Shown here: one piece after another, positions 1-48,809 of the stretch
Position numbering within the stretch: position 1 is the stretch's first letter
Layout: every line of letters starts with the position of its first letter
Assembly (NCBI GenBank): GCA_947383145.1
Contig: CANDCH010000016.1
Coordinates: 1-48,809, forward strand
Direction: 5' to 3'
Length of the DNA stretch: 48,809 bases
Source of the DNA: an uncultured bacterium
GTDB taxonomy: Bacteria > Bacillota > Clostridia > Oscillospirales > Oscillospiraceae
Translations under genes and position numbers: made by a program
Notes under the pieces: generated by a model
The model's database searches: none
What the model was told of the DNA's origin: nothing
What the model saw: only the letters and a program-made list of their open reading frames with translations

Positions 1-169
1 GTTTTTGCGGGGTCCCATTTTGGCAGGCTCCATATCCCTCGCGTCCGGCTGCGCCCAACGCTCGCTCATTCCGCCGCCCCTCCTCTCCCCGCGAAAACGA
101 AAGGGCGTTTTTGCGGGGTCCCATTTTGGCAGGCTCCATATCCCTCGCGTCCGGCTGCGCCGAACGCTC
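1..169. repeat. 106-bp-period tandem repeat
   Basis: Positions 1-63 recur at 107-169 with a single C/G difference. The shared unit starts GTTTTTGCGGGGTCCC and runs through GGCAGGCTCC. The second copy ends at the terminator at 176-219. The copy at the window edge may continue upstream, so the copy number is unknown. It is probably a local duplication of intergenic sequence; no coding signal is convincing in it. Confidence 0.8.
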
Positions 170-175
170 CGCCGC

Positions 176-219
176 AAAATGAAAACCCCCCGGCTCACGC
201 CGGAGGGCCTTCATTTTTT
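176..219 (+). terminator. Rho-independent terminator of an upstream gene outside the window
   Basis: The outer arms AAAATGAA and TTCATTTTTT and the inner arms CCGGC and GCCGG form an interrupted hairpin ending in a T run. It would end transcription entering from the left. On the minus strand it could also end the carboxypeptidase transcript. Positions 220-375 show nothing else recognisable. Confidence 0.6.
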
Positions 220-375
220 GAGAAAAGAGAGAGGGAGGAGATTGTCTGGTTTTGTACCTGACACGATCATCATACCAGACCTCACAAGGAAAATGTTGGA
301 CGGTCTGAGAACCTTTTGTGAAAAAATGATGAACGCTGTGAAGTTTTTGTGAACGTCCGCCAGAAACCGGCGGAA

Positions 376-1743
376 TCAGCGCCTGCCCCGGTAGTTGGAG
401 CCGGTCCGCCGCCCGCCGCCCGCGCGGCTGTAGCGCCTGCGGGCCCTCCGCCGGGGGAGGACCACCGTGGCGAAAATCACCAGGGCGAGGATGAGCGCCG
501 CCCCGGCCGCCGCCAGCGCCTTCACCCACCACTGGGACCAGTAGTACTCGATCTGCTGGACGGTGTAGAGGAACTCCGACCGCTCCACGCCGTAGGCCGC
601 CATCATCTCCAGCGTGCCGTAGGTCTCCCCCTGATACTTCAGGGTGACGGTGCCCAGCTTCTGCCCCGCGGCCACAGGGGCCTCCAGGGACTCCGGCAGG
701 TCGAACACCAGCTCCGCCTGCTTGGGGTCGTAATCCGACGGCATGGTGGCCTCGATTTTGCCCACCGGCTGGGCCAGCACATAGTCTCCCTCGTCGGACA
801 GGGTGACGGGCACCTCCCGGGTCACGTTTTCCGTGTCCTGGTCCAGCAGGGTGATGCGGTGGAAGTTGTCGAACGCCCACTCCAGCAGGCGCTTGGTCTC
901 GGAGAAGGACCAGAAGTGCCGCCCGTTTTCGTCCGTGGTGTCCTCGGTGCCCAGCACCACGCAGTAGAAGGTCCGGCCCAGCTCGTCCACGGCGGCGGAG
1001 GCCAGACAGCGGCCCGCCTCGCCGGTGTTGCCCGTTTTGATGCCGATGGCCTTGGAGTATGTATAGCCGATGGCGTAGAAGCTGCTCAGCAGGCCGTTGG
1101 AGGAGTAGATCACCCGCTCCGGCTGGAGGTTGGTGGCCGGGAGGGTGTGGGAGGGGGTGCGCACGATGGTGCGGAAGGTCTCGTTCTCCATGGCGGCGCT
1201 GGCCATGAGGTAGATGTCGTAGGCGGTGGTGTAGTGCTCCGGGTCGTGGAGGCCGTGGGGGTTCATAAAATGGGTGTCCTCCATGCCCAGCTGGGCCGCC
1301 TTGGCGTTCATCCGGGCCACAAACTCCGCCGAGGTGCCCGCCACCGCCTCGGACAGGATGTTGCACGCCTCGTTGCCGGAGGGCAGCAGGTCGCAGTACA
1401 GCAGGTCCAGCACGGACAGGGTTTCCCCCGCCTTGATGCCCGCCGTGGAGCTGTCCCAGGGCAGGTCCACCGCCTGGGGGGAGGCGGTGACCATCGTATC
1501 CAGGGAGATTTCCCCCGCTGCCACCGCGTCCAGCACCACCAGGGAGGTCATGATCTTGGTGATGGAGGCGGGATACATCCGCTGATAGCCGTTGTGGGCG
1601 TACAGCACCTCCCGGTTGTCGCCGTCCACCAGGATGGCGGCGCGGCAGTTGGGCCGGGGGTCCTCCAGGGCCCGGGCGGGGCAGGCCAGGGACAGCGCCA
1701 GCGCCCCCGCCAGAAGCAGGGAAAGAATTCGATATTTTTTCAT
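376..1743 (-). CDS. D-alanyl-D-alanine carboxypeptidase (penicillin-binding protein 5 / DacF family)
   Basis: A 455-residue serine carboxypeptidase that would trim the terminal D-Ala from peptidoglycan pentapeptides outside the membrane. It has an N-terminal signal peptide (about residues 1-25). The active-site triad of motifs is complete: SITK (Ser60, Lys63), SGN (122-124) and KTG (236-238). A beta-rich C-terminal domain follows. The protein ends in a hydrophobic helix near 405-430 and an Arg-rich tail, so it is membrane-tethered rather than released. The start lies just behind a ribosome site on the minus strand. It is divergent from a polysaccharide deacetylase, which also points to cell-wall work. 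The family is secure; whether it is the vegetative or sporulation-type enzyme is not shown. Confidence 0.93.
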   Translation of the reverse strand: MKKYRILSLLLAGALALSLACPARALEDPRPNCRAAILVDGDNREVLYAHNGYQRMYPASITKIMTSLVVLDAVAAGEISLDTMVTASPQAVDLPWDSSTAGIKAGETLSVLDLLYCDLLPSGNEACNILSEAVAGTSAEFVARMNAKAAQLGMEDTHFMNPHGLHDPEHYTTAYDIYLMASAAMENETFRTIVRTPSHTLPATNLQPERVIYSSNGLLSSFYAIGYTYSKAIGIKTGNTGEAGRCLASAAVDELGRTFYCVVLGTEDTTDENGRHFWSFSETKRLLEWAFDNFHRITLLDQDTENVTREVPVTLSDEGDYVLAQPVGKIEATMPSDYDPKQAELVFDLPESLEAPVAAGQKLGTVTLKYQGETYGTLEMMAAYGVERSEFLYTVQQIEYYWSQWWVKALAAAGAALILALVIFATVVLPRRRARRRYSRAGGGRRTGSNYRGRR

Positions 1744-1825
1744 AGGAATCTCCCGTCACTTGTGATATAATATCTGCACGTGCCCGGGCGGGCCCGCCGC
1801 GGGCGCAAAAAAGCGGTACACAACA

Positions 1826-1854
1826 ATTATAGCAGAAAGTATTTCCCAGCGCAA
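1826..1854 (-). promoter_or_regulatory. Promoter of the carboxypeptidase gene
   Basis: Read on the minus strand: TTGCGC, 17 bp, TATAAT. The distance to the start codon leaves a leader of about 75 nt. Sigma-A type by match; not tested. Confidence 0.6.
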
Positions 1855-1935
1855 CAGGGGAAAATCAGGAACCGCCCGGAGGAAGGCCCGCCGTCCGCCC
1901 GAAGCGCCGCGGAAGCGGGGAGAGGGATTTTTGAA

Positions 1936-2634
1936 ATGCGAAAAGGAACCGTCTGCCTCATTATTATGACGCTGTGCACCGTGGTTTTCGCCCTGTGGGT
2001 CCTGGCTCCGCCGGCGCCGAAGCCGCGCATGGTTGCGCTCACCTTTGACGACGGCCCCCACCAGGTCCATACTGCGGAGCTTTTGGATATTTTAGAGGAA
2101 AACGACGCTGCCGCCACCTTTTTTGAGGTGGGGGAGATCGTGGGCGAATACCCGGAGCTTCTGGCCAGGGCCGTTTCCATCGGCTGTGAAATTGGAAGTC
2201 ACTCGTATGCCCACGGGAACCTGGCCGAGATGGATGAGGAGGCCATGCTGGCCGATCTGGCCGCCGCGGACGAGCAGTTTATCCGCGCCATCGGGCAGGC
2301 CCCCGTTTTGCTGCGGCCTCCTTGGGGTGATTACGACCAGCGCCTGGTCGAGAAATCGGGAAAGGCCATTGTCACGTGGTCCCTGGACACCCGCGATTGG
2401 GAATCCAGGGACGCGCGGGCCGTTGTGGACTATGTCAAGGGCCAGGGCGGGCTGGCGGGACAGGTGATCCTAATGCACAGCACGCATGCCAGCAGTGTGG
2501 AGGCCGCCGGGGAGCTGGTCCCGTGGCTGAAGGAGCAGGGCTATCAACTGGTGACCGTGTCCCAGCTGATAGAGGACTGCTACGGGGAAACGCCCGCTCC
2601 GGGCGGCGTGTATACCTATTTATTTTTTAAATAG
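1936..2634 (+). CDS. Polysaccharide deacetylase (NodB homology, carbohydrate esterase family 4)
   Basis: A 232-residue protein with one N-terminal hydrophobic helix (about residues 5-25) and a NodB domain. The motifs seen are TFDDGP (metal-binding Asp pair), SHSYAH (the two metal-binding His), RPPWGDYD and a late LMHS. The family removes acetyl groups from chitin, xylan or peptidoglycan N-acetyl sugars; an anchored copy next to a peptidoglycan carboxypeptidase suggests peptidoglycan as substrate, which is inference. I use the ATG at 1936 behind a GGGAGAGGGA ribosome site; the reading frame is open further upstream, but that part crosses the promoter of the divergent gene. The next gene follows after 18 bp. 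Confidence 0.9.
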   Translation: MRKGTVCLIIMTLCTVVFALWVLAPPAPKPRMVALTFDDGPHQVHTAELLDILEENDAAATFFEVGEIVGEYPELLARAVSIGCEIGSHSYAHGNLAEMDEEAMLADLAAADEQFIRAIGQAPVLLRPPWGDYDQRLVEKSGKAIVTWSLDTRDWESRDARAVVDYVKGQGGLAGQVILMHSTHASSVEAAGELVPWLKEQGYQLVTVSQLIEDCYGETPAPGGVYTYLFFK

Positions 2635-2652
2635 ATCGGAGGGAGGCGTAAT

Positions 2653-3027
2653 ATGGGGCGGACCGACCGGCGCCTTCTGGCGCTGATTCTGGCGGCGGGG
2701 GCGGCCATGCTCCTGTGCTTTGCCCTGGAGCTGGGCACGGCGGCCCCGCTGGACCCCGTTCCCCGGACGGCTCCCGCCGCCGCGGCCCCGGCGGACCGGG
2801 CGGCGCTGGTGGATGTCAACGCCGCCGGACTGGAGGAGCTCATGACCCTCCCCGGCATCGGGGCGGTCCGGGCCCAGGCCATTCTGGACGACCGGGCGGA
2901 AAACGGGCCCTACCGGTATCCGGAGGACCTGATCCGGGTGAAGGGGATCGGCCCGGGGATATTGGAAAACCTTTTGGATCAGATCACCACAGGAGGGGAT
3001 GACTATGCCCAAAATATTGGTCGTTGA
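2653..3027 (+). CDS. ComEA-like helix-hairpin-helix protein
   Basis: A 124-residue protein with an N-terminal membrane helix (about 9-27), an Ala/Pro-rich linker and a C-terminal double helix-hairpin-helix domain. Key pieces are DVNAAG, LPGIGAVRA and VKGIGPG. This is the ComEA architecture, in which the domain binds DNA outside the cell during uptake. No comEB or comEC is nearby; instead the 3' end overlaps the start of a response regulator gene, so transcription is likely shared with the two-component system. A role in DNA uptake is therefore uncertain. Confidence 0.75.
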   Translation: MGRTDRRLLALILAAGAAMLLCFALELGTAAPLDPVPRTAPAAAAPADRAALVDVNAAGLEELMTLPGIGAVRAQAILDDRAENGPYRYPEDLIRVKGIGPGILENLLDQITTGGDDYAQNIGR

Positions 3028-3697
3028 CGACGAGCGGGTTATGGTGAAGGGTATCAAATTCAACTTGGAGAACGAGGGCTATCAGGTGGAGACCGGCTCG
3101 GACGGCGAGGAGGCGGTGGACAAGGCCCGCACCGGCCAGTTCGACCTCATCATACTGGACCTGATGATGCCCAAGATCGACGGGCTCCAGGCGTGCATGA
3201 AAATCCGGGAGTTTTCCAACGTGCCCGTCATCATGCTCACCGCTAAGGGGGAGGACGCGGACAAGATCATCGGCTTCGAGTGCGGCGCGGACGACTACAT
3301 CACCAAGCCCTTCAACATTCTGGAGCTGAAGGCCCGCATCCGGGCCCTGCTGCGCCGGGCGGGGGCGGCGGCCCAACAACAGCGGGAGGCCGACCGCCTC
3401 GCCCAGGGGGCCATCACCCTGGACCTGGCGGAGCGGGCCGCCTGGCGGGACGGGGAGCCGGTGGAGCTCACCGCCAAGGAGTTCGACCTGATGGTGCTGC
3501 TGATGCAGAACCCAGGCCGGGTGTACAGCCGGGAAAACCTTTTGAACCTGGTGTGGGGCTACGAGTATATCGGGGAGTTCCGCACGGTGGACGTGCACAT
3601 CCGCCGCCTGCGGGAAAAGCTGGAGCCCGACCCCGCCAACCCGGAGCACATTCTGACCAAGTGGGGCGTGGGCTATTACCTGGCAAACAATGGATAG
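3005..3697 (+). CDS. OmpR/PhoB-family response regulator
   Basis: A 230-residue regulator with a receiver domain (acidic VVDDE pocket, phospho-acceptor Asp in ILDLMMPK, conserved Lys in the TKPF loop) and a C-terminal winged helix ending in WGVGYYL. I choose the ATG at 3005, about 9 bp from AGGAGG at 2990; the ATG at 2999 lies too close to that site. It overlaps the end of the helix-hairpin-helix gene, and its own end overlaps the kinase gene by 8 bp, so the two are translated together. It should be phosphorylated by the following kinase. Targets are not visible. Confidence 0.93.
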   Translation: MPKILVVDDERVMVKGIKFNLENEGYQVETGSDGEEAVDKARTGQFDLIILDLMMPKIDGLQACMKIREFSNVPVIMLTAKGEDADKIIGFECGADDYITKPFNILELKARIRALLRRAGAAAQQQREADRLAQGAITLDLAERAAWRDGEPVELTAKEFDLMVLLMQNPGRVYSRENLLNLVWGYEYIGEFRTVDVHIRRLREKLEPDPANPEHILTKWGVGYYLANNG

Positions 3698-5141
3698 GGG
3701 CAGGCAGCGGGAGCGGGAGAGCCGTGTTCCCTTTTTCCGCAGAATCCAGGTCAAGTACGCCCTCACCTATCTGCTGGTGGTGGCGGCCATCCTCATCGTG
3801 ATGAACACCTACCCCGTGCTCATGGCGGAGAACATGGTGTTCACCTCCAAGCAGAACACCCTCACCCGGCAGGCCCTGGTCATCGGGTCCACCCTGGCCG
3901 TGTCCGAGACGCTGACCAGGGAGGGCGTGGAGCAGACCATGGCCCTGCTGGAGGAGGCCCAGGGCACCCGGGTGCTGGTCACCGACGCCGCCGCCCGCAT
4001 TTTGTACGACAGCTCCACCCTGGACAACCGCCTGGGGGATTACGCCCTCATGGGGGAGGTGGCCGCTGCCCTGCGGGGGCAGGACGCCTCCCGCTGCGAA
4101 TACCGGGAGGGGGCCATCCGCACCAGGGCGGCGGTGCCCATCCTGTACCACGGCACCACCCTGGGGGCGGTGTACCTCTACGAGTACGACACGGAGCAGG
4201 CCCAGGTGCTGCTGTCCATTTTGTCCAACCTGCGGTATATCTCCATGGTGGTGTGCGCGGTGGCCCTGGTGCTGGTGGTGCTGCTGTCCAAGACCCTCAC
4301 CCGGAACACCGTGCGGCTGCTGTCCGCCATCCGCCACGTGCGGGAGGGCGAGTACAGCCACCGGGTGGAGTCCCTGGGCCGGGACGAGATGGCCCAGCTG
4401 GCCGACGAGTTCAACCAGCTCACCGGCCGGCTCCAGACCACCGAGGAGGCCCGGAGGCGGTTCGTGTCCGACGCCTCCCACGAGCTCAAGACCCCCCTGG
4501 CCTCCATCCGCCTGCTCACCGACTCCATTTTGCAGAACGACCCGGTGGACATGGCCATCGTCCGGGAGTTCGTGTCCGACATCGGGGAGGAGGCCGACCG
4601 CCTCACCCGCATCAGCGAGCACCTGCTGGCCCTCACCCGGCTGGACGCCGGGGAGGAGCGCTCCCCCGAGCCGGTGGAGCTGGGACGGGTGGCGGAAAAG
4701 GTGGTTCACCTGCTCTCCCCGGTGGCCCGCCGGGCCCAGGTGGAGCTGAAGTGCGCCCTGGAGCCCGCCTGCGCCCTGCTGGCCACCGAGGACGACATCT
4801 ATCAGGTGGCCTTCAACCTCGTGGAGAACGCCATCAAATACAATCTGCCCGGGGGCCGGGTGGACGTGGGGGTGTGCCGCCGGGGGGACAAGGTGGCCCT
4901 CACCGTCACCGACACCGGCCTGGGCATCCCGGCGGAGGACCTGCCCCGCATCTTCGACCGGTTCTACCGGGTGGACAAGGCCCGCTCCCGCGCGGCGGGG
5001 GGCACCGGCCTGGGGCTGTCCATCGCCCGGGACACCGCCCGCCTCCACGGCGGGGACGTCGCCGCGGGGCCCAACCCCGCCGGCCGGGGCACCCGGTTCG
5101 AGGCGGAATTTCCCGCCCTGCGAGAGGAGGCCGCGCCATGA
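3690..5141 (+). CDS. Membrane sensor histidine kinase
   Basis: A 483-residue kinase. A first membrane helix near 16-38 and a second near 165-190 enclose an extracytoplasmic sensor of about 125 residues. HAMP, then HisKA with SHELKTP (phosphorylated His) follow. The ATPase domain shows the N box (NLVENAIKY), DTGLGIP, the F box (FDRFYRVD) and GGTGLGLSIA. It overlaps the regulator gene by 8 bp and the lipoprotein gene by an ATGA, so regulator, kinase and lipoprotein form one unit. The signal is unknown. Confidence 0.93.
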   Translation: MDRGRQRERESRVPFFRRIQVKYALTYLLVVAAILIVMNTYPVLMAENMVFTSKQNTLTRQALVIGSTLAVSETLTREGVEQTMALLEEAQGTRVLVTDAAARILYDSSTLDNRLGDYALMGEVAAALRGQDASRCEYREGAIRTRAAVPILYHGTTLGAVYLYEYDTEQAQVLLSILSNLRYISMVVCAVALVLVVLLSKTLTRNTVRLLSAIRHVREGEYSHRVESLGRDEMAQLADEFNQLTGRLQTTEEARRRFVSDASHELKTPLASIRLLTDSILQNDPVDMAIVREFVSDIGEEADRLTRISEHLLALTRLDAGEERSPEPVELGRVAEKVVHLLSPVARRAQVELKCALEPACALLATEDDIYQVAFNLVENAIKYNLPGGRVDVGVCRRGDKVALTVTDTGLGIPAEDLPRIFDRFYRVDKARSRAAGGTGLGLSIARDTARLHGGDVAAGPNPAGRGTRFEAEFPALREEAAP

Positions 5142-6019
5142 AAAAAACGCCGGTCCGGCTGCTGGCGGCGGCGCTGCTGCTGGCCCTGGCTTTTGGATGC
5201 GCGCCCCGGCCCCAGGAGGAGGAGGCGGGCCTGCGCCTGTGGTTCCCGGTGGACCCCGCCCTGGGAGGGCTGTCCGCCGCCCTGGACGCCTGCCCCTACG
5301 CGGGGGAGGAGCACTCCGTTCCCGCCCTGCTGGACGCCCTGGCCGCCGGCCCTCCGGCGGAGGCGCAGGAGCTGTGCCGCGCCATCCCCGCCGGCGCCCG
5401 GGTGCTCAGCTGGTCGCTGGAGAACCGGGTGGTCAATGTGGAGCTGTCCGCCGCTTACGCCGAACTGGTGGGGGTGGAGCTCACCCTGGCCGACTACTGC
5501 ATCGCCCTCACCCTGGCCCAGCTGCCGGGGGTGGACGGGGTTCGGGTCACCGTCAGCGGCGGGGGCCAGTCCTACCGGGACCGGCAGGCCCTCTATCCGG
5601 AGGACGTGCTGTTCTCCGGCGCGGAGGAGACGCCGGTGGAGGCGACCGCGGCCCTCTACTTCCGCAGGGAGGGGGGAAATACCCTGGGCTATGAGCTGCG
5701 CAAGTTCCGGCTGACGGAGGACAGCGTCCCCGCCAAGGCGGTGCTGGCCGCCCTCATCGCCGGGCCGGAGGACCAGGGGCTGCTCCCCCTGCTGCCGCCG
5801 GACCTCACCGTTCGCTCCGCCTGGGTGGAGGCGGGCGCCTGCACCGCCGACCTGTCCGGCCGGCTGCTGGACCTGCCCGAGGAGGAGCGGGCGCTGGCGC
5901 TGAAATCCATTGTGGACACGCTGTGCAGCCTGGACACGGTGGAGCGGGTGCAGATTCTCATCGACGGGGAGCCCGCCGGAACCTTCGGCGGGGCAGACCC
6001 GACCGGGCCGCCGTCCTGA
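5138..6019 (+). CDS. GerMN-domain lipoprotein
   Basis: A 293-residue lipoprotein. The signal peptide ends in a lipobox (LAFGC), after which the mature N-terminal Cys would be lipidated and held on the outer face of the membrane. Two GerMN-like domains follow, the first around 'NRVVNVELS' and the second around 'CTADLSG'. GerMN is named from the spore germination protein GerM and is also found in LpqB of actinobacteria. The start codon overlaps the kinase stop (ATGA at 5138). The order regulator, kinase, GerMN lipoprotein parallels mtrA-mtrB-lpqB, where the lipoprotein modulates the kinase. That function here is inference. Confidence 0.85.
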   Translation: MKKTPVRLLAAALLLALAFGCAPRPQEEEAGLRLWFPVDPALGGLSAALDACPYAGEEHSVPALLDALAAGPPAEAQELCRAIPAGARVLSWSLENRVVNVELSAAYAELVGVELTLADYCIALTLAQLPGVDGVRVTVSGGGQSYRDRQALYPEDVLFSGAEETPVEATAALYFRREGGNTLGYELRKFRLTEDSVPAKAVLAALIAGPEDQGLLPLLPPDLTVRSAWVEAGACTADLSGRLLDLPEEERALALKSIVDTLCSLDTVERVQILIDGEPAGTFGGADPTGPPS

Positions 6020-6061
6020 CGCCGCCCTGTGACACGACCATAAAAAAGGAGAGATCAGACC

Positions 6062-7336
6062 ATGAATTTTGACACCAGCTGCCTCCACGCGGGCTACCGC
6101 CCCGGCAACGGGGAGCCCCGGAACATCCCCATCATCCAGTCCACCACCTTCCGCTACGAGACCAGCGGGGACATGGGAAAGCTGTTCGACCTGGAGGCCG
6201 AGGGCTACTTCTACACCCGGCTGCAAAACCCCACCAGCGACGCGGTGGCCGCCCGGCTGTGCGCCCTGGAGGGGGGCAGCGCGGCCATGCTGCTGTCCTC
6301 GGGACAGGCGGCCAACTTCTTCGCCGTGTTCAACATCGCCTCCGCCGGGGACCACGTCGTGGCCTCCTCCGCCATCTACGGCGGCACCTACAACCTCTTC
6401 GCCGTCACCATGAGGCGGATGGGCATCGCGTTCACCTTCGTGGACCCGGACTGCTCCGAGGAGGAACTCAGCGCCGCCTTCCGGCCCGAGACGAAGGCCC
6501 TGTTCGGCGAGACCATCGCCAACCCGGCCCTGACGGTGCTGGACATCGAGAAGTTCGCCCGGGCCGCCCACGCCCACGGCGTGCCCCTCATCGTGGACAA
6601 CACCTTCGCCACCCCCGCCCTGTGCCGCCCCTTTGAATGGGGGGCGGACATCGTCACCCACTCCACCACCAAGTACCTGGACGGCCACGCCGCCGCCGTG
6701 GGCGGAGCCATCGTGGACTCCGGCAGGTTCGACTGGACCGCCCACAAGGACAAGTTCCCCGGCCTCACCGCCCCCGACGAGAGCTATCACGGCGTGACCT
6801 ATACCCAGCGCTTCGGCCTGGGCGGGGCCTACATCACCAAGGCGGTGGTGCAGCTCATGCGGGATTTCGGCGCCACCCCCGCCCCCATGAACGCGTGGCT
6901 GCTGGGCATGGGCATGGAGACCCTCCCCCTGCGCATGGCGAAGCACTGCGCCAACGCCCAGGCCATAGCGGAATGGCTCCAGAGGCACGAAAAAGTGGCC
7001 TGGGTGCGGTATGCCGGCCTGCGGGGCGACAAATACTATGATCTGGCCCAAAAATACCTGCCCCGGGGCTGCTGCGGGGTGGTGTCCTTCGGGGTGAAGG
7101 GAGGCCGCGCCGCCGCGGAGCGGTTCATGGCGGGGCTGGGGCTGGCCTCCATCGCCACCCACGTGGCCGACGCCAAGACCTGCGTCCTTCACCCCGCCTC
7201 CGCCACCCACCGGCAGATGAACGACGCGGAGCTGGCCGCCGCCGGGGTGTCTCCCGACCTGGTGCGCCTGTCAGTGGGCATTGAGGACTTGGACGACCTG
7301 ATCGCGGACCTCTCCCAGGCCTTGGACCGGGTGTAA
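6062..7336 (+). CDS. metY: O-acetylhomoserine sulfhydrylase-type PLP enzyme (Cys/Met metabolism family)
   Basis: A 424-residue fold-type I PLP enzyme. The Schiff-base lysine is Lys204 in HSTTKYLDGH. The N-terminal YTRLQNPT and SSGQAA segments and the length of about 425 fit the homocysteine synthase (MetY) group, which makes homocysteine from O-acetylhomoserine and sulfide, better than the shorter MetB/MetC enzymes. The ribosome site AAAGGAGA lies just upstream and a strong terminator follows, so it is a single-gene unit. No S-box or other leader is visible in the 42 bp before it. Substrate choice within the family is an inference. Confidence 0.88.
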   Translation: MNFDTSCLHAGYRPGNGEPRNIPIIQSTTFRYETSGDMGKLFDLEAEGYFYTRLQNPTSDAVAARLCALEGGSAAMLLSSGQAANFFAVFNIASAGDHVVASSAIYGGTYNLFAVTMRRMGIAFTFVDPDCSEEELSAAFRPETKALFGETIANPALTVLDIEKFARAAHAHGVPLIVDNTFATPALCRPFEWGADIVTHSTTKYLDGHAAAVGGAIVDSGRFDWTAHKDKFPGLTAPDESYHGVTYTQRFGLGGAYITKAVVQLMRDFGATPAPMNAWLLGMGMETLPLRMAKHCANAQAIAEWLQRHEKVAWVRYAGLRGDKYYDLAQKYLPRGCCGVVSFGVKGGRAAAERFMAGLGLASIATHVADAKTCVLHPASATHRQMNDAELAAAGVSPDLVRLSVGIEDLDDLIADLSQALDRV

Positions 7337-7350
7337 CCTTTTCCGGCAAA

Positions 7351-7380
7351 AACGGAGCGGCCCAGCCGCTCCGTTTTTTC
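7351..7380 (+). terminator. Rho-independent terminator after metY
   Basis: An 11-bp stem (AACGGAGCGGC with its complement at 7365-7375) around a CCA loop, followed by a T run. Confidence 0.9.
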
Positions 7381-7400
7381 TTAAGAATTCATAAAAGGGC

Positions 7401-7431
7401 TTGACTTTCCACCTTGTGGAAGGTGTAGGAT
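7401..7431 (+). promoter_or_regulatory. MerR-type promoter with 19-bp spacer and operator dyad
   Basis: TTGACT at 7401-7406 and TAGGAT at 7426-7431 are separated by 19 bp, the over-long spacing typical of promoters that MerR proteins untwist. The spacer contains the dyad TTCCAC-CTT-GTGGAA at 7407-7421. It lies directly before the MerR gene, so it is probably autoregulated and drives the whole exporter operon. Confidence 0.85.
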
Positions 7432-7455
7432 AGCCTCAGCGAGGGAGGGAAAACG

Positions 7456-8106
7456 ATGAAGATCAATCATGTGGAGCAGCTGGTGGGCATCACCAAGGGC
7501 AATATCCGCTTCTATGAGAAGGAGGGGCTGCTCACCCCCGGGCGCAACAACGAAAACGGCTACCGGGACTACAGCGACGCCGACGTGGCGTGGCTGAAAA
7601 AAATCAAGCTGCTGCGGATGCTGGACATGCCCATCGAGGAGATCCTGCGGCTGAAAGCCGGATCGCTGACCTTGGAGGACGCCATGGGGCGGCACATCAT
7701 CCAGCTCCAGCGCAGGCAGGCCAACCTGGCGGCGGCCCAGGGCGTGTGCGCCCAGATCCGGGACAGCCGCAGTCAGCTGGACGGGCTGGACGCCGACGGG
7801 GTGCTGGCATCCATGGAGCGGCAGGAACAGGAGGGGACAAAATTCATGAACGTGGGAAAGCAGGATAAGCTGACCCGGTATGTCAGTCCCGTGGGGGCGG
7901 CCATCGTGGTGCTGGCCATGATGGCGGCGTTCATCGCCCTCATCATATGGGGGTTTACCGTAGCGCCGGAGGACGCGCCCCCTATCGGATTGGTCATCGG
8001 GCTGGCGGCTATCCCGGTGGTGGTCATCATCGGGGTGCTGGCGGCGCTGTACCGGCGCATCAAGCAGATCAGAGGGGGGGAAGAGGATGCTGCTGCTCAA
8101 TATTGA
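7456..8106 (+). CDS. MerR-family regulator with a C-terminal membrane anchor
   Basis: A 216-residue protein. The N-terminal winged helix (KGNIRFYEKEGLL, NGYRDY) is of MerR type, followed by the dimerisation helix. The C-terminal third holds two clear membrane helices with a short loop between (about residues 140-165 and 175-200) and a basic end. It would be a DNA-binding protein tied to the membrane. It is followed by overlapping or close genes for a YbjQ protein, a small membrane protein and an ABC exporter, which suggests it senses a membrane-active compound and induces export. The ligand is unknown. Confidence 0.88.
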   Translation: MKINHVEQLVGITKGNIRFYEKEGLLTPGRNNENGYRDYSDADVAWLKKIKLLRMLDMPIEEILRLKAGSLTLEDAMGRHIIQLQRRQANLAAAQGVCAQIRDSRSQLDGLDADGVLASMERQEQEGTKFMNVGKQDKLTRYVSPVGAAIVVLAMMAAFIALIIWGFTVAPEDAPPIGLVIGLAAIPVVVIIGVLAALYRRIKQIRGGEEDAAAQY

Positions 8107-8401
8107 CCATATCCCCGGCCGGGAGATCGAGGCGCTGTCCATCGTAAAAGGCTCGGTGGTCCAGTGCAAGAGCTTCGGCAAGGACTTTATGGCGTTCATG
8201 AACACCTTTGTGGGCGGCGAGATCGAGAGCTACACCGATATGCTCACCGAGGCCCGCCAGCTGGCCACCAAGCGGATGGTGGACGAGGCGGAAAAGCTGG
8301 GCGCGGACGCGGTGCTCAACATCCGGTATGCCTCGGCCTCCATCATGCAGGGGGCGGCGGAGATCACCGTGTACGGCACCGCCGTGCGCGAGAAGCGCTG
8401 A
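8087..8401 (+). CDS. YbjQ/UPF0145 family protein
   Basis: A 104-residue protein matching the small YbjQ family by its conserved pieces: an N-terminal beta strand with a GSVV segment, an EARQLATKRM helix and LGADAVLNIRY near the end. The family forms pentamers; its role is not established, although it is often named a heavy-metal-binding domain. It overlaps the regulator gene by 20 bp behind its own strong AGAGGGGGGGAAGAGG ribosome site, so co-expression is likely. Confidence 0.85.
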   Translation: MLLLNIDHIPGREIEALSIVKGSVVQCKSFGKDFMAFMNTFVGGEIESYTDMLTEARQLATKRMVDEAEKLGADAVLNIRYASASIMQGAAEITVYGTAVREKR

Positions 8402-8519
8402 GCCGTCGTGAGCAGCGCGGATGGAACGGAGCGAGGACAAAAGCCCAGCCGCCGCAAAGCGGGGCGGGTTTTGTCCGAGTCGGAGCGAAGCCGCGCGTCG
8501 CGAACAGGTGAAGCGTGAC
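8402..8519 (-). repeat. Dispersed hairpin repeat, copy 1
   Basis: This 118-bp stretch is the reverse complement of 28574-28701 with conserved arms: GAGCAGCGCGGATGGA near the left end and GCCGCGCGTCGCGA near the right. The centre folds as GGACAAAA paired with TTTTGTCC. It separates the YbjQ gene from the next gene and overlaps no clear coding sequence. Confidence 0.75.
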
Positions 8520-8538
8520 AATGAAGGGGGTAACTTTT

Positions 8539-8823
8539 ATGGATAAAAAACGTTTTTGGCCCTTCCTGCTGGTGATTCCACTGGTCACCGCCTCCGCAGT
8601 CGGCTGGTTTACCCTGCCGGAGGAGCTGGTGATGCAGACCGGCGTGGACGGCCAGCCCAGCAACATCATGCCCAAGCTGGTTGGGCTGCTCATCCCCGTG
8701 GCGGTGGGCCTGCTCGGGGCGGGCATCGCCTCCAGCGAGGGCAGGGAAAAGCATCTGGCCGGCTTCATCACCCTGGCGGTGGCGGCAGTCATCACCGGAC
8801 TTGCCTTTTTCATGAACCTTTGA
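8539..8823 (+). CDS. Small DUF1648-like membrane protein
   Basis: A 94-residue protein with three hydrophobic helices. The loop after the first helix (LPEELVMQTGVDGQPSN) resembles the DUF1648 pattern found at the N terminus of SdpI-type immunity proteins, where LP, a short segment and G-x-P-x-x-x-x-K recur. I start at the ATG at 8539, 8 bp after AAGGGGG; the earlier GTG at 8515 is part of the repeat element. Placed between YbjQ and ABC exporter genes, it may help in tolerance to membrane-active peptides, which is inference. Confidence 0.6.
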   Translation: MDKKRFWPFLLVIPLVTASAVGWFTLPEELVMQTGVDGQPSNIMPKLVGLLIPVAVGLLGAGIASSEGREKHLAGFITLAVAAVITGLAFFMNL

Positions 8824-8877
8824 CCCGGTGCAACCTTAAACCATAAACCAGATCTGTGCTGTAAAGGAGAGAACGCT

Positions 8878-9591
8878 ATGCTTCGCATTGAACACTATTC
8901 CAAAACCTACCCCGGCGGCAAGAAGGCGGTGGACGATTTGACCCTCCACGTGCGCCCCGGCGAGATCTACGGCTTCATCGGCCACAACGGGGCGGGCAAG
9001 ACCACCACCCTCCGGGCGGTGGCGGGGGTGATGGACTTCACCGAGGGGACCATCGCCATCGACGGCCATGACATCAAAAAGGACCCGGTGGGGGCCAAGC
9101 GGGTCACCGCCTTTTTGCCCGACAACCCGGACCTGTACGAGTTCATGAAGGGCATCGACTACCTGAACTTCATCGCCGACCTGTACGACATCCCGGCGGA
9201 CCAGCGGACGGCGGACATCGGCAAATACGGGGACGCCTTCGAGCTCACCGGCAGCCTGGGCTCCCCCATCGGCAGCTACTCCCACGGGATGCGGCAGAAG
9301 CTGGCCCTCATCTCCGCCTTCATCCGCCGCCCCAGGCTGCTGATTCTTGACGAGCCCTTCGTGGGCCTGGACCCCTCCGCCTCCCACCTCATGAAGGGGT
9401 ATCTGGCCGACCTGTGCCGGGGCGGCTCTGCGGTGTTCTTCTCCACCCACGTGCTGGAGGTGGCGGAAAAGCTGTGCCACCAGATCGCCATCATCAAGGA
9501 CGGGCGGCTGGTGAAGTGCGGCCCGACGGAGGCGCTGGTGGGCGACTCCTCCCTGGAGGACGTGTTCCTGGAGCTGGAGGGAGAAAAATGA
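8878..9591 (+). CDS. ABC exporter ATP-binding protein
   Basis: A 237-residue ATPase with Walker A GHNGAGKT (35-42), signature YSHGM, Walker B LLILDEPF and the H-loop FFSTHVLE. It carries a single nucleotide-binding domain of the multidrug/bacitracin/EcsA type and would pair with the permease encoded next, whose start overlaps its stop (ATGA). The set is downstream of the membrane-anchored MerR regulator. Confidence 0.93.
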   Translation: MLRIEHYSKTYPGGKKAVDDLTLHVRPGEIYGFIGHNGAGKTTTLRAVAGVMDFTEGTIAIDGHDIKKDPVGAKRVTAFLPDNPDLYEFMKGIDYLNFIADLYDIPADQRTADIGKYGDAFELTGSLGSPIGSYSHGMRQKLALISAFIRRPRLLILDEPFVGLDPSASHLMKGYLADLCRGGSAVFFSTHVLEVAEKLCHQIAIIKDGRLVKCGPTEALVGDSSLEDVFLELEGEK

Positions 9592-11177
9592 AGAAGTTCT
9601 TCGCTCTGCTCAAGGTGAGCGTCCAGTCCATGCTGCTCTCCTCCACCAATTCCCGGGGAAACAGCCGGAAAAAAGCGGCCACCGGCGTGGGGGCCATGGT
9701 GCTCATCGCCTTTCTGGGCCTGTACATGTCGGGATTTTACAGCTTTATGCTCATGGATGTGCTGGCCCCCATACACATGGAGTCGCTGGTGTTCATTTTT
9801 ATGGGCATGGGGGCGCTGGTGGGGGGCCTGATGTTCACCGCCTTCGCCGTGAAGGGCGTGGTGTTCGGCGGGCGGGACAACGACCTGCTGCTGTCCATGC
9901 CCGTCAGCACCACCGCGCTGATGGCCAGCCGGGTTATGGCAATCTATCTGGAGAACCTGCTGTTCTCCCTGTTCGTGCTGGCCCCGGCCGGGGCGGTGTG
10001 CGCCTTTATGACCCAGAGCGGCGTGGGGCACAGCGTCCTGTTCTGGGCGCGGCTGCTCCTCGCGGTGTTCGCCCTGCCCCTGTTGGACACGGCCCTGTCC
10101 GTGCTGCTGGGGGCGCTGGTGGCCTTTTTGTCCGCCAAGGTGTCCAGGGGCGCCCTGGGGCAGAATATCGTCATGGCCCTCTACCTGGCGGCGGTATTCT
10201 GGTTCTCCTTCAACCTGAACGGCATGATCGAGGAGCTGGCCGCCAACGCCATGGGAGTGAAGGAGTCCCTGTCCTGGGCCGCCCCCATGCTGTGGATGGC
10301 GGACGGCATCATGGGGGACTGGGGCAGACTGCTGGCCTTCGCCGCCTGCTGCATCGTCCCCTTTGCCCTGGTGGTGTTCGGCCTGGGAAAGGTGTACCGT
10401 CAGGCGGTCACCGCCTTTGCCGCCCGGTCCGCCCGCAGCGACTACAAGCTGTCCGCCCAGGCCGCGTCGGGGCAGACAAAAGCCCTGCTGATGAAGGAGG
10501 CCCGCCGGTTCTTCGGCACCCCCATGTACTTCTGGAACTCCGGCCTGGGCCTCATCATGCTGCTGGCGGCGGGGGTGGCGGCGCTGGTGATGCGGGACGA
10601 CCTGCGGATGTACTTGGACCTGCTGGAGGGCGTCCCCGTCATGCCGCTGGCGGCGCTGGTCATGGGCTTCTGCCTGTCCATGACGGTGATCGCCGCGCCC
10701 TCCGTCAGCCTGGAGGGCAAATACCTGTGGATTTTGCGGGAGGCCCCGGTGGGGGAGAGCGCCCTGATCTGGATCAAGACCGGCTTCCAGCTGCTGCTCA
10801 GCGTCCCCTGCACCGTGATCGCCGGGGTGTGCCTGGCCATCGCCCTGGGGCTGTCCCTCCCGGACGGGGCGGCGATGCTGCTGGCGATGCTGCTGTTCGG
10901 CCTGGGCCACGCCGCCTTCGGGATGCTCATCGGCCTCACCTTCCCCAAGCTGGACGCGGTGAACGAGACGGTGGTGGTCAAGCAGTCGCTGGCCGTCTGC
11001 CTGGGGATGTTTGTCCCCATGGGGGCGCTGGGGATGTGCGCCCTGCTGTACTGGCTGGGCGGTATGGTGAGCGGCGCGCTGGCGCTGGCCCTGCCCATCG
11101 CCCTGCTTGCGGCCTGGGGGGCGGCGTGCGCCCTGATTCTGCTCAAAAAGGGCCCCGCCATGCTGCGCTCGCTGTGA
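9588..11177 (+). CDS. ABC exporter permease
   Basis: A 529-residue membrane protein with roughly twelve hydrophobic segments arranged as two related halves, typical of ABC-2 type permeases that work with a single type of ATPase. The N terminus is cytoplasmic with basic residues and a Gly/Ser-rich loop. The start overlaps the ATPase stop. The substrate is unknown; context suggests a drug or antimicrobial peptide. Confidence 0.88.
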   Translation: MKKFFALLKVSVQSMLLSSTNSRGNSRKKAATGVGAMVLIAFLGLYMSGFYSFMLMDVLAPIHMESLVFIFMGMGALVGGLMFTAFAVKGVVFGGRDNDLLLSMPVSTTALMASRVMAIYLENLLFSLFVLAPAGAVCAFMTQSGVGHSVLFWARLLLAVFALPLLDTALSVLLGALVAFLSAKVSRGALGQNIVMALYLAAVFWFSFNLNGMIEELAANAMGVKESLSWAAPMLWMADGIMGDWGRLLAFAACCIVPFALVVFGLGKVYRQAVTAFAARSARSDYKLSAQAASGQTKALLMKEARRFFGTPMYFWNSGLGLIMLLAAGVAALVMRDDLRMYLDLLEGVPVMPLAALVMGFCLSMTVIAAPSVSLEGKYLWILREAPVGESALIWIKTGFQLLLSVPCTVIAGVCLAIALGLSLPDGAAMLLAMLLFGLGHAAFGMLIGLTFPKLDAVNETVVVKQSLAVCLGMFVPMGALGMCALLYWLGGMVSGALALALPIALLAAWGAACALILLKKGPAMLRSL

Positions 11178-11184
11178 TAAAACG

Positions 11185-11220
11185 GGAAAGCCCCCGGCGC
11201 TTCCGCGCCGGGGGCTTTCC
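11185..11220. terminator. Bidirectional hairpin between convergent genes
   Basis: A perfect 16-bp GC-rich stem with loop TTCC. Only short T-rich sequence follows (CGTTTTAT on the minus side), so it fits the minus-strand operon better than the plus-strand exporter operon. Confidence 0.75.
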
Positions 11221-11244
11221 GCCTGCCGGGAGGGAGAAACGCCC

Positions 11245-11463
11245 TCACCACTCCCAGCGCAGGTCCTCCCGGGCCGCGCCGTAGTCCTCCAGAAACGCCC
11301 GGAGGTCCTTTTCGTCCCGGATGAGCATGATCTCGGTGAATTTTCCGGTTTTCTCGTCCTTGAAACCCGCCACCTGCTCTCCTGTGCAGACGCTGGACCG
11401 GACCGCCGGGACCTTTCCCGTCCAATCGTAAGCGGGCGCTTTTTTCTTCCTTCGGAACAGCAC
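11245..11463 (-). CDS. Small conserved-looking protein of unknown function
   Basis: A 72-residue soluble protein with a basic N terminus (FRRKKK), a segment VRSSVCTGEQVAGFKD that contains its only Cys, and an acidic C-terminal half ending in WEW. I do not recognise a family. It starts 4 bp after the sulfatase stop and is followed by a terminator, so it belongs to the sulfatase transcript. Confidence 0.6.
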   Translation of the reverse strand: MLFRRKKKAPAYDWTGKVPAVRSSVCTGEQVAGFKDEKTGKFTEIMLIRDEKDLRAFLEDYGAAREDLRWEW

Positions 11464-11467
11464 CCTG

Positions 11468-12901
11468 TCACACCCCTCTCACGTGATCCAGGACGGTTTT
11501 CGGCGTACGGCCCGGAATGAGCCGCGCGCCGTCGCTGTACCCCTCCTCCCGGCCCGACAGAGCCTGGATGAGAAAGCCCCGCAGCTCCCGGACCCGCTGG
11601 GCGCGGTCCGGGTCCCGGACGGCGTTGCGGGTCTCGCGGGGGTCCCGCGCCAGGTCGAAATACAGCTCCTCTCCCGTCTGGGAGTACCAGATGAGCTTGT
11701 CCGTTTTGGTGACGATGAAGTGCATGGAGTCCTGCCCCAGGGCGTGCTCGCCGTGGAGCCAGGGCCGGTCGAGCCGCCCAAGCAGGCTGGTCCCGTCCAC
11801 CGTGTCCGGCACGGGGGCTCCCGCCAGCTCCAACAGGGTGGGCATCACGTCCCGAAGCTCCGCCAGGTCCGTTCGCACCCCCCGGCCCACCAGCTCCCGG
11901 GGGCCGGACAGGAACAGGGGAACCCGGACGCTGCCCTGATAGGGCTTGGCCTTCTGGAAAAACAGGTGGTCGCCCAGCATCTCCCCGTGGTCGGAGACGA
12001 ACAGGATCACCGTATGGTCCGTCAGGCCCTCCTCCGTCAGGGCGGAGACAATCCGCCCGATCTGGTGGTCCAGGTGGGTGATGGAGGCGTAATAGCCCGC
12101 CCGGAGCTGGTGGATGTAATCCGGGTCCAGCGGGGCGGTCTGGGCGTGATAGCTGTGGCGGTCCGCCTCCGCCCGGCCGGTCCAGTTCCAGTCCCCCCGC
12201 CAGGGCGGGGCCAGCTCCCGCCGGTCATAGAGGTCGAAATAGTGCCGGGGCGGGTCCAGGGGCGGGTGGGGCCGCACGAAGCTGGCCATGAGGAAGAAGG
12301 GCATGGACCGGTCCCGGCGGCGGAGGAAGTCCAGGCACTCCGACGCCGCCCAGTTGGTGGGGTGGTATTTCTCCTCGTATATCCAGGGCCGGGCGATCCA
12401 GCTGTTGCAGTCCAGCCCGGTGTCCGTGGGGTCGGCGGCAGAGCCCAGCTCCCCCTTCAGCCACCAGTAGTAGTCGTCCGCCCGCCGCTGGTCCTCGCAG
12501 GCGGGGGTGTCCGGGCGGCGGTAGGCGTGGAGGTAGCCGTCGTGGAGGCGCACGTCGTGGAAGCCCAGGTTGTTCCGCAGGGGGTGGACGTGCATTTTGC
12601 CCACGCACTGGGTGTAGTACCCCGCCTTGGCCAGCTCCCCCGCCAGGGTGTGGGTGTAATTCCAGGGCACCAGGTCCTCATACCCCACCCGTCCGGCGTG
12701 GTCCTGGCTCATGCCGGTGTACAGGCAGGCCCGGGCGGGGACGCAGGTGGGGCAGGCGGAGTAGGCGTTGGGAAAGCGCACCCCCTCCGCCGCCAGGGCG
12801 TCCAGGTAGGGCGTTTTCACGTCTGGGTGGCCGGCGATGCCCAGGCAGTCCCCCCGGAACTGGTCGGCCATGAGCAGGATCAGGTTGGGCCGTGTGTCCA
12901 T
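11468..12901 (-). CDS. Cys-type sulfatase (alkaline phosphatase superfamily)
   Basis: A 477-residue sulfatase. The signature CVPAR has the Cys (Cys53) that must be oxidised to formylglycine, and in anaerobes this requires the radical-SAM maturase anSME, which is not in the window. Metal-site residues appear in LLMADQ near the N terminus and in SDHGEMLGDH in the C-terminal half. There is no signal peptide, so the enzyme is probably cytoplasmic and acts on imported sulfated sugars or small sulfate esters. A GAAGGGAG ribosome site precedes the start. Phosphonate hydrolases share the fold and cannot be excluded. Confidence 0.88.
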   Translation of the reverse strand: MDTRPNLILLMADQFRGDCLGIAGHPDVKTPYLDALAAEGVRFPNAYSACPTCVPARACLYTGMSQDHAGRVGYEDLVPWNYTHTLAGELAKAGYYTQCVGKMHVHPLRNNLGFHDVRLHDGYLHAYRRPDTPACEDQRRADDYYWWLKGELGSAADPTDTGLDCNSWIARPWIYEEKYHPTNWAASECLDFLRRRDRSMPFFLMASFVRPHPPLDPPRHYFDLYDRRELAPPWRGDWNWTGRAEADRHSYHAQTAPLDPDYIHQLRAGYYASITHLDHQIGRIVSALTEEGLTDHTVILFVSDHGEMLGDHLFFQKAKPYQGSVRVPLFLSGPRELVGRGVRTDLAELRDVMPTLLELAGAPVPDTVDGTSLLGRLDRPWLHGEHALGQDSMHFIVTKTDKLIWYSQTGEELYFDLARDPRETRNAVRDPDRAQRVRELRGFLIQALSGREEGYSDGARLIPGRTPKTVLDHVRGV

Positions 12902-13011
12902 AGCTGTTCGCTCCCTTCCGGCGGACGGCCGGGGCCGCCGCGCCGCGTGTTCCCCTCCATTCTACCAGAACGGCCCCCGGTGTCAAGGGGAAAAGCGGCC
13001 TCAATCTTCTC

Positions 13012-13040
13012 TTGCAAATCCCCTCCGATGCCACTATAAT
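13012..13040 (+). promoter_or_regulatory. Promoter of the ktrB-ktrA operon
   Basis: TTGCAA, 17 bp, TATAAT. It lies about 60 bp before the GTG start of ktrB. Confidence 0.8.
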
Positions 13041-13102
13041 ATGGGTTGACTGCAATTCCCATTCCGGCGGGCGCGCCGCGCCGCTGAAGAGAGGTCCTGG
13101 CC

Positions 13103-14440
13103 GTGAAACGAAGACGCATCCCGCTCTCCCCCAACCGAACCCTCGCCCTGGGCTTTTTGACCATCATTCTGGCGGGCGCGCTGCTGCTCATGCTCCCCTT
13201 CGCCAATCGGAGCGGGCGGGGATTGTCCTTTCTGGACAGCCTGTTCACCGCCACCTCCGCCACCTGCGTCACCGGCCTGGTGGTGGCGGACACCTGGACC
13301 CAGTTCAATCTGCTGGGTCAGGCCATTCTGTTGGTTCTCATCCAGGTGGGCGGGCTGGGATACATGACCATGATGCTCCAGGCGTCCCTGCTGATGGGCA
13401 GAAAGCTGGGCCTGCGCCAGCGCTCGGTGATGCTGGAGAGCGCCGGCGCCCAGCGCCTGAGCGACGTGCTCACCCTGCTGCGCTACATTCTGGGGGGCAC
13501 CGCCCTCATCGAGGGGGCGGGGGCGGCCCTGCTGGCCGTCCGGTTCGTCCCGGAGCTGGGCTTGGCCCGGGGCCTGTGGTACGCCGTCTTTCACAGCGTG
13601 TCCGCCTTCTGCAACGCGGGCTTCGACCTGATGGGCTTCCGGGAGCCCTACAGCTCCCTCACCCACTATGTGTTCGACCCCCTGGTGAACCTCACCGCCT
13701 GCGCCCTGATTCTGCTGGGGGGGCTGGGCTTCCTGGTGTGGCGGGACGTGCGGGAGAACGGCCTGCGCTTCCGGCGGTACTCCCTCCACTCCAAGCTGAT
13801 GCTCACCGCCACCCTGCTTCTGACGGCGGGGGGTACGGCGCTGTTCTGGCTGGCGGAGCGGGACAACCTGCTGGCGGGCATGAATCCGGGCCAGCAAGCG
13901 CTGGTGTCCCTGTTCCAGGCGGTGTCCCCCCGGACCGCCGGCTTCAACACCGTGGACCTGGCCAAGCTCACCAGCGGCGGCGGCCTGCTCACCATCGCCC
14001 TGATGTTCGTCGGCGCGGGCCCCGGCTCCACCGGCGGCGGCGTGAAGGTGACCACCGTGGCGGTGTGCCTGCTCACCCTGGGGGCCTACATCCGGGGCAG
14101 GCGGGAGGTGGGGGCCTTCAACCGGCGGCTGGACGAGGAGCAGATTCACCGGGCGGCGGCGGGGGTCACGCTGTATATGACCCTGGCCATGGCGGGGGGC
14201 TTCCTGCTGCTGGCCGTGCAGCCCTTCCCCCTCCAGGACGCGCTGTTCGAGGTGTTCTCCGCCCTGAGCACCGTGGGCCTGTCCACCGGCATCACCCGGG
14301 ACCTGCTTCCGGTCAACCGGGCCATCCTCATCGTGATGATGTACTGCGGCCGCATCGGCAGCCTGTCCATGCTGATGGCCCTGGCGGAGCGCACGCCCCC
14401 CCGGGTGAAGGACCCGGTGGAGCACATCACCATCGGATAA
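13103..14440 (+). CDS. ktrB: Potassium uptake channel subunit, TrkH/KtrB family
   Basis: A 445-residue membrane protein with the four membrane-pore-membrane repeats of the TrkH/KtrB family; the first pore loop is near TCVTGL and others near CNAGFD, RTAGFN and STVGLSTGI. The length and lack of extra N-terminal helices favour KtrB. It starts with GTG behind a GAGAGG site. The regulatory NAD-binding partner follows after 32 bp. It would import K+ coupled to Na+ or H+. Confidence 0.92.
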   Translation: MKRRRIPLSPNRTLALGFLTIILAGALLLMLPFANRSGRGLSFLDSLFTATSATCVTGLVVADTWTQFNLLGQAILLVLIQVGGLGYMTMMLQASLLMGRKLGLRQRSVMLESAGAQRLSDVLTLLRYILGGTALIEGAGAALLAVRFVPELGLARGLWYAVFHSVSAFCNAGFDLMGFREPYSSLTHYVFDPLVNLTACALILLGGLGFLVWRDVRENGLRFRRYSLHSKLMLTATLLLTAGGTALFWLAERDNLLAGMNPGQQALVSLFQAVSPRTAGFNTVDLAKLTSGGGLLTIALMFVGAGPGSTGGGVKVTTVAVCLLTLGAYIRGRREVGAFNRRLDEEQIHRAAAGVTLYMTLAMAGGFLLLAVQPFPLQDALFEVFSALSTVGLSTGITRDLLPVNRAILIVMMYCGRIGSLSMLMALAERTPPRVKDPVEHITIG

Positions 14441-14472
14441 ACGGGGAAACAGTATTAGGAAAGGTGTGTTTC

Positions 14473-15120
14473 ATGATGGCAGCCACATTTCTGGTGATCG
14501 GCCTGGGCCGGTTTGGCAGCAATCTGGCCCTGCGGCTGATGGACGCGGGCAACGAGGTGATGGTGCTGGACAGCGACGAGGAGCTGGTCAACCGCATCGC
14601 CCCCCACGTCACCCAGGCCAAGATCGGCGACTGCATGGACGAGGAGGTGCTCCGCGCCCTGGACCCGGCCAGCTTTGACTTCTGCTTCGTGTGCATCAGC
14701 GAGAACTTCCAGTCCTCCCTGGAGACCACCTCCCTGCTCAAGGAGCTGGGGGCCCCCATGGTGGTCGCCAAGGCCGACCGCGACCTTCACGCCAAGCTGC
14801 TGCTGAAAATTGGCGCGGACGAGGTGGTGTTCCCCGAGCGGGACATGGCCCAGCGCACCGCCATGCGGTTCAGCGTCAACGGGGCGCTGGAGTACATCGA
14901 GCTGGCCCCGGGCTACGCCATCGTGGAGCTGGACGTGCCCGACCACTGGGCGGGCCAGACCATCATCGACCTGGACATCCGCAAGCGCTGGAACGTGAAC
15001 GTCATCGGCCGGAAGGAGGCGGGCGCCGTCCTGCCCATCGACGCCTCCTTCATCTTCGCGGCGGACACCCACATTCTGGTGGCGGGCCGCCCGGACGACG
15101 TGGAAAAAATGACGCAGTAG
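14473..15120 (+). CDS. ktrA: Potassium uptake regulatory subunit, TrkA/KtrA family
   Basis: A 215-residue protein with an N-terminal Rossmann (RCK_N) domain, glycine motif GLGRFGSNL, and a C-terminal RCK_C domain. In this family an octamer ring binds ATP/ADP or NAD(H) and gates the KtrB channel. Single-copy RCK content and size match KtrA rather than the doubled TrkA. The start is the first of two adjacent ATGs behind AGGAAAGGTG. It lies downstream of ktrB in the same operon. Confidence 0.92.
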   Translation: MMAATFLVIGLGRFGSNLALRLMDAGNEVMVLDSDEELVNRIAPHVTQAKIGDCMDEEVLRALDPASFDFCFVCISENFQSSLETTSLLKELGAPMVVAKADRDLHAKLLLKIGADEVVFPERDMAQRTAMRFSVNGALEYIELAPGYAIVELDVPDHWAGQTIIDLDIRKRWNVNVIGRKEAGAVLPIDASFIFAADTHILVAGRPDDVEKMTQ

Positions 15121-15133
15121 CCCCGCCGCCCGC

Positions 15134-15162
15134 TTGACACAGGGCGGGCAGGCTCATATAAT
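15134..15162 (+). promoter_or_regulatory. Full-consensus sigma-A promoter
   Basis: TTGACA and TATAAT separated by 17 bp: both hexamers match the consensus exactly. It drives the O-antigen-ligase-like gene, with a leader of about 60 nt, and starts 14 bp after ktrA. Confidence 0.9.
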
Positions 15163-15229
15163 AGAGAAGAATCGGCAGTTTTTCAGCCAATTCACCCATT
15201 ATTTGGAATTTCAGCGGGGAGGTGGCGGC

Positions 15230-16606
15230 ATGGGCGGCGCGCTGGGTATGCTGGACCGCTTGCTGGACCGCCACACCGCGGCCTGCGCCGTTCTGGCCCT
15301 GTTCATCCTCACCTGGTGCGGCGCGGGCAATCCCGCCATCGTGTGCCTGCTGGGCCTGCTGCTGTGCGCGGAGGGCTTCACCCAGCGCTCCGCCCAGGCG
15401 GATCTGTGGGTGCTGCTCCCCCTGGCGGGCTACATTTTGGCCGGGATGCTCTCCTCCCTGGCCGCCTACGGCAGCGTTGCCGCCGGCTTCTCCGCCGCCC
15501 AGGCCGTTTTGCCGGTGCTCTATCTGCTCATGGCCTGCCTGAGCCGGGAGGACCTGGACCTGCTGAAAAAAGCCTGCGCCGCCTGGACGGGCCTGACCGC
15601 CGCGGCCAGCCTGCTTCAATATACCTTCACAACCGCCGTGCACGGCGGTTCCGCCCGATCGGGCGGAATTCTTGTTAATCCCAACGCCATGGGCATTTTC
15701 CTGGTGGTGGGCTGGTTCGCCCTGCTCCACGCCGGCGCCAGGTCCGCCGGGGACCGCTCCCGCCGGACCGCCCTGCTCCTCCGGCTGGAGCCCCTCGTGC
15801 TGGCCGCGCTGGCCCTGACCCTGTCCATGGGCAGCTTTGCCGCCATGGCGGCGGGGGTGCTGTGGCTGGCCGTCTCGGAGCTGCGGCGCGGCGCTCCCCG
15901 GCAGGCCTTTTGGCCCGTCTGCCGCCTGCTGGCCCAGGCCTCCCTGGGGGTGGGCTCCGGCGTGCTCCTGCTCCTGGCCGCCTCCCGGACGGACGCCCCC
16001 TGGCTGGCCCTTCCGGCGCTGGGCTGCATTCTGGCCCTGGCCGCCTGCTGGCCCGCGTTCCTCCGCTTTCTGGAGGACCTGCCCGCCATGGCCGCCCTGC
16101 TGGCCGCCCTGGGCCTTCTGGTGGCCGCCGCCGCCGTGTTCCTCCGGCCCAGCTCCATCGCCACCTTTGCCGAGCGCCTGGAGATGATGGCCAGCGCCGC
16201 CCAATACCTCGCCGCCCGCCCCCTGGTGGGGGTGGGGCCCTACCGCTGGCGGCTGCTGGACCTGGCCGACGGCGGGACCTACTTCAACACCTGGCACATC
16301 CATAACGCCCTGCTCCACGTGGGGGTGGAGCTGGGCCTGCCCGCCATGGCCCTGCTGGCCGCCGCTGTGCTCCGGGGGCTTTTGAAGCGGAATTCCCCCG
16401 GGGAGCGGGCGGGTTTTTTCGCCTTTCTCGTCCACAACCTGATGGACACCAGCTTCTTCTACACCGGCGTGGCCGCTCTGGCCCTGATTGCCGCCGGGGA
16501 GCCCCAGGCCGGGGGCCGGAAGCTGAGCGGCCTGCCCCTGAAGCTGTGCTTCGGGGCGTCCGCCGCCGTGTTCGCCGCCGGCCTGTGCCACGCCCTGTTG
16601 GGATAA
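15230..16606 (+). CDS. O-antigen-ligase-like (Wzy_C) membrane protein
   Basis: A 458-residue protein with about ten to twelve membrane helices. The loop GVGPYRW... HNALLHVGVELGLP is the Wzy_C pattern of O-antigen ligases and polymerases. In Gram-positives such proteins polymerise or ligate surface polysaccharides. The ATG at 15230, behind GGGGAGGTGG, is used because the frame-open start further upstream lies on the -35 box. The following gene codes for a large surface protein, though a separate weak promoter is possible. The glycan is unknown. Confidence 0.8.
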   Translation: MGGALGMLDRLLDRHTAACAVLALFILTWCGAGNPAIVCLLGLLLCAEGFTQRSAQADLWVLLPLAGYILAGMLSSLAAYGSVAAGFSAAQAVLPVLYLLMACLSREDLDLLKKACAAWTGLTAAASLLQYTFTTAVHGGSARSGGILVNPNAMGIFLVVGWFALLHAGARSAGDRSRRTALLLRLEPLVLAALALTLSMGSFAAMAAGVLWLAVSELRRGAPRQAFWPVCRLLAQASLGVGSGVLLLLAASRTDAPWLALPALGCILALAACWPAFLRFLEDLPAMAALLAALGLLVAAAAVFLRPSSIATFAERLEMMASAAQYLAARPLVGVGPYRWRLLDLADGGTYFNTWHIHNALLHVGVELGLPAMALLAAAVLRGLLKRNSPGERAGFFAFLVHNLMDTSFFYTGVAALALIAAGEPQAGGRKLSGLPLKLCFGASAAVFAAGLCHALLG

Positions 16607-16684
16607 TCCGCGCAGGCGCGCGTTCCAAATATAATCCGGGCAGGAGCCCATCCAGAAGACGCATGGGAAGGAAGGGATTCTCAC

Positions 16685-19600
16685 ATGAAGCACCAGCAAA
16701 AGCGCAGGCGCTATCTCCTCAGCGGGGCAATCCTGGCGCTGCTGACCCTGCTGGCCCTGGCCACCGTGGCCTTTGCCGACGCCAGAAGCGGCTCTTACGT
16801 GCTGACCATCACCAAAGAGGTGGACCTGAACAATCTCCCCGCGGGCATGACGGCGGCGGACATCGTCGGCAAGTCCTTCACCTTTGACGTGGAGGGCGCC
16901 CACGGGCTCGACGGAAACGGGGCGCCGTTCAGGGACAAGGCCATCATCACCATCGGCGGCGACGGCAGGGGTACGGCCACGATAGACCTGGGCACCCCCG
17001 GAATCGTCAGCGTCATTGAGATGACGGGCCACGACGACCAGCTCCACGACAAGAACATCGGCCTGCTGGACACCTCCTACGAGAGCACCATGACGGTGAA
17101 CAACCACTACGCGCAGGTCAACCTGAGCAAGGAGGGCGGCTGGATCAAGCTCACCACGCCCCCGGCAAAGGACGGCCTCCCCGCGGTCACCCGCACCTAT
17201 AAGCTCACCGGCCCCGGCGTCACGCAGACAAAGACGGTCACGGACGGCGGGACCATCCTCTTTGACCAACTGCCCCCCGGGGTCTATACCATCGAGGCCC
17301 AGAAGGCCCCCGAGGGCTTCTCCCTCCACCTGAGCAATCCCAGCATCCCGGTGGCGGCGGGGCAGGCCGGCGAGGTCGCCATGGGGGACAATTCCGGCAG
17401 GCTCACCGTCACGGCGGGCGGCACGGCGGGGGACGGCCAGACCCACGATTTCACCGTGAAGGGCGACTGGCAGACCCAGAATTATGAGAACTCCTTCTCC
17501 CTGCCCTCCGGGGAGAGCTTCACCCTGGAGCACCTGAAGAAGGGCGCCTATACGGTGGAGGAGCGGGCCTATGAGGGAACGCCTGCGTTTACTGTCTCCG
17601 CGACGCAGAAAAAGGTGATCAGCACCGTAACCGGTCAAGCATATACGCATACGCCCGGATCGCTGAAAACCTACACGACCAAGGGTGATCCCGCAGAAGG
17701 GGATTATATTGTTCTATCAATCTCTAAGATAAAGGGGCCAACCGCGGCTAGAAAGGTTAAAATCCAGATAAAAGGCGATAATGCCAACGACTCCAAGATT
17801 TATACGATTGATCGCAAGGCGCCGTTGGATGGAAATAAAAATTTCCAGATAATTTCAACTTCAGATTTTAAAAATATTGAGCTTTCGGATTGGAGCAAAA
17901 ACTGGACTGTATTGGGTGGGACATCTAGTACTCGTTTGCCAGCCGGGAAATTTATGTTTAATTTTACCCCAAAAGCCGAGACAGGGGATATCAAAAGCTG
18001 TACTCTGGGTTGGACTGTATATCGACCCTTTGTTAACAGTATTGAGAGCGTGCTGGGAGACGCTAAAGATGTCGAAGTGGATGATCGCGGCTGGATGGAG
18101 ATCACCAAGCCGTCGGACGCCCATTCCGGGGCCGCCACGTACACCTACACCATCACCAACAAGAGCACGAAAAAGGTGGCCGCCACCGTTGTGCTGGGCG
18201 GAGGAACCCTGACCAAGCAGGTGACCGGTCTGCCGGCGGGCACCTATACTGTGACGCAGGAGATTGAAACCCAGGATATCCGCGAGGCCTTCACCATGTC
18301 CGCGGAGGACCCCCAGCGGACCAACGAGGCCAACAAGACCCTCACCGCCGACATCAAGTGCGCGGACAGCGCCATCATCCTGGGCAAGCCCGCCTGCGCC
18401 CCCGGCGTGGACGACGGCGGCCGGGAGTACCACTTCCGGGTCACCGGGCCCAGCCTCCCCACGGAGGGCGTGATCGTTGAACTCACGGACGGCCAGGAGA
18501 ACTCGCTGCGGGAGCTTCTCGCGGAAATCAACTATCCTCTGAACGGCAATGCATACATACCGGGCAAGTACCAGGTGACCGCCCTGGACGGCCACTATCT
18601 CACCGGCTTCACCCTGCGGTACAGCGACAGCTGCACCCTGGCCGTGGTGGGCGGCGGCGCCACCGTGAGGATCACCAACACCTACGGCGGCACCCAGGGC
18701 TTCTACCGGGTGGTCCACGAGTACTACCACGACAGCGTGGCCCCCGGCAACCTGGACGGCGTCAGCGCCATCACCAGCAGCGACGCGGAGGCTCTGGGCA
18801 AGACGCACACCGCCGATGAGGTAACCAAGGTGGTCAGCTTCGGCCCCCACGTGTACGACTATGTGAACGCCGCCTATGGGCATTACGGCGAATTTGTGGA
18901 CAAACCGGCCCAGAACGCCGCCGGAGACCTGCCCGGCGGGGACGCGGACGCCCCCCAGAGCCCGGGGGACTCCGTCGCGCCGCCGGAGAATCCCGAACTG
19001 CCGCCGGTTACGCCCCCGGAGGGTTCCGGCACGACGCCGGAGAATCCCCCGCAGACGCCTGAGGTTCCCGATGAGCAGGGCGGGGCGGACCCCGCCAGCC
19101 TGATCTCCGCCCACGACCTGGACGGGGAAGACGGCCAGATCCCCGGCGGCGGCTCGGACGATACCCAGAATCCCGGCGGCGGCTCGGACGATGCTCAGAC
19201 TCCCGGCGACGGCTCGGGCGATACCCAGAATCCCGGCGGCGGCTCGGGCGATGCGCAGGCTCCCGGCGGCGGCTCGGACGATACGCAGAATCCCGGCGGC
19301 GGCTCGGACGATACCCAGAATCCTGACAGCGGCTCGGACGATACCCAGGCCCCCGGCGGCTCCGATGAGGGCCAGATCCCCGACGGGGCGCAGAACCCGG
19401 AGAGCGGCGGGAAGGACGCCTCCGGCGTGCCTCAGACCGCGCGCGAGTTCCAGGACACCGGCAAGTATGAGGCGGACCCCGGTATGACCGGCGCCGCGGC
19501 CACCGAGGAGGGCAGCCAGATCATCATCCTGCGCTATGTGCGCCGGAACATCAGCCAGACCGGCTCCTATCACGTGGTCCACCGCTACTATTACCGCACC

Positions 19601-20941
19601 GCCCAGGGCGACAAGCTGGAGGGTACGGTTTTGGGCGAAAACCCCGCCGGACTGCCCATCGACAACTCCATCAAATACACCGCCGGTGGGGTGCAGAAGC
19701 TGACCCAGTACACTCCGGCAGGGGGCGTGTCCCACACCTACGCCTATGACGGGGCGGTGTACGGCGATTTCGCCGGGTCCACGGAAGACGGCTATGTGCC
19801 GGACTCCACCAAGGACTGCGCCTTCGCCACGGCGGACGGCAAAGAGGCCATCGTCCTGCGGTACTACCGCACGGAGGCCTCGTACAACGTGGTCCACGAG
19901 TACTACCTGCGCACCCCCGCCGAAGGCGGGGCGGCAGCGGCGGCGGAGATGGACGGCGTCATGCCGCTGGACGCCGCCGGTGAGACCGAGGGCGGAGACG
20001 GCGACAGTGAAGAGAACGGCTCCGAGGATACCGGCGGCGAGGGCGAAGGCGCCTATCTCTATACGCTGGAGGGCCGGAGCGGCATCACCGAATACCCCGC
20101 CGTGCTGAACGACACCTACACCGAGGCCCGGGTGGACCGCGTTCCCGGCTACGGCTCCCACCAGTACACCCCTTACGCCTATGCCTACGGCAGGCGCGGC
20201 GGAGACGGCGGCTACTCGGCCATTGACGGCATGAACAGCGCCACGGGCACTCAGGTGGGCGATGAGATTATCATCATTCGCTATTACCGGGAGACGGGAG
20301 GCGGTAAACCCACTCCGCCGCCCACGACGCCCACCGATCCGGGGACCAATCCCACCCCCACGCCTGGACCCACTCCCACGCCGGGTCCGACTCCCACGCC
20401 GGGTCCGACTCCCACGCCTGGACCCACTCCCACGCCTGGGCCCACCCCCACGCCGGGTCCGACCCCCACGCCTGGACCCACTCCCACGCCGGGTCCGACT
20501 CCCACGCCTGGACCCACTCCCACGCCGGGTCCGACTCCCACGCCGAGACCCACCCCCACGCCGGGTCCCACTCCCACGCCTGGACCCGATACGACCCCCG
20601 GCCCCGACACCACGCCTGGGCCTGACACAACCCCCGGTCCCGACACCACGCCGGGTCCCGAGCTGCCTGTCGAACTGCCCGATCCCAACGACCCGGACAG
20701 CCCGGATGAGATCACCATCGTGGAGGACGGCGTGCCCACCACCTACTACAAGGTGTGGGACCCTGAGGCGGACGAGTATATCTGGGTCCCGGAGAACGAG
20801 CTTCCCCTGTGGTATCTGGACATACCCGACACCGGCGACCACAGCAGGCCCCTCCTGTGGGTCCTCCTGTCCGCGGGCTCCGCCGCCGGACTGGGCGCGC
20901 TTTGGCTGGCGGACTTCCGCAGAAGGAGGCGCGAGCCCTGA
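16685..20941 (+). CDS. Large sortase-type surface protein with Cna_B/SpaA-like and MucBP-like repeats
   Basis: A 1418-residue wall-anchored protein. It has a signal peptide (about 1-33) and Cna_B/SpaA-like beta modules (about 150-320 and 465-670). A segment coded by AT-rich DNA sits at about 310-465. Three MucBP-like units begin at VVHEYY or VVHRYY and end at ILRYVRR, VLRYYRT and IIRYYRE. The first unit is split by a Gly/Pro/Asp-rich insert holding seven 10-residue repeats ([10 protein letters not shown] type). A Pro-Thr stalk (TPTPGP, then DTTPGP repeats) spans about 1210-1325. The anchor is IPDTG (1380-1384), a hydrophobic stretch and RRRRREP. It is likely an adhesin or pilin-like mucus binder. 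No sortase is in the window. Strong ribosome site GGAAGGAAGGG. Confidence 0.85.
17600..18090. other. AT-rich cassette inside the GC-rich surface protein gene
   Basis: Within an otherwise GC-rich gene this stretch uses codons such as ATA, TTA, AAA and GTT and holds AT runs, then returns abruptly to GC-rich sequence near 18090. The reading frame stays open throughout. It codes for about residues 310-465, one extra beta-rich module. The pattern suggests domain replacement by recombination with foreign DNA. Boundaries are judged by eye. Confidence 0.75.
19142..19351 (+). repeat. Seven in-frame 30-bp tandem repeats
   Basis: The unit CCCGGCGGCGGCTCGGACGA plus ten more bases is repeated seven times with few changes, each coding for ten residues of the [10 protein letters not shown] type. 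An eighth degenerate copy follows. Copy number could change by slippage without breaking the frame. Confidence 0.9.
20351..20660 (+). repeat. 18-bp Pro-Thr tandem repeats
   Basis: About thirteen 18-bp units code for TPTPGP, then four units code for DTTPGP. They form the extended stalk that would cross the cell wall before the IPDTG anchor. Synonymous changes (CCTGGA against CCGGGT) alternate along the array, as left by block duplications. Confidence 0.9.
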
Positions 20942-20966
20942 GCGGTCCGGCAAAGCCCTAAATAAG

Positions 20967-21001
20967 AAAGGACCTCCCGCGAGACGCGGGAGGTCCTTTT
21001 T
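20967..21001. terminator. Bidirectional terminator between convergent genes
   Basis: A 15-bp stem (AAAGGACCTCCCGCG with its complement at 20985-20999) with loop AGA, T run on the plus side and TTTCTTATTT on the minus side. It serves the surface protein gene and the acetyltransferase gene. Confidence 0.9.
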
Positions 21002-21008
21002 GTATCTC

Positions 21009-21653
21009 TTACTGCGGCGCCGGTGGGGCGAACCCCGCCAGCTCCGCGTCCAGAGCGGCGTAAAACTGCCCCAGGTGCGTCCCGTCCACCAGCGCGTGGT
21101 TCACCAGCAGTGTGACGGGCATGAGCGTCCGCCCGCCCGCCTCGCGGTACCGGCCCCAGGTGATCCGGGGATTGCTGTCCGCCGGACTGGGCACGGGCTG
21201 GCGCAGGGCGGTGTACCCCACCCAGGGCAGAGTGGACACAAACAGCAGGCTCAGGGCGTCCTCCCCGTCGTCCAGGTCCCCATGGGTCCGTGCCTCCTCC
21301 TGGGCGGCCAGCGCGGCGGGCAGGTATTCCTCAAAGGGCCGCGCCCCGTTCAGGCGGCAGTAGCTGTATGTCCCGTCCGCCCGCAGCACCGTGTGGGAGG
21401 TGTCGCAGAAGGGAAATTCCACCGGCCTGCCCTCCAGAATGCGCTGGCGCAGCTGGGGCACGGCGTTGGCGGCCCGGCCAGCGCAGTACAGAAAGCTGAG
21501 AAAAAAGGGCGTCCCCGCCTCCCGGCACGCCGCCAGGAAGCGGGTGATATCCACTTCCGCCGTCACCCCGGCGTAGGGGTCCGGCATGGCGTTAAAATAC
21601 TCAAAATGCGCCCGGCGGGGATAGCTCTCCCAGTCTATGATCTGAAATTCCAT
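21009..21653 (-). CDS. Chloramphenicol acetyltransferase-like (CAT fold) acyltransferase
   Basis: A 214-residue protein of CatA length and layout. The N terminus (FQIIDWESYPRRAHFEYF) follows the CatA pattern. The catalytic region NHALVDGTHLGQF keeps the catalytic His (His186) and the structural Asp (Asp190) of the HHxxxDG motif, with Asn in place of the first His. It would move acetyl from acetyl-CoA to a hydroxyl on a small molecule. Whether chloramphenicol is the substrate is not shown; several CatA-like chromosomal proteins have unknown substrates. I use ATG 21653, behind AGGGGGA, 12 bp after the TetR stop. Confidence 0.82.
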   Translation of the reverse strand: MEFQIIDWESYPRRAHFEYFNAMPDPYAGVTAEVDITRFLAACREAGTPFFLSFLYCAGRAANAVPQLRQRILEGRPVEFPFCDTSHTVLRADGTYSYCRLNGARPFEEYLPAALAAQEEARTHGDLDDGEDALSLLFVSTLPWVGYTALRQPVPSPADSNPRITWGRYREAGGRTLMPVTLLVNHALVDGTHLGQFYAALDAELAGFAPPAPQ

Positions 21654-21664
21654 GTTCCGTCCCC

Positions 21665-22198
21665 CTAGCAAAGGGGCTCCAGCGTCCGGGAGATGCGCTC
21701 AATGGTTCCCACCAGCACCTCTTCCTCCACGTCCTGGTTGTTCAGGTAGGCGTGGTAAGCCCCCTGGATGCAGTAGGACAGCAGAATGCCCGTCTGCGTG
21801 TTTCCGCGCTGCTCCGGGTATTTTTCGTACACCATCTCCTTGATCCCCCGCTCCAGGGCGTCGGCCAGCCGGGTCCGCTCATAGGAGGAGAACAGGCCGT
21901 CGATCAGCGCGCGGTTGGCGGACACCGCCTGAAAAATGGCCCGGGTCAGGTCTCCGGGGTCCTTCATGGACCATTCCCGCTGGTGGGAGATGGTGCCCAG
22001 CACAAAGGAGATAGCCTCCGCCTGCATGGCGTCGGACAGGGCGTAAACGTCCTCATAGTGGGCGTAAAAGGTGGATTTGTTGATCTGGGCCAGGCGGCAC
22101 AGCTCCTTTACCGAAACCTTTTCCACCGGCCGCTGGGCCCGGAGCTCCGTAAACGCCCTTTTGATGGCGGCCTCTGTCTTCTGTACGCGAATATCCAT
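21665..22198 (-). CDS. TetR/AcrR-family regulator
   Basis: A 177-residue regulator. The N-terminal helix-turn-helix reads VSVKELCRLAQINKSTFYAHYEDVYAL, a clear TetR pattern. The C-terminal part resembles the DhaS/TetR_C_8 type. It lies 12 bp before the CAT-like gene on the same strand and likely represses its own operon. Its promoter is adjacent to and divergent from glgB. Confidence 0.88.
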   Translation of the reverse strand: MDIRVQKTEAAIKRAFTELRAQRPVEKVSVKELCRLAQINKSTFYAHYEDVYALSDAMQAEAISFVLGTISHQREWSMKDPGDLTRAIFQAVSANRALIDGLFSSYERTRLADALERGIKEMVYEKYPEQRGNTQTGILLSYCIQGAYHAYLNNQDVEEEVLVGTIERISRTLEPLC

Positions 22199-22296
22199 AT
22201 CTGCGCCCTCCTATTGAACCATTTTGTCGAAAGGTCGCTTATCCGCCTGATGCCGACGACTGTCGGTGGACACGGCCGCGTCCGTTCTTTAGAATC

Positions 22297-22325
22297 ATTA
22301 TAGCAATTTCGGCCATTTTTGTCCA
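22297..22325 (-). promoter_or_regulatory. Promoter of the tetR-acetyltransferase pair
   Basis: Read on the minus strand: TGGACA, 17 bp, TATAAT. The -35 box ends about 23 bp before the glgB start, so the glgB ribosome site lies behind it. Confidence 0.75.
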
Positions 22326-22348
22326 CCTTTTTTGAAGGGAGTTCTACC

Positions 22349-24130
22349 ATGGATCATTACGGCTTTTACACGGGCAGGGTTTTTGACGCCTATCAATATC
22401 TGGGCGGCCACCTGGATGGGGCGGGCGCGGTGTTCCGCACCTTCGCCCCCGCCGCCGGGCGGGTGTCCGTCATCGGCGAATTCAGCGGCTGGCGGGAGAT
22501 TCCCATGGGCCGGGAGCACGACGGGAACTTTTGGTCCTGCCGTGTGGAGGGCGCGGCGGCGGGCATGATGTACAAGTACCGCGTTTACGGCCAGGGCGGG
22601 GGCTTCACCGACCACTGCGACCCCTACGGCTTCGGCATGGAGCTGCGGCCCAACTGCGCCTCCATCCTCCGGGACCTCCACAGCTACCGCTTCTCCGACG
22701 GGGCGTGGATGAGCGCCCGCACCGACCGCAAAAACGGGCCGCTGAACATCTACGAGCTCCACCTGGGCTCCTTTCGGAAGCCCGGTTCCGAGGCGGACAG
22801 CTGGTACAGCTATGAGGAGCTGATTCCCATCCTCCTCCCCTATTTGAAGGAGCAGGGGTATAACTACGTGGAGGCGCTGCCGCTGACGGAGTATCCCTGC
22901 GATGAGTCCTGGGGCTATCAGGTCACGGGGTTCTTCAGCCCCACCGCCCGGTACGGCACGGCGGACCAGCTGAAGGCCTTCATTGACGCCTGCCACCGGG
23001 AGGGCGTGGGCGTCCTCATGGACTTCGTCCCCGTTCATTTCGCGGTGGACGGCTACGCCCTGGCCAAATACGACGGAACCGCCCTGTACGAATACCCCCA
23101 CTCCGCCGTGGGGGAGAGCGAGTGGGGAAGCTGCAACTTCATGCACTCCCGGGGGGAGGTGCGCAGCTTCCTCCAGTCCGCCGCCCACTACTGGCTGGAG
23201 GAGTTCCACTTTGACGGCCTGCGGATGGACGCCATCAGCCGGGCCATCTACTGGCAGGGGGACCCGGCCCGGGGGGTCAACGGCAGCGCCGTGGACTTCT
23301 TGCGGGAGATGAACCGGGGCCTGAAGGCCCTGCATCCCTCCGCCATTCTGGCGGCGGAGGACTCCACCTCCTTCCCCGGCGTCACCGCGCCGGCGGACCG
23401 GGGCGGGCTGGGCTTTGACTATAAGTGGGACATGGGCTGGATGAACGACACCCTGGACTACTTCCGCACCCCGCCGGAGTACCGCGCCGGCGCCTACCAC
23501 CGGCTCACCTTCTCCATGATGTACTACTATGACGCCAACTACCTCCTCCCCCTGTCCCACGACGAGGTGGTGCACGGAAAGGCCAGCGTCTTTCAGAAAA
23601 TGGCCGGGGAATATGAGGACAAGCACCGTCAGCTCCGGGCGTTTTATATGTATATGTACGCTCATCCCGGGAAAAAGCTCAATTTCATGGGCAACGAGTT
23701 TGCCCAGGTGCGGGAGTGGGACGAGAAGCGCCAGCAGGACTGGGACCTGCTTTCCTATCCCCTCCACGACGGCTTTCACCGCTTCATGGCCCGCCTGAAC
23801 CGGCTGTATCTGGACTGCCCCGCCCTGTGGGCCGGGGACTATGACCGGGAGGGCTTCCGGTGGATCGACTGCCACCAGGAGGAGAAGTGCGTGTACGCCC
23901 TTGAGCGCGCGGGCGGCGGGGAGCGTCTGGCCGCTGTGTTCAACTTCTCCGGCCGGGAGCAGGCCTTCCTCCTCAGGATGGAGGGGGTCAAGGCCCTCCG
24001 CCTCCTGTTGGACAGCGGTCCCCGGGAGGACCGGGGCCCGTCGGCGGATCTCCCCCTGCCGCCGGAGGGGGTCCGGCTGACTCTGCCGCCCTATTCCGGG
24101 TTCTACTACCTGGCCGTATGCGGTGAATGA
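22349..24130 (+). CDS. glgB: 1,4-alpha-glucan branching enzyme
   Basis: A 593-residue glycoside hydrolase family 13 enzyme with an N-terminal CBM48-type beta domain (VFRTFAPAAGRVSVIG) and a catalytic barrel. The motifs are DFVPVHF, DGLRMDAIS (nucleophile Asp), AAEDS (acid/base Glu) and LSHDEVVHG (third Asp). It forms alpha-1,6 branches in glycogen. The ATG at 22349 follows GAAGGGA. No glgA, glgC, glgD or glgP lies beside it, so it is a lone copy, and its terminator follows. Confidence 0.9.
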   Translation: MDHYGFYTGRVFDAYQYLGGHLDGAGAVFRTFAPAAGRVSVIGEFSGWREIPMGREHDGNFWSCRVEGAAAGMMYKYRVYGQGGGFTDHCDPYGFGMELRPNCASILRDLHSYRFSDGAWMSARTDRKNGPLNIYELHLGSFRKPGSEADSWYSYEELIPILLPYLKEQGYNYVEALPLTEYPCDESWGYQVTGFFSPTARYGTADQLKAFIDACHREGVGVLMDFVPVHFAVDGYALAKYDGTALYEYPHSAVGESEWGSCNFMHSRGEVRSFLQSAAHYWLEEFHFDGLRMDAISRAIYWQGDPARGVNGSAVDFLREMNRGLKALHPSAILAAEDSTSFPGVTAPADRGGLGFDYKWDMGWMNDTLDYFRTPPEYRAGAYHRLTFSMMYYYDANYLLPLSHDEVVHGKASVFQKMAGEYEDKHRQLRAFYMYMYAHPGKKLNFMGNEFAQVREWDEKRQQDWDLLSYPLHDGFHRFMARLNRLYLDCPALWAGDYDREGFRWIDCHQEEKCVYALERAGGGERLAAVFNFSGREQAFLLRMEGVKALRLLLDSGPREDRGPSADLPLPPEGVRLTLPPYSGFYYLAVCGE

Positions 24131-24189
24131 AACTGAAATAAGGATAAATCCGCGCTTTTTCAACTGTGTTGGCGGTATCGCGCGAAAAC

Positions 24190-24222
24190 ACCCCCGCGGG
24201 TCCCGCCCGCGGGGGCGTTTTT
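24190..24222 (+). terminator. Terminator after glgB
   Basis: A 10-bp GC stem (CCCCCGCGGG with its complement) with loop TCCCG and a short T run; probably used from both sides. Confidence 0.8.
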
Positions 24223-24229
24223 ATGGGCG

Positions 24230-24811
24230 TCAGGCTGGCTTTGCCTCCAGATGGGCCGCCTTCAGCGCCTTGTGAAGGGCCACCCCCAGGATGGGGGCGA
24301 AAATCACCGCCACGATGCCGTTAAAGGCGGAGGAGGGCAGCTTGCCCAGGGTGGCGATCCAGGCCGCATCCGGGGCAAGGCCCTTCACCAGCAGGCCGTT
24401 GTAGAGGAAGCACTTTATCATGTATACCGCGATGTAGCTCACTGCCGCCGCGGCGCTGGCCACGGCCTCGTTCACGTAATTGCTCTTTCCCTTGAATCCT
24501 TTGAAATACACCGCCCCGGCCACCACGCCGTACAGCCCCTTGGTGACGAAGGTGATGGGCGCCTCCATGATGCGCAGGGGGTCGAACAGGTCGAAGACGG
24601 CGGAGCCCATCCCCGCCGCCAAACCGCCCCACCAGGGGCCCAGCAGCAGCCCGGACAGGGCGCACATCACGTTGCCCAGGTGGAAGCGGTTGGTGCCTAA
24701 CGGGGAGGGAATTTGGATATCGGGTATCTTGGAGCCTACCGCTACCAGCGCCGCCATGGCCGCGGCCATGCACAGCATGGTCAAAGCCCGTCTGTTTTTT
24801 GATACGTTCAT
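24230..24811 (-). CDS. ECF transporter substrate-binding (S) component
   Basis: A 193-residue membrane protein with about six hydrophobic helices. The segments IPDIQIPSPLGTNRFHLGN and GLLLGPWWGGLAAGMGSAVFDL are those of small S components that work with a shared EcfA-EcfA'-EcfT module. No energising module is in the window. I use the start at 24811 behind AAGGAG; the frame is open further upstream but without support. It is divergent from a MocR-type regulator, a neighbour often found beside vitamin B6 genes, so a B6-type substrate is a guess from context. Confidence 0.8.
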   Translation of the reverse strand: MNVSKNRRALTMLCMAAAMAALVAVGSKIPDIQIPSPLGTNRFHLGNVMCALSGLLLGPWWGGLAAGMGSAVFDLFDPLRIMEAPITFVTKGLYGVVAGAVYFKGFKGKSNYVNEAVASAAAAVSYIAVYMIKCFLYNGLLVKGLAPDAAWIATLGKLPSSAFNGIVAVIFAPILGVALHKALKAAHLEAKPA

Positions 24812-24857
24812 GGTTGACAACTCCTTTCGGGCCTTGACGGCCCCTGGTCTTGGTGCT

Positions 24858-24920
24858 ATTATAGGGCAAACTGGCATGGTTTCCAGCCCCAGTTTCAAAC
24901 TTTTTTATGTGGTCAGTTTG
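24858..24920. promoter_or_regulatory. Divergent control region with repeated CAGTTT operator half-sites
   Basis: A minus-strand -10 box (TATAAT, 24858-24863) serves the ECF gene. Three related sites follow: CAAACTGG at 24867, CCAGTTT at 24889 (inverted to the first) and TCAGTTTG at 24913. Their spacing suits binding by a dimeric GntR/MocR protein, presumably the adjacent one. Confidence 0.6.
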
Positions 24921-24931
24921 AGGTGATTTCG

Positions 24932-26320
24932 ATGGACGGCTCATTCCCCCTCCCCATTTTCGGCGGAGAAACGCCCCTGTACGACCAGCTCTACCGCCAT
25001 ATCGCCGGGGCCATCCAGTCCGGCGCGCTGCCCACCGGGGCCAGACTGCCCTCCAAGCGGCGGCTGTGCGCCCTGGCCGGGGTGAGCATGAGCACCGTGG
25101 AGGCCGCCTACTCCCTCCTCGCCGCGGAGGGCTATGTGCTGGCAAAGCCCCGCAGCGGCTACGTGTGCGCCCACCTGCTCCCCGCCGGCCCCGGCCTGTC
25201 CGGCCCCGCGCCGGCGCCCGCCCCCGGCCCGCCCCCGGAGCCCCCCCGCTGGGCCTGCGACTGCTCCACCTCGGCGGTGGACACGTCGGTGTTCCCCTTC
25301 TCCTCCTGGGCGCGGATCACCAAGGAGGCGGTGTATGAAAACCCCGGCCTTTTGCAGCGGGGCCATCCCCAGGGGGACCAGCCCCTGCGGGCGGCGCTGG
25401 CCCAGCTGCTGGCCCAGTACCGGGGGGTGCGCTGCGCCCCGGAGCAGGTGGTGGTGGGGGCGGGTGCGGACCACCTGCTGTCCCTGCTGCTCCAGCTCCT
25501 CCCGGAGCACAGGGCGGTGGCCCTGGAGGACCCGGGTTACCCCGCCGCCTACGCCGCCGCCGCCCTCCACGGGCGGGAGGCGGTCCCCATTCCGGTGGAC
25601 GGGGAGGGAATGGACCCGGACGCCCTGGCGGCGTCGGAGGCCGGTTTAGCCTATGTCACTCCCTCCCACCAGTTTCCCCTGGGGGTGACCATGCCCGCCG
25701 GACGGCGAAGCCGCCTCCTCCACTGGGCGGCCTCCGCCCCGGGCCGCTTGCTCATTGAGGACGACTACGACAGCGAGTTCCGCTGGTCCTCCCGCCCTAT
25801 CCCCGCCATGCAGGGGCTGGACCGGGCGGGACGGGTGGTGTATATGGGCACCTTCTCCCGGTCCATCGCCCCCGCCATCCGGGCGGCCTACATGATTCTC
25901 CCCCCGGCCCTGCTGGAGCGGTACCGGAGCACCTTCTCCCACGGGGCCTGCGCCGTCTCCCGGTTCGAGCAGGAGAGCCTGCGGCGCTTCATCGCCCAGG
26001 GGCTGTACGGGCGGCACCTGCGGCGCGCCGGCAACCTGTACCGCAGGAAGTGCGCCCAGTTCACCCAGGCGCTGTCCGCCATCCCCGGCGCGTCCATCTC
26101 CGGGGCGGAGGCGGGGCTCCACTTTCTCCTCACCCTGCCCCGGCTCACGGAGGGGGAGCTGGTGGAGCGGGCGGCGGCGCGGTCCGTCCGGGTCCACCCG
26201 CTGAGCAGGTACTGCCACGCCGCCCCGCCCAGGCCGTCCACAGTGGTGCTTGGCTTTGCCGGACTGAGCGAGGAGGAACTGGCCCAGGCGGCGGAGCTGC
26301 TGAAAGAGGCGTGGGGCTGA
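24932..26320 (+). CDS. MocR-type regulator (GntR helix-turn-helix fused to an aminotransferase-like domain), PLP lysine replaced
   Basis: A 462-residue protein. The N terminus is a GntR winged helix (ARLPSKRRLCALAGVSMSTVEAAYSLL). The rest is an aminotransferase-fold domain with DPGYPA and EDDYDSEFR, which place the PLP ring in GabR and PdxR. The PLP lysine should be in GTFSKS; here it reads GTFSRS, with Arg310 coded by CGG. The protein may be unable to form the internal aldimine. The start at 24932 follows GAGGTGA. It is divergent from the ECF S component and probably controls it. Confidence 0.88.
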   Translation: MDGSFPLPIFGGETPLYDQLYRHIAGAIQSGALPTGARLPSKRRLCALAGVSMSTVEAAYSLLAAEGYVLAKPRSGYVCAHLLPAGPGLSGPAPAPAPGPPPEPPRWACDCSTSAVDTSVFPFSSWARITKEAVYENPGLLQRGHPQGDQPLRAALAQLLAQYRGVRCAPEQVVVGAGADHLLSLLLQLLPEHRAVALEDPGYPAAYAAAALHGREAVPIPVDGEGMDPDALAASEAGLAYVTPSHQFPLGVTMPAGRRSRLLHWAASAPGRLLIEDDYDSEFRWSSRPIPAMQGLDRAGRVVYMGTFSRSIAPAIRAAYMILPPALLERYRSTFSHGACAVSRFEQESLRRFIAQGLYGRHLRRAGNLYRRKCAQFTQALSAIPGASISGAEAGLHFLLTLPRLTEGELVERAAARSVRVHPLSRYCHAAPPRPSTVVLGFAGLSEEELAQAAELLKEAWG

Positions 26321-26338
26321 AAAATTTTGAAAACCCCC

Positions 26339-26369
26339 TTGACTCTGCCGTTACGTCAGGGGTTACAGT
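26339..26369 (+). promoter_or_regulatory. MerR-type promoter with 19-bp spacer
   Basis: TTGACT at 26339-26344 and TACAGT at 26364-26369 are 19 bp apart. The imperfect dyad CTGCCG-TTA-CGTCAG lies in the spacer at 26345-26359. It drives the TipAS-type MerR gene and is probably autoregulated. Confidence 0.85.
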
Positions 26370-26390
26370 GTGCTTCAGGAGGTGGAAGAA

Positions 26391-27125
26391 ATGCGTTATT
26401 CCATAAGTCAGGCGGCGCGGCTGGCGGGCGTCAGCGTGCGCACGCTGCGCTGGTACGGCGAAATCGGCCTGCTGAGGCCCACCGAGGTCACCCCGGCCGG
26501 GTATCGTTTTTATGACGACGAGGCCATGGCGGCGCTTCAGCAGATCCTGTTTTACCGGGAGCTGGGTGTGCCCCTGGAGCAGATCGGGCGCATTCTTTCC
26601 GCCCCGGACTGTGACCGGACCGAGGCGCTGAAAAAGCACCGGAACCTGTTGCTGATGAAGCGGCAGAGACTGGACGACATGCTTCGGCTGGTCAACGAGA
26701 CGATTGGAGGGAATATCATGTACGACGAGAGACCCAGGCCCACCCAGGCGGACTGGGAGGCGGTCAAACACCAATACGCCCAGGAGGCGGCGGAGCGCTG
26801 GGGCAACACCGAGGCGTTCCTGGAGAGCCGGGAGAAGCACAAAGACTACACCCCGGAAAAGGAGGCCCAGATTCAGGCGGAGATGGAGGAGATTTTCGCC
26901 GCCTTCGGGGCCTGCGGGGACCCGGAGGGGGAGGAGGCCCAGGCCCTGGTGAAGCGCTGGCAGGAGCACATCACCAAATATCATTACAACTGCACCGACG
27001 GCATTCTGGCCTGCCTGGGCCAGATGTACGCCGCCGACCCCCGGTTCCAGGAGAATCTGGAGCGGTACGGCTCCGGCGCCGCCCAAAAGATGAGCGCCGC
27101 CATCGCCAGATTCGTGGGGAAATGA
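26391..27125 (+). CDS. MerR-family regulator with TipAS-type ligand domain
   Basis: A 244-residue regulator. The N-terminal MerR helix-turn-helix (SISQAARLAGVSVRTLRWYGEIGLLRP) is followed by a dimer helix and a TipAS-like C-terminal domain, seen in the RPRPTQADWEAV and HITKYHYNCTDGILACLGQMYAAD segments. In TipAL this domain traps thiopeptide drugs and turns on transcription. The ATG at 26391 follows AGGAGG. No exporter or other target follows; the gene stands alone, so its regulon is elsewhere or only itself. Confidence 0.9.
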   Translation: MRYSISQAARLAGVSVRTLRWYGEIGLLRPTEVTPAGYRFYDDEAMAALQQILFYRELGVPLEQIGRILSAPDCDRTEALKKHRNLLLMKRQRLDDMLRLVNETIGGNIMYDERPRPTQADWEAVKHQYAQEAAERWGNTEAFLESREKHKDYTPEKEAQIQAEMEEIFAAFGACGDPEGEEAQALVKRWQEHITKYHYNCTDGILACLGQMYAADPRFQENLERYGSGAAQKMSAAIARFVGK

Positions 27126-27289
27126 CCGGGCGCGGACCGCGCATAGCGCAAAAGAAGGGCCCCTCCCAACAATTTTGTGAGGGCTGGCGCGTTTCGCTTT
27201 CCGCAAACGCTGGAGCGCATTCCATGCTTCCCCGTCAATGATGGCGGGGTGCGCGGCCTTCCGCCGCCTAGATTTTACAGGTTAGCCGA

Positions 27290-27322
27290 AAGGCCGGCAC
27301 TTCCTTACGGAGTGCCGGCCTT
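27290..27322. terminator. Hairpin between convergent genes
   Basis: A 12-bp stem (AAGGCCGGCACT with its complement at 27311-27322) and a 9-nt loop; the T run is weak on both sides. Positions 27126-27289 hold nothing recognisable. Confidence 0.65.
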
Positions 27323-27352
27323 GGGAGGGGGTCCTTCTTTGCGCGTAACGGG

Positions 27353-28027
27353 TCAGTCCACGATGCCCAGCGCCACGTCCAGGCCCAGCTGTTCCAGGGC
27401 CTTGTCCAGCCAAGGGCGGTTCACCGTCTTGCAGAGGGTGGAGCCGTCCTCGTTGAGCATATCCATCTGCGCCTCGGTGAGCTCGCTGAGGGGGACGTCC
27501 TTGCCGTCGATGGGCACCAGGTTGTTCCAGGCGTTCTCACCCATCATGGAGCAGGCGCCGTCCTCCGTCAGGAAGAACTCGGCCCAGCCGTAGTCCTCCA
27601 CAGTGCCGCCCAGAACCACATAGCCCTTGTTGCCGGTTTTGGGGTCGGTGCGCTCGTAGACATAGGGAGTGTCGGCGTCCATTTTGTCGGTGACGTCGAT
27701 TTTCTCGCCGTCGGCGTCGAATATCAGCCGCCCGTTCTCCAGGGAGATGGGGCCGGCCTCCTCGCCGCCCGCGAGGTTGATGTACGCTTCGCCGCCGTCC
27801 GCCTCGATCACCGTCGAGCCGCCCGCCACAAAATTGTACACCTGGGCGGGCAGGCCCGCCGCGATGGACAGCACGCAACCCACCGCCAGCGCCGCCGCCA
27901 GCGCCAGCGCCTTTACGGAGGGCCCGCGGCCCTTCCGCGTGTTTTTGTTTTCCAGCATTTCCATGATTTCCTCCTTTTTCCGGTCACTCAGCGTGACCTG
28001 CTCCATCATGTGCCAATAGTTCCTCAT
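27353..28027 (-). CDS. Membrane-anchored anti-sigma-like protein
   Basis: A 224-residue protein. A short cytoplasmic N terminus with SDRKKEEIMEML is followed by a single membrane helix (about 40-62) and an acidic extracytoplasmic domain of about 160 residues. It overlaps the sigma factor gene by 44 bp and has its own AAAGGAG site. The position and layout fit an anti-sigma factor that holds the ECF sigma factor at the membrane. No zinc-binding ZAS motif is visible, so the family is unassigned. Confidence 0.7.
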   Translation of the reverse strand: MRNYWHMMEQVTLSDRKKEEIMEMLENKNTRKGRGPSVKALALAAALAVGCVLSIAAGLPAQVYNFVAGGSTVIEADGGEAYINLAGGEEAGPISLENGRLIFDADGEKIDVTDKMDADTPYVYERTDPKTGNKGYVVLGGTVEDYGWAEFFLTEDGACSMMGENAWNNLVPIDGKDVPLSELTEAQMDMLNEDGSTLCKTVNRPWLDKALEQLGLDVALGIVD

Positions 28028-28481
28028 CGCCGCTCAGCTCCTTTCTCAGCATGGCCCGGGCCCGGGCCATGCGCGTCTGGACCGCCGTGCGGGAGACGCC
28101 CAGCACCTGCGCGATCTCCCCCTGGTCATAGCCCTCCCAGTAGTAGAGGTGGATTACCGCCCGGTATTTGGGGGGCAGGGACATCACCGCGTCCCACAGC
28201 TCCCGGTCGGACTGGTCCCGGAAGGGAACGCTCTCGTCCAGTTCCCCCACGTTCCGCCGCCAGAAGGACCGCAGCTGGCTTTTGCACAGGTTGGCGGCGC
28301 AGGTGAGCAGCCAGCTCTTTTCCCGCCCCGGCAGGAGGGCGGTTCCGCCCTCCGCCAGCTTGAGGAATACGGTCTGGCACACGTCCTCCCCGTCGGCGCG
28401 GCTGCCCAGATAGCTGTACGCCAGCCGGAACACGTCGTCGCCGTACCGGCGGAACAGGTCCGCCAGCGCCTGTGGGTCCAT
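27984..28481 (-). CDS. ECF-type RNA polymerase sigma factor
   Basis: A 165-residue sigma factor with region 2 (DDVFRLAYSYLGSRADGEDVCQTVFLKL) and region 4 (LPPKYRAVIHLYYWEGYDQGEIAQVLGVSRTAVQ). The start at 28481 follows AAGAAGGTGA. It overlaps the anti-sigma-like gene. The promoter it uses cannot be named from the window. The 36-bp direct repeat just upstream does not look like a promoter. Confidence 0.92.
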   Translation of the reverse strand: MDPQALADLFRRYGDDVFRLAYSYLGSRADGEDVCQTVFLKLAEGGTALLPGREKSWLLTCAANLCKSQLRSFWRRNVGELDESVPFRDQSDRELWDAVMSLPPKYRAVIHLYYWEGYDQGEIAQVLGVSRTAVQTRMARARAMLRKELSGDEELLAHDGAGHAE

Positions 28482-28532
28482 GACAATCACCTTCTTTTCG
28501 GTATCGGAGAAGATGCGGGGGCGTCCCCTCGC

Positions 28533-28568
28533 GTCCATCCGCGCTGCTCGCGGCGGCTCCGCGCTTCT
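28533..28568 (+). repeat. 36-bp direct repeat, left copy
   Basis: Identical to 28666-28701, beginning GTCCATCCGCGCTGCTCGCG. It is a solo right arm of the dispersed hairpin repeat. Confidence 0.9.
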
Positions 28569-28573
28569 GGGGT

Positions 28574-28701
28574 GTCACGCTGCGCCTGCTCGCGACGCGC
28601 GGCTTCCCTTTGCCTCGGGGCAAATCCGGCAGGCGCCGCCTGCCTGGGTTTTGCCCCTCGCGCCGGTCCATCCGCGCTGCTCGCGGCGGCTCCGCGCTTC
28701 T
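28574..28701 (+). repeat. Dispersed hairpin repeat, copy 2
   Basis: A 128-bp element matching the reverse complement of 8402-8519. Its left arm is GTCACGCTGCGCCTG, its right arm ends in the 36-bp repeat, and its centre folds as GGGGCAAA with TTTTGCCCC around a GGCAGGCGCCGCCTGCC palindrome. It lies in the intergenic space between the sigma factor and SGNH genes. Confidence 0.8.
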
Positions 28702-28728
28702 TGTTTTGTGATCACGCCCATAAAACGA

Positions 28729-28770
28729 TTGAGGGGCCCCGATTATCACGGCCCCCTCAAAATTTTTGCG
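28729..28770. terminator. Second hairpin downstream of the SGNH gene
   Basis: TTGAGGGG pairs with CCCCTCAA. Its minus-strand side is followed by TCGTTTTAT, which suits the SGNH transcript as a back-up stop. Confidence 0.6.
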
Positions 28771-28805
28771 AAAAAAGCGGCCCGCCGGGTTCCACGGCGG
28801 ACCGC
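28771..28805 (-). terminator. Terminator of the SGNH lipoprotein gene
   Basis: GCGGTCCGCCG pairs with CGGCGGGCCGC with one mismatch, followed on the minus strand by six T. It lies 9 bp after the stop codon. Confidence 0.88.
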
Positions 28806-28813
28806 CCCATGTT

Positions 28814-29698
28814 CTATTGCGCCGTCTCCCGGCTGTAGAAATACCGCTCCCGGTCCGCCGTGTGGGCGCGCAGGTAGTCCGCCCAGCGGCCATAGGCGTT
28901 GAAGGCGAAGTGGCACCCGTCGTTGGACAGCTCGGCGGGCAGCTGGCCGTCCTCCCCGGCGTAGACCTCCGCCACGTTCAGCAGCGCAACCTTTTTCTCC
29001 GCCGCCACCCGGACGATGGCCTCGTTGAACCGGGCCAGATTGGCGTTGGTGATATAGCCCGCCAGCTTGTTTTGGCGGCACATGGCGTCGTTCAGCGGGG
29101 GCATGATCTGGAGGTACACCACCGCGTCCGGCTGGGCGGCGGCGGCCTGGTCCACCAGCTCCGCCAGACTGGCCTCGTAGCTCTCCGGCGGGAAGCCCAG
29201 CTCGTTGACGCCGATCATGATATAGACGGATTCATACTGCTTTTGCCCCAGCGCGCCCAGCAGGGAGTACTTCTCCCCCTCGATCTCAAAGGGCCGGTAC
29301 TCCCCGTCCACCGCCTTGAATACGCTCATGCCCCGGGCCCAGAAGAAGTCCCCGTGCTTCAGCCCGCTGAACAGCTGGAGGCCCTCCGTGCGGGAGTCCC
29401 CCAGAAACGCGGCGGTGTCGAAGAAGCTGTCGTCCTCCACCGGCTCCGTCTCCTCCAGGGGCGCGCCGAACTCGTAGGGGTCCCAGGGGGGCGGGGTTGG
29501 GGTGGGCTCCGGCGTGGGGGTGGGCTCCGGCGTGGGCTCCGGCGAAGGGGTGGGGACGGGCTCCGGCGGAACGGAGGGCTCCGCCGTCTCCGGCGCGGGG
29601 GAGGGAACGGGCGCGTCCCGCCCGCCGGCGGTTTCGCAGCCCGCCAGCAGGGCCGCCAAGCCCAGCGTACACAGAACGATAGAACATTTACGGCGCAT
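28814..29698 (-). CDS. SGNH/GDSL-family hydrolase lipoprotein
   Basis: A 294-residue lipoprotein. The signal peptide ends in a lipobox (LAALLAGC). A Pro/Glu/Thr-rich linker of about 45 residues follows, then an SGNH hydrolase domain with FLGDSRTEG (nucleophile Ser), IGVNELG (oxyanion Asn) and NDGCHF (catalytic Asp and His). Such enzymes remove acyl groups from glycans or lipids; an envelope glycan deacetylase is likely here. AAAGGAG lies 11 bp before the chosen start. Confidence 0.85.
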   Translation of the reverse strand: MRRKCSIVLCTLGLAALLAGCETAGGRDAPVPSPAPETAEPSVPPEPVPTPSPEPTPEPTPTPEPTPTPPPWDPYEFGAPLEETEPVEDDSFFDTAAFLGDSRTEGLQLFSGLKHGDFFWARGMSVFKAVDGEYRPFEIEGEKYSLLGALGQKQYESVYIMIGVNELGFPPESYEASLAELVDQAAAAQPDAVVYLQIMPPLNDAMCRQNKLAGYITNANLARFNEAIVRVAAEKKVALLNVAEVYAGEDGQLPAELSNDGCHFAFNAYGRWADYLRAHTADRERYFYSRETAQ

Positions 29699-29758
29699 TA
29701 CGGCAGGAACTCCTTTGTTTATACTGACGGGCCGGGGAAGCCCTGGCCGCTGAGGCCT

Positions 29759-29787
29759 ATGGTAGCACGAACCACGGCGGAGGTCAA
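29759..29787 (-). promoter_or_regulatory. Promoter of the SGNH lipoprotein gene
   Basis: TTGACC, 17 bp, TACCAT on the minus strand, giving a leader of about 55 nt. Confidence 0.65.
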
Positions 29788-29830
29788 GGAACGAAAAGGT
29801 CACAGAGCCGTATCAAAATGGCAACAGGGG

Positions 29831-31051
29831 TCAGGGACGCTTTCGCCGCCGGAGCAGGGACAGCGCCGCCGACACCAGCAGCAGCCCCAGCGCCAGACAG
29901 CCCGCGATGCCCATGGTGCGGAAAAACCGCTCCAGAAACTGGTCCGTGTTCCCCCGGAGGCCGAAGTCCATAGCCTGATAGATGGTCAGCCCCGGCACCA
30001 GGGGGAACATCCCCACAATGAGGTAGGAGGCGGCGGGACACCGCCGCACCCGGGCCATCCGCTCCGACCAGGCGGACACCGCCGCCGCCGCCAGCACGCT
30101 GGCCGCGAAGGGGTTGTCCGCGGCGGCCATAGCCGCCAGATACACCGCCCAGCCCAGGGCGCCCCCCAGGCCGCACAGCAGCATCCCCACCCCCTGGGCG
30201 TTGTAAGGAACGCAGAAGCCCAGGCAGGCCGTGAACGCGAACAGGCAGTACAGCAGGGGGGCGTACGCCACGGGCGCGGCGCTGGGGGGCGGCGTCAGCC
30301 CCTGGAACAGGGCCATGGCCGTCCCCGCCCCCAGGGCGATGGCCCCCGCCGACAGCACCGCCCGGGCAAAGGTGGCCAGCCCCGCCACCAGGTCCCCGGT
30401 GAGCAGGTCGCTCATGAAGTTGGTGAACACCAGCCCGGGCACCAGCACCATGATGCTCCCCGCCACCGTGATCTCCAGGCTGATGGGGGCCCCCAGCGCC
30501 CCCAGGCCGCAGGCCGACGCCCCCAGCACAAAGGCGGACGCCACCGTGGCGAGGAAGGGGTTGGCCCCCGCCCGGTCCAGAAGGGTGAGGCACACGCCGC
30601 AGGCCAGCCCCGACAGCCCCGCCGCCGCGGCCTCCGCCCAGCCGCCGGAGAAGAACAGCCCGAAGAAAAACGCCCCCACAAAGTAGCCCAGCAGGCACAG
30701 CGCCGCCGGATACCGCCGCAGGCCCGCCGCCGTCTCCCGGCACAGGCGGAGGATGTCCGCCGGGTCCTCCGGCGGGTCCGCGCACAGGCGGCGGGACAGG
30801 TCGTTGAACCGCTCGATGCCCTCAATGTCCACCGAGGAGGGCGGCACCCGCCGCATCACCGTGTGGCTCCGGCCGGAGGGGCCGGGGGCGCTCACCCACA
30901 CGCAGTTGGGGATGGCGAACACCTCCCCCTCCAGCCCGTAGGCCGCCAGCAGGCGGCGCACCGTGTCCTCCGCCCGGGGAATCTCCGCGCCGCAGCGCAG
31001 CAGCTGCCGCGCCATCTCGCAGCAGCCTTGCAGCAGCAGATCGTGCTCCAT
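29831..31051 (-). CDS. thrE: ThrE-type threonine/serine exporter family protein
   Basis: A 406-residue protein carrying both ThrE domains in one chain: an N-terminal part (DUF1212, with a cytoplasmic segment followed by five helices including FGLFFSGGWAEAAAAG) and a C-terminal membrane part (DUF3815) ending in LLRRRKRP. Many Firmicutes split these into two genes. Export of threonine or serine is known for the founder; the substrate here is inferred. An AGGAGGG site precedes the start. Confidence 0.85.
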   Translation of the reverse strand: MEHDLLLQGCCEMARQLLRCGAEIPRAEDTVRRLLAAYGLEGEVFAIPNCVWVSAPGPSGRSHTVMRRVPPSSVDIEGIERFNDLSRRLCADPPEDPADILRLCRETAAGLRRYPAALCLLGYFVGAFFFGLFFSGGWAEAAAAGLSGLACGVCLTLLDRAGANPFLATVASAFVLGASACGLGALGAPISLEITVAGSIMVLVPGLVFTNFMSDLLTGDLVAGLATFARAVLSAGAIALGAGTAMALFQGLTPPPSAAPVAYAPLLYCLFAFTACLGFCVPYNAQGVGMLLCGLGGALGWAVYLAAMAAADNPFAASVLAAAAVSAWSERMARVRRCPAASYLIVGMFPLVPGLTIYQAMDFGLRGNTDQFLERFFRTMGIAGCLALGLLLVSAALSLLRRRKRP

Positions 31052-31079
31052 AAACGGCCCTCCTGACCGGCCTTTCCCC

Positions 31080-31107
31080 TTGACAAAGCGGGAGAAAGGA
31101 GTATACT
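31080..31107 (+). promoter_or_regulatory. Promoter for a predicted antisense RNA
   Basis: TTGACA, 16 bp, TATACT, pointing right into the small-peptide locus. The predicted start is about 31114. The -10 box lies in the near-palindrome TAGTATACTA, which could also help the divergent thrE gene. Confidence 0.7.
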
Positions 31108-31113
31108 AAGCAT

Positions 31114-31212
31114 AGTGGGGCGCCGCTACGGACGGTCAGCCTCCCTCTAGATCAACACAGTTACGTTGACCGCTTGGGTGCCTTCCAAGCGGTCAACACG
31201 CTTTTGGGGCCG
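31114..31212 (+). ncRNA. Predicted antisense RNA of a type I toxin-antitoxin-like locus
   Basis: The transcript from the promoter at 31080 would run about 85-100 nt and end at the 12-bp hairpin 31166-31196 followed by CACGCTTTT. Its 5' part contains GGTCAGCCTCCCTC, which can pair with the Shine-Dalgarno stretch AGGGAGG of the peptide mRNA, and its 3' part is directly antisense to the end of the peptide gene. No open frame with a ribosome site is present. Existence of this RNA is a prediction. Confidence 0.5.
31166..31196. terminator. Shared 12-bp inverted repeat between convergent transcripts
   Basis: TTGACCGCTTGG pairs perfectly with CCAAGCGGTCAA around a 7-nt loop. It contains the stop codon of the small peptide. 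A T4 run follows on the plus side; none is evident on the minus side. Confidence 0.7.
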
Positions 31213-31288
31213 TCAGAATCATCAGCAGGAGCACTGCGATGAACCATGCCGCGAAGCGAAGGGCCTTCGCCCCGCGCCCGTCTCCCAT
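31193..31288 (-). CDS. 31-residue hydrophobic peptide, candidate type I toxin
   Basis: The ATG at 31288 lies behind a strong GGGAGGTGG site. The product has a basic, Gly-rich N terminus (MGDGRGAKALR) and one membrane helix (WFIAVLLLMILT) and ends APKAC. The Shine-Dalgarno is buried in a hairpin at 31297-31323: CCTCCCTCAC, loop, GTGAAGGGAGG. A promoter (31364-31392) sits upstream and a convergent promoter faces the gene from the other side. This is the layout of type I toxin genes such as those of the par, txpA and bsrG classes, but the peptide matches none of these by eye. A small membrane protein without toxic action is the alternative. Confidence 0.65.
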   Translation of the reverse strand: MGDGRGAKALRFAAWFIAVLLLMILTAPKAC

Positions 31289-31296
31289 CTGCACCA

Positions 31297-31323
31297 CCTC
31301 CCTTCACAGCGAGGTGAGGGAGG
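31297..31323 (-). promoter_or_regulatory. Hairpin that hides the ribosome site of the small peptide
   Basis: On the minus-strand RNA, CCTCCCTCAC pairs with GTGAAGGGAGG (one bulged A) around CTCGCT, closing off the Shine-Dalgarno. Confidence 0.8.
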
Positions 31324-31363
31324 CCGCTGACCGCCGTTTATATGTAACGGCGCCTTATGTTCC

Positions 31364-31392
31364 ACTATACCATATCAAAACAGAAAACGCAA
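31364..31392 (-). promoter_or_regulatory. Promoter of the small peptide gene
   Basis: TTGCGT, 17 bp, TATAGT on the minus strand, giving a leader of about 70 nt that contains the hairpin. Confidence 0.7.
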
Positions 31393-31450
31393 GGACTGGG
31401 GAGGCCTGCCGGGGCTTCCAGTTTTTTTTCCAAAAAATTTCGGTTAAGCC

Positions 31451-31478
31451 TTGCAAATTTTTGCCGATAGAGTATAAT
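31451..31478 (+). promoter_or_regulatory. Promoter of the SLH surface protein gene
   Basis: TTGCAA, 16 bp, TATAAT. The leader of about 154 nt holds a CCCC-TAC-GGGG hairpin and a 33-codon ORF. No known riboswitch pattern was recognised in it. Confidence 0.8.
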
Positions 31479-31540
31479 GAACGATGTATAACTGTGACGG
31501 CGGAGGCGTCAGCCAATCAATCCGATGGAGGGAGGGCCGA

Positions 31541-31642
31541 ATGCCCGGTCACGCCCCTACGGGGGAACAACGAAGCCAATCCTGGCGTTACATCAAGCAT
31601 CGCGAGACCCAAATCACGAAAACAGGAGGAACAGAGACATGA
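31541..31642 (+). CDS. 33-residue leader ORF overlapping the SLH gene start
   Basis: An ATG at 31541 behind the strong GGAGGGAGGG site (31528-31537) opens a 33-codon frame whose TGA (31640-31642) overlaps the ATG of the SLH gene as ATGA. The peptide is hydrophilic and basic (MPGHAPTGEQRSQSWRYIKH at its start). It may couple translation of the long gene to ribosome flow through the leader. There is no similarity I recognise; it could be chance, but the strong ribosome site and exact overlap argue for use. Confidence 0.5.
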   Translation: MPGHAPTGEQRSQSWRYIKHRETQITKTGGTET

Positions 31643-34600
31643 AGAAACGACTTTTGTCGGCGTTTTTGGCCCTGGCCATGGTGCTGACATTGCTGCCCGT
31701 CACCGCGTTCGCGGCGGATTGGACCACTCAGAGCGGAAATAACCTGCCCAGCACCGCCACGTATCCCACGTCCGCCACAGATCCGACCACCAAGGATTAC
31801 TATGTGAAAAAGGACGGCAAGGTGACCAGCACCGTCACCGTCACCCGTTGCACTGCCACCAACCCGACGGACGGCCGGGATTACGGCAAGTGGTACTGGC
31901 AGGACAACAAGGGCGGCAACTCTCAGGCCCCCAAGTACATGGAGGTACAGAGCGGCATCGTCACCGGCACCAGCGGCAGCGGCCAGTGGTATGCCGACGT
32001 GGCCGACTACACCAACAGCACGACCACCGGCGACAAGGTGAGGGGCGCATTCACCTCGCTGAGCGCCACGCTCGCTCTGGGCAGCTATACGGACAGCAGC
32101 CTGACGCTGGCCATCACCAACTCCACCGATTCTCTCACCATCCCCGGCACCCTCACCAACCTCAAGATCACCGCCCCCTTCCAGGCGACTCCCGGCGGCG
32201 TGGCGGGCAAGGGCCAGGTGGGCGCGATCACCGTTGACCGCAGCACCCAGGTACAGGGCGGCACTAACACCGGCCTGACCATCACCGCCGACAATATTGC
32301 GTTTGGAGCCATCAATCTTGACGGCCGGGCCAACACCCTGAATTTCACCGACTGCACGGTGGGCGCCATCACGCTGGACGGCGAGACCACCACCACCGTG
32401 GGCGGCGTCAATCCCAACTCCTGGGGCGCTCAGACCGTCAAAGCTGACCGCACCACCATCATCAGCATCGACATTACCAACAGCACCGGCGGCGGCGTCA
32501 CCCTGAAGGACTCCACCTGCGGCGATGTGGACTTCACCAGCGACGGCGGCACCATCGCCGTGAGCGGCCTGTCCGATGTGGGCGAGATCACCGTGACCCC
32601 GCGGACCAAGACCGGCCAGTACGCCCCGGTGACCATCTCCGGCGGCTCCGTGGACGGCGTCACCCAGGGCACGTGCGTGGCTGGCGACAACGGCAACCTG
32701 ATGCGCGTCACCGTCACTGGTTCCAGCACGGATTTCGGCGAGATTCAGACCGGCATCAACGGCCAGGTGTCCATTACCGACGCCAACGGCACTTCCGTGA
32801 CGGTGGACAAGGGCAGCCTGAGCATCGCCGGTTCCGGCGTGGATATCACCGGGGCTGTGACTCTGGGCGCGGACGCCGCGACCTCCCTGACCATGAGCGC
32901 CCAGCGGAGCACCTTCGGCAGCATCGTGGCCGCCAACGGCGCGAATCTGGACATCAAGGGCTGGAACGGCAAGCGGCAGCTTGACGGCGGCAACAACTAT
33001 GGCATCCTGTCTCTGGGCACTTACGCCGGCAAGAAGGTCACCGGCGGCACCTTTGCCAAGGCCACTGCTTTTGGCGGTATCGCTTGCCTGAAGTGGCTGG
33101 ACACCGCCAACCTCCAGTTCTTTGTGGACAACGGCACCGATTATGACCTGTACGGCAAGACCGAGCTGGCCCGGGCCATCTCCGACATTGGGACCGCTAA
33201 CGCCAAGGTCACAGGCAAGATCACTGTTCTGGGCATGGGCGGCGCCAACAAGCAGGACCTTGTCCTGAAGAACGGCCAGAATGATCTGGCTAAGATCGGC
33301 TATGACGACGACACCCCCATGGCCCTGCCTGAGAAGATCAACAACATGACCATCGCCAGCTGGTTTGTTGAGGAGAACCGCAACACCTCCTTCCCCTCCG
33401 GCACCAGCGTCAATGTGCCCTTTACCACTGGTCAGGACCTGACCCTGAACTGCACTGCCACCAGCACCGGGGTGACCAAGCTCACCAAGGCCTCTGTGAC
33501 CTCCGTGGCGTCCACCGATGGCGCGCCCGTGGTGAACCAGAATGTCACCGTCACCCTGAGCGGCAACACCATTAATGTCACCGGCGCGATCAGCCCCAAC
33601 GCGGGCGGCCTTGCCGTCGTGCGCGTGGACCTGGAGACCGACACGGTGGATGAGAACGGCGCCTACATTGTTCTTGAGGGAGTCCGGCTGGACTACGATG
33701 TGACCGCCAAGAAGATCTCCTTCAACCCCATCCTGCCTGAGAGCGTGGTGGATAAAGGGGCGCTGGTGCAGGACGGTCTGCTGGTGCTGAACAACGGCAC
33801 TGGCGAGAAGTACAATGTCACCTGCAGCCTGTCCGAGTCCGCCAGCACTTTGGGGATTGCTCCGGACGATACTGTTGACAACAGCATTGTGGTCACCTTC
33901 GGCGGCAAGCTGTCCAGCTGGAGCGCCAAGCAGAAGGAAGCCCTGACCACCCTGCTTGCCGGTGCGAACACCGAGTTCACCTACGGCGCGAACCAGGCGA
34001 TGCAGCAGGCCATTAACGCGGTGCAGGCCACCATCACCAGCAACGACACCGTGAAGAACTGGATCAAGAGCGCCCAGACCACGATTTGGCGTCAGGGCTT
34101 TAAGAGCCCCGACATTACCCAGAATACCAATTATGGCTATATGCCGAATCTGGCCCCCAATACGGGCAACTTTGACACGGCCAATTCCACCAGCGCCACT
34201 ACTATTCGCGAGGACTTTGACAAGGCCTATATTGTGCCCTACCTGGTGGTCAATGTCACCGACTACGACCCCGCCGGCACCATGACCGCCACCCTGACTC
34301 CTTACTACCGGGTGGATGTGAGCAAGTCCGCCGCTTATAATGCCGATAAGGCCTACACGGTGCAGCAGGGCCGGGCCCTTAAGCTCACCGGCGACATTAC
34401 CAGTTCCACCGCGGCGAACCAGATGGCCGTGAAGTTTAACCTGGGCGCTAATTTTGCCACCCAGAAGATGCATCAGGACGGAAAGTATGTTTACACCGGC
34501 GTTGGCGGAAAGTGGACCATCAGCCACATCGGCGCCAACGGCACTCTGGGCACCGTGGAGATTAACGCCAACCCCGGCTTGGTATCCATCGCGAGCGTGG

Positions 34601-36003
34601 CAATTGCAAACGGTCCCACCGTGATCGCCGGCCGTTCTCCCTCTCTGGCTGCCCTCAACTGCACCTATGACACCCTCCAGGCGGCCATCGACGACACCGC
34701 GCGGGGCACTACCATCCAGACCAGCGATGGCGTTACCAGCTTCCAGGGCGAGACCATGGATACCGTGGTGATCGACGGCAAGTATACTGGCAGCTGCGCC
34801 ATTAACATGACCGGCATTTCCCGCAAGGTGTATGTGTCTGCCGAAGGTCAGCAGGACGTGACCAGCAGCGCCAAGGACGTGAGCGTACAGGTGGCGGGAG
34901 GCTATCGCTATCTCGTGGAGCTGAAGAAGGACAACGTGGCCGCCGGCACCGTGGCCATCTCGGTCACCTCCACCGGCAGCGGCACCGCCTCCGCCAGCAG
35001 CAGCATCGCCAAGGTTGGCGAGACCGTCACGATCACCGCCACGCCTGCGGGCGGCCAGCAGGTTGCTTCCATTACCGCCAAGACCAATACCGGCGCCAAC
35101 GTGGGCGTGACCAGCACCGGCGTGGCCAATCAGTACAAGTTCACCGTGCCTCAGAACGCCACCAGCGTCACCGTGACGGCCAGCTTCGGCAAGGCCACCG
35201 CGGCCAACCTGACCATCACCAACTCCAACTATGGCGTGGCGGCCACCAGCTCCACCCAGGTTTACGCCGGGCAGGAGGTCACCATCACCACCACGCCGTT
35301 CACCGGCTACCGCGCCACCGGCGTCACCGTGTCCACCAACGCCGGTACGCTGAGCGCCACCCGCACGGCCAACAACGTGTACAAGTTCACCGTGCCCGCC
35401 AACGCCACCTATGTCACCGTGACCCCGACCTTCGCGGCTGACACCGGCCTGCCCTTCGTGGACGTGCCCGCCAACGATTTCTATCTGGACGCGGTGAAGT
35501 TTGTGTACCAGAACAACCTGATGATGGGCATCACGGACACCACCTTCGGCGGCGGACGCACCATCACCCGCGGCCAGATCGTGACCATTCTGTACCGTCT
35601 GTCCAACAGCCCCGCCTCCTCCAATACCAGCAGCTTCCAGGATGTGCCCGCCAACGAGTACTACGCTCCGGCCGTCACCTGGGCTTCCAATAACGGCATT
35701 GTGAACGGGCGGAACAGCACCACCTTCGCTCCCAACGACGCCATCACCCGTCAGGAGCTGGCCGCGATTCTGTACCGCTACACCAGCTTCCGCGGCCTGA
35801 CCAACAACAAGCTGGCCAATCTGGGCGGCTACACCGACCAGGGTCAGGTGGACAGCTACGCCGTCACTCCCATGCAGTGGTGCGTGGGCAACGGCATCAT
35901 CAACGGCACCAGCAACACCACCCTGACCCCGCGGGGCACCGCCCAGCGCTATCAGGCGGCGATCATGCTGATGCGGTACTGCCAGAGCTTCCTGGGTATG
36001 TGA
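31639..36003 (+). CDS. S-layer-homology (SLH) domain surface protein
   Basis: A 1454-residue exported protein. It has a signal peptide (MKKRLLSAFLALAMVLTLLP, cut after AFA). A long Thr/Gly/Asn-rich beta-type body follows. Two related beta modules lie at about 1092-1264, each with a KVGETVTITATP or VYAGQEVTITTTP segment and a YKFTVP end. Three SLH domains occupy about 1272-1450 (FVDVPANDFYLDAVKF, FQDVPANEYYAPAV, then a third that starts GGYTDQGQVDSYA). SLH domains bind pyruvylated wall polysaccharide. It is likely a main S-layer or adhesin protein, with codon use tuned for high expression (few rare codons). AGGAGG precedes the start. Confidence 0.9.
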   Translation: MKKRLLSAFLALAMVLTLLPVTAFAADWTTQSGNNLPSTATYPTSATDPTTKDYYVKKDGKVTSTVTVTRCTATNPTDGRDYGKWYWQDNKGGNSQAPKYMEVQSGIVTGTSGSGQWYADVADYTNSTTTGDKVRGAFTSLSATLALGSYTDSSLTLAITNSTDSLTIPGTLTNLKITAPFQATPGGVAGKGQVGAITVDRSTQVQGGTNTGLTITADNIAFGAINLDGRANTLNFTDCTVGAITLDGETTTTVGGVNPNSWGAQTVKADRTTIISIDITNSTGGGVTLKDSTCGDVDFTSDGGTIAVSGLSDVGEITVTPRTKTGQYAPVTISGGSVDGVTQGTCVAGDNGNLMRVTVTGSSTDFGEIQTGINGQVSITDANGTSVTVDKGSLSIAGSGVDITGAVTLGADAATSLTMSAQRSTFGSIVAANGANLDIKGWNGKRQLDGGNNYGILSLGTYAGKKVTGGTFAKATAFGGIACLKWLDTANLQFFVDNGTDYDLYGKTELARAISDIGTANAKVTGKITVLGMGGANKQDLVLKNGQNDLAKIGYDDDTPMALPEKINNMTIASWFVEENRNTSFPSGTSVNVPFTTGQDLTLNCTATSTGVTKLTKASVTSVASTDGAPVVNQNVTVTLSGNTINVTGAISPNAGGLAVVRVDLETDTVDENGAYIVLEGVRLDYDVTAKKISFNPILPESVVDKGALVQDGLLVLNNGTGEKYNVTCSLSESASTLGIAPDDTVDNSIVVTFGGKLSSWSAKQKEALTTLLAGANTEFTYGANQAMQQAINAVQATITSNDTVKNWIKSAQTTIWRQGFKSPDITQNTNYGYMPNLAPNTGNFDTANSTSATTIREDFDKAYIVPYLVVNVTDYDPAGTMTATLTPYYRVDVSKSAAYNADKAYTVQQGRALKLTGDITSSTAANQMAVKFNLGANFATQKMHQDGKYVYTGVGGKWTISHIGANGTLGTVEINANPGLVSIASVAIANGPTVIAGRSPSLAALNCTYDTLQAAIDDTARGTTIQTSDGVTSFQGETMDTVVIDGKYTGSCAINMTGISRKVYVSAEGQQDVTSSAKDVSVQVAGGYRYLVELKKDNVAAGTVAISVTSTGSGTASASSSIAKVGETVTITATPAGGQQVASITAKTNTGANVGVTSTGVANQYKFTVPQNATSVTVTASFGKATAANLTITNSNYGVAATSSTQVYAGQEVTITTTPFTGYRATGVTVSTNAGTLSATRTANNVYKFTVPANATYVTVTPTFAADTGLPFVDVPANDFYLDAVKFVYQNNLMMGITDTTFGGGRTITRGQIVTILYRLSNSPASSNTSSFQDVPANEYYAPAVTWASNNGIVNGRNSTTFAPNDAITRQELAAILYRYTSFRGLTNNKLANLGGYTDQGQVDSYAVTPMQWCVGNGIINGTSNTTLTPRGTAQRYQAAIMLMRYCQSFLGM

Positions 36004-36032
36004 TCTGGGGAAACCCGGCAGCTGAAAGCAAT

Positions 36033-36068
36033 AAAAACGACCGGCCGGTTATCCGGCCGGTCGTTTTT
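36033..36068 (+). terminator. Terminator after the SLH gene
   Basis: A perfect 16-bp stem with loop TTAT, flanked by A5 and T5; works both ways. Confidence 0.95.
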
Positions 36069-36114
36069 ATGTCCGCGCAAAATCTGAGGACTTTCTTAAG
36101 ATTGCGAATCAAGC

Positions 36115-36143
36115 TTGCAAACCCGGCGCGGCTGATATATGAT
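36115..36143 (+). promoter_or_regulatory. Promoter of the AI-2E family gene
   Basis: TTGCAA, 17 bp, TATGAT. Confidence 0.75.
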
Positions 36144-36177
36144 AGAGGTGTTAATCCATATGGAAGGGCTGCGGTAC

Positions 36178-37353
36178 ATGAACAAGGATTTTTTGAAGAA
36201 GATTTTTTTTCAGTCGCTCACCGGCTTTCTCTCTCTGGCGCTGGCCATCCTGTTGTTTTTCTGCATTCATCGGATGGATGAGCTCCGGGAGAGCTTTCGG
36301 TGGCTGATGGGAGTGCTGACGCCCTTTATCTACGGCGGCACCATGGCCTATCTGCTCAAGACGCCCTGCGCGTTTCTGGAGGAAAAAATCGAGGCCGCGC
36401 TGCCGGAAAGGCACAAAAAGCGGGCCAATGTTCTGGCGGTGGTGGCGGTGCTGCTGCTGAGCGTGCTGGTGATCTATCTGCTGCTGAACATGGTGCTCCC
36501 GGAGATGTGGGAGAGCATAGTGGCGCTGGCCGTGGCGGTGCCGCCGAAAGTGGATGAGTTTGTCCAATGGGTGTTGAAGCATCTGGAGGGCAACGAAATG
36601 CTGCAAAACTATGTGAATAACGCCTTTATCAGCGTGGAAAACTGGCTGAGGAATTGGGCGACCACCGACCTGCTGCCCACCATGCAGGGCATGATGGACG
36701 GGGTGGTGACCACGGTGAGCTCGGTGTTCTCCGTGATGAAGAACATCGTGCTGGGTCTTATCATCTGCATCTATCTGCTGGCGGGGCGGAAAAAATTCGC
36801 CAAACACGGCAAGGCGCTGGCGTACTCCGTGCTGAAGCCCCAGCGGGCGGACGCGCTGCTCAGGGAGCTGGCCTTCGTGGACAAGACCTTTGTGGGCTTT
36901 TTTGGCGGGAAGATTTTGGACAGCGCCATTGTGGGGCTGATCTGTTACGTATTCTGTTTGGTCATGACCTTTGTGGCGGGATTTCAAAACGCGGTTCTCA
37001 TCAGCGTCATCATCGGTGTGACCAATGTGATCCCCTACTTCGGGCCCTTCATCGGGGCGGTCCCCGCCGCTCTACTGATTTTGATATCCAGCCCCAGGAA
37101 CTGCCTCATTTTTCTGATTTTTATCATTATTTTGCAACAGTTTGACGGCAACGTGCTGGGGCCCAAGCTGTTGGCGGACAGCGTGGGCCTCACCGGCTTC
37201 TGGGTGCTCTTTGGAATCACGCTGTTTGAAGGGCTGTTTGGATTTGTGGGCATTTTGGTGGGAGTGCCTGTTTTCGCCGTCATTTACGATCTGGTCCGCC
37301 GCTGGATCGTGGCCGGACTGAAAAAGCACGATAAGCTGGACGTTCTGGAATAG
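36178..37353 (+). CDS. AI-2E family transporter-like membrane protein (PerM/YtvI type)
   Basis: A 391-residue protein with about eight membrane helices and an extracytoplasmic stretch near residues 120-180. The conserved late segments (GVTNVIPYFGPFIGAVPAA and LVGVPVFAVIYDL) identify the AI-2E/PerM family, whose members have been linked to permease roles, Na+/H+ antiport and, for YtvI, sporulation. The ATG at 36178 follows GGAAGGG. It is transcribed alone, ending at a terminator shared with the chemoreceptor gene. Export of AI-2 should not be assumed. Confidence 0.88.
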   Translation: MNKDFLKKIFFQSLTGFLSLALAILLFFCIHRMDELRESFRWLMGVLTPFIYGGTMAYLLKTPCAFLEEKIEAALPERHKKRANVLAVVAVLLLSVLVIYLLLNMVLPEMWESIVALAVAVPPKVDEFVQWVLKHLEGNEMLQNYVNNAFISVENWLRNWATTDLLPTMQGMMDGVVTTVSSVFSVMKNIVLGLIICIYLLAGRKKFAKHGKALAYSVLKPQRADALLRELAFVDKTFVGFFGGKILDSAIVGLICYVFCLVMTFVAGFQNAVLISVIIGVTNVIPYFGPFIGAVPAALLILISSPRNCLIFLIFIIILQQFDGNVLGPKLLADSVGLTGFWVLFGITLFEGLFGFVGILVGVPVFAVIYDLVRRWIVAGLKKHDKLDVLE

Positions 37354-37368
37354 CGCCAAAAGCTGAAA

Positions 37369-37399
37369 AAAGCCGCCTGGACTTTGTCCAGGCGGCTTT
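37369..37399. terminator. Bidirectional terminator
   Basis: A 14-bp stem around TTT, with a strong T run on the minus side, between the AI-2E gene and the chemoreceptor gene. Confidence 0.92.
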
Positions 37400-37408
37400 C
37401 CAGCTGTC

Positions 37409-39073
37409 TCAGCGGTATTGAACGGCCTTTTTCAGATTGAATCGCTTGGTCTGATCCTCCAGTAAGTGGACCTGATCAAACAGCTCCGTGCTGACGGCGG
37501 CGGACTCCTCGCTGCTGGCGGAGTTGGTCTGCACCACGGAGGAGATCTGGCCGATGCCCTCAGACACCTGGGCCAGGGATTCGGCCTCCTCATGGATGGC
37601 CTCGGCGATGGTTTCGATGGCCTTATTGGATTGGACCACCAGCTCCATTGCCTTTTTCAGCGAGCCGGACACCTCGCCCACGATATCGGTTCCCCGGCGG
37701 GTGGCCTGGATCGAATTCTCAATGAGGCCCTTGGTCGCTTTGGCGGCCTCGTCGGACTTGGAGGCCAGACTGCGCACCTCGTCGGCCACCACGGCAAAGC
37801 CCTTGCCCGCGGCGCCGGCCCGGGCGGCCTCCACCGCGGCGTTCAGCGCCAAAATATTGGTCTGGAAGGCGATGTCCTCAATGGTGGCGATGATGCGGCC
37901 AATCTGCTGGGAGGCGTCGGAGATGTTCTCCATGGCGGCCACCATAGCCTCCATTTGACGGCTGCTGAGGGTGACCTGCTCGTTGGTAAGGCGGGCGCTG
38001 TCCTGGGCGTCGGCGGCGGCCTGCGCGTTGCGTCCGGCGCTCTTGGACAGGTCGTCCACGGTGGCGTACAGCTGCTCCACCGCGCTGGCCTGCTCCGTGG
38101 CGCCCTGCGCCAGGGCCTGCGCGCCGCTGGACAGCTGCTCCGCATGGCTGCTCACCCTCTGCTCGGCCTGGTTGATGTTATCCAGCGCGTCAGACAAGGC
38201 GGTGGTGAAGGAACCCAGCGACGTTTCAATGGACTGGAAGTCGCCGATGTAGGGGATGGAAACGGACACGTCGAAATTACCCCGGGCCAGCTCGCCCATG
38301 ATGCGGTTGATATCCTCCACATACTGGCGGATGCGGCCCACCGAGCTCTCCAGGGTTTGGGCCAGCTGGCCCAGCTCATTTTTGGAGGTGTAGTCCAGAT
38401 TCAGAGCCAGATCGCCGTCCTGGAGGGGCTTGGCCCTCTCCGTGATGAGCAGAAGGGGCTGAATGACGTGGCGCATGACAAACACCACCAGGCTGATCAG
38501 GGCCACCAGGTTGAGGATCAGGCAGACGACGGTGAGGGTGTGCATGAGGGCGATGGTGCTGTTCATGCGCTGGGCGCATTCGCTGCTCAGAGCGGTGCCC
38601 CGCGCCACCACCTGGTCCAGCAGGCCCACAAGGGTGGTCAGGTTGGCCTGGATGGTCTCCTGATAGTATTGCTGGGCGCTGGCGCGGCTGGTGGAGAACA
38701 TATCCAGCGCGGTGCCCGCGGAGGCGTGGAGCTCACGGTGCAGCGGCTCGATCTCGGCGCGCAGCCGGTCGATCTCCGCGTCCTGCAGGCCGGTCTCGCT
38801 GTACAGCCACTTGCCCAGCACGCAGCCGGTGTGGTCCATGCTGCCGGTGAACTCCGTCCCGGCGTACAGGGCGTTGCTCAGGTTGGCCGACCATTTGTAG
38901 TGGGCCACCTCCGCCTTCTGCGCGCTGTCCAGCAGGGCGCTGGCCTGGACGTTGTCGGCCTGGGTGCCCTCAATGCGCAGAATATTCATGGTGGTCACGC
39001 AGCTGAACAGTGCCACGGCGATAATGGCACAGATGACACGTATGTTGACAGATCGTTTGATGCTTTTGCCCAT
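37409..39073 (-). CDS. Methyl-accepting chemotaxis protein with extracytoplasmic CZB-like domain
   Basis: A 554-residue receptor. Membrane helices lie near 11-32 and 195-220, then HAMP and a C-terminal signalling hairpin with the tip sequence IEDIAFQTNILALNAAVEAA. The part between the helices shows a zinc-binding CZB pattern: HYKW (HxxW), CVLGKW (CxxGxW) and LHREL-H (HxxxH). CZB domains bind zinc and sense it or hypochlorous acid. Most known CZB domains are cytoplasmic; this one sits outside. No che genes are in the window. The start at 39073 follows GAAAGGGGACC. Confidence 0.88.
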   Translation of the reverse strand: MGKSIKRSVNIRVICAIIAVALFSCVTTMNILRIEGTQADNVQASALLDSAQKAEVAHYKWSANLSNALYAGTEFTGSMDHTGCVLGKWLYSETGLQDAEIDRLRAEIEPLHRELHASAGTALDMFSTSRASAQQYYQETIQANLTTLVGLLDQVVARGTALSSECAQRMNSTIALMHTLTVVCLILNLVALISLVVFVMRHVIQPLLLITERAKPLQDGDLALNLDYTSKNELGQLAQTLESSVGRIRQYVEDINRIMGELARGNFDVSVSIPYIGDFQSIETSLGSFTTALSDALDNINQAEQRVSSHAEQLSSGAQALAQGATEQASAVEQLYATVDDLSKSAGRNAQAAADAQDSARLTNEQVTLSSRQMEAMVAAMENISDASQQIGRIIATIEDIAFQTNILALNAAVEAARAGAAGKGFAVVADEVRSLASKSDEAAKATKGLIENSIQATRRGTDIVGEVSGSLKKAMELVVQSNKAIETIAEAIHEEAESLAQVSEGIGQISSVVQTNSASSEESAAVSTELFDQVHLLEDQTKRFNLKKAVQYR

Positions 39074-39203
39074 AGTTACAGGTCCCCTTTCGGTTATTTG
39101 GTTGGATGTGCTCAATGGGGTGTGGTGCCATAAATCACCTCAATTGCGGCCGGGATTAATGGATGGCGTGGCCTGCGGCCAGAAGGGCATAACGTTCTCT
39201 TCT

Positions 39204-39232
39204 ATTATATACCAACGCCGGACCGATTGCAA
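39204..39232 (-). promoter_or_regulatory. Promoter of the chemoreceptor gene
   Basis: TTGCAA, 17 bp, TATAAT on the minus strand, leaving a leader of about 120 nt with nothing recognised in it. Confidence 0.8.
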
Positions 39233-39332
39233 CAGGAAGAACGGGAGACAGACGCAGGGAGGATTTTCCAGACAAAAAGGACGGGCCCATTATTCATGTT
39301 CTCACGGCCTTGGATATCCCGCAAGGTGTTTA

Positions 39333-39496
39333 GGAAGCACTGATTAAATGCGCCGCCTGCGGCGTCTTGCGGAAATTTTACGCCATAATTTTGTTGCGAT
39401 TTCTTGAAATAAACACAATTATTCCTGCAAAATCGCGCCGCATTCTGGCGCAAAATTTCTTCGCAGTCTGCTCTTGACGATTTAATCAGTCCTTCC
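39333..39496. mobile_element. 164-bp fold-back MITE
   Basis: Both ends carry a 17-bp inverted repeat (GGAAGCACTGATTAAAT against GGAAGGACTGATTAAAT, one mismatch). The four bases TTTA flank both sides (39329-39332 and 39497-39500), as in a target duplication. The inner halves also pair (AAATTTT, CGCCA and GCGATTT blocks), so the whole element is an imperfect palindrome around a short AT-rich centre. It carries no gene and would move with a transposase supplied elsewhere. Confidence 0.75.
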
Positions 39497-39497
39497 T

Positions 39498-39680
39498 TTA
39501 CTTGCTGATAGAGGGTATGGAACCGCTGGCCGGAGAACGCTGCCGCAGATTTGCCAGCGCCCACCCGCCGGAGATGCCCGGACAGGGGCAGGCCGCACGT
39601 CTGGCCTGCCGCTCCAGCTTCCGCTTTTCCTGCTCGATCACCCGCACCAGTATGGCCGTCCTTCTCTTTCTGCCGGTCAT
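39498..39680 (-). pseudogene. Truncated 5' end of a possible mobC-type relaxosome gene
   Basis: A good ribosome site (AAAGGGGAG) precedes an ATG at 39680. The first 25 residues (MTGRKRRTAI, then RVIEQEKRKLERQ) follow the M-x-x-RKR...RVTEQE pattern of MobC-type accessory proteins in integrative elements. After about 30 residues the frame turns into unrelated sequence and stops inside the MITE flank. Probably a deletion remnant. The family call is by a short stretch only and is tentative. Confidence 0.35.
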
Positions 39681-39745
39681 ACTGATCCGCTCCCCTTTCG
39701 GCGGCGTTGTCCCGCTCGCTCCCCCAAGTGGGGAGGGGAGGAGCC

Positions 39746-39792
39746 GCGTAGTGATTGAGCTTTCACGCTTTGCGTGGAAGCGAAAGATACGC
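39746..39792. other. Inverted repeat upstream of the mobC-like fragment, possible oriT remnant
   Basis: GCTTTCACGC-TTT-GCGTGGAAGC at 39759-39781 is a 10-bp hairpin with one mismatch, nested in GCGTA/TACGC arms. Origins of transfer lie upstream of mobC in many mobilisable elements and contain such hairpins. No nick site could be assigned. The rest of 39501-40011 shows no gene. Confidence 0.35.
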
Positions 39793-39856
39793 AGCTTGCT
39801 CCGACGAGAGGTCTTGGCGCAATTATCACTCTCGGACGGTCATTCAGTTGTCAGGG

Positions 39857-39946
39857 GCAAAAAAGAAGCCGGTACACAGACGCACCAAACCCCAGCGGGA
39901 GCTTTCCTCTCGCTGAGGTTCTTGTGTGGTTGTCTATGTACCGGCT
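39857..39946 (-). terminator. Long terminator-like hairpin downstream of the hydrolase operon
   Basis: AGCCGGTACA at 39867 and TGTACCGGCT at 39937 pair perfectly, and inner blocks (AGAC, ACCA/TGGT, CAGCG/CGCTG) extend the fold. On the minus strand the stem is followed by TTCTTTTTTG. It would end the hydrolase transcript, or may be an attenuator left from the mobile element. Confidence 0.65.
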
Positions 39947-40011
39947 CAAAAGCCGTATTCAGTCAGCCCATCAAATGGGAGCTTAAGTTTAACATATGGA
40001 ACGGGTGTTTG

Positions 40012-40923
40012 TCAATACATTTTTATCTGTTGACTTTGATAAAGCGGATTTTTCAATATCTCCGCATCGTCACTGATAAACGCTTTTGCGGCGTCCTGGT
40101 CGCCCTGGAGCCGCCACATAAACCACGCTGTTGCATAGCCATCGGCACTGTATAACATCTCGCCGTGATTTGTATTTTGCCGAACTGCCATAACCTTGGG
40201 GACGGATAATCCATTATACATTTCAATAAGTTTTTCGACGGAAATCACATCGTTTTCTGTTCCGGCTAACAGAAACATCGGAACAGCCGTTTTTGTGGAG
40301 GTATAGGTCATACCGATTGCGTTTGCAATCTCTTCCTCTGTGGGGGAGATGCTGACAGCACATTTGAAAAGCTCACTGTGCGCTAAATTCTGAACTGCGT
40401 TGAAAACGCCGACGCCGCCCTGAGAATGGCCGGTAATGCCGATATTTTCAACATCGACTTTTTGATAGAAAACACTGTCTGGGTCATTGTTCTGCTCCAG
40501 CAGCCACGCCAAGGTCGCGTCAGCGGAGGTCCCAGTGCAGGTGCTGGGGTCCTCGTTGCCCAGCACAATAAAGCCCCAGGAGGCCAAGTGCTTGAATAGA
40601 GCCTTATATTTGGAGGCATACACCCCTGTGCCGTTGACGAACACCACCACGGGATAGGTGTCCTCTCCCTGCTCCAATTCGGCAGGGTAGAATGCCTCAA
40701 ACATTTTCCAATCCCCAGGAGCCTCCGCTTCGGTGTACTTCACTTCATGAACGCCCATGGATAAATATTTGGCCTCAATCTCTCCGCCTGTGTCCACTGT
40801 CTGTATGTAGTTGTTTGGAACAAAGGGCCGTGTTGACAGCCAGAACAGAAGTGCCACAATCAGCACAATCAGAACCAGGAAAATAATCCCCGCAACTTTT
40901 AGAATTTTCAATACCGGCCTCAT
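40012..40923 (-). CDS. Membrane-anchored alpha/beta hydrolase (poly-ester / PAF-acetylhydrolase-like)
   Basis: A 303-residue protein with one N-terminal membrane helix (about 10-30) and an alpha/beta hydrolase domain. The nucleophile elbow is GHSQGG, an oxyanion-side NGTG loop lies earlier, and the late NTNHGEM holds a likely catalytic His. It starts 13 bp after the preceding hydrolase. Codon use is less GC-rich than in core genes of the window, which suggests transfer. Substrate unknown. Confidence 0.82.
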   Translation of the reverse strand: MRPVLKILKVAGIIFLVLIVLIVALLFWLSTRPFVPNNYIQTVDTGGEIEAKYLSMGVHEVKYTEAEAPGDWKMFEAFYPAELEQGEDTYPVVVFVNGTGVYASKYKALFKHLASWGFIVLGNEDPSTCTGTSADATLAWLLEQNNDPDSVFYQKVDVENIGITGHSQGGVGVFNAVQNLAHSELFKCAVSISPTEEEIANAIGMTYTSTKTAVPMFLLAGTENDVISVEKLIEMYNGLSVPKVMAVRQNTNHGEMLYSADGYATAWFMWRLQGDQDAAKAFISDDAEILKNPLYQSQQIKMY

Positions 40924-40936
40924 AATATATCAAACC

Positions 40937-41938
40937 TCATTTCACCGGCATATATTTGTCAAGATATTCCTCGACGGTTTCCATCCACTGCCTGTAGAGC
41001 GCATGGTCATTCTGTAATCCGTGGCCGGAGTGCGGTAGTTCAAAATACCTGTAATCCACACCGTTTTCTTCCAGCGCCGCCTTCAGTCGAAGGGATGCCT
41101 TGAAAGGCTGCACCCGGTCGTAAGTCCCATAGGCGACGACGGTGGGCGGGGCGTCGGTTGTAATCCACCCGGCGGCGGAGATGGGCTTCATTTTCTCCAG
41201 ATAGGAGCCGTCCTTGATCTCCTCCACCGAGAGCATCTCGCCCAGCATGGCGCTGAAAATGCCCGCCGCGCCCTGATAGCTCTCCTCTGTCTCCCGGTCA
41301 AAGCCGTAGTTGTCCCAATCCTCCCGGTGGAAGCAGGACGGCCCCACCGCGCCGAAGGTCATTTTCACGGGAACAGGCGACTGACCGGCATCCCGGTAGG
41401 CGTAGATCATGGCCAGGGCGTGACCCGCCGAGCCGCCGGAGATGGCCATGCTGTCGATATGGTAGCCCTCCTTTTCCGCCGCCTCAATTACCTTGGGGAT
41501 GGCGTCCCTGATTTCCTCCGATTGGGTCAGCACGCTTGCGCCGTTGGTAGCGCCGCCCTCCAGCTCCGCGAACAGGGTGTAGTTGATCCCCGCCGCCACA
41601 TAGCCCTTTTTGCACAGCCAGGAGAGCATCTTCACATCCCCGCTCTTGTCCCCGGCGGTGAAGCCACCGGCGTGGAGGTAGACCACCAGGCCGTAGCTCC
41701 CCTTGCCGCCGTCCTTGGGCAGGTAGAGGTCGAATTTGTTGGCCTCCCCGTCCCCGTAGGGCAGGTCGATCAGGCGCGTCCCCAACTCGTCGCTCCACGC
41801 CAAGCTGTATTCCTTCGCCCACCCGGGCTGGATTGCAAATTTAGAAGCAACCCCAGCCCCAAAGGCCAGCAAAAATACCAGGACGCCCATCCAGATTGGC
41901 ACAGCCTTCACCCTCTTTTCCTTCACAGCTTTGCTCAT
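40937..41938 (-). CDS. Membrane-anchored alpha/beta hydrolase, esterase/lipase-like (BD-FAE type)
   Basis: A 333-residue protein with an N-terminal membrane helix (about 12-32). The domain shows the HAGGF oxyanion loop, the GGSAGHALA nucleophile elbow and a late HSGHGLQND catalytic His. These fit the carboxylesterase/lipase group that includes feruloyl-esterase-like proteins. The ATG at 41938 overlaps the stop of the 44-residue peptide upstream (ATGA), so translation is coupled. Different from the second hydrolase by sequence, so not a recent duplication. Confidence 0.85.
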   Translation of the reverse strand: MSKAVKEKRVKAVPIWMGVLVFLLAFGAGVASKFAIQPGWAKEYSLAWSDELGTRLIDLPYGDGEANKFDLYLPKDGGKGSYGLVVYLHAGGFTAGDKSGDVKMLSWLCKKGYVAAGINYTLFAELEGGATNGASVLTQSEEIRDAIPKVIEAAEKEGYHIDSMAISGGSAGHALAMIYAYRDAGQSPVPVKMTFGAVGPSCFHREDWDNYGFDRETEESYQGAAGIFSAMLGEMLSVEEIKDGSYLEKMKPISAAGWITTDAPPTVVAYGTYDRVQPFKASLRLKAALEENGVDYRYFELPHSGHGLQNDHALYRQWMETVEEYLDKYMPVK

Positions 41939-42069
41939 AAGAAATCCCCCCCAAACAGCGTCCCGCCGAGCAGCAGGTTCATAAAAGCCCGCACCGCCAG
42001 CCGCCCCAGAACAAAGGCCACGACAGCGATGACAAGCAGTATCAACAGCCGTTTTTGCGTCAATGTCAT
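41935..42069 (-). CDS. 44-residue single-helix membrane peptide
   Basis: An ATG at 42069 behind AAGGAGGGATTTTCAC opens a 44-codon frame. The product begins MTLTQKRLLILLVIAVVAFV, one membrane helix, then a basic GRLAVR stretch and a weakly hydrophobic tail. Its TGA overlaps the hydrolase ATG. I do not recognise it. As first gene of the operon it may be a small partner of the anchored hydrolases or a coupling leader. Confidence 0.7.
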   Translation of the reverse strand: MTLTQKRLLILLVIAVVAFVLGRLAVRAFMNLLLGGTLFGGDFL

Positions 42070-42083
42070 GTGAAAATCCCTCC

Positions 42084-42112
42084 TTGACAGACTTGTTGTT
42101 GTATGCTATGAT
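42084..42112 (+). promoter_or_regulatory. Promoter of the second TetR gene
   Basis: TTGACA, 17 bp, TATGAT. Confidence 0.85.
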
Positions 42113-42114
42113 TT

Positions 42115-42146
42115 GTAACAATCGTAACAGCAAGATAAGTGTAACA
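42115..42146. promoter_or_regulatory. Candidate TetR operator: three GTAACA repeats
   Basis: GTAACA occurs at 42115, 42124 and 42141, between two face-to-face promoters. A repressor here would block both. Confidence 0.55.
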
Positions 42147-42166
42147 GCGGAAAATAACCTTGTCAA
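42138..42166 (-). promoter_or_regulatory. Promoter of the peptide-hydrolase operon
   Basis: TTGACA, 17 bp, TACACT on the minus strand. It faces the TetR promoter, and both leaders are about 62 nt. Confidence 0.8.
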
Positions 42167-42180
42167 TGGGGGCAGAAAAA

Positions 42181-42705
42181 ATGGAACAAAAGCCGAAAAA
42201 TGTTTCACCGTTCAGCAACGAGAGCCGCAACGCCTATGTGGTGGAGCATCTTACCAGCTCTATGCTGGAGCTGCTGAAAGAAAAGCCGGTCAGTGAAATC
42301 TCTATCAGTGAATTGTGCGGCATGGCCGGAGTGGGGCGGACATCCTTTTACCGCAATTACGGAGAAAAGGAAGATATTATCAAAGCATACGTTGAGCATT
42401 TATTTCAAGATTGGGTGGACAAATTTAAAGAAACTCCTGGCCTCCCGGTGAAAGAAGTGGTGCGAATTGTGTTTTCCCATTTTGAGGCAAACCGGGAGTT
42501 TTACACCCTGCTAAACGAGAGAGGATTGGTTTATCTTCTCAAAGACGTCATTTTAAATTTGTGCGGCTTTAACCCAGAGCAGGAAATGCCCGCCGCATAT
42601 TCCTCCGCCTATGTTGCGTTCTTTTTGTATGGTTGGATCGAGGTTTGGTTCCGGCGGGGAATGAAAGACACAACGGAGGAATTGATAGCCTATCTTCCGC
42701 AATAA
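42181..42705 (+). CDS. TetR/AcrR-family regulator of the hydrolase operon
   Basis: A 174-residue regulator with the helix-turn-helix ISISELCGMAGVGRTSFYRNYGEKEDI and a TetR_C-type ligand domain. ATG 42181 is chosen for its GGGGGC site 7 bp upstream. It shares a control region with the hydrolase operon, so it likely represses that operon and itself. It is in the less GC-rich island and may have arrived with it. Confidence 0.85.
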   Translation: MEQKPKNVSPFSNESRNAYVVEHLTSSMLELLKEKPVSEISISELCGMAGVGRTSFYRNYGEKEDIIKAYVEHLFQDWVDKFKETPGLPVKEVVRIVFSHFEANREFYTLLNERGLVYLLKDVILNLCGFNPEQEMPAAYSSAYVAFFLYGWIEVWFRRGMKDTTEELIAYLPQ

Positions 42706-42775
42706 AAAGTTCATTAAAAAAGCGGAATTTCTGTTTTTTCAAAGAAACTCCGTTAAAATCTATTGATAAATCAGT

Positions 42776-43135
42776 TCAGCAAAGATGATTTTCCACCTGG
42801 GCCTTGCAACAATTCATCAGCCCTGCCAAGCGCATTTGGTTATCTGCTTTAAGCCGTTCTGTAATGTCCTCTTGCGCTTCCATCTGCTTTACAAGCGGAG
42901 AAAACATATCTTACGCCTGTTGATTGATGTCAGACAAGCGGCCATCCGGCTTCCCGCTGAATAGCAAGGCGTTGTAAAGAGCTTTCCTGTGTTTTTGCAG
43001 ATACTGCCGACTGCGCTTGCCCCAGATACCAACAGGGCGCTGTTCTTCTTCGAGGAGTTCCAAACGGGGCAGGTAATAGTCCCCCACCGGCTCGTACCAA
43101 GGACCGTTACTTTCATTGAAAATGCACTTATCCAT
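42776..43135 (-). pseudogene. tnpV: tnpV pseudogene with an in-frame stop
   Basis: The frame starts at ATG 43135 behind GGAGG and reads like TnpV, a small protein carried by Tn4451-type and related elements: YEPVGDYYLPRLELLEEEQR and GIWGKRSRQYLQKHRKALYN are typical. After 74 residues a TAA (42911-42913) breaks the frame, exactly where TnpV has Glu (SDINQQA then DMFSPLVKQMEAQEDITERL). The same frame then continues for 44 residues. One point change would restore it, so the decay is recent. Positions 42706-42775 and 43136-43259 hold nothing else clear. Confidence 0.8.
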
Positions 43136-43259
43136 TATGTAAATCCTCCAAAGGCTGCATTTCCCTGCAACTCAATCACATTCGGCTGACTTACACAGCT
43201 ATTGGGTTTGGCCTCTTTATGGATAAGCTTCCAACGGAGAGAAAAATGCGAAAAAACTA

Positions 43260-43288
43260 TTGACAATCAGGGCTCACTGTGGTAACAT
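43260..43288 (+). promoter_or_regulatory. Promoter of tRNA-Leu
   Basis: TTGACA, 17 bp, TAACAT. Confidence 0.8.
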
Positions 43289-43331
43289 AAAACCCGTCGC
43301 AAGGCAAGAGTGACAAAAACAGATGCGAGAT

Positions 43332-43418
43332 GCGCGAGTGGTGGAATTGGTAGACTCGCTGGCTTCAGGTGCCAGTGCTCGCAAGGGCGTGCGGGTTCGA
43401 CTCCCGCCTCGCGCACCA
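43332..43418 (+). tRNA. tRNA-Leu (anticodon CAG), CCA encoded
   Basis: The acceptor arms GCGCGAG and CTCGCGC, the D loop with GGTAGAC, the anticodon arm CTGGC-TTCAGGT-GCCAG, a long variable arm and the T loop GGTTCGACTCC are all in place, followed by A and CCA. The long variable arm and the loop sequence define leucine, anticodon CAG. Mobile-element remnants lie on both sides, so the gene may have been an integration site. Confidence 0.96.
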
Positions 43419-43425
43419 AACCCAT

Positions 43426-43478
43426 ATAATCCGAACCTGTTTCCGATAGGGGACGGGTTCGGATTATTGGTTTTCTTT
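43426..43478 (+). terminator. Terminator after tRNA-Leu
   Basis: ATAATCCGAACC pairs with GGTTCGGATTAT, followed by TTTTCTTT. Confidence 0.88.
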
Positions 43479-43575
43479 GAGCGGTATGAGCGCACCCACT
43501 TCCGAAACGGGGTGGAACGCAAGCCCACCTCCAAGCCGAGAGGCCCACGGAAGAAGGAGCGGGCCCCATAAACGC

Positions 43576-43619
43576 AAACAGGGCGGGCGCAGCCGTTTCA
43601 CGGTGCGCCCGCCCTGTTT
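43576..43619 (-). terminator. Terminator downstream of the integrative-element fragment
   Basis: A 16-bp stem (AAACAGGGCGGGCGCA with its complement) with an inner CCGT/ACGG stem. It follows the 59-codon gene by 4 bp on the minus strand. Confidence 0.75.
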
Positions 43620-43623
43620 GTCC

Positions 43624-43803
43624 TTACCCTCTGTTGTCCTCCTGCCCATCGACTTCCCGCCGCTGTTTCCATTCGGCAAACTCCCGCTGGCCCTCCTCGC
43701 TCTCGTAGAAAGCGAGGATATCCGGCATGAGACAGCGGACGGTGGCCTCAATTTTGTGCTGGGGAATGCCGGTATGATTGATTGGCTTTTTCCGTCTGCT
43801 CAA
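43624..43803 (-). CDS. 59-residue protein typical of clostridial integrative elements (TTG start)
   Basis: A TTG start at 43803, 6 bp after GGAGG, gives a 59-residue protein: N terminus with SRRKKP, then HTGIPQHKIEATVRCL, then FYESEEGQREFAEWK and an acidic end. Similar small proteins with a HTGIPQ...SEEGQREF pattern are familiar to me from integrative conjugative elements, but have no assigned role. The start overlaps the stop of the gene before it (TTGA), as in a coupled operon, and a terminator follows directly. Confidence 0.55.
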   Translation of the reverse strand: MSRRKKPINHTGIPQHKIEATVRCLMPDILAFYESEEGQREFAEWKQRREVDGQEDNRG

Positions 43804-43994
43804 GTGCTGCCTCCATTTCTTCCATATTCAATTTTCAAGGTGCAAGTGGGTTTATAATTCCCGTTTTTGTCGGTAGCGGCAAGCTGTATATTGGGAACAG
43901 GGGCCTTGTCTTTCACAAGCAGCACCGTTACCGTCGTTTGGCCTGCGTAGTCCAGGGCGCTGACAAAAAAGCGGTCCTTGACAAACCGTCTCAT
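43800..43994 (-). CDS. 64-residue fragment, probable 3' end of an integrative-element gene
   Basis: The frame from ATG 43994 codes for 64 residues including LVKDKAPVPNIQLAATDKNG and CTLKIEYG. It looks like the end of a longer protein of an integrative element. There is no good ribosome site before the ATG, and its N-terminal codons coincide with the T-box promoter -35 box, so the upstream part was probably lost at a junction near 43990. It ends with a TTGA overlap into the 59-residue gene. Confidence 0.45.
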   Translation of the reverse strand: MRRFVKDRFFVSALDYAGQTTVTVLLVKDKAPVPNIQLAATDKNGNYKPTCTLKIEYGRNGGST

Positions 43995-44006
43995 TTCGCC
44001 TATACT
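43978..44006 (+). promoter_or_regulatory. Promoter of the T-box / valS transcript
   Basis: TTGACA, 17 bp, TATACT. The -35 box overlaps the truncated minus-strand gene. Confidence 0.85.
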
Positions 44007-44009
44007 ATT

Positions 44010-44286
44010 TGCCAGTACAGGCAGGGAAGGGAAGCAGTACCCCTCTCCCTCCGCTTCAGAGAGCGGCCGGTGGGTGGAAGGCCGCGCGGAGGCAGGGCGA
44101 AGTGGTCCCGGAGCCGCGGCGCTGAACACAGGGGAGCCTCCGATTCGACCGGCGGGAGCGGAGATTTCTCAAGTAAGCGACGCCGTCCGCCCGCGTTAAG
44201 GGCTTCGAGCGCCCCGTCAAGGGGAATTCGGGTGGTAACACGGACAATGCGTTCGCCCCGGGCCATGTGGCTTGGGGCGTTTTTTG
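44010..44286 (+). promoter_or_regulatory. T-box riboswitch, predicted valine-specific
   Basis: The leader has the T-box parts in order. Stem I begins with AGTAC and carries the distal GAGAGCGGCCGGTGGGTGGA segment. The specifier region GAAGTGGTCC offers GTG (44102) or GTC (44105), both valine codons. The T-box sequence GGGTGGTAACACGG (44230-44243) has the UGGU bulge that would pair with an ACCA tRNA end. The terminator stem CGCCCC/GGGGCG with six T lies at 44254-44285. Uncharged tRNA-Val would open the terminator and turn on the YcxB-like gene and valS. Confidence 0.9.
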
Positions 44287-44303
44287 TTGGGAGGAGGTCG
44301 ACC

Positions 44304-44870
44304 ATGTTCAAGGTCAAAATCACTTATGACAAAACCGATTTGATGGCGCTGTTCCGTGTCTCCCGCTGGCCCCGTGGCCGAGGGAGGTGGCATTCAATTT
44401 TTCAAAAACTTGGGCTGACTGTGGGAGCCCTTTTGACCGCGCTCGCCATCGCTGCCGGGCTCAGGGCCTGCACATACGAAATATCCTCCGTTTTTTCCGG
44501 CGGGAGCTATGCGCTGAATGCCTTCGATGGCTTTAGCATTATTATTACCGCCGCCATGGGGCTTTCGCTGATATTTCCAAACAGCGATTGGTTCTGGAGA
44601 TGGGCTGTCTGGAAAAACTACAAGGAAAAGGGAACCGAGTTAGAGTTCTGCTTTTCGGAGGACGGCTTTACCGTCACCGTGCTCACGTGCCGCAGTGATT
44701 TTTCCTATGACGGCATTGCGAAGCTATACGAGGACAGGAATTCCTACGTGCTTATTTTACCTGGCGGAACTGGCTATGTGCTGCGAAAAAGCTCATTTGT
44801 TGATGGAGATCCAGCTATTTTCGGCCCCTGGCTGTCAGAAAAAACAGGAAAACAAATCATTCAAGCCTAA
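44304..44870 (+). CDS. YcxB-like membrane protein under T-box control
   Basis: A 188-residue protein with two membrane helices (about 35-57 and 68-88) and a C-terminal YcxB-like domain, seen as LEFCFSEDGFTV, then FSYDGIAKLYEDRNSYVLIL and a final SSFVDGDPAIFGPWL. The family has no known function. The start follows GGGAGGAGG. It lies between the T-box terminator and valS, with no promoter or terminator before valS (30 bp gap), so its expression should rise when valine is short. It is less GC-rich than valS, so it may be a later arrival. Confidence 0.8.
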   Translation: MFKVKITYDKTDLMALFRVSRWPRGRGRWHSIFQKLGLTVGALLTALAIAAGLRACTYEISSVFSGGSYALNAFDGFSIIITAAMGLSLIFPNSDWFWRWAVWKNYKEKGTELEFCFSEDGFTVTVLTCRSDFSYDGIAKLYEDRNSYVLILPGGTGYVLRKSSFVDGDPAIFGPWLSEKTGKQIIQA

Positions 44871-44900
44871 TTTGGCATCACGAAAGGATAGTGAGTAGAG

Positions 44901-47540
44901 ATGAACAGAGAACTGCCCAAGGTCTACGAGCCCCAGGAGGTGGAGGGCCGCGTTTACGCCGCCTGGGAGGAAAACGGCTGCTTCCGGGGCGTCCGGGACC
45001 CCGAAAAGAAGCCCTTCACCATCGTCATGCCCCCCCCCAACGTCACCGGCCAGCTCCACATCGGCCACGCCATGGACGACGCCATGCAGGACATGCTGAT
45101 CCGCTACAAGCGGATGCAGGGCTATGCCGCGCTGTACCTCCCCGGCACCGACCACGCGGGCATCGCCACCCAGATCAAGGTGGAGGAGGAACTGCGGGAG
45201 AAGGAGGGCCTCACCCGCCACGACCTGGGCCGGGAGAAATTCCTGGAGCGGGTGTGGGACTGGAAGCACAAGTACGGCAGCCGCATCGTGGAGCAGCAGA
45301 AAAAGCTGGGCGTGTCCTGCGACTGGGAGCGCTCCCGCTTCACCATGGACGAGGGGCTCAGCAAGGCGGTGCGCCACGTGTTCGTCTCCCTTTACGATAA
45401 GGGGCTCATCTACAAGGGCTCCCGCATCGTCAACTGGTGCCCCCACTGCGTCACCGCCCTGTCCGACGCCGAGGTGGAGTATCAGGACAAGCCGGGGCGC
45501 CTGTGGCACATCAAATACCCTATCGTGGGGGAGCCGGGGCGGTACGTCGTGGTGGCCACCACCCGGCCCGAGACCATGCTGGGGGACACCGGCGTGGCCG
45601 TCCACCCCGGCGACCAGCGGTATCAGGACCTGATCGGCAAGAAGTGCCTGCTTCCCCTGATGGACCGGGAGATTCCCATTGTGGCCGACGAGTACGTGGA
45701 CCTGGAGTTCGGCACCGGCTGCGTGAAGATGACCCCCGCCCACGATCCCAACGACTTCGAGGTGGGCCTGCGCCACAACCTGGACACCATCCGGGTGCTG
45801 GACGACCACGGCATGGTCAACGAGAACGGCGGCAAGTATCAGGGGCTGGACCGCTACGAGGCCCGGAAGGCCGTGGTGGCCGACCTGGAGGAGCTGGGCC
45901 TGCTGGAGAAAATTGAGGACCACCAGCACAACGTGGGCACCTGCTACCGCTGCCACAACGACGTGGAGCCCATCATCTCCGCCCAGTGGTTCGTGAAGAT
46001 GGAGCCCCTGGCCAAGGAGGCCCTGCGGGTGGTCAACGAAGGGGAGACCAAATTTGTCCCCGAGCGGTTCGCCAAGACCTACACCAACTGGATGGAAAAC
46101 GTCCACGACTGGTGCATCTCCCGCCAGCTGTGGTGGGGCCACCAGATCCCCGTGTGGTACTGCGCCCACTGCGGCAAAATGACCGTGGACGGGGAGGACC
46201 CCAGCGAGTGCGCCCACTGCGGTTCCAAAGACATCCAGCGGGACCCGGACGTGCTGGACACCTGGTTCTCCTCCGCCCTGTGGCCCTTCTCCACCCTGGG
46301 CTGGCCGGAGGACACCGAGGATTTCCGGTACTTTTATCCCACCGACGTGCTGGTGACGGGCTATGACATCATTTTCTTCTGGGTGGCCCGAATGATCTTC
46401 TCCGGCTGCGCCCACACCGGGAAGGCCCCCTTCCACACCGTGCTCATCCACGGTCTGGTGCGGGACGACAAGGGCCGCAAGATGTCCAAGTCCCTGGGCA
46501 ACGGCATCGACCCGCTGGAGATGGCGGAAAAGTACGGCGCGGACGCCCTGCGCTTCAACCTCATCACCGGCAACGCCCCCGGCAACGACACCCGCTTCTT
46601 CGTGGAGAAGTGCGAGGCCATGCGCAACTTCGCCAACAAGATCTGGAACGCCAGCCGGTTCGTCATGATGAACCTGACCATCCAGGCGTGCGTCCTGCCC
46701 GAGAAATTGGAGCGGGAGGACCAGTGGATTCTCTCCCGGCTGAACCGGGTGATCCGGGAGGTTACCGAGAACATGGACGCCTACGAGCTGGGGGTGGCCT
46801 CCGCCAAGGTGTACGACTTCATCTGGAGCGACTACTGCGACTGGTATATCGAGCTGACCAAGGCCCGCCTCCAGGGGGAGGACGCCGCCGCCAAGGAGCA
46901 GGCCCAGCAGGTGCTGGTGTACGTGCTCACCGAGACGCTGAAGCTCCTCCACCCCTTCATGCCCTTTATCACCGAGGAGATCTGGCAGGCCCTGCCCCAC
47001 GCCCCCGGCCTGGAGGGCGGCTTCCTGATGCTCCAGAAGTGGCCGGAGTACGCCGAAGCCCTGGACTTCCCGGAGGCGGAGGCCTCCATGGAGTCCGTCA
47101 TGGATGTGATCCGGGCCGTCCGGGCCCGCCGGGCCGAGATGAACGTGCCCCCCTCCAAAAAGGCGGCGCTGACCATCGTCACCTCCAAAGGGGATGTGTT
47201 CAGCGCGGGCCGCGGCTTCCTCACCCGGCTGGCCTGGGCCTCCTCCATCGAGGTGCGCCCGGACGAGCCCGCCGATCTCACCGGGCTGGTGGCCGACGTG
47301 ACCCACGACGCCAAGGTGTATATGCCCCTGGCGGAGCTGGTGGACATCGAGAAGGAAAAGGCCCGCCTGACCAAGGATTTGGGCAAGAAGCAGGGGGAGC
47401 TCAAGGGGCTGGAGGGCAAGCTGTCCAACCCCGGCTTCCTGAACAAGGCTCCCGCTGAGGTGGTTGCCGCCGAGAAAGAGCGGGCGGAGAAGCTGAAAAC
47501 CTTCATCGCGAAGATCGAGGAACAGCTGAAAGCGCTGTAA
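44901..47540 (+). CDS. valS: Valyl-tRNA synthetase
   Basis: An 879-residue class I synthetase, normal length for bacterial ValRS. HIGH is at 53-56 in [15 protein letters not shown], and KMSKS begins at residue 527. The editing domain has [15 protein letters not shown]. The C terminus is a coiled coil ([20 protein letters not shown] onward), the tRNA-binding arm of ValRS. It charges tRNA-Val and removes mischarged Thr. It is in one transcript with the T-box and the YcxB-like gene and ends at a terminator at 47633. Confidence 0.97.
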
Positions 47541-47632
47541 CGGGCGTGAAAGGTCCCGGACGCTGAATAATATGTAATTTTTTCCAGCTGTCATTGCCGC
47601 TTCGGCAAATTATGACCCATACAATCCGATAT

Positions 47633-47677
47633 AATGAGCGCGATACGGGAAAACGCCCGTACCGCGCTCATTTTTTT
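47633..47677 (+). terminator. Terminator after valS
   Basis: AATGAGCGCG and TACGGG pair with their complements around a short loop, followed by seven T. A TATAAT at 47630 overlaps the stem, without a matching -35 box. Confidence 0.92.
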
Positions 47678-47695
47678 GCGAAGAGGGGACAAGCC

Positions 47696-48001
47696 ATGCC
47701 CATCACCGTTACCGGCCGGGACAGCGCGCTGACCATCGCCCTGTCCGGCGAAATCGACCACCACGGGGCCAGGGAGATGATGCGCCAGCTGGAGGAGGCC
47801 ATTGACGAGCGGGCCCCCGCCCGCCTGGTGCTGGACCTGTCCGGGGTCACCTTCATGGACAGCTCGGGCATCGCGGTGCTGCTGAAGGCGCTGCGCCAGA
47901 TGGGGCACACCGGCGGCTCCCTGCGGGTGGTCAACATCCCCGCTCAGGCCCGCCGGGTGCTGGACGCCGCCGGAGTGGGGCGGCTCATTTCCTTAGACTG
48001 A
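47696..48001 (+). CDS. spoIIAA: Anti-anti-sigma factor SpoIIAA
   Basis: A 101-residue STAS-domain protein. The segment DLSGVTFMDSSGIAVLL carries the Ser (in DSSG) that SpoIIAB phosphorylates. Unphosphorylated SpoIIAA frees sigma-F in the forespore. The ATG at 47696 follows GAGGGGA. First gene of the spoIIA operon, in the usual order. Sigma-H control is expected from the family, but no clear sigma-H promoter was seen. Confidence 0.92.
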   Translation: MPITVTGRDSALTIALSGEIDHHGAREMMRQLEEAIDERAPARLVLDLSGVTFMDSSGIAVLLKALRQMGHTGGSLRVVNIPAQARRVLDAAGVGRLISLD

Positions 48002-48016
48002 GGAGGGCTACATAGG

Positions 48017-48460
48017 ATGAAAGCAATAGACCAGGTGACCATCACCTTCAGCTCCCGCTCCGCCAACGAGGGCTTTGCCCGGGCGGCGGCGGCCTGCTTC
48101 GCCGCCCAGCTGGACCCCACCCTGGACGAGGTGGCGGACATCAAAACCGCCGTGTCCGAGGCGGTGACCAACGCCATCGTCCACGCCTACCCGGACTGCC
48201 TGGGGCAGATCACCCTGCGCCTGCGGCTGTACGACGGGGGCGTGCTGGAAATTCAGGTGAAGGATGCCGGGGTGGGCATCCCCGACGTGGATCAGGCCCG
48301 GACCCCGCTGTTTACCACCGGCGGGGAGGAGCGCTCCGGCATGGGCTTCACCATCATGGAGAGCTTTATGGACGGCCTGAAGGTGCGCTCCCAGCCGGGG
48401 CGGGGCACCGCCGTCACCATGCGCAAGCGGATTGCCCGCCGGGCGGGCGCCACGAAGTGA
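48017..48460 (+). CDS. spoIIAB: Anti-sigma-F factor / serine kinase SpoIIAB
   Basis: A 147-residue GHKL-fold kinase with the N box (VSEAVTNAIVHAYPD), VKDAGVGIPD and GMGFTIMESFMD. It binds sigma-F and phosphorylates SpoIIAA. It follows spoIIAA by 15 bp behind GAGGAGGG, and its stop overlaps the sigF start (GTGA). Confidence 0.94.
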   Translation: MKAIDQVTITFSSRSANEGFARAAAACFAAQLDPTLDEVADIKTAVSEAVTNAIVHAYPDCLGQITLRLRLYDGGVLEIQVKDAGVGIPDVDQARTPLFTTGGEERSGMGFTIMESFMDGLKVRSQPGRGTAVTMRKRIARRAGATK

Positions 48461-48809
48461 GGGGGCTGGACGCCCCCGCCCTGCTGGAGGCCGCGCAGGC
48501 CGGGGACAACGACGCCTGCGAGCGGCTCCTCCTGGACAACAGCGGCCTGATCTGGTCGGTGGCCCGGCGGTACTACGGCCGGGGGGTGGACCCGGAGGAC
48601 CTGTACCAGCTGGGCTGCCTGGGCTTTCTGAAGGCCATCCGGGGGTTCGACCTGGCCTACGGCACCCAGTTCTCCACCTACGCCGTGCCCAAAATCGCCG
48701 GGGAGATCCGGCGGTTTCTGCGGGACGACGGGGCGGTGAAGGTGAGCCGGAGCGCCAAGGAGCGGGCCATGGCCCTGCGCCAGCGGCGGCAGGAGCTGAC
48801 CCAGCGGCT
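48457..48809 (+). CDS. sigF: Sporulation sigma factor SigF, 5' part (cut by window end)
   Basis: A GTG at 48457 overlaps the spoIIAB stop and opens a frame that runs off the window. The visible 117 residues hold sigma region 2: ERLLLDNSGLIWSVARRY, PEDLYQLGCLGFLKAIRGFD, then FSTYAVPKIAGEIRRFLRDD, typical of sigma-F/G. It directs forespore transcription early in sporulation. The position in spoIIA decides sigF over sigG. Confidence 0.93.
   Translation, partial: MRGLDAPALLEAAQAGDNDACERLLLDNSGLIWSVARRYYGRGVDPEDLYQLGCLGFLKAIRGFDLAYGTQFSTYAVPKIAGEIRRFLRDDGAVKVSRSAKERAMALRQRRQELTQR

What the first reader, a model, noticed from the sequence alone, without database searches (positions are those of the whole stretch)
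31080..31392. Unannotated type I toxin-antitoxin-like locus with a 31-residue hydrophobic peptide
Seen: a 31-codon frame on the minus strand (31193-31288) with a strong ribosome site, one membrane helix, its own promoter (TTGCGT-17-TATAGT), a hairpin that buries the ribosome site, and a convergent promoter (TTGACA-16-TATACT) that would make a short RNA ending at a shared 12-bp inverted repeat overlapping the stop codon. Known: par/fst, txpA/ratA and bsrG loci share this build. Inference: the peptide is a toxin held off by the antisense RNA, whose CCTCCCTC can pair with the AGGGAGG ribosome site. The peptide resembles none of the known toxins I can recall.
Basis: partly seen in the sequence, partly recalled or inferred. 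Interest (0 to 1): 0.85.

Follow-up and report, generated by a model that had tools for sequence, protein, structure and literature searches.

The report
Gut-bacterial type I toxin-antitoxin RNA cassette
The small locus looks like a genuine, unannotated toxin-antitoxin cassette, found in dozens of copies across related gut bacteria and their phages, in which one conserved pair of opposing RNAs is reused with at least three different small peptides; this is predicted from sequence and not yet tested in cells.

Summary
In detail: frame, ribosome site, both promoters and the hairpin over the stop codon are where stated. I studied 67 relatives from Oscillospiraceae genomes, mostly in unrelated neighbourhoods, some in tandem; phage contigs carry the cassette too. 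The antisense promoter matches TTGACA/TATAAT at 11 or more of 12 positions in 65 of 67 copies.

New: (1) A 5' element (E5) of the toxin mRNA pairs with a 3' element (E3) just inside the antisense promoter, a covarying helix of about 26 pairs. Its wobble pairs favour the toxin strand (106 v 33); those of the stop-codon hairpin favour the antisense strand (69 v 1). (2) Near-identical paralogues in one genome usually differ in a ~23-nt linker beside that hairpin. (3) The same RNA chassis carries at least two other peptides, type B (MRITLHIG...NRHPGR) and type C (MTTSELFQ...KKK).

A type I toxin-antitoxin module is the best explanation. Antisense pairing to the ribosome site is not conserved. Whether the hairpin ends both RNAs is unsettled. 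Transcription and toxicity are untested.

The parts
31193..31288 (-). 31-codon toxin-like frame with one predicted membrane helix; stop codon inside the central hairpin
   Evidence: relatives
31364..31392 (-). sense promoter TTGCGT-17-TATAGT; in thrE-linked copies it lies where relatives without the cassette have a promoter before thrE
31326..31354 (-). E5, 5' element of the toxin mRNA, pairs with E3
31297..31323 (-). hairpin burying the ribosome site AGGGAGG
31165..31197 (.). central hairpin over the stop codon; by wobble polarity a structure of the antisense RNA, probably near its 3' end
31141..31164 (.). linker, variable between paralogues; proposed recognition site (inferred)
31119..31140 (.). 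E3, complementary to E5; its complement is the 5' part of the antisense RNA
31080..31107 (+). antisense promoter TTGACA-16-TATACT
31114..31207 (+). predicted antisense RNA, about 94 nt; both ends inferred
   Evidence: inferred
31119..31357 (-). smallest toxin mRNA that contains E5 and E3; ends inferred, 3' end probably further on
   Evidence: inferred
29831..31051 (-). thrE-like exporter; I saw no terminator or other promoter between it and the cassette, so probably co-transcribed here (inferred)

Best explanation
A type I toxin-antitoxin module of a new family. A toxin mRNA is read from the sense promoter into or through the antisense gene. Its 5' element pairs with its 3' element and its ribosome site sits in a local hairpin, so the full-length mRNA should translate poorly (structures supported by comparison; effect on translation inferred). 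A strong antisense promoter makes an RNA of about 94 nt whose 5' part has nearly the same sequence as the toxin mRNA's 5' element and which contains the hairpin over the toxin stop codon. It recognises the toxin mRNA 3' region, probably starting at the variable linker, and the duplex silences or destroys the mRNA (inferred). When the antisense RNA is lost the peptide is made and acts on the membrane (inferred). The chassis is modular: unrelated type B and type C peptides sit in the same RNA frame.
For: Antisense promoter 11 or more of 12 in 65 of 67 type A copies, controls 17 of 3515, and present in 31 of 32 type B copies found without the promoter pattern. E5:E3 pairing better for cognate than permuted pairs, 0 of 5000. 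RNAalifold finds E5:E3, SD hairpin and central hairpin, two-sided changes in 31 of 49 pairs; 24 of 44 named pairs change on both sides v 17 in shuffles. Wobble polarity: E5:E3 106 v 33 toxin strand, SD hairpin 58 v 3 toxin strand, central hairpin 1 v 69, that is antisense strand; reduced set 45 v 21, 26 v 7, 1 v 31; E5:E3 again in type B 126 v 36 and C 46 v 4. Eight same-genome pairs with frames 95-99% alike have linkers 0.48-0.65 alike, shuffles 0.46. Mostly unrelated neighbours, tandem copies, phage contigs.
Against: No transcript, no toxicity and no repression is shown. Coding selection is modest: pN/pS 0.62, with two other frames at 0.70 and 0.72. Type B SD hairpin wobbles lean the other way (16 v 28, p 0.10). 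If only one arm may mutate, the type B and C central hairpins and, nearly, the type A SD hairpin lose significance. A toxin-strand terminator occurs by the hairpin in 19 of 67 A and 25 of 42 B copies, which would cut off E3. The strict scan finds an antisense terminator at the hairpin in only 6 of 67 type A copies. The G240 type B pair has identical linkers, and of eight between-genome pairs with frames 90% or more alike only two keep the linker above 0.8, so drift is not excluded. Models do not show how the SD is freed: median unpaired 0.13 both in full-length and truncated mRNA.
Confidence: 0.82

Rival explanations
1. A small non-toxic membrane peptide, such as a phage lysis-timing or exclusion factor, controlled by an antisense RNA. 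Same architecture, different purpose.
For: Viral contigs carry the cassette and six of seven nearby proteins scanned match phage families, among them holin, endolysin and tail. Toxicity is untested.
Against: Many copies lie in other contexts such as thrE (9 of 67). Three unrelated peptides on one chassis, multiple and tandem copies, and diverging linkers fit toxins that must each be silenced.
Confidence: 0.12
2. A leader peptide or attenuator of thrE.
For: The window copy lies directly before thrE, likely in one transcript.
Against: By coordinates only 9 of the 67 copies adjoin thrE; in five relatives a different 45-aa frame holds that place.
Confidence: 0.02
3. A small transposable element (MITE) whose terminal inverted repeats happen to hold promoters.
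For: Inverted repeats at both ends, several copies per genome, varied sites.
Against: The mismatches are preferentially wobbles of the toxin-strand RNA (106 v 33, 126 v 36, 46 v 4), also against the one-arm worst case, and the repeats change by compensation. No target-site duplication was seen, but I did not search for one systematically.
Confidence: 0.03
4. A non-coding RNA element in which the peptide frame is incidental.
For: RNA structures are kept better than the peptide; pN/pS is only 0.62.
Against: Three separate peptide families occupy the same place behind a ribosome site.
Confidence: 0.01

Closest known systems
Bacillus txpA/RatA, bsrG/SR4, yonT/SR6 (3'-overlapping antisense type I systems; partly recalled, abstract start of PMC5848175 seen)
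   Same: Small membrane peptide, convergent antisense RNA of about 100 nt over the 3' part of the toxin gene, phage association
   Different: Peptide unrelated by profile (Hol_Tox not matched); here a 5'-3' helix whose 3' arm is the antisense gene, and exchange of cargo
Fst/par of Enterococcus (recalled)
   Same: Convergent promoters, antisense RNA with a hairpin at the end of the toxin gene, buried ribosome site
   Different: Repeats shared by the two RNAs are direct in par (recalled) and inverted here; no Fst match
hok/sok and Helicobacter aapA/isoA (passages of PMC6733600)
   Same: 5'-3' long-distance interaction in the full-length toxin mRNA
   Different: There the long-distance helix itself hides the ribosome site and 3' trimming opens it; here a separate local hairpin hides it and truncation does not open it in the models
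E. coli zor/orz (passages of PMC3919570)
   Same: Duplicated loci told apart by a short specificity stretch in the antisense RNA
   Different: A variable stretch of 3 nt against about 23 nt here; divergent gene layout
C. difficile CD2517.1-RCd8 and relatives (section 2 of PMC6563280)
   Same: Convergent overlapping genes, prophage copies, cognate-specific antitoxins in Clostridia
   Different: Toxins of 34-53 aa with lysine-rich ends; I did not compare their sequences with this family
Panacea antitoxin domain (start of abstract in a search listing only)
   Same: One antitoxin principle used with many toxins
   Different: A protein antitoxin; here an RNA chassis

Membership tests
Type I toxin-antitoxin (general) | Small peptide frame with ribosome site and membrane segment | tested here: met
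   pN/pS modest; type B is less hydrophobic
Type I toxin-antitoxin (general) | Antisense RNA gene facing the toxin gene | tested here: met
   Promoter in 65 of 67 copies and antisense-strand wobbles of the hairpin; the RNA itself was not seen
Type I toxin-antitoxin (general) | Peptide is toxic when expressed | not testable with these tools
   needs expression
Type I toxin-antitoxin (general) | Antisense RNA represses the toxin by pairing | not testable with these tools
   covariation and linker contrast are indirect
Fst/par | Fst_toxin profile PF13955 | tested here: not met
Fst/par | Direct repeats at the 5' ends of both RNAs (recalled) | tested here: not met
   repeats E5/E3 are inverted
TxpA/BsrG/YonT (Hol_Tox) | Hol_Tox profile PF16935, type A | tested here: not met
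TxpA/BsrG/YonT (Hol_Tox) | Hol_Tox profile PF16935, type C | tested here: not met
   seven type C peptides, eight genomes
hok/aapA-like control | 5'-3' long-distance helix in toxin mRNA | tested here: met
hok/aapA-like control | 3' trimming opens the ribosome site | tested here: inconclusive
   SD unpaired 0.13 in full and truncated models, 56 copies
MITE | Inverted repeats kept as DNA, no strand preference of wobbles | tested here: not met
thrE leader | Cassette always before thrE | tested here: not met
   9 of 67 by coordinates; neighbours mostly unrelated

The most novel reading that the evidence does not exclude
One conserved two-RNA chassis works as a general silencer cassette in Oscillospirales and their phages. 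Unrelated small toxic peptides are swapped into the same pair of opposing RNAs, and copies are kept from cross-talking by a fast-changing recognition linker. It would be an RNA counterpart of promiscuous protein antitoxins.
Probability: 0.6. Interest if true: 0.87.

Novelty: new variant of a known kind. Interest (0 to 1): 0.76.

Why it matters
Type I systems are hard to find because both parts are short and unannotated. Here a DNA signature of the 3' half finds the chassis whatever peptide it carries, in gut bacteria for which my paper searches listed no such system. It gives a natural set of paralogues for testing how antisense RNAs keep specificity, whether a 5'-3' mRNA helix and an antisense RNA compete for one strand, and how one regulator is reused with unrelated toxins. 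A type B copy lies in the strain Vescimonas fastidiosa MM35, between annotated genes and without annotation of its own, so a test in a named strain is possible.

Tried and rejected
thrE leader: rejected from position. MITE repeats: rejected from wobble polarity. Antisense pairing with the ribosome site: not conserved. Known families: none significant in Rfam, Pfam, NCBIfam, PHROGs, PADLOC or PDB for type A; one type A query absent from phage and plasmid collections. Type C looked to me like Hol_Tox, but the profile does not match. One type C query found nothing in phages or plasmids, a second nothing in plasmids. Empty sites: only looked at upstream of thrE in 12 loci. Paper searches: nine. 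Structure prediction was not run.

Rows dropped: one search matches with E 0.0198 or more. From: rows with E above 0.002; G049 (stop inside) and G278; fragments G298:C312, G184:C163, G184:C211; and G298:C260, fetched (L132) but unused; 5 of 66 copies failed the element cut-off. G251b and G014c left out, G007, G030 and G149a placed by hand; 10 named copies skipped, 56 used; the script stopped with an error after printing those results; 36 of 67 copies chosen for diversity; my expression missed the type C copy in L311 and the Vescimonas copy, which I saw by eye only. Two of the three type B places in the window's genome were fetched (L235, L236) but not examined.

Full report
What is there. The window is contig 16 of a 2.48-Mb, 58-contig genome. 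Neighbours are a thrE-like exporter on the same strand (31051-29831) and an SLH-domain protein on the other.

Relatives. A DNA search hit 18 of 99 relative genomes, own included. A peptide search gave 25 matches at E 0.0014 or better in 18 genomes. A profile of 24 peptides hit 43 of 400 family genomes and 27 of 106 genera at E 0.01, marginal rows included. A profile of 62 hit 14 of 394 genomes of the order at E 1e-4. I worked with 67 copies. Neighbours are mostly unrelated; nine copies adjoin thrE by coordinates. Three tandem pairs lie 344-404 bp apart. Eight viral contigs encode the peptide and, by eye, all eight have the antisense promoter. Of seven nearby proteins scanned from four of those contigs plus one more, six match phage families, including holin, endolysin, tail, baseplate and Holliday resolvase. 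A pattern scan of named genomes hit 11 contigs, with titles such as Oscillospiraceae, Flavonifractor, Pseudoflavonifractor, Butyricicoccus and Ruminococcaceae.

Two opposing RNAs. The antisense promoter matches at 12 of 12 in 55 copies and at 11 or more in 65 of 67; control windows reached 12 in 5 and 11 or more in 17 of 3515. The sense promoter is weaker: 12 of 12 in 9, 11 or more in 37 of 67. A strict scan found a toxin-strand terminator at the antisense -35 in 34 of 66 copies and an antisense-strand terminator outside the sense -35 in 33 of 64; control windows 34 of 667. By the stop-codon hairpin it found one on the toxin strand in 19 of 67 and on the antisense strand in 6 of 67. With other windows: type A 27 of 66 toxin strand and 6 of 66 antisense; type B 25 and 22 of 42; type C 4 and 13 of 13; and at the antisense -35, 34 of 65, 15 of 41 and 5 of 13. 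So the antisense RNA clearly can end at the hairpin in type C; in A it has a U run a few bases later (by eye). The toxin mRNA may end partly at the hairpin, but the E5:E3 helix requires that some of it reaches E3.

Structure and strand. E5 in the toxin mRNA 5' end and E3 just inside the antisense promoter are complementary: cognate pairs -44.2 kcal/mol against -35.5 permuted, 0 of 5000 permutations, 61 of 66 copies used. RNAalifold on 36 copies, given no structure, returned E5:E3, SD hairpin and central hairpin, with two-sided changes in 31 of 49 pairs. In a named 44-pair structure 90.7% of cells pair, 24 pairs change on both sides (17.0 in shuffles) and 136 cells do (47.2 in shuffles); the number of further pair types was not above shuffles (111 of 500 as high). 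Related sequences can exceed shuffles, so I also asked which strand the wobbles suit. For E5:E3, 106 are G.U on the toxin strand and 33 would be G.U only on the antisense strand. SD hairpin: 58 v 3. Central hairpin: 1 v 69, the other way. In copies under 80% identical: 45 v 21 (p 0.004), 26 v 7, 1 v 31. Against the worst case that only one arm mutates, E5:E3 stays significant in types A, B and C and the central hairpin in type A; the type A SD hairpin is at p 0.009; the type B and C central hairpins are not significant. Against the pattern, the type B SD hairpin gives 16 v 28 (p 0.10).

Specificity region. Between the central hairpin and E3 lies a linker, median 23 nt in 65 copies. In eight same-genome type A pairs with frames 95-99% identical, linker identity is 0.48-0.65; shuffled linkers give 0.46, sd 0.06. 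Between genomes, of eight pairs with frames 90% or more identical, two keep the linker (1.0 and 0.86) and six lie at 0.30-0.69. Tandem type B (G233) and type C (L331) pairs show frames 0.99 and 0.97 with 0.60 and 0.61 after the stop, while the G240 type B pair is identical there. The linker is more open than average in 52 of 56 mRNA and 51 of 56 antisense models. Recognition by the linker is inference; fast drift is not excluded.

Coding. pN/pS is 0.62 over 496 pairs, pN below pS in 432; the other five frames give 0.70-1.51. This is modest. Three different peptide families behind a ribosome site in the same place argue more strongly that the frame matters.

One chassis, several peptides. Upstream of thrE in a relative (G032) the chassis carries another peptide, MRITLHIGAYTVTIMVKRRNRHPAR. 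Type B hits 66 of 300 family genomes at E 0.05, 37 of 106 genera, with three places in the window's genome, two of them weak. The one I examined (L234) has E5, E3 and the antisense promoter by eye. Of 32 type B copies found without the promoter pattern 31 have the antisense promoter; 10 more were found through it. The 3' signature alone hit 24 of 149 relatives and 63 of 400 family genomes; the reversed pattern hit none. I read 30 loci of the first set and 40 chosen loci of the second by eye: they held type A, shorter A-like forms, type B, type C such as MTTSELFQFCLVIIGIIGLFLQAKKK, orphan 3' halves and some chance hits. In type B (41 copies) and C (13 copies) cognate E5:E3 again beats permuted pairs (0 of 2000) and the wobbles again favour the toxin strand, 126 v 36 and 46 v 4; all 13 type C copies were found through the promoter pattern. 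Neither peptide has a significant Pfam match in the sequences scanned. Type C resembles TxpA/BsrG toxins to my eye, but Hol_Tox does not match, so I do not file it there.

Most likely working. The full-length toxin mRNA folds with its ends paired and its ribosome site in a hairpin. The antisense RNA meets it at the linker and hairpin and the duplex spreads into E3; the mRNA is silenced, perhaps by RNase III. Free peptide acts on the membrane. Supported by comparison: frames, promoters, structures and the strand on which E5:E3 and the type A central hairpin are kept. Inferred: transcription, pairing outcome, toxicity, activation. The models do not show how the SD is freed. In the window the cassette probably shares a transcript with thrE.

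Literature. PMC6733600, passages: 5'-3' interactions in aapA and hok. PMC3919570, passages: a 3-nt specificity region in zor-orz. PMC6563280, section 2 and passages: Clostridia systems with cognate specificity. PMC8309996, outline and section 2: overview of toxins. Searches pairing the system with Oscillospiraceae, Faecalibacterium or Vescimonas listed nothing relevant. The Panacea paper was seen in a listing only.

Noticed in passing
L175, L176, L177, L181, L183, upstream of thrE: In five relatives the place of the cassette between promoter and thrE holds a different frame of about 45 aa (MPPENERKDVQKAMAYDLLKLL...); no significant Pfam or PHROG match for the one scanned.
   Followed up: partly
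L234 (G000 contig 28, 12400-12900): The window's own genome also carries a type B cassette on the same chassis; two weaker type B places (contig 28 near 15519, contig 8 near 1224) were not examined.
   Followed up: partly
L342, about 2880-3330: Vescimonas fastidiosa MM35 has a type B cassette and a second, orphan 3' half in an unannotated gap between jag and a TatD-family gene.
   Followed up: partly
L259: In G004 a type A cassette is followed directly by a type B-like 3' half.
   Followed up: no
L117, L118, L119, L129, L093 and others: The central hairpin comes in a few sequence classes (TTGACCGC, TTAGCCGC, TTAACCGC, TGACTGCC) that recur in copies with distant peptides, as if hairpin and linker were exchanged between loci.
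   Followed up: partly
L303, L307, L318, L332, L336: Orphan 3' halves (hairpin, E3 and antisense promoter without the peptide frame) occur; they could be remnants or stand-alone antisense RNAs.
   Followed up: no
67 type A copies: Antisense-strand terminators lie just outside the sense -35 in 33 of 64 copies, so the cassette is often insulated on both sides or has longer antisense transcripts.
   Followed up: partly
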